DNA of 21,818 bases, from positions 10,054 to 31,871 of IMG/VR virus record IMGVR_UViG_3300000557_000012, one strand, 5' to 3'. The notes under the pieces were generated by a model. It ran no database searches. It was not told where the DNA came from and saw only the letters and a list, made by a program, of their open reading frames with translations. Origin of the DNA: a virus. Position 1 is the first letter of the stretch. The number at the start of each line of letters is the position of its first letter. A program made the position numbers and the translations under genes. Shown here one piece after another: positions 1 through 21,818 of this stretch.

Positions 1-1167
1 ATCCAGGAACTGATCGATCATACATCGGTCAAAGGAAACCGCACTCAGCGGGAGGAGTTCCTGGGTGGGCTCCAGGCACAATCTGAGTTCTGCTTACTGC
101 TCAACTACGCACAGATGCGGATCCACGGGGACGCACTCGCCTCGTTGGAGCCGCATCTGTTCGTAGCAGATGAAGCACACCGGATAAAGAATGCGCGAGC
201 AGAACAGAGCAAGCAGGCTCACCGGATAGCCAAGGCATCTGAGTTTGTCTGGCTCCTTACTGGAACTCCAGTGCGTACTGACTACGATGATTACTTCTCG
301 CAGCTGCGCACTGTGGACCATGTTCGGTTCACCGGATACTTCAACTTCCTCAATATCTATCTACACCATATCCCCAATATCTGGGGAGGTATAGATATTT
401 TAGGGGTGAAGGACAGAGAAAGATTCAATCGAATGTTAAGTACGTATGTATTTCGGAAAACAAAGGATGAAGTACTTGAGAATCTGCCCAAAAAGGTGTA
501 TAATGAGTATCCACTCGCGATGGAGGAGGAGCAGCAAGAAGCTTACGACCAAATGCTCAAGGAGTTCAGGTTGTACTTGGAGCAGGAGGAATATCCGGAC
601 GTGCTGTATGCAAAGGAAACCATCAGTCAACTCACACGTCTACGACAGATTGCACTTAACCCTGCCATTGTCGGAGGTGCAGACTCCAGCGGCAAAGAGC
701 GAGGGTTGATTGATCTGTTGGAGGACCTCGAAGGTCAGTTCCTGGTGTTTGCTACCTACCGTGATGCAATCCACAGGGTGCAGAAGATTCTGGAGGAGCG
801 GGATGTCTCCTGTGGAACAATTCTTGGTGGCATGAGCACCTCAGATCTGACCCAGACTATTGACCAATTTGAACGGGGGGATCTGCAGGCACTGGCTGGA
901 ACCATTGATGCCATGGGTGAGGGCATCGATCAGCCACAGGCCCAGACAGCAATCTTCCTGGATAAATCATGGACTCCTGCAGTCAACGAGCAGGCAGAGG
1001 ATCGCATACACCGACCAGGAGTCACAGCATCCCCAACCATCATCAATCTGTACCATCCGGATAGTATAGATGAACACATCCGTATGGTCTGCCAACGCAA
1101 GGAGCATATTGCAGACTCCACCATCGGTCAGGTGGAGACTGTACGATCCATGATGCAGGCTTGGTGA
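1..1167 (+). CDS. SNF2-family DNA helicase/translocase, C-terminal part (5' end outside window)
   Basis: The reading frame is open from base 1, so this is the last 388 codons of a longer gene. Numbering from the first in-window codon, the Walker B box DEAH is at residues 57-60 and the motif III box LLTGTP ends at residue 90. The second RecA lobe shows FLVFATYRDA (motif IV region), AMGEGIDQPQA (motif V) and QAEDRIHRPG (motif VI, from residue 331). This order and the QAEDRIHR box are typical of SNF2/RapA-type ATPases, which translocate on double-stranded DNA and remodel protein-DNA or branched structures. The Walker A half lies upstream of the window. It heads a replication and recombination cluster, so a role in fork remodelling or strand exchange is plausible but inferred. 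Family assignment is firm; the substrate is unknown. Confidence 0.93.
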   Translation: MQELIDHTSVKGNRTQREEFLGGLQAQSEFCLLLNYAQMRIHGDALASLEPHLFVADEAHRIKNARAEQSKQAHRIAKASEFVWLLTGTPVRTDYDDYFSQLRTVDHVRFTGYFNFLNIYLHHIPNIWGGIDILGVKDRERFNRMLSTYVFRKTKDEVLENLPKKVYNEYPLAMEEEQQEAYDQMLKEFRLYLEQEEYPDVLYAKETISQLTRLRQIALNPAIVGGADSSGKERGLIDLLEDLEGQFLVFATYRDAIHRVQKILEERDVSCGTILGGMSTSDLTQTIDQFERGDLQALAGTIDAMGEGIDQPQAQTAIFLDKSWTPAVNEQAEDRIHRPGVTASPTIINLYHPDSIDEHIRMVCQRKEHIADSTIGQVETVRSMMQAW

Positions 1168-1178
1168 TGTTAACTACG

Positions 1179-1197
1179 AGAGCGAGGGAGTCGCTCT
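1179..1197 (+). terminator. Small hairpin after the helicase gene, possible weak terminator
   Basis: AGAGCGA (1179-1185) and TCGCTCT (1191-1197) form a perfect 7-bp stem with a 5-base loop, 12 bases after the helicase stop codon. The bases that follow are AAATACAGG, so there is no U tract. It could be a weak terminator, a processing site or a 3'-end stabiliser. Confidence 0.35.
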
Positions 1198-1266
1198 AAA
1201 TACAGGCGTGGGTACACCCCAGATGCACCTACATCATATGAGCAAAGTGAGGCCAACTGCACCAGC

Positions 1267-1293
1267 GGGGACTGTTCTGGGGGCAGTCCCCCA
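1267..1293 (+). promoter_or_regulatory. Leader with two mutually exclusive hairpins
   Basis: The 144-base stretch 1168-1311 has no gene. Just before the ribosome binding site of the next gene, GGGGACTG (1267-1274) can pair with CAGTCCCC (1284-1291). Alternatively TGGGGG (1278-1283) can pair with CCCCCA (1288-1293) around a 4-base loop. The two stems share 1288-1291, so only one can form. The Shine-Dalgarno region GAGGGAGGAGGAG starts just downstream at 1297. A translational or transcriptional switch is possible; it is an inference from base pairing only. Confidence 0.35.
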
Positions 1294-1311
1294 CATGAGG
1301 GAGGAGGAGTC

Positions 1312-1563
1312 ATGAACCGACCGCACGATAGCATATTGCCCGAGTTCGCGCTCGCATCCGTCGAACAGCTCAGGGGATCGGTACGACAGCGCAACGAGCT
1401 ACTGGAGGCGTTGGAGGGGTACCATGAATTGCTGTCCAATCGTTACTTCTGGGATCTCTTTGATGAGGCCGGGTTGACAGCCGATGAGAAGCGCGACCTC
1501 CAACACAGGCAAGAAGTCGCCGCATCCGCTATCGCCAAGGCAAGGGAGGAGAGCGATGAGTGA
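1312..1563 (+). CDS. Small hypothetical phage protein (83 aa)
   Basis: I do not recognise this family. The start is supported by the strong ribosome binding site GGGAGGAGGAG ending five bases or fewer before the ATG. The protein is mostly charged and predicted helical (residues about 15-80), with no cysteines, no signal peptide and no membrane segment. Its last 8 bases overlap the start of the zinc-ribbon gene (ATGAGTGA), so the two are probably translationally coupled. It is the first complete gene of the replication cluster, after a structured leader. An accessory or regulatory role is possible but nothing in the sequence shows it. Confidence 0.75.
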   Translation: MNRPHDSILPEFALASVEQLRGSVRQRNELLEALEGYHELLSNRYFWDLFDEAGLTADEKRDLQHRQEVAASAIAKAREESDE

Positions 1564-1939
1564 GGCGCGTTGGACTTACGATAGCTACCATGATAAATGG
1601 GACTGCTCCTCCTGCGGCGAGGGGTTCCAGTTCATGGAGGGCGGGCCAGAGGATAACGACTACATTTTCTGTCCCGCATGTGGGCGTGAGATCACCAGCA
1701 AGGAGACGCAGGATGATCTCCAGAACCCCATGTTTGAAAAACTTAACTGCGGAGTGTTTTTTCCAGATACTGATAAGGGGATGGCAACAATGAGGAACGA
1801 GCCGGGTATCATCTGTACCTGTGGATCACAGAGGTTCCACCTGAAGACCAGTGGATCTACCCGTACACTGCTGGAATGCAAGGACTGTGGTTCTTTTTAC
1901 AAGCTCATGTGGATCGGGGAGGAGGAGGGAGAACGATGA
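1556..1939 (+). CDS. Double zinc-ribbon protein (127 aa)
   Basis: The start is the ATG at 1556, which overlaps the previous stop and follows GGGAGGAGAGCG; a longer in-frame start at 1484 is less likely because it lies deep in the previous gene. Two cysteine clusters are visible. The first is C17-x2-C20 with C39-x2-C42 (CSSCGEGF and FCPACGRE). The second is C87-x-C89 with C108-x2-C111 (CTCGSQ and CKDCGSFY). Each set of four cysteines fits a zinc ribbon like those in transcription and replication factors. C65 is unpaired. Nucleic-acid binding or scaffolding is inferred from the fold and the setting; no catalytic motif is visible. The ATGA overlap with the next gene indicates coupled translation. 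Confidence 0.82.
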   Translation: MSEARWTYDSYHDKWDCSSCGEGFQFMEGGPEDNDYIFCPACGREITSKETQDDLQNPMFEKLNCGVFFPDTDKGMATMRNEPGIICTCGSQRFHLKTSGSTRTLLECKDCGSFYKLMWIGEEEGER

Positions 1940-2259
1940 GTGAGCTAGTGTTGAAGCTGGCTGGGTACCGCATAACCGGCGAGGTATACGTCCGGCTCTG
2001 GTCAGGGGAAGAAGGTCTACTAGATATGGAGCCATCCATCGTTCCAAAGGAAGAGGTGCCGGACGATGTTGACTGGAAAGAGTATGTGCGTCCCTTCATA
2101 AACGATGGAAAGTATGGAGCAGCAGACATCCTCTCCGCTACGGTGTCGGTGATGAAGATCTTTACCGAAACAGGGGAACTATACCAGAACCAACTCCACC
2201 ACCACGCTTCAACGGTGATGGTACAAGGCCCCTTCCCTGAAGCAAAGAGGGGCATATAA
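1936..2259 (+). CDS. Hypothetical phage protein (107 aa)
   Basis: I do not recognise this protein. The ATG at 1936 overlaps the zinc-ribbon stop codon (ATGA) and follows GGAGGAGGGAGAACG, so I prefer it to the upstream in-frame ATG at 1876. The sequence is acidic and mixed alpha/beta in appearance, with a His-rich patch (QLHHHAS) near the C terminus. It has no cysteines, membrane segment or signal peptide. It lies between the zinc-ribbon gene and the Cas4-like nuclease gene, so it probably belongs to the replication and recombination operon, but no function can be assigned. Confidence 0.72.
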   Translation: MSELVLKLAGYRITGEVYVRLWSGEEGLLDMEPSIVPKEEVPDDVDWKEYVRPFINDGKYGAADILSATVSVMKIFTETGELYQNQLHHHASTVMVQGPFPEAKRGI

Positions 2260-2273
2260 GGAAGGGAGGAGAG

Positions 2274-3134
2274 ATGAAGTCAATCAGTGTGTCGAGAATG
2301 AGAACCACATTACTCTGTCCCCGCAAGGCCTACTGGAGATATGAGAAAGGTTTTGTGGATCCACTCACGACGCCACAGCTTCTGGGGTTGGCCTTTCACC
2401 GAGGGATACAGCATCGAGATCATCGCCCAGCAGTGGATCTCATTCAGCAGCAGGAGGTTCATTCACAGGAGGAACAGGATGAACAGACCATCCAGGTGCA
2501 CACCATTCGAGCAATGATCACAGGTGCACTGGAGCACTGGCGTATGGATTGGGTGCAGGAGTATTGTGAACTTCCATTCAGTGTTCCTCTGTACAATCCA
2601 GATACGGGGCATCCATCCAGAACCTACTACTTGACGGGACGGGTAGATGAGGTGGTGCAGGATGGGAGTGGGTACTGGTGGCTTAATGAATACAAGACCT
2701 CCTCCCAGAAACCCAACAAGGACCTGTCTTACACACTACCTGTGGACACTCAACTCTCACTGTATTTCTATGTTATACAGAAAGAGTTGGGAGTAAACAT
2801 CAGGGGCATCAACTATCGACTGGCAAAGAAACCTGGAATCCGACAGAAGCAGAACGAGACCAAAGCAGAATTCGGTACACGGGTACTTGAGGAATACCAG
2901 GAGAAACCAGAGAAGTATTTCTTTGAGATTCAAGTCCCTCGTGATCCGAAAGACATCGAGCGACTCCAGCGCAACATGTGGGAATTCTCCAAGATGTACC
3001 ACTTTCTCAGAACCAATGATATGTGGCCCATGGATACCAATGCCTGCTCTCACTGGGGGAGAACGTGCTCCTACATGCCGCTGTGTAGAGAAGAAGAAGA
3101 CGCAGAATACTTGTATCAAGTGGAGGAGAGGTGA
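2274..3134 (+). CDS. Cas4/RecB-like PD-(D/E)XK nuclease with probable 4Fe-4S cluster
   Basis: The 286-residue protein carries the nuclease core in order: LGLAFHRG with H42, GRVDEVV with D125, NEYKTS with E139-x-K141, and DTQLSLYFY as the Gln/Tyr motif. C15 (LCPRKAYW) and the C-terminal trio C258, C265 and C271 match the one-plus-three cysteine arrangement that binds a 4Fe-4S cluster in Cas4 and AddB nucleases. Such enzymes resect DNA ends or cut single-stranded DNA. The start follows AAGGGAGGAGAG. It sits just upstream of a Sak4-like ATPase and a single-strand-binding protein, so a role in recombination or end processing is likely. The Cas4 likeness does not imply CRISPR: no array or other cas gene is present. 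Confidence 0.9.
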   Translation: MKSISVSRMRTTLLCPRKAYWRYEKGFVDPLTTPQLLGLAFHRGIQHRDHRPAVDLIQQQEVHSQEEQDEQTIQVHTIRAMITGALEHWRMDWVQEYCELPFSVPLYNPDTGHPSRTYYLTGRVDEVVQDGSGYWWLNEYKTSSQKPNKDLSYTLPVDTQLSLYFYVIQKELGVNIRGINYRLAKKPGIRQKQNETKAEFGTRVLEEYQEKPEKYFFEIQVPRDPKDIERLQRNMWEFSKMYHFLRTNDMWPMDTNACSHWGRTCSYMPLCREEEDAEYLYQVEER

Positions 3135-3140
3135 TGCCGT

Positions 3141-3872
3141 GTGGCACTACCTACTGAAAAGACTGGTGGCTCAACTGACATCAGAGATTACACACTCCTG
3201 GCACATGGGGTACCCAAGGTGGGGAAGACTACTTTCTTCTCTAGATTTGACGAAGTGTTATTCTTGCTCACCAACCCAGCGCCAGAAGCACTGCAGATGT
3301 ACCAGATCCCCATAGGAAAGTGGGAGGACTTCCTCTTAGCAGGGCAGGCACTAGAGCAGGAAAAGCACGAGTTCAAGATGGTTGTTATTGATACCTTCGA
3401 GACGTTGGCGAGCATGTGCTCGGATTACGTCTTACAAAAGGAAAACCAGAAAGTGCCTCAGAGTATTACACATGAAGGGGACATAGATTTTGGTAAAGGC
3501 TGGGATATGGTGCAGGCGGAATTGATGCGTAAGATGTCCCGGCTGGCTGCCAATGACTTCGGTGTTGTGCTTATCTGCCACACTGATCTCAAGGAAATCA
3601 GTACACCGAATGGCCGCATGAACAAATATGTGCCCCGCTTGCAGAAGAGACCTAAACAGGTAGCTGATGCACTGGTCAGTCACATCCTGTACTTCGAGGT
3701 GTCCGAGGACAGCGAGGACAACCAGGTTCGTCAGATACGTACTCGCGCCTCCGAGATGTGGGAGGCTGGAGTACGTACACCTGAAGGCAAGGAGCTACCA
3801 GACCCTCTGCCGATGGACATAGGAACATTTCTGGAGGCGTTTGAGGAAGTATTTGGAGAGGAGAATGACTGA
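3141..3872 (+). CDS. Sak4-like RecA-fold ATPase (single-strand annealing or recombination protein)
   Basis: This starts at GTG; it is the only possible start, because an in-frame stop (TGA 3132-3134) lies just upstream. GGAGGAG at 3122-3128 is the ribosome binding site. The 243-residue protein has Walker A GVPKVGKTT at residues 23-31, Walker B FKMVVIDT ending at D84-T85, and a VVLICHTD strand typical of the AAA_24/Sak4 group of phage RecA-like ATPases. Sak4 proteins are thought to help anneal or exchange strands together with a phage single-strand-binding protein. The next gene is such a protein and overlaps this one by a single base, which supports the assignment. An alternative reading is a more general RecA-like helper ATPase. 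Confidence 0.88.
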   Translation: MALPTEKTGGSTDIRDYTLLAHGVPKVGKTTFFSRFDEVLFLLTNPAPEALQMYQIPIGKWEDFLLAGQALEQEKHEFKMVVIDTFETLASMCSDYVLQKENQKVPQSITHEGDIDFGKGWDMVQAELMRKMSRLAANDFGVVLICHTDLKEISTPNGRMNKYVPRLQKRPKQVADALVSHILYFEVSEDSEDNQVRQIRTRASEMWEAGVRTPEGKELPDPLPMDIGTFLEAFEEVFGEEND

Positions 3873-4429
3873 TGACAGATCGTTATATTGACATGACAAA
3901 TCAGAACGAACAGGGCTTTACTGTCCTGCCCGCAGGTCGTTACATCAGTGAAATCACTGGCTGGCAGGAACATGTCAAAAAGAACAACAACGAGGTTCAT
4001 TGGATCGATCTACGGATCATGGATGGAGACTTCGAGGGCGAGACACTCCGTTATTTTCAAACCATTACGGAGCAGCCCCGCTCATTGGGTTTCTTCTCCC
4101 GGATGATCCGCGATCTTGCACTCATCTCTGAAGAGGATCGAACACCAGAAGGACAGCTGGGCTTCAAGCTACAGTATGGTCCAGATCTGGAAGTTGATCG
4201 GAGTGATGAGACAAAAGTACGTGACGTCATAGCTGTACTACCCAATGGAGATGAGGACGAGGCACGCAAGGTAATCGGATGCCAGTGTGTTGCTGTAGTG
4301 GAACAGACCACAGAAGAGCGAAAGGGACATCCCCAGGAAGGGAAGACAATACACCAAGTTGCTTTCCTTAATGCCTACGATGGGTCCGGTCCGGAGACCA
4401 CATCGGGCGACGATCGAACCTGGATATAA
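3872..4429 (+). CDS. DUF669-like single-stranded DNA-binding protein
   Basis: The 185-residue protein resembles the DUF669 group of phage proteins, taken to be OB-fold single-strand binders. It has an N-terminal PAGRYISEITG strand pair, a WIDLRIMDGDFEGE segment and a later KVIGCQCVAVVEQ strand followed by a flexible, partly acidic tail ending in GDDRTWI. The ATG overlaps the last base of the Sak4-like stop codon, indicating coupled translation. Sak4 with DUF669 is a frequent phage pair. Its likely job is to coat single strands during replication and recruit the ATPase. The assignment rests on pattern and neighbourhood rather than on a catalytic motif. Confidence 0.75.
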   Translation: MTDRYIDMTNQNEQGFTVLPAGRYISEITGWQEHVKKNNNEVHWIDLRIMDGDFEGETLRYFQTITEQPRSLGFFSRMIRDLALISEEDRTPEGQLGFKLQYGPDLEVDRSDETKVRDVIAVLPNGDEDEARKVIGCQCVAVVEQTTEERKGHPQEGKTIHQVAFLNAYDGSGPETTSGDDRTWI

Positions 4430-4436
4430 GGAGCTC

Positions 4437-4471
4437 TAGGAGGGGTGCCACGTAGGAGGGCACCCCTCCTA
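4437..4471 (+). promoter_or_regulatory. 13-bp hairpin masking the ribosome binding region of the primase-helicase gene
   Basis: Bases 4437-4449 (TAGGAGGGGTGCC) and 4459-4471 form a perfect 13-bp stem with a 9-base loop (ACGTAGGAG). The right arm contains CCCCTCCT, which pairs with the purine-rich AGGAGGGG of the left arm. It ends 5 bases before the ATG at 4477. The only Shine-Dalgarno-like sequence near the start, TAGGAGGG (4453-4460), lies in the loop and the edge of the stem. No U tract follows, so simple termination is unlikely. Translation control is the better guess. Confidence 0.55.
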
Positions 4472-4476
4472 TAATT

Positions 4477-6420
4477 ATGGAAAGAAGTTTCTTTGAGAGA
4501 GTCTGGGGCGAACAAGAGGGGTGGGCTATTATCGCCCGCGTCCAGCACAGGGACGATCGGGATGATGAATACCATCAGCGGACCTACCGCTATCCGGACA
4601 ACCTGGACCTTTTGATTGAGGATCTGCAGAGCTGGAATGTATGGGCTTCTGTCTACTTTGGTCCCCTCATTTTTCCAGAGGGGAAGCGAGACAAGAATCT
4701 CGTTGGAGAGGTTCCTCTCGTATGGGTGGACAAGGATAGTGGGGGAACAGAGGAACTAGATCCACGACCCACTATCTGCTGGCAGACCTCAAAAGGAAAA
4801 TATCAAGCGTTCTGGTTGCTGCGGGAATCCGTAAGCGCCCGAGATGCAGAGCATCTAAATCGATACTTGTGCCACAAGACCAATTCAGACCCCGGCTCGC
4901 GGGATCTGGTACATATGCTTCGGGTGCCGGGCAGTCTCAACCATAAATACGACCCGGTACAGGAGGGTGTGCTCCTGTGGGAAAACGGCCCGACATATGA
5001 CGCCGAGGATCTGGCACCCGGGGATGCAGACCTTGAGGATCTCAAAGAGGAACGAGTATCTGAGGCAGAGGTACCAGATCTACCCGAGGATCTACCATAC
5101 TATCATGAGGTTATTACCCGCTGGGGTAGTTCTATCCCTTCGGGTGTGTGGGAACTGTTGAATCGGAGACCTGAACCAGAGGACGATCGATCCAGGTATT
5201 TGTGGAAGATAGAGCGGATGTTGTTGGAGGCCAAGATTCCCGTCGAGGATGTCTACGTTATCGTTCGGGAATCGACATGGAACAAGTACCGACAGGATAA
5301 ACGAGATGACCATGAACTCTGGGAGGAAGTCTGGAAGTCATTCTACAAGGACGCAGACCCGGGTCAGGAGAGTCGAGGGTCCAAGTTCAATTGGCTGTCC
5401 TTCAGTGAACTACTTGCAGTGGAGTATCGTCCTGAGTGGATGGTGGAGGGCATCTGGATTGATGAAGCAGTGGGTTGGATCGCTGGAGTAGGGAAGTCCT
5501 ACAAATCTGTGATAGCACTGGACTTAGCACTGTCCATTTCTTCGGGTGAGCCATTCCTTGGAGAGTATGAGGTAAACAGGCCCGGTCCAGTAATCATGGT
5601 CATGGAGGAAGACCCCGACTGGAGAGTGTCCCACAGAATCGAGGGTATGGCACTCCAGAAAGGACTCATCGACATCAAGCGTGAGGGAGACATGTTCCTT
5701 CTACCACAGCAGCCAGACCTACCACTGGTGGTCTCAACTGGTGCAGGGTTCACCTTCAACGACAGTGACTTCATCGAGGAGCTGGAGCAGATGCTTTATG
5801 AGGTCCGCCCCCGCATATTGATTCTGGACCCCTGGTTTATGATGACCGGGGGCATAGATGAGTTCAAGTCGGGGGAGGTTGTAGAAGTCCTGAGACTGCT
5901 GAAGCTATGGCGAGAAAAATACCACTGCTCCATCTGTGTGGTGCACCACTACAGAAAGGGCAAAGGCAGCCCGCACGAGCTGCTGTATGGCTCCCACGCC
6001 TTCTATGGGTGGAGTGAAAACAACATGTTCATATCCAGAGACAAGACAGGTAATCTCGTCAATGTGGTTCGGGACGTCAAAGATGCTTCACAGGAGGAAG
6101 TTCCACCATTTATGGTACGTTTCCGCAGCATTGGTGATGTGTACGACATCAGTATGCGGGACAGTACGGGAGATGCTGGGATGGACAAGATACTGGCCTG
6201 TCTCCGCACCCTGGAGATCGGTGCTGGCATGACCAAGGATGATCTCACTGAGACTACCGAACTCAATGAAAAGACAGTCCGTCTTAGGCTGAAAGAGCTT
6301 CACGAGCAGGACAAGATTGTGCTGGAACGGCGAGGTCAGGGCGGTAAACTGGTGGCTGTAACCCAACCAGCTCTATATACACCAGAGGGGGTGGACCTGA
6401 GTGACTTGCTCAACGACTAA
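4477..6420 (+). CDS. Fused RepB-like primase and RepA-like hexameric helicase
   Basis: The 647-residue protein joins two replication enzymes. The N-terminal part (about 1-200) looks like the RepB/archaeo-eukaryotic primase superfamily: VYFGPLIF, then WVDKD with D85 and D87 as likely metal ligands, TSKGKYQAFW, and LRVPGSLNHK. The middle is an AAA_25 RepA-like ATPase: Walker A GVGKSYKS at 337-344 (the KSYKS form is common in this group), MVMEEDP, Walker B LILDPW with D451, VVHHYRKGKG with H490-H491, and YGSHAFYGWSEN. The last 80 residues look like a winged helix (TTELNEKTVRLRLKEL). It would synthesise primers and unwind the fork. A 13-bp hairpin precedes the start, and the 3' end overlaps the polymerase gene by 20 bases. 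Confidence 0.88.
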   Translation: MERSFFERVWGEQEGWAIIARVQHRDDRDDEYHQRTYRYPDNLDLLIEDLQSWNVWASVYFGPLIFPEGKRDKNLVGEVPLVWVDKDSGGTEELDPRPTICWQTSKGKYQAFWLLRESVSARDAEHLNRYLCHKTNSDPGSRDLVHMLRVPGSLNHKYDPVQEGVLLWENGPTYDAEDLAPGDADLEDLKEERVSEAEVPDLPEDLPYYHEVITRWGSSIPSGVWELLNRRPEPEDDRSRYLWKIERMLLEAKIPVEDVYVIVRESTWNKYRQDKRDDHELWEEVWKSFYKDADPGQESRGSKFNWLSFSELLAVEYRPEWMVEGIWIDEAVGWIAGVGKSYKSVIALDLALSISSGEPFLGEYEVNRPGPVIMVMEEDPDWRVSHRIEGMALQKGLIDIKREGDMFLLPQQPDLPLVVSTGAGFTFNDSDFIEELEQMLYEVRPRILILDPWFMMTGGIDEFKSGEVVEVLRLLKLWREKYHCSICVVHHYRKGKGSPHELLYGSHAFYGWSENNMFISRDKTGNLVNVVRDVKDASQEEVPPFMVRFRSIGDVYDISMRDSTGDAGMDKILACLRTLEIGAGMTKDDLTETTELNEKTVRLRLKELHEQDKIVLERRGQGGKLVAVTQPALYTPEGVDLSDLLND

Positions 6421-8791
6421 TTGTGAGGACTGTACTCTGGAAGGGCCGAGAGTATACGGTGAGGGAGCATCGGATGCTGACATCATGCTGGTGGGCGAAG
6501 CTCCCGGTCGTAATGAGATAGCCAGCCTACGTCCATTCGTTGGACGTGCGGGCGAGATTCTGGATCGAACATTGGAACTCCTTAATCTCGACAGGGAGGA
6601 GTGCTACATCACTAACTTGTGTCTGTGTCGTCCTCCTGAGAACAGGGATCCGCACGTCGCTGAGATCGAAGCGTGCTGGCTCCGACTTGTGGAGGAGATA
6701 CGCTCGGTGAAGCCAAAAATACTTGTCGCCCTGGGGAGGATACCTGCCCGGGTGCTGTTTCGAGACAAGCGCAGGTTCACCTTTACTCGTGGGAAGCCAC
6801 AGATTTCAGTGGTAGACAACATCACCGGGTTGGGTACATTCCACCCTGCTGCCCTGCTGCATCCAAAGGGCGACCTACGATTCCTGGAGTACTGGAAAGA
6901 CATGAGGAAGATGGCTCGAATGTTCAGAGGAGGATACAATCCAACAAAGGCAGAGACAGATGTACTGGTCGTCGATAATGTTAATGTGAACAGAGTAGTC
7001 AATCGAATCCATCAGGATGCAGAGGTCATTGCCTACGACTGGGAGACCACAGGACTCAATCCAGAGACAGATGAGGGCTTTTGCCTCGGCATGTCGTGGC
7101 GACCCAAGACAGCAGTGATCTGGCCTATGGATATGCTGGAAGCACACCACACCCTCGTACAGGAAATCTTCGCCTCAGAGAATATAGAGTTCAGCGCGTT
7201 TAACGCCTCGTTCGATGCCATGTTCAATGAGGCATACAACTTGGAGGGCCGGGCAGAGTACGACCCGCGCTTGATGCACAACGCACTGGATGAAAGACCA
7301 CAGGTGCGCACGTTGGAGCGTCTCCTGTGTGAGGACCTGGATTGGGAACCATACGAGACAGACATGCTGGACAAGTATGAGATCTCCAAGGATGAGATGA
7401 TCGAACGCATCCCATCAGACACAATCTATAGATACTGCGGCGTAGACTGCGACGGTACCCTACAACTAACGCTGAAGTACAGAGAGAAAATACAGGAGGA
7501 GAACCCCAAGTTGATGTTACTGGTTCAGGAGCACCTGATCCCTGTGGACTTCATGTTGAGGGATGTCCAACATCGGGGGATCTTTGTTGACCAAGATGCA
7601 CTCCAGCAGGTTCAGACTGAGTTGGAGGTAGATCTGCAGGAGATGCGGGAGCAGATGCGGGAGGAATTGGGCGCTCCTGGCTACAATCCCAACTCACATC
7701 CTCAGACACAAGAGGCAGTCTGGGACATGCTGGGCTTTCCAGAACCAGATCTCTATGGTAGAAAGGACAGATCCACAGACGGGGAGACACTCAAGTATCT
7801 GCAGGAAAATTACGACTGTCGTTTCATCGATCTTCTTGCTGAGTATCGGGGTAAGTTTACCCTGTACTCCCGATACATCAGCAATATGTGGGGACACTTG
7901 GATGACGAGGGTCGTGTACACCCACGCTTCAAGATTGATGGAGCAGAGACTGGACGCATATCAGCAGTCGCACCACCGATTCAGCAGATTCCCAAGACAA
8001 AGACTATGCGGTCCATGTTTTGTGCCACTCCGGGGTGGACCATGATTCAGGCAGACTACTCGCAGGTAGAAATGAGGGTGGCTGCACTGTATAGTGACGA
8101 GGAGTTCCTCCAGGACATCTTTCGGGAGGGACTGGATTTCCACTCCACCATGGCAGTGATGGCCCAGGGCAATCTGCCGGAGGATACCGCGCTCAAAGAA
8201 TATATCCGAACAGATGAATTTCTACAGAAAGTAGAGACCATCACAACTAACGAGAGAGACGCAGCCAAAGCGATCTCGTTTGGTCTGCTGTATGGTATGG
8301 GCGATGACAAACTGGCATTGAGTACAGGACTCCCGCCGGCAGAGTCAAGAGGCTTTGTGCACAACTACATGGCAGCAATGCCAAAACTGCAGACTTGGAT
8401 CCAGAGAATGCAGTCAGCAGTGCAAAACTATCATTACGTGGAGTCCATCAATAGCAGACGTCGAAGGTTCCCTTTTGTGACAGAGAGTAACCTCGGTGAT
8501 CTACAGAGAGAGGCCGTAAACAGTCCTATACAGGGCTATGCCAGCGATCTGTTGTTGGATGCAGCGAAGCGAATGCACAAAACATTTAAGGAGAAGTACC
8601 CAGAACAGGCGCATATTATTATTCTCATCCACGACGAGGTTGTGGTTGAATGTACAAAGGAACTGACAGAAGAGGTTGTTGCATTAATGAAACAAACGAT
8701 GGAGAGTGTGCCGGTAGAGACAGACATTCCATTCCCAGCAGACTTTAAAGTTGGCCCAAGCTGGGGCGAAGGAGAGGAGATTGTAATATGA
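6401..8791 (+). CDS. Family 4 uracil-DNA glycosylase fused to family A DNA polymerase with 3'-5' exonuclease
   Basis: This starts at GTG, after AGGGGGTGG, inside the end of the primase-helicase gene. Residues 1-175 are a family 4 uracil-DNA glycosylase: GEAPGRNE (32-39), PFVGRAG, CRPPENRDP and FHPAALL with H148. C8, C11, C76 and C92 have the C-x2-C and C-x15-C spacing of the 4Fe-4S cluster. Residues 188-365 are a DEDDy exonuclease: D213 and E215 (DWETTG), N268 and D272, Y345 and D349. The rest is the polymerase: motif A DYSQVEMR with D552, motif B R619, K623 and F627 (Phe at the E. coli 762 position), motif C HDEVVVE with D745. All catalytic residues are present; there is no 5'-3' exonuclease domain. 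It should replicate the genome and may excise or sense uracil. Confidence 0.95.
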   Translation: MTCSTTNCEDCTLEGPRVYGEGASDADIMLVGEAPGRNEIASLRPFVGRAGEILDRTLELLNLDREECYITNLCLCRPPENRDPHVAEIEACWLRLVEEIRSVKPKILVALGRIPARVLFRDKRRFTFTRGKPQISVVDNITGLGTFHPAALLHPKGDLRFLEYWKDMRKMARMFRGGYNPTKAETDVLVVDNVNVNRVVNRIHQDAEVIAYDWETTGLNPETDEGFCLGMSWRPKTAVIWPMDMLEAHHTLVQEIFASENIEFSAFNASFDAMFNEAYNLEGRAEYDPRLMHNALDERPQVRTLERLLCEDLDWEPYETDMLDKYEISKDEMIERIPSDTIYRYCGVDCDGTLQLTLKYREKIQEENPKLMLLVQEHLIPVDFMLRDVQHRGIFVDQDALQQVQTELEVDLQEMREQMREELGAPGYNPNSHPQTQEAVWDMLGFPEPDLYGRKDRSTDGETLKYLQENYDCRFIDLLAEYRGKFTLYSRYISNMWGHLDDEGRVHPRFKIDGAETGRISAVAPPIQQIPKTKTMRSMFCATPGWTMIQADYSQVEMRVAALYSDEEFLQDIFREGLDFHSTMAVMAQGNLPEDTALKEYIRTDEFLQKVETITTNERDAAKAISFGLLYGMGDDKLALSTGLPPAESRGFVHNYMAAMPKLQTWIQRMQSAVQNYHYVESINSRRRRFPFVTESNLGDLQREAVNSPIQGYASDLLLDAAKRMHKTFKEKYPEQAHIIILIHDEVVVECTKELTEEVVALMKQTMESVPVETDIPFPADFKVGPSWGEGEEIVI

Positions 8792-9189
8792 ATATTACCT
8801 TCAATGGGAAGGTTAACTTCAGTTGGGTAACGGAGACACGTCCAGGATCTCCTGCCATCACTCTAGGAAAGTATGGAGTCATCCTAAATGCGTCAGCGTG
8901 GGAACTGATGGGGTATCCGTCCCATGGTATTCTGGGATACGATGAAGAGAAAGGGTTAATCGCCATCCGCAGGATAAATATGGACAACCCAGAACGAGAG
9001 TATCCAAAAGGAGCTCGGGTGTTCGAAATGAAGCCGCACAAGGAGAACAAATCAGTGCGGCTCAACTGCCGAGGCTTTGCTCGGACAGTATTGCCAAACC
9101 ACATGGACCAGTCTATAAACCAAAGCAGTATACGAGTCGAGGTAGACTATGATCCTGACCGGAAGCTGCTAATAGCGGAGTTACCATGA
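8788..9189 (+). CDS. Hypothetical phage protein (133 aa)
   Basis: The ATG overlaps the polymerase stop codon (ATGA), and GAAGGAGAGGAG precedes it, so translation is probably coupled to the polymerase. I do not recognise the family with confidence. The central part reads GKYGVILNASAWELMG then HGILGYDEEKGLIAIRR, a beta-strand pattern seen in several short bacterial and phage proteins of unknown role. It has one cysteine, no membrane segment and no signal peptide. The C terminus (SSIRVEVDYDPDRKLLIAEL) looks like a further strand pair. A small DNA- or protein-binding accessory to the polymerase is possible, but the only support is position. Confidence 0.72.
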   Translation: MNITFNGKVNFSWVTETRPGSPAITLGKYGVILNASAWELMGYPSHGILGYDEEKGLIAIRRINMDNPEREYPKGARVFEMKPHKENKSVRLNCRGFARTVLPNHMDQSINQSSIRVEVDYDPDRKLLIAELP

Positions 9190-9515
9190 GTACATTGGTG
9201 CTCTCCGCTGACAAGATACTGATTCCCCTGGTGGTGCTCGCCACTGCGTACTGCCCGTGCCCGCAGTGCACGTATCCGTACACTGATGGAATCACGACCT
9301 CGGGTGCTCCAGCAGTGGAGGGAGTGACCATAGCTGCAGGGCCAGAGCACCCACTCGGGACAGAAGTAGTTATAAAGGGGGTGGGGCACCGTGTGGTACA
9401 GGACCGAGGTGGCGCTATTCATCATGGACGGATTGACGTATATTTTGACTGCCATGATCGTGCTCTGGATTTTGGAAGGCATCAACTCATAATGTGGGTG
9501 GAGAAAAACAAGTAA
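9186..9515 (+). CDS. 3D-domain protein, putative peptidoglycan lytic enzyme
   Basis: The 109-residue protein is almost entirely a 3D domain, the double-psi beta-barrel named after three aspartates and found in cell-wall lytic enzymes such as MltA and the YabE/YocH group. The diagnostic segment is VQDRGGAIHHGRIDVYFDC, with D73, D84 and D88. ATAYCPCPQCT opens the domain and HPLGTEV precedes the barrel core. Cysteines C23, C25 and C28 lie close together. A short hydrophobic run (11-21, ILIPLVVLATA) lies just before the domain, but it is weak for a signal peptide. The ATG overlaps the previous stop. Such a gene in a replication operon is unexpected; a lysis or cell-wall role is inferred from the domain only. 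Confidence 0.82.
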   Translation: MSTLVLSADKILIPLVVLATAYCPCPQCTYPYTDGITTSGAPAVEGVTIAAGPEHPLGTEVVIKGVGHRVVQDRGGAIHHGRIDVYFDCHDRALDFGRHQLIMWVEKNK

Positions 9516-9525
9516 GGAGGTAAAA

Positions 9526-9747
9526 ATGTTTATTGAAGTAACTGAAATCACAGGTGCAGATGTCACAGGTGAGCGACAGAAGCGAAAAACCCTGGTGGGT
9601 GTTGACTACATCGTTGCTTTCACGGAAACCTCTGAAAACAGGGGCCTCGTTATTATCAGTGGGGGGGCCACAGTGGAGACTGAGGAGGACTATAGCACAC
9701 TGCAGGATCTTATACGAAATGCGGTCTCCACTCACAAGGGGGAGTGA
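9526..9747 (+). CDS. Small protein with FlbD-like pattern (73 aa)
   Basis: This has the best ribosome binding site in the cluster, AAGGAGGTAAAA directly before the ATG. The short protein begins MFIEVTEITG, followed by VGVDYIVAFTE, RGLVIISGGATVE and YSTLQDLIRNA. This layout (an initial strand, a strand around an isoleucine, a strand with a Gly-Gly turn, then an acidic helix) recalls the small FlbD-like family found in flagellar operons and in phages. The likeness is weak and does not imply a link with flagella. There are no cysteines and no membrane segment. It is probably a small binding protein; its partner is unknown. Confidence 0.7.
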   Translation: MFIEVTEITGADVTGERQKRKTLVGVDYIVAFTETSENRGLVIISGGATVETEEDYSTLQDLIRNAVSTHKGE

Positions 9748-9754
9748 GGGGTTA

Positions 9755-10336
9755 ATGAGAGTAGGAATTACAGGGGCACATGGTACAGGAAAGACCACAC
9801 TGACTGAGGCACTGGCAGAAGAACTCGACTTCTGGTCAATACAGGAGGTGGCTCGTAACATCTTGTGGGAAGCTGGGATTGAGGACTGTGACTATCTGGA
9901 GCGTAATCCAGAGTTTGCCAGCAAGATGCAGTGGAGAATCCTCTGGGCGCAGATCGAGGCGGAGGAAAAAGCGGACGCTATGTCCGAGAATGGTTACATC
10001 TCTGACCGCACGCCGCTGGACTTTCTGGCTTACTGGTATCTGTACAAATGTAACAAAGTTACCCTGCCTTTTATGACAGAGGAGTTTGCCAACATCTGCA
10101 TCAAGACATCCCGTCAATACGATCTCATCGTATTCACACGCCCTGAGTTTGAGTATGACTCCACAGATCCATTCAGATTAAGCAATCCAAAGACGCAAAC
10201 CGTTGTAGACAACACATTGGGAGGACTACTGGAGAGTGTGAACGATTCCATCCCTGTAGTGGAGGTACATGGGTCCACAGAAGCGAGGGTAAACTATATC
10301 TTGGCAAAGGTATCCATGGAAAACTTAGCAAACTGA
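9755..10336 (+). CDS. P-loop NTPase/kinase of AAA_28 (NadR-like) type
   Basis: The 193-residue protein begins MRVGITGAHGTGKTTL, with Walker A at residues 7-15 (GAHGTGKTT). SDRTPLDFLAYW is the D-R-x-x-x-D element seen in AAA_28/NadR-like and nucleoside or nucleotide kinase proteins, and YDLIVFTRPE forms a later core strand. It probably phosphorylates a small substrate, such as a nucleotide or nucleotide precursor, but the substrate cannot be read from the sequence. The ATG at 9755 follows GGGGAGTGAGGGG; a longer in-frame opening from 9554 overlaps the previous gene and is rejected. It is the last gene of the + strand cluster, ahead of the convergent terminator. Confidence 0.85.
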   Translation: MRVGITGAHGTGKTTLTEALAEELDFWSIQEVARNILWEAGIEDCDYLERNPEFASKMQWRILWAQIEAEEKADAMSENGYISDRTPLDFLAYWYLYKCNKVTLPFMTEEFANICIKTSRQYDLIVFTRPEFEYDSTDPFRLSNPKTQTVVDNTLGGLLESVNDSIPVVEVHGSTEARVNYILAKVSMENLAN

Positions 10337-10339
10337 AGG

Positions 10340-10384
10340 GAGTTTCTTCCGGACGGGCCGCCAGGCCCCGTCCGGAAGAAACTC
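10340..10384. terminator. Bidirectional terminator hairpin between convergent gene blocks
   Basis: An 18-bp perfect inverted repeat (10340-10357 with 10367-10384) flanks a 9-base loop. The stem reads GAGTTTCTTCCGGACGGG. It lies between the stops of the last + strand gene (10336) and the last - strand gene (10389), the only gap between the two blocks. The stem is GC-rich at the top, and neither side has a long U tract, so it may act partly as a roadblock or RNA 3'-end stabiliser. Termination in both directions is the most likely role. Confidence 0.8.
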
Positions 10385-10388
10385 TATA

Positions 10389-13300
10389 CTACGGGATGGT
10401 GGTTCGTTGACGGACATGTCCCCTGAGTTCCTCGGGTAAGGTCCTTATCCGACGCTCCAGAGGAGTGGCCCGCCTCAGTTCAATCTCCTGCTCAATATCT
10501 GCTTCCGAGATCACTCGTTCTGCTCCGATCTCTGCCAGCTGCACCTGTCTCTGCCGGAAGGTCTCGTAATCCCCATTGAGATAGGCATCCAGTGCCTCTC
10601 GACGGATAGTTCTGTACCCCTGATCCACAGTCTCTGCATACCGAATTTCTTCCCATCTTCTCCGATCTGCTGCAGATGGTCCGATCAATCGGATCAGTGC
10701 CTCATACGGCAGATCCTCCGGCTGTATCTGTGATCTGATTCTTCCTGCTTCATCATATTGGGTCCAGGCACCTTCCGTCTGGTTACGATACATATCAATC
10801 GTGCTGAAGACCCGACGGCCTGCAGTGAAGAATGGAACCAAGTTGCCCATATCCCTTCCGAATCTACTCCATCCCTCCCGCCTTGCCTGTGGGTCTCCCT
10901 CAAAGATATTGCCAGCTGCATCTCCTAATGCTCGTATCATCCCTACCGCCATTGGATCCTGAGCTTCCCTGTGTATAACAGAGTATGGGAGCAGTCCCTC
11001 TGCCGTGGTCACAGGATGCATCGATCTGAAGCATAGTCCAGTACGCGATAACGCTTCAGACGCTAGTGCCATTCCCGAGAGTGTGGTGGCGGCACGAATC
11101 GGTGCTTGCCCCATCTGATCCTTTACGAGATGCGCCATGTTGATGGGCCACGAGCTAAAGAGACCAATGACCTTGCCGATTGGGTGACGATACAACTCGG
11201 GGGAATCTATACCATACATAAACTGGGTTGCCTGCGTGAACTTCTCCGCCTGCAGCATGGCCTGCTGAAAGGTAGAACCGTCCTCGGTGGCTTGCAGGTA
11301 CTTCATCATAAACGACTGCTGTACGTTAAACCGGTCAGCAGATCGGAAGAACCACATGGCGCTATCCTCGACTCGGTTAAACAGTTCCCCAAAGCCGGGA
11401 CGCTTGTGTTTTTCTGTCGACCATGGCAGAAGCGTTTTGAGGTCATCCTTACCCATGCGGTGTGACAGGGCAAACTCATTCTTCATCCCCTCAAAGGCTG
11501 TACGGGACTTCATTACCGGATTGAGGTCCTGGAGGATTTTGCCCATGGGCGATCTGTTGACCAGCATGGCCTTCCACCAGTACTCCATCCCCACAAGTGG
11601 GTTGTCGTGCATGTTGAACACTGACAGAAGCTGCTGGGTCACGTTACGGATACCGGAGTACACATTTCCACCCAGCGCACCGAGGTTCAGCATCCTCACG
11701 ATAAAGTCAGAGGTGGCTTTCTCCCAGCTCACTCCCGGCAGCATCTCACTCTTCATGGACAGACCTGCCTGTCCCAGTTTTTGGCTGATGGCGCCAGTAA
11801 GTTCCTGTGCACTTTGTTCCATGACTGCATTGTGGGCGGGTTCTCCACCCTCCATGTATTCCCGCAGCCGATCCCAGTATTTGTGGGTGGCATTGTCCTT
11901 GTCAATACCTTGGTACTTGAAGAATGCTTTGACCGTTTTATCCAACGGTTGAACAAACATCTTGTTCTTTCCAGCCAGCAGATAGTTCTGAGCGAGGTCC
12001 CAGATGTCTCCCCGCAGGGCTGCATCATAGATCTGGTCCTTCTGTGGCGAGTGTGCCAACCATGAGAAGTCGTCGCCCGCCCCAGTGTGGACCACACGGG
12101 CGGCGCGGAACGCCTCATCTGCATTTTTGAACTCCTTCAGCTTGGGCACCACATCTTGCACGAAGGATCCCTTCATGCCAAAGTCGCTGTCCATTTTCTT
12201 GGTCAATCCCAGTATCTCTTTCCCTGCCTTGGTCGCCGCGTCGATCTCTCCTTTTTGCAGACGATCTGGCTGCGTGACATGTTTATTGATCAAGGATCGT
12301 AAAGTCACCGCACCATCTCTCTGCACATACTCTCCGATGGCCTTGCGTATCCCCCAGCCTATCTCCTTGCGGGCTGCCTGCGTCATCGCTTGGGGCATCC
12401 CCAGAGCCCGCGGTATCTCCCTTTCGGCAGCATCGTACCACCACTGATCTGGGGCCTTCTTTGGGTTTAACCAGGGCTCAAGGTGGAACCGCAGGGTGTC
12501 CCGGGTAGACATGGCGTAGGCTTGCTGGGTCTCATGAGCGGTGCGGATCTCACGCCCCAGTTTTTCACCCACCACCTTTCGGGTAGGAGCTAACAAACTG
12601 GTTAAAGTAAGGCCCAGCCTTGGATGCTTCATCTCCATGACTTCCTTGGAGGTCATAGGTACCGGGTCCTTCAGGAATAGTCCCAGTTCCCGGACGACTC
12701 CCTTGGCATCTCCTGTATGAGAATATATCGCAGGCATCATCTGCTGCCCCACAGTGGCACTGTCCTCCATGGTCCATGCCTTGGGGATACCAGCTTTTGG
12801 TCCTACCTCGTGGTCTATCTGTGTGATTATGCGTCGGTATAGATCCTGCGTGTGTTTGGGTAATTGATCCATTCGACTCACACCATGGCCGCGCTTCACT
12901 TCATCCAGAATCCACCTCTTGACGTCTACTGAGGTGAGGTTCTCCATGTGCCCCTCACGTAATCTATCCAAGAGAGGCTTGTAAACTTCATGCCAGGCAT
13001 TATCCACCACATACCCCTCGCGGCCCATCTCCAGGGTGGTGGAGACTTGCGGCATCATGCGCTGTCGGACCCTGAACAGGTCATCTTGATAGTTCTTCCA
13101 CAGCTTCTTCTCTCCCCCTATGGCCTCTCTGGCCTTCTGCCCGGCATGGTCGATCTTTCCAGTCAACGTCTGTAACTGCTCGCCGAGAGTCATCTTGGAG
13201 AACCTGTCGGTGAGGACCTCCTTCTTCGCTTTCCCAGTCTGGAAGAATACACTCGGCTTGGGCACAAGTTTACCAACATCCACGCCAGTAGCATCCCCCA

Positions 13301-14336
13301 ACCAGCCCAGTGTCTGATTGAATCTATCCTGGTCTCCCGTGAAGGCTGCGCGGAGAGAGCCTTCCGGGGTCATTCCGTGCCGCTTGGCCATATTGAGGGG
13401 CTGTCGGAGGAAGTTAAAGATGGCTCCAGCCTCTCCGGTTTCTTTCAGGGCGGCCTCGGGAGTGATGCCCTCTCTGACGGCCCGCTTGTGTAAGTGCGTT
13501 ACCAGACTTCCCATCTTCTGCTCCACAGGTAGGTCGGCGTAGCCCGGCACGGTGTCATACAGGCCCTTGCCAAATTTAGTCCGTTCAACTGACTTTACGA
13601 TCCGCTCTATGGTCTGCATAAAGGGAGTCGGGGCACCATCAAACTCAGTGGCGAAGCCACCAACGCCCTTACGGAGGTTGCGGGACATCGCTGCGGTGAA
13701 GACACCCTCCGGACTACTGGGTTCGAGGATCTGACGTGCCGTCGGCCCTGCCACCTTCCCTAATGGCCCGGGCAGTTTCTGCTGCATCTGGAGTCTCTTC
13801 TGCCCAATGTCGAACAGGGCTCCCTTCACCCCGGGAGTTTGCAGGGCCTTGGCCCCAGCACCAAAGACACCAGTGATTGCCAGAGAACGAGCCATGCCCA
13901 TTCCGGCAGCCTCCAGCAAGCTATCTATCTCATCCTCACCCTCGCCCCAGGCCCGAGCTGCACCCCACGCGCCCCAGGCGGTGGCCTTCTGTGCCATGGT
14001 TGCAGGAGCTACTACCCCAGCAATCTTTGGGGCTGCCTTCAAAGCAGCGAACCCGGTTGCGACAAGGGGCAGCTTGAGCGCTGCAGCACCCACTGCTCCA
14101 GCTGTAAGAGACAGGGCAGTACCCCAGCCAGCTATCCGACCAGCAAAACGTGATGCATGTTCCCACCCCGTCACGGGGTCGGGCGACTGGTGGCCACGTA
14201 TCAGAGACGTACCTGGCTCGATAAAACCATGCCCAAGCTGCGACATCACTCCACCGCCCCCGAGGGCTTCTTCCGTCGGGGGAGCCATCGCCTGTGCTGC
14301 TGGCGAGCCCGGGATTAAATTGCGTTCCTGTATCAT
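10389..14336 (-). CDS. Large internal virion (ejection) protein, T7 gp16-like in size and position
   Basis: The 1315-residue protein has a Gly/Ala-rich hydrophobic region near the N terminus (about 64-127 and 142-165) that could be membrane-active, then a long, mostly helical body. The C-terminal third resembles the large polyvalent-protein type of phage structural protein, with GNVYSGIRNVTQQLLS, AMWFFRSADRFNVQQS and KVIGLFSSWPINMAHL. It is the last gene of the structural block, directly after the 755-residue protein. T7 gp16 has 1318 residues and follows gp15 of 747, so size and order agree. I see no clear transglycosylase motif near the N terminus, unlike T7 gp16. The likely role is to enter the cell during DNA ejection; this is inference. 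The start follows GGTGAGGTGACGTT. Confidence 0.8.
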   Translation of the reverse strand: MIQERNLIPGSPAAQAMAPPTEEALGGGGVMSQLGHGFIEPGTSLIRGHQSPDPVTGWEHASRFAGRIAGWGTALSLTAGAVGAAALKLPLVATGFAALKAAPKIAGVVAPATMAQKATAWGAWGAARAWGEGEDEIDSLLEAAGMGMARSLAITGVFGAGAKALQTPGVKGALFDIGQKRLQMQQKLPGPLGKVAGPTARQILEPSSPEGVFTAAMSRNLRKGVGGFATEFDGAPTPFMQTIERIVKSVERTKFGKGLYDTVPGYADLPVEQKMGSLVTHLHKRAVREGITPEAALKETGEAGAIFNFLRQPLNMAKRHGMTPEGSLRAAFTGDQDRFNQTLGWLGDATGVDVGKLVPKPSVFFQTGKAKKEVLTDRFSKMTLGEQLQTLTGKIDHAGQKAREAIGGEKKLWKNYQDDLFRVRQRMMPQVSTTLEMGREGYVVDNAWHEVYKPLLDRLREGHMENLTSVDVKRWILDEVKRGHGVSRMDQLPKHTQDLYRRIITQIDHEVGPKAGIPKAWTMEDSATVGQQMMPAIYSHTGDAKGVVRELGLFLKDPVPMTSKEVMEMKHPRLGLTLTSLLAPTRKVVGEKLGREIRTAHETQQAYAMSTRDTLRFHLEPWLNPKKAPDQWWYDAAEREIPRALGMPQAMTQAARKEIGWGIRKAIGEYVQRDGAVTLRSLINKHVTQPDRLQKGEIDAATKAGKEILGLTKKMDSDFGMKGSFVQDVVPKLKEFKNADEAFRAARVVHTGAGDDFSWLAHSPQKDQIYDAALRGDIWDLAQNYLLAGKNKMFVQPLDKTVKAFFKYQGIDKDNATHKYWDRLREYMEGGEPAHNAVMEQSAQELTGAISQKLGQAGLSMKSEMLPGVSWEKATSDFIVRMLNLGALGGNVYSGIRNVTQQLLSVFNMHDNPLVGMEYWWKAMLVNRSPMGKILQDLNPVMKSRTAFEGMKNEFALSHRMGKDDLKTLLPWSTEKHKRPGFGELFNRVEDSAMWFFRSADRFNVQQSFMMKYLQATEDGSTFQQAMLQAEKFTQATQFMYGIDSPELYRHPIGKVIGLFSSWPINMAHLVKDQMGQAPIRAATTLSGMALASEALSRTGLCFRSMHPVTTAEGLLPYSVIHREAQDPMAVGMIRALGDAAGNIFEGDPQARREGWSRFGRDMGNLVPFFTAGRRVFSTIDMYRNQTEGAWTQYDEAGRIRSQIQPEDLPYEALIRLIGPSAADRRRWEEIRYAETVDQGYRTIRREALDAYLNGDYETFRQRQVQLAEIGAERVISEADIEQEIELRRATPLERRIRTLPEELRGHVRQRTTIP

Positions 14337-14345
14337 AACGTCACC

Positions 14346-16613
14346 TCACCTATACTGTTGTCTTCCTGGGTACCCTATCCCTTCCATCAAACCCACGACA
14401 TTCTGCCACCATCTCGCAATTGTTCCTAGCTCCTCATCCTGTTCCAGAGCCTGCTCGGTGCGACCAATGGTCGAGATTAGCTGGCGCCGATGGAAGCTGT
14501 CGGCCTCCATTATGTCAGCAGTAGAGCGAAGCTGCGGGAGCATGTTCTGTAGGGTTTCCCTATCGTCCGCCTGGATAAGACGCTCTATACTACCCGCTCC
14601 TTCAACACCCCCCTGAATAAGGGGCAGAGCGTAATTGTGCCAAATTTCTGCGTCGTACTCAGTCATAACCTCATCGGCATCCTCCGCCTCAGTCAACGCT
14701 TGGTCCAGCTGTGCATCCGCCAGCCGTGCCTGTGCCCCAGCCAGACCGACCTGAGCATCGTTGAGTCTGGCCTGCGACATGGTTGCAGCCGTCTGTGCCT
14801 CGGTCAGCGCCAGATCCGCACTGCGCTCCATCTGTTCGATACCTTGGCCCACCAACTGCGCCAGCGTAGTTGGATCCTCCTGTTGCATCTGCGTAATCAT
14901 CTCTGGTGTGAGTCCCTGTCTGCGGAGTTCGTTGGCGATGCCTGGTTCGTTCGCCATCATTGCCATTGCCATATATTGGCCTTCCTCTTGGTACTGTTGA
15001 TACTGCCGATCATAGAATTCAATAGCCTGCATCATCTGCTGCTGCTCCATGGTGAACTCTTTGTACATCCGGTCCAGGTTGGCTTGGTCAAACTGCAAAG
15101 CAGCGTTCATCCTGAACTGCGCCAACCACTGCTGTTCCTCTCTACGATCAGCCTCCATCTCCCGCACCGTAGCCTCTTCTTCTACTATAGCCCACTGTGC
15201 GACGTCCCGGAGTTCGTCCTCCAGACCCATGACTCTCTCAGCAGCATCCCGGGAGATTTCCGAGATTTGGGTCATGACTGCATCATCCACAGCATGGAAG
15301 TCCTCACCGAGTATGGACGAGTACAACAGTCCTCGTCCAGTGAACTCCTCACGGGCCTCAGCACGGTAATCTGCTGCCGCATCGTGCAGATCATCTTTGG
15401 CCTTCCGAAACTCATTCGGGAACCCCCGGCGGAACTTGTCCAACTCTCTCTGGATCTGCTGCTTCTTGGGTACTGCCTGCCGCTGGACTACATCGTGGGC
15501 AGCCTGCCGGATTTCCTCGTCCGTCATGGGTTCCATGTCCGGATCTGTCATCAGGTTCCGGATGTACTCCTCATCTATGATGGGATCAGGTGTATCCACA
15601 CCCACGTCCCATGCTTCAGGATCATCCCACGGAGCCACGGGCTCTTCACGATCCTCCATCCATGCTTCGAGAGCACCAGCATCAGCGAGCACCTGACTCA
15701 GTTCATCTTCTGGTTCAGGATCAGGCACTCCTTCTTCCACCGTTCTGTGGTAGTCATCTACCTCGTCCACCGCCACGCCGTAATCCACATAGTCTGGGTC
15801 TACCTCAGTGCGGACATCCGGATCAGCGGGGTGGGTCTCACGTGGCAAGCCTTCCTCTGCGTACACCTCGTCATCGTATATCGCAGGATCATCGGGGTCA
15901 TACCGAGGTGCTGGAGGCTCTGGATCACCATAGTAGGGAGGGGATACATCTCCCTCCGGTAATTGAGTACCTGTCGGTGTCTGATGTGGTAGATCTCTCT
16001 GCTCCGGCCCTTCTAAAAGACGTTGGGCCCCTTCCGTCACTCCTCTGAATGCGTCTGCTGCTATCTCCTCAAGAGGGTACCCCTCTGTGAGTCGCTCACC
16101 GTAGTGCCCCAGGATGTTACTCAACCGATCCCGACCCATCCAACCCTGTCCTGTCAATTTCTGGAGTCCCTGCTCTATAGTCTCGTGTGCCCATATGGGT
16201 TCTCCACCCTTTTGCTGGACCATCTGCCTCACCTGATTGATCTCCTGCTCTATAGCCGCCTTTTCCTCCTCATCCTGTGATTGGTGCATAGCAACCTTCA
16301 GGGTCAGGATCAGCTCGTTCATTTGATCTATGGCGAGCCCCGGTACATCATGCTCTTCGGGTAGTCCTATTCCACCCTCTGGTCCTGCCTCGGGACCCAC
16401 ACCAGGTGCTCTCCCCGGCGCTGCTCCCGCCGGCGCTCCTCCCGCTGGTTGCTTTCTGCCCCTCGCCGGGTGCGGCGGTCCAGGAGCCACGCCCATCTTA
16501 CCGCGCTGCTGCTTCATCATTTGAGCCTGTCGCTCCAGTCCCCCATTGTGGTCTGTGGTCCCATGCCCCCGCAGGGTTGCCATTACTTGGTCAACTGGAT
16601 CCCTCTTCGGCAT
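14346..16613 (-). CDS. Internal virion protein with acidic linker and coiled coil, T7 gp15-like in size and position
   Basis: The start follows a very strong site, GAGGAGGTGGAACCAG. The 755-residue protein has four visible parts: a basic N terminus; a Pro/Gly/Ala low-complexity stretch (about 42-82); a long acidic stretch rich in Asp, Glu and Pro (about 205-370, with no lysine between 152 and 383); and a helical, Gln/Ala/Glu-rich coiled-coil-like region (about 380-650), with an alanine-heavy run near 590-645. There are no cysteines and no catalytic motif. Size and position match T7 gp15 (747 residues), so it is probably an ejection or scaffold-like virion protein. It lies 9 bases upstream of the 1315-residue gene start. 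Sequence likeness to gp15 could not be tested here. Confidence 0.78.
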   Translation of the reverse strand: MPKRDPVDQVMATLRGHGTTDHNGGLERQAQMMKQQRGKMGVAPGPPHPARGRKQPAGGAPAGAAPGRAPGVGPEAGPEGGIGLPEEHDVPGLAIDQMNELILTLKVAMHQSQDEEEKAAIEQEINQVRQMVQQKGGEPIWAHETIEQGLQKLTGQGWMGRDRLSNILGHYGERLTEGYPLEEIAADAFRGVTEGAQRLLEGPEQRDLPHQTPTGTQLPEGDVSPPYYGDPEPPAPRYDPDDPAIYDDEVYAEEGLPRETHPADPDVRTEVDPDYVDYGVAVDEVDDYHRTVEEGVPDPEPEDELSQVLADAGALEAWMEDREEPVAPWDDPEAWDVGVDTPDPIIDEEYIRNLMTDPDMEPMTDEEIRQAAHDVVQRQAVPKKQQIQRELDKFRRGFPNEFRKAKDDLHDAAADYRAEAREEFTGRGLLYSSILGEDFHAVDDAVMTQISEISRDAAERVMGLEDELRDVAQWAIVEEEATVREMEADRREEQQWLAQFRMNAALQFDQANLDRMYKEFTMEQQQMMQAIEFYDRQYQQYQEEGQYMAMAMMANEPGIANELRRQGLTPEMITQMQQEDPTTLAQLVGQGIEQMERSADLALTEAQTAATMSQARLNDAQVGLAGAQARLADAQLDQALTEAEDADEVMTEYDAEIWHNYALPLIQGGVEGAGSIERLIQADDRETLQNMLPQLRSTADIMEADSFHRRQLISTIGRTEQALEQDEELGTIARWWQNVVGLMEGIGYPGRQQYR

Positions 16614-16782
16614 CTGGTTCCACCTCCTCTATCTGCTGCACTGCTTCCTCATACATTGATTCCAGAAAGGCTGCTCGGGCTGAATCCAGCATGTGGACAA
16701 TGGTCCACGCCGGAAGCCCCGAGGAAGCACATACCTGAAGAATCTGTTGCCGAACCTCTACAGCTCTCTTGTCTGTTCTCAC
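16591..16782 (-). CDS. Small hypothetical protein between fibre and internal virion genes (63 aa)
   Basis: This starts at GTG, whose last bases overlap the fibre-gene stop codon (GTGA), and runs 23 bases into the next gene. The translation has a helical core (RAVEVRQQILQV, then IVHMLDSARAAFLESM) and an acidic tail (IEEVEPDAEEG). The ribosome binding site is weak (GGATCTGGA), which fits coupled translation. It fills the only gap in the - strand block, so it is probably real. It is too short to be a T7 gp14-like protein of the usual size; the function is unknown. Confidence 0.68.
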   Translation of the reverse strand: MRTDKRAVEVRQQILQVCASSGLPAWTIVHMLDSARAAFLESMYEEAVQQIEEVEPDAEEGSS

Positions 16783-17648
16783 TCCAGATCCACCGTCCCC
16801 TGTGATGTGCCATCCTTGAATACCTCTAAGGTACTATTATATACCTGAAGTGTGTACTGGGTGCCCCGATCCGCGCCCAGTACGACGTACCTTCCATCCT
16901 GTGCAGTTATATCTCCATCTACCTCCACATCGCCATCGGGAACATGTATGCCATCGGGAACATGAAGTCTGGTTCCCAACCACATAGAGCTTCCCGCACC
17001 TGACTGGAAGTACAGATTACTGGGCGGCTCGATCTCGATGCTGCCGTAACCCCCAAAGTCAATCCCGTCCCCCAGCGTGTTGGAGGCCATATAGATGTTC
17101 TCCCCTACCGTCAGGTCGGTATCCACATCGATGGTGACGCCACTAAGAGTACCCGCCCGAATATTATCAGCAGTCAAAAGCTCTGTTTTGATTTTTCCCC
17201 CAATTATGATGGTCTCTCCCAGCATGGCTTTCTCAACCATATCTTCAAAGGCAAGAGAACCTGCATCTTCTTCGTCTAGCTTTCCTGTAGGATCATACCC
17301 TTCACCAAACAAGGTTCCACCATCTATGTGCAACATATTGGAGCGAATATATCCACCCTCAATTATGGTCTCTCCCAGCATGGCTTCCTCAACCATATCC
17401 TCGAATGCCATGTCTCCAATGTTAGCGAGAAAATGTATACCGATCCGTTCTCCTCTGTCTCCTCTGACAGCAACTTTATTGGCCTCTATTCTATCTACCT
17501 GACGAGTACCCACAGAACCGTCAGCCATGTGGACTCCCTCGATAGCCCCTGTTGCCAGGTGCTCTCCAGAGATATTACCCCTGACCAATCTATCCAGTAA
17601 TTGGAAGTTATAATTGACATCTTCCATATCTCGAACCTGACGTAGCAT
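16779..17648 (-). CDS. Tail fibre-like protein with 52-residue repeat
   Basis: The 289-residue protein has a short N-terminal helix region (MLRQVRDMEDVNYNFQLLD) followed by many Gly- and Ile-rich turns such as GETIIEGGYIRSN and ADNIRAGTLSGVTI, the pattern of phage fibre and tail-tip proteins with a beta-helix or collagen-like shaft. AFEDMVEEAMLGETII recurs 52 residues later as AFEDMVEKAMLGETII. The C terminus (YTLQVYNSTLEVFKDG) looks like a beta-sandwich tip. It lies between the nozzle gene and the internal virion genes, so it is probably the fibre or spike that contacts the host, possibly attached through its N terminus. It overlaps the nozzle stop by one base. Confidence 0.78.
   Translation of the reverse strand: MLRQVRDMEDVNYNFQLLDRLVRGNISGEHLATGAIEGVHMADGSVGTRQVDRIEANKVAVRGDRGERIGIHFLANIGDMAFEDMVEEAMLGETIIEGGYIRSNMLHIDGGTLFGEGYDPTGKLDEEDAGSLAFEDMVEKAMLGETIIIGGKIKTELLTADNIRAGTLSGVTIDVDTDLTVGENIYMASNTLGDGIDFGGYGSIEIEPPSNLYFQSGAGSSMWLGTRLHVPDGIHVPDGDVEVDGDITAQDGRYVVLGADRGTQYTLQVYNSTLEVFKDGTSQGTVDLE
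17209..17408. repeat. Direct repeat in the fibre gene (44 bp, period 156 bp)
   Basis: The 44-base blocks at 17209-17252 and 17365-17408 begin ATGGTCTCTCCCAGCATGGC and differ at only a few positions. The 156-base period keeps the reading frame and equals 52 residues. It encodes the AFEDMVE repeat of the fibre protein and suggests an internal duplication of a shaft module. Confidence 0.85.
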
Positions 17649-20146
17649 TAGGGCACATCCTTTGGTATTGCGACATACGATAGAGACAGTGGTATCAGAT
17701 CTTTATCTGCATCTTCCTGCTCCAATCTGACTTCGAGAAATCTGGCAGTCTTGCCCACAGGAACGCGGAGAGTGTGTAGTCCTGTATCTCCCACAGACCA
17801 CCTGGCTCCCAGTTTCTCCCATTTGCCTCCGTCAATACGACCCTTCACAACCAGAGTTCCGGGGTCTTCCTCGAACAGGAAGTAGAGATCTCCATGATCT
17901 GTCTCAACCTCTGGAGACTGCACACCTACCGGGTGAGTCTGGATAAAAGACGCAATTGGTTCATTGTCTGGATCAGTCAGACTGTTTCTGTCCATACGGT
18001 ACAATTGGTAGTCTCCATCCTTTGCAAAGTAAAACTCATCGTCCGAGATTCGTATCGGAGTAGTCTGGGTCATTTCGGGTTCGTCCCAAATAGACCACTT
18101 CTCCTGGTCTGTGTGGTACACAAAGATTATCTGTCCCCCACCTTTTCTCGGACAGGACAAAATATACCTGTGCCCATACAGTGCGCTGGTGGCCTCCTCC
18201 AGTTTGCTCTTGTCCACTTCATCATTGAATCTATCCTGAATTGACAGAGAAATTCTTTCTGGCACACTGTCCGTCTGGAAGCGGTAGATACCCTTTCGGT
18301 GGACAAAATAGGCGTGAGGGCGCACGAACTGCATGGAGCGATGCGATGCCACTCCTACGCTGGAGTCCAGAAGGTCCACAGAGAAGTTGTCCCGTGTCCA
18401 TCCACGAAGGTTGTATAGAGATTCTTCTTTACCTATGAGTAGACCAGATTCTCCTATAGTCAAGAGACCAGTGATTTCTTCTCCATCCTTCGTACCTATC
18501 TCGGCTTGAACTGCTGCCGTGGCTCTACCATAAGGGTTCCAGGTATAGGGATCCCCCACATCAGACATGTGTAGTCTGAATGGATAGTCTGGGTCTCCCG
18601 CCATGACAGCTCTTGTATGGTACTCAGTCATGTACTTACCCTGCGGTACTTCTCTGGGCAGAGGTAGTTTGTCTCCTATCTCTCCAGTATCTGCGTCGAA
18701 TTCGTACATTGTGTACCACACGCCGGGTTCCTCGTCGAGGTCAATAGCTGTCTCAAGCAGTGTCATAAAAATTCTTCCATCGGAATACCAGATATTTCTA
18801 ACTGGGAATTCTGGAGGATCTTCTGGCTCTATACGCTCTCCAAACGAACCACCTTGAAACTCGTACACCGAGAAGTAAGGTGGAGCATCCTCTCCAACAA
18901 ATATATACTCTGTCTCCTCATCATAATAAATAGTATAACATCTATCATTAGGGGTCTGAGCCGGATCACTCACCCTGCCTCCTATAGAACCGTCGAACTC
19001 GTGGACAGTAATGTGAGGAGCATCTCTATGTGCCACAAAGATATATCCATCCGAATATTGGATGGCGTACCCCGTACCATCCCTCATATCTCCCGGATCA
19101 TCCAGTCTCTCCACAACTTCTCCCGACTTCCATGGGTATTCGTCGTCAGGATCGAACGTATCATGATCCAACAGATACACACCAAACAGAGGTGTAGAAT
19201 GTCCCGCTTGTGTAAAGAACAGATGTCCTGTCTCATAGTGATCTCCATCGTAGTCCAGATCGTGTACCCCATTTTCCGGGCGAATCTCTGAACTTATTAC
19301 GGAGCTTTCTTCCAGAAGTTGTTCTCGATATAAATCAATACCCTCCCACACCAGATAGGGGGATCTTGCGTGTGCAGTAAATAAGGCTGGCCCTGCAAAC
19401 TGTATAGCATTGGGCAGTCCTCTGCCCCCAGGATCAAATGTAAGTATTGGCTCCGACTCAAAAGCAGTTCTTGCAGGGTTGAAATAAAATATACCTGCTT
19501 TGGCGCCAGCAACTGCGAGATACCCTTCTCTGTAGTCCATATGCCCTGGACGAATTTCTGTCAAATCATCTTCTCTGGGCAGAGTTGCCTCCATACCCGC
19601 CCTTTCTCCTTTATAAACTCTCCGCACGCTGAGGTTAGGAGAGGCAGTAAACGACATAAAGAGGTGCCCATCTACAAATAACATATCTCTGGGAGGACTG
19701 GGCACCCTATGCTCAGTATTATCTATCTCTTCTCCGTCCCAGATAAAGGGAATGAATACTCCATTAGCGACAAGAACGAACTCGTGCATATTCAACATGT
19801 ACACAGGAGCCTCCGCCACCTCTGGATCCTGGTACAGTACCTCCCAATTCTCTTCCTCATCATCCCAGTAATAGATAGTATCATCAGCTGCAGCAAGCAG
19901 GAAGAGATCTCGGGTCGCCACGTTCTTGTACTCCTTCAACCCAGTAATGCCTAGATCTCCTGTATCTGGGACAGGTGGCAGATCTACAGTAGCCACACCG
20001 GGGCGCTTGCGGACCCGCCCAATACGGGCCAGATCCAGGTTGAGCAGGTCTGCTGAAGTGCCCTCCTCCACATCCAGAAGTACTGGGGAAACATCAGTTA
20101 CCAATCCCCCGTCCAACCGGGGGACGCGAAGAATTACCTTCTCCAT
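17648..20146 (-). CDS. Tail nozzle protein, T7 gp12-like (tail tubular protein B) beta-propeller
   Basis: The 832-residue protein opens with RLDGGLVTDVSPVL, then LLNLDLARIGRVRKRPGV. This matches the pattern at the start of podoviral nozzle proteins such as T7 gp12: a Gly-Gly segment, an Asn-rich turn, then Gly and KRP. The middle has repeated propeller-like strands, for example YAIQYSDGYIFVAHRDA, CYTIYYDEETEYIFVGE and RNIWYSDGRIFMTLLET. A C-terminal beta-sandwich follows. T7 gp12 has 794 residues. It should form the tapered end of a short tail below the adaptor encoded by the previous gene. The start follows GGGAGGCCACC. A less likely alternative is a P22 gp10-type stabilisation protein. Confidence 0.85.
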   Translation of the reverse strand: MEKVILRVPRLDGGLVTDVSPVLLDVEEGTSADLLNLDLARIGRVRKRPGVATVDLPPVPDTGDLGITGLKEYKNVATRDLFLLAAADDTIYYWDDEEENWEVLYQDPEVAEAPVYMLNMHEFVLVANGVFIPFIWDGEEIDNTEHRVPSPPRDMLFVDGHLFMSFTASPNLSVRRVYKGERAGMEATLPREDDLTEIRPGHMDYREGYLAVAGAKAGIFYFNPARTAFESEPILTFDPGGRGLPNAIQFAGPALFTAHARSPYLVWEGIDLYREQLLEESSVISSEIRPENGVHDLDYDGDHYETGHLFFTQAGHSTPLFGVYLLDHDTFDPDDEYPWKSGEVVERLDDPGDMRDGTGYAIQYSDGYIFVAHRDAPHITVHEFDGSIGGRVSDPAQTPNDRCYTIYYDEETEYIFVGEDAPPYFSVYEFQGGSFGERIEPEDPPEFPVRNIWYSDGRIFMTLLETAIDLDEEPGVWYTMYEFDADTGEIGDKLPLPREVPQGKYMTEYHTRAVMAGDPDYPFRLHMSDVGDPYTWNPYGRATAAVQAEIGTKDGEEITGLLTIGESGLLIGKEESLYNLRGWTRDNFSVDLLDSSVGVASHRSMQFVRPHAYFVHRKGIYRFQTDSVPERISLSIQDRFNDEVDKSKLEEATSALYGHRYILSCPRKGGGQIIFVYHTDQEKWSIWDEPEMTQTTPIRISDDEFYFAKDGDYQLYRMDRNSLTDPDNEPIASFIQTHPVGVQSPEVETDHGDLYFLFEEDPGTLVVKGRIDGGKWEKLGARWSVGDTGLHTLRVPVGKTARFLEVRLEQEDADKDLIPLSLSYVAIPKDVP

Positions 20147-20994
20147 GGTGGCCTCCCATCATCTGGATATGTGTCAGCAGTCCGGAACTTGCCTCTCCGT
20201 CCACTCATGGCGGGCCAATAAATCGACTGCATCATCGGTTGGCGTGCTCTCTGCCCCTGTGGGATCGACCGACTCTGCAAGCGTTCCTCGTGGTGTAGGA
20301 AGTTCCGGTAATGCTGAGCCGCTCGCTCGTAGTCTCTGCTTTCGCGGTAGCATCCAGCAATAGCGTACTGCACCACAGCCTCATCAGTGTGCGGCGGCAG
20401 CTCCATCTCGTCATCTTGCCCCCGCAGCGGTTTGGGCATCCGGGTGATCCACAGGTCCAGCTCCACATCTGGCTCCACCTCACCGAACAGGATAAGCAGG
20501 GAGCCCCACAGGTACCAGGAGCGGACTTCACCTATCTGCACCCGGGCGAGGTTAAACTCGTTTGGTCCAACATACATGATCTCCCTGTCCGCATAGACCA
20601 CTCGAACAATATTTTCCAGCAACCGTGTATCGATTACCTCATCGAGGTCGAAGTAGTTGGTCTCCTCCCCAACAGCCTCTCGCCAGTAGTCCTCCCAGTC
20701 GTCACCCTTTCCGGGCTCGTTGTCCTCCGCGGCGGTGTGGTCATCCGTGCAGTAGTACCACTTGAGCGGATGGTAGACCACATCTTCCTCCTCATAGGTG
20801 CTCCCATTCTCCCACACCTCATCTGAGGTTCGAAAGGACACCTCATCCCGGATAGGATACATGGACGACAAGACTTGTATTGCTGAGTTGATGTGCTCGC
20901 CGATGATAAAGCTGCTGTAGCCCGCACCGTCAGGACCCTCGGCACGAAGTTCCTCACGTATTCGCCTGCGGAGTGCAGCCAGTGTGCGCTTCAT
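20134..20994 (-). CDS. Tail adaptor (T7 gp11-like) with carbohydrate-binding-like insert
   Basis: I chose the ATG at 20994, one base after the previous stop and preceded by GTGGGTGAATAAC; a longer in-frame start at 21063 lies inside the neighbouring gene. The 286-residue protein has an N-terminal helical region (MKRTLAALRRRIREEL) and a C-terminal helical region (DEAVVQYAIAGCYRESRDY, then AAQHYRNFLHHEERLQS) typical of head-tail adaptors. Between them, about 59-107, lies a segment with WENGSTYEEEDVV, KWYYCTDDHT and DDWEDYW, the aromatic and His/Pro pattern of CBM5/12 carbohydrate-binding modules. It lies just upstream of the nozzle gene, as gp11 does in T7, and overlaps it by 13 bases. The adaptor role is inferred from order. 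Confidence 0.75.
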   Translation of the reverse strand: MKRTLAALRRRIREELRAEGPDGAGYSSFIIGEHINSAIQVLSSMYPIRDEVSFRTSDEVWENGSTYEEEDVVYHPLKWYYCTDDHTAAEDNEPGKGDDWEDYWREAVGEETNYFDLDEVIDTRLLENIVRVVYADREIMYVGPNEFNLARVQIGEVRSWYLWGSLLILFGEVEPDVELDLWITRMPKPLRGQDDEMELPPHTDEAVVQYAIAGCYRESRDYERAAQHYRNFLHHEERLQSRSIPQGQRARQPMMQSIYWPAMSGRRGKFRTADTYPDDGRPPWRR

Positions 20995-20995
20995 G

Positions 20996-21340
20996 TTATT
21001 CACCCACTTCCGGATTTCTAGGTAGAATGCCCAGACGACCCTGTAGAGCAACATAGTTGTCAACCATTACAGTTGCATCATAACCTATCACATCAAGAGA
21101 CTCAGTAGTTTCGGGAGAGAAATGGAACCTGACTTGGCCATCCGTTGGCTGACATACGATTTCTCCGGGTATCTCCAAAATAGAATTATCATCATCCCAA
21201 GTATAAGCTATCTTGAGACGAACATCCATATCTGTGAAATCATATGGATCACCCTGAGAATCGTGAAGTTGTACATATTGGGTAAATTTTGATCCTCGGT
21301 GTACTTTAATATCCAATCGGCTAGCCAATTCTTTACTCAT
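20996..21340 (-). CDS. Beta-rich virion protein, BppU-like N-terminal type (114 aa)
   Basis: The protein reads LDIKVHRGSKFTQYVQLHD, then GDPYDFTDMDVRLKIAYTW, and near the end YDATVMVDNYVALQGRLGI. This is the pattern of small phage beta-sandwich proteins related to the BppU N-terminal domain: a hydrophobic strand after a Gly, a D/G-P turn followed by the Asp-Phe/Leu-Thr motif, then a final strand pair with YDxxV. It has one cysteine and no membrane segment. The start overlaps the previous stop (ATGA). It lies upstream of the adaptor gene. It is probably a structural attachment or decoration protein; the role is not shown. Confidence 0.72.
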   Translation of the reverse strand: MSKELASRLDIKVHRGSKFTQYVQLHDSQGDPYDFTDMDVRLKIAYTWDDDNSILEIPGEIVCQPTDGQVRFHFSPETTESLDVIGYDATVMVDNYVALQGRLGILPRNPEVGE

Positions 21341-21792
21341 TCCTGTATCACTCCTTCTGTTTCTATCTCTTCTTCATCTCGAACTTCAGTAGTAAGTTCT
21401 GTATCCTCCCGAACTTCAGTAGTAAGTTCTGCATCCTCCCGAACCTGCAAATTCAACCACAGTGGGGCAGGTCTGCGTCGTTCCAGCAACAATGCCATTT
21501 CATGTCTGTAAGGTTCTTCTCCCCAGGAGTGAGATCGCCAGGAGAATATACCATTATAGCCAGACTCATATGCCAGAGCCAGAGACATCCTGTCTACAGC
21601 ACATCTTTCATAAAGTATCGGATTACCAAACTCTACCTCTGTCCATGTACCCAGTGGAGTAGGACCGGTTATATAATACAATAAATCATTTGTGTGGTAG
21701 ACAATCTGTGCTCTGTTATCCGGTCTGTGGAGTAGGAGAGGATTCTCTCCCAGATCATCTAACGTTTGTTCACCAATGAATGTTAGTTCCAC
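21337..21792 (-). CDS. Virion protein with C-terminal 10-residue tandem repeat (possibly 5'-truncated by the window)
   Basis: The GTG at 21792 is preceded by AGGGGGTAGAACTATT, a possible ribosome binding site, giving 151 residues. However, the frame stays open to the window edge (21818), so the true start may lie outside. The first 110 residues contain LLLHRPDNRAQIVYHTNDL, PLGTWTEVEFG and MSLALAYESGYNGIFSW, which read like blades of a BNR or sialidase-type beta-propeller. If so, only the end of a longer protein is present. The C terminus has VREDAELTTE, VREDTELTTE and VRDEEEIETE, three acidic 10-residue units. It is next to the tail genes, so it is probably a virion or host-contact protein. 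Confidence 0.62.
   Translation of the reverse strand: MELTFIGEQTLDDLGENPLLLHRPDNRAQIVYHTNDLLYYITGPTPLGTWTEVEFGNPILYERCAVDRMSLALAYESGYNGIFSWRSHSWGEEPYRHEMALLLERRRPAPLWLNLQVREDAELTTEVREDTELTTEVRDEEEIETEGVIQE
21381..21440. repeat. Tandem 30-bp repeat, two near-identical copies
   Basis: 21381-21410 and 21411-21440 are two copies of a 30-base unit beginning GAACTTCAGTAGTAAGTTCT with one difference between them (GTATCC versus GCATCC). A third, diverged copy (21351-21380) adjoins. They encode the VREDxELTTE repeat near the C terminus of the adjacent - strand gene. Repeat expansion is the likely origin. Confidence 0.85.
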
Positions 21793-21818
21793 AATAGTTC
21801 TACCCCCTAAGCATTGGC

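Follow-up and report, generated by a model that had tools for sequence, protein, structure and literature searches.

A family 4 uracil-DNA glycosylase domain on a phage family A DNA polymerase

A single gene in a phage genome encodes a uracil-DNA glycosylase (UDG)-like domain, a 3'-5' exonuclease and a family A DNA polymerase (PolA) in one chain. The architecture itself was known already; what is new is this exact protein, in an under-described kind, and the interesting part is the clade around it, in which the UDG is mostly intact and catalytic loss has been repeated. Going by sequence and structure prediction, we lean slightly towards reading it as the polymerase that replicates the phage genome, bearing in cis a UDG capable of catalysis; this UDG would clear uracil from the template at the fork and would serve as a DNA-binding element as well. 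The gene lies in the window (the whole 21,818-nucleotide stretch analysed), which belongs to a virus record that is a 31,871-base fragment, and hence a partial genome.

The fusion gene, its domains and its surroundings

The gene is a single uninterrupted ORF of 796 aa with 0 internal stops, in agreement with the preliminary description of one polypeptide carrying a UDG and then an exonuclease-polymerase, and Pfam matches three domains in it in the order UDG, DNA_pol_A_exo1 and DNA_pol_A (Table 1). A PHROG match (phrog_17) covers both the UDG and the polymerase. The start codon is the GTG at 6401, which lies a few bases downstream of the purine-rich AGAGGGGGTGG, a possible ribosome-binding site; 20 bp are common to the 3' end of the primase-helicase gene and the start of the fusion gene, and the overlap with the next downstream gene is ATGA. 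A model of the full protein, which the preliminary description had proposed, was built with AlphaFold2 from a 45-sequence alignment (mean pLDDT 91.4, pTM 0.88), and the three domains are confidently packed in this predicted structure. A structure search with the model returned whole-length viral matches with TMq 0.75-0.81. Chimeric assembly is an unlikely source of the fusion, as separate contigs show the same order.

The assignment of the N-terminal region to the family 4 UDGs held up. NCBIfam UDG_fam4 (TIGR00758) gives 146 bits, passing the cut-off of 125.3, the Pfam UDG match spans residues 20-169 (1.1e-28), and the top PDB match for the N-terminal 189 aa is the UDGa of Thermus thermophilus (Tth; 1ui0, 6.4e-30). 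Cysteines C8, C11, C76 and C92, rightly named beforehand as those of the cluster, stand in the family spacing and align with the 1ui0 cysteines, and both active-site motifs are present, GEAPG at residues 32-36 and HPAAL at 148-152. Six of six pocket residues are present in the alignment, E41, E47, F54, N80, N89 and H155 of Tth UDGa corresponding to E33, E39, F46, N72, N81 and H148 here. Their roles in Tth UDGa have been measured by mutagenesis and kinetics, H155 and N89 affecting mainly the chemical step and N89A costing only ~6-9-fold (PMC5387724). By profile, cysteines, motifs and pocket residues the domain is a family 4 UDG (UDGa), and it probably holds a [4Fe-4S] cluster. UdgX, for which PMC10359453 gives an R-loop KRRIH and a motif A GEQPG as hallmarks, was rejected: TIGR03914 scores 94.2 vs 189.95 bits, GEAPG stands instead of GEQPG, and the sequence contains no KRRIH.

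The remainder of the chain is, by its domain matches and residues, a DEDDy exonuclease joined to a family A DNA polymerase, each with all its catalytic residues in place. Exonuclease residues D213, E215, D272, Y345 and D349 are invariant across the 45-sequence alignment, except Y345 at at least 90%, and polymerase residues D552 (motif A), K623, F627 and Y631 (O-helix) and D745 (motif C) are invariant or nearly so in the same alignment. An insertion of ~18 residues between motif A and the O-helix (window 8167-8226) is absent in the closest relatives. Two other polymerase identities were rejected, namely cellular DNA polymerase I (TIGR00593, 286 vs 600 bits, with a match limited to profile positions 332-888 and no 5'-nuclease domain) and the DpoZ aminoadenine polymerase (NF038380, 110 vs 500 bits). 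The preliminary description had judged both halves seemingly competent, which fits the intact catalytic residues, and none of the outcomes it named beforehand as speaking against it (a non-UDG profile, lost catalytic residues, two genes) occurred.

Table 1. Positions of the fusion gene, its domains and motifs, and neighbouring genes in the window.
Feature	Position	Strand	Basis
SNF2-type helicase (5' part in rest of record)	1..1167	+	Annotation of ORFs
PD-(D/E)XK (Cas4-like) nuclease	2274..3134	+	Annotation of ORFs
AAA_24 (Sak4-like) ATPase	3141..3872	+	Annotation of ORFs
SSB-like DUF669 protein, replication module	3872..4429	+	Annotation; synteny
Primase-helicase (RepB primase + AAA_25), immediately 5' of fusion gene	4477..6420	+	Annotation; syntenic in closest relatives
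AGAGGGGGTGG, purine-rich, possible ribosome-binding site	6384..6394	+	Suggested by the sequence
Fusion gene UDG-exonuclease-polymerase	6401..8791	+	Single open frame; Pfam and NCBIfam matches
Family 4 UDG domain, residues ~7-173	6419..6919	+	TIGR00758 146 bits; 1ui0 6.4e-30
CEDC, cluster cysteines C8 and C11	6422..6433	+	Alignment to 1ui0
Motif 1 GEAPG, residues 32-36, including E33	6494..6508	+	Alignment
N72/C76/N81/C92 region (NLCLCRPPENR...C)	6614..6676	+	Alignment to 1ui0; residue roles PMC5387724
Motif 2 HPAAL, residues 148-152, including H148	6842..6856	+	Alignment
DEDDy 3'-5' exonuclease domain, residues 202-364	7004..7492	+	Pfam DNA_pol_A_exo1 3.2e-10
Family A polymerase domain, residues 399-790	7595..8770	+	Pfam DNA_pol_A 1.3e-78
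AAA_28 / thymidylate-kinase-like nucleotide kinase, 3' of fusion gene	9749..10336	+	Annotation of ORFs

The fusion gene is a member of a replication module encoded on one strand, with the structural genes on the opposite strand. The ORFs scanned on the 31.9-kb fragment included none recognisable as a dUTPase, a thymidylate synthase or an AP endonuclease. Elsewhere in the window, a structural-type protein (16779-17648, minus strand) contains the segment AFEDMVE-AMLGETII-GG twice, and the protein at 21337-21792 (minus strand) carries short terminal repeats, TTEVRED-ELTTEVRDEEE. At the start of the record, ~2.2 kb (L002 1-2200) show no convincing coding ORF, whereas the rest is densely coding.

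Fused relatives and known systems

Among 50,697 phage records, 34 have a match that covers 80% or more of the protein, with identity below 60% in every case, and the UDG domain alone finds matches in 52; these 34 records, together with a fused majority in IMG/VR, rule out the idea of a unique fusion. Intact fusions stand in public records annotated merely as DNA polymerase (e.g., MW202455). A single-protein scan of IMG/VR for nearest relatives found none, and alignment queries were needed. Scanning for UDG motifs gave more than 600 stretches, and in the best 80 loci of that scan 46 of 81 UDG ORFs are single UDG-exonuclease-polymerase ORFs; conservation in that scan is biased by its own search patterns, and a polymerase-anchored set was preferred. 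With an exonuclease-polymerase-only query of IMG/VR, an N-terminal UDG was found on 75 of 79 non-truncated polymerase ORFs, a proportion that describes the clade of the window's polymerase and not all phage PolA, the set being the best 80 by similarity to that polymerase and the query alignment, built from fused proteins, possibly favouring nearest kin. The 60 distinct fusions of this set keep the four cysteines in 57 cases, the five active-site residues E33, E39, F46, N72 and H148 in 49, and all nine together in 48; of those 49, 32 have N81 as well, and the other 17, otherwise intact, lack its counterpart. Judged by these residues, intact UDGs are the rule in a large clade of phage polymerases, which revises the earlier emphasis on an intact family 4 version as exceptional.

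The closest relatives (IMG/VR, L103-L107) are 37-41% identical over the full length, have an intact UDG, are unannotated, and have the gene order SSB, primase-helicase, UDG-PolA in common with the window. A full-length relative with intact motifs (38% identity) also lies on a contig of a Nitriliruptoraceae metagenome-assembled genome (PWLR01000035.1, L182); as the sole genome contig available for host inference, its 3.3 kb are too little for naming a host.

Free-standing family 4 enzymes, namely 1ui0, the archaeal-type 4zbx and Thermotoga TM0511, have the four-cysteine layout, GE(A/G)PG, HP and the pocket residues in common with the window's UDG, but they are proteins of ~200 aa, whereas the window's UDG forms the N-terminal part of a polymerase chain. 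Among fused proteins, PaBG gp205 and the Lupandier-group DNA polymerase I have a UDG-like domain, a 3'-5' exonuclease and PolA in that order, and a role in repair was proposed (PMC7412058). The domain order of gp205 (L185 5605-8703) is that of the window's protein; its UDG-like domain, in contrast to the intact one here, lacks GEAPG, the cluster cysteines and HP, was missed by the UDG profile built in this analysis, and is unlikely to excise uracil because these elements are lost. The preliminary description had noted that the domain pairing is not wholly new, and the SPO1-type polymerases of Bacillus and Lysinibacillus phages do carry an N-terminal UDG-like domain on PolA, although a degraded one: LysYB1 has D, E, M, G and H at the five active-site positions, and SBSphiC has lost most cysteines and the HP histidine. 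In Thermus phage phiLo the polymerase (PDB 9qhs) is a UDG-PolA fusion of solved structure that keeps the cysteines and motifs, but it has 1175 aa and is distant from the window's 796-aa protein; neither for 9qhs nor for the intact fusion did the literature searched yield a paper. A UDG is also physically attached to a replicative polymerase in vaccinia D4-A20-E9, by analogy and not homology, since there a family 1 UNG, separate subunits and a family B polymerase are involved. In that holoenzyme, which contains the UNG D4, the attached UDG excises template uracil, polymerase stalling at template uracil has been reported, and the UNG active site of the related mpox enzyme was observed to contain an abasic site that came from template uracil (PMC11142717).

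Selection on the glycosylase domain

In a tree of 143 UDG rows the fused UDGs cluster strongly (8 label changes vs 32 in shuffles), and the window's UDG belongs, with support 96, to a set of 12 that are all fused; the tree was made quickly, its branches are long and its deep nodes are unsure. The active-site state changes ~7 times on it and the four-cysteine state 5 times. The active-site-degraded group of PMBT14 and the Serratia and Yersinia phages is nested next to ctfzr933, which is intact (support 89), and its degradation is therefore probably secondary. In PMBT14 (L005), Yersinia P744 (L006) and Serratia Opt-155 (L010) the degraded fusion immediately follows genes for dCMP deaminase and of thymidylate synthase type, one of these genes being annotated as pyrimidine hydroxymethylase synthase, which suggests an unusual thymine metabolism where excision has been lost in these phages. 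A link of the fusion to uracil-modified genomes, striking as it looks in these phages, was set aside as an explanation: thymidylate synthase, dUMP hydroxymethylase, dUTPase and dCMP deaminase genes were scored, each type lies near only 1-7 of 56 fused IMG/VR loci, and none was recognised among the ORFs scanned in the window's record. In two further fusions all four cysteines were lost together, in L062 (4863 onward) with the uracil-pocket residues kept and in L163 (4467-7094) with these also gone.

Between close pairs, omega is 0.025-0.16 for the UDG of intact copies vs 0.05-0.17 for the exonuclease-polymerase; the UDG domain is thus under purifying selection similar to that on the polymerase. 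As the conserved residues are retained under this selection and at a mean UDG identity of only ~36%, glycosylase activity of the window's UDG is likely.

Four contigs (L108, 4461-6734 and 6863-9208; L109; L110; L122) carry two tandem UDG-PolA genes in one phage, the UDG of the first copy having lost N72 and the HP histidine while that of the second is intact. Such losses bear on an alternative in which the UDG domain is mainly a structural element for DNA binding or processivity, like poxvirus D4, with any glycosylase activity incidental. In its favour, the active site was lost on the ~7 occasions counted above while the fusion, the fold and mostly the cysteines stayed, PaBG keeps only a motif-less remnant, the degraded tandem copies are still constrained (UDG omega 0.09-0.23), and divergent phage polymerases are among the whole-length fold matches of the model. 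However, the uracil pocket is kept in 49 of the 60 distinct fusions despite low identity, and the intact tandem copies have a lower UDG omega (0.025-0.064) than the degraded ones, with polymerase omegas alike in both, so that catalysis itself appears to be selected. As the sole or main function we therefore regard the structural role as rather unlikely, while a fold that has repeatedly outlasted the active site indicates that the domain has a second, non-catalytic role, one that the preliminary description had not considered.

A role at the replication fork

Excision or sensing of uracil at the fork, as suggested in the preliminary description, is plausible. On the favoured reading, in which excision and DNA binding are combined, the protein is the phage's replicative polymerase, with a family 4 UDG where cellular Pol I has its 5'-nuclease domain. 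Uracil arising from cytosine deamination or dUTP incorporation would be flipped out and excised from DNA at the polymerase, the template in front of the enzyme being the most likely substrate, and the resulting abasic site would stall the tethered polymerase, whose proofreading exonuclease could idle or back up. Host AP endonuclease, repair or recombination would then remove the lesion, and C-to-T mutations would not be fixed. The UDG domain probably also adds DNA binding or processivity, given that lineages without the active site still have the fold and, as a rule, the cluster cysteines, and this part would be kept once uracil removal is no longer needed. The excision model is supported by the single chain, the catalytic and cluster residues, the confidently packed model, the replication module and the fact that UDG and polymerase have long resided together under purifying selection, and vaccinia D4-A20-E9 is its nearest functional precedent. 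Against it stand the 17 otherwise intact relatives without N81 (although N89A has only a small cost in Tth UDGa), the failure to recognise a dUTPase, a thymidylate synthase or an AP endonuclease among the ORFs scanned, and uracil-metabolism genes that only occasionally adjoin fused relatives. Excision is in any case not essential to the architecture, because the active site is gone from several lineages that keep the fusion.

UDG is the first enzyme of base excision repair, and the gaps are filled by Pol I-type enzymes, so the protein could instead be a repair polymerase that couples excision and gap filling in cis and takes no part in bulk replication; tandem UDG-PolA genes at some loci could split replication and repair between them. 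This reading we consider improbable, as the gene lies in a replication module beside primase-helicase and SSB, no second polymerase was recognised among the ORFs scanned on the 31.9-kb fragment (a partial genome), and Pfam finds no AP lyase or endonuclease domain in the 796-aa chain. A pure uracil sensor, which would take template uracil into its pocket and halt the polymerase but not excise the base, as in archaeal family B polymerases, would suit an architecture in which a polymerase-attached pocket could read ahead but is very improbable with H148, E33 and the other catalytic residues intact, including those of the chemical step (Tth H155 and N89; PMC5387724).

If active, the fusion would be the simplest form of uracil surveillance at the fork, a single chain carrying out both base excision and DNA synthesis, and a uracil-erasing polymerase of this kind could be useful as a reagent. 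We give even weight to the broader proposal that this large, undescribed phage polymerase clade carries an active Fe-S UDG in cis for replication-coupled uracil surveillance and has repeatedly converted it to a non-catalytic accessory domain. The clade is a natural experiment, with catalytic and dead domains on the same polymerase scaffold, sometimes adjacent in one phage, and it lets an excision role be parted from a processivity role, a question that is equally open for the poxvirus polymerases.
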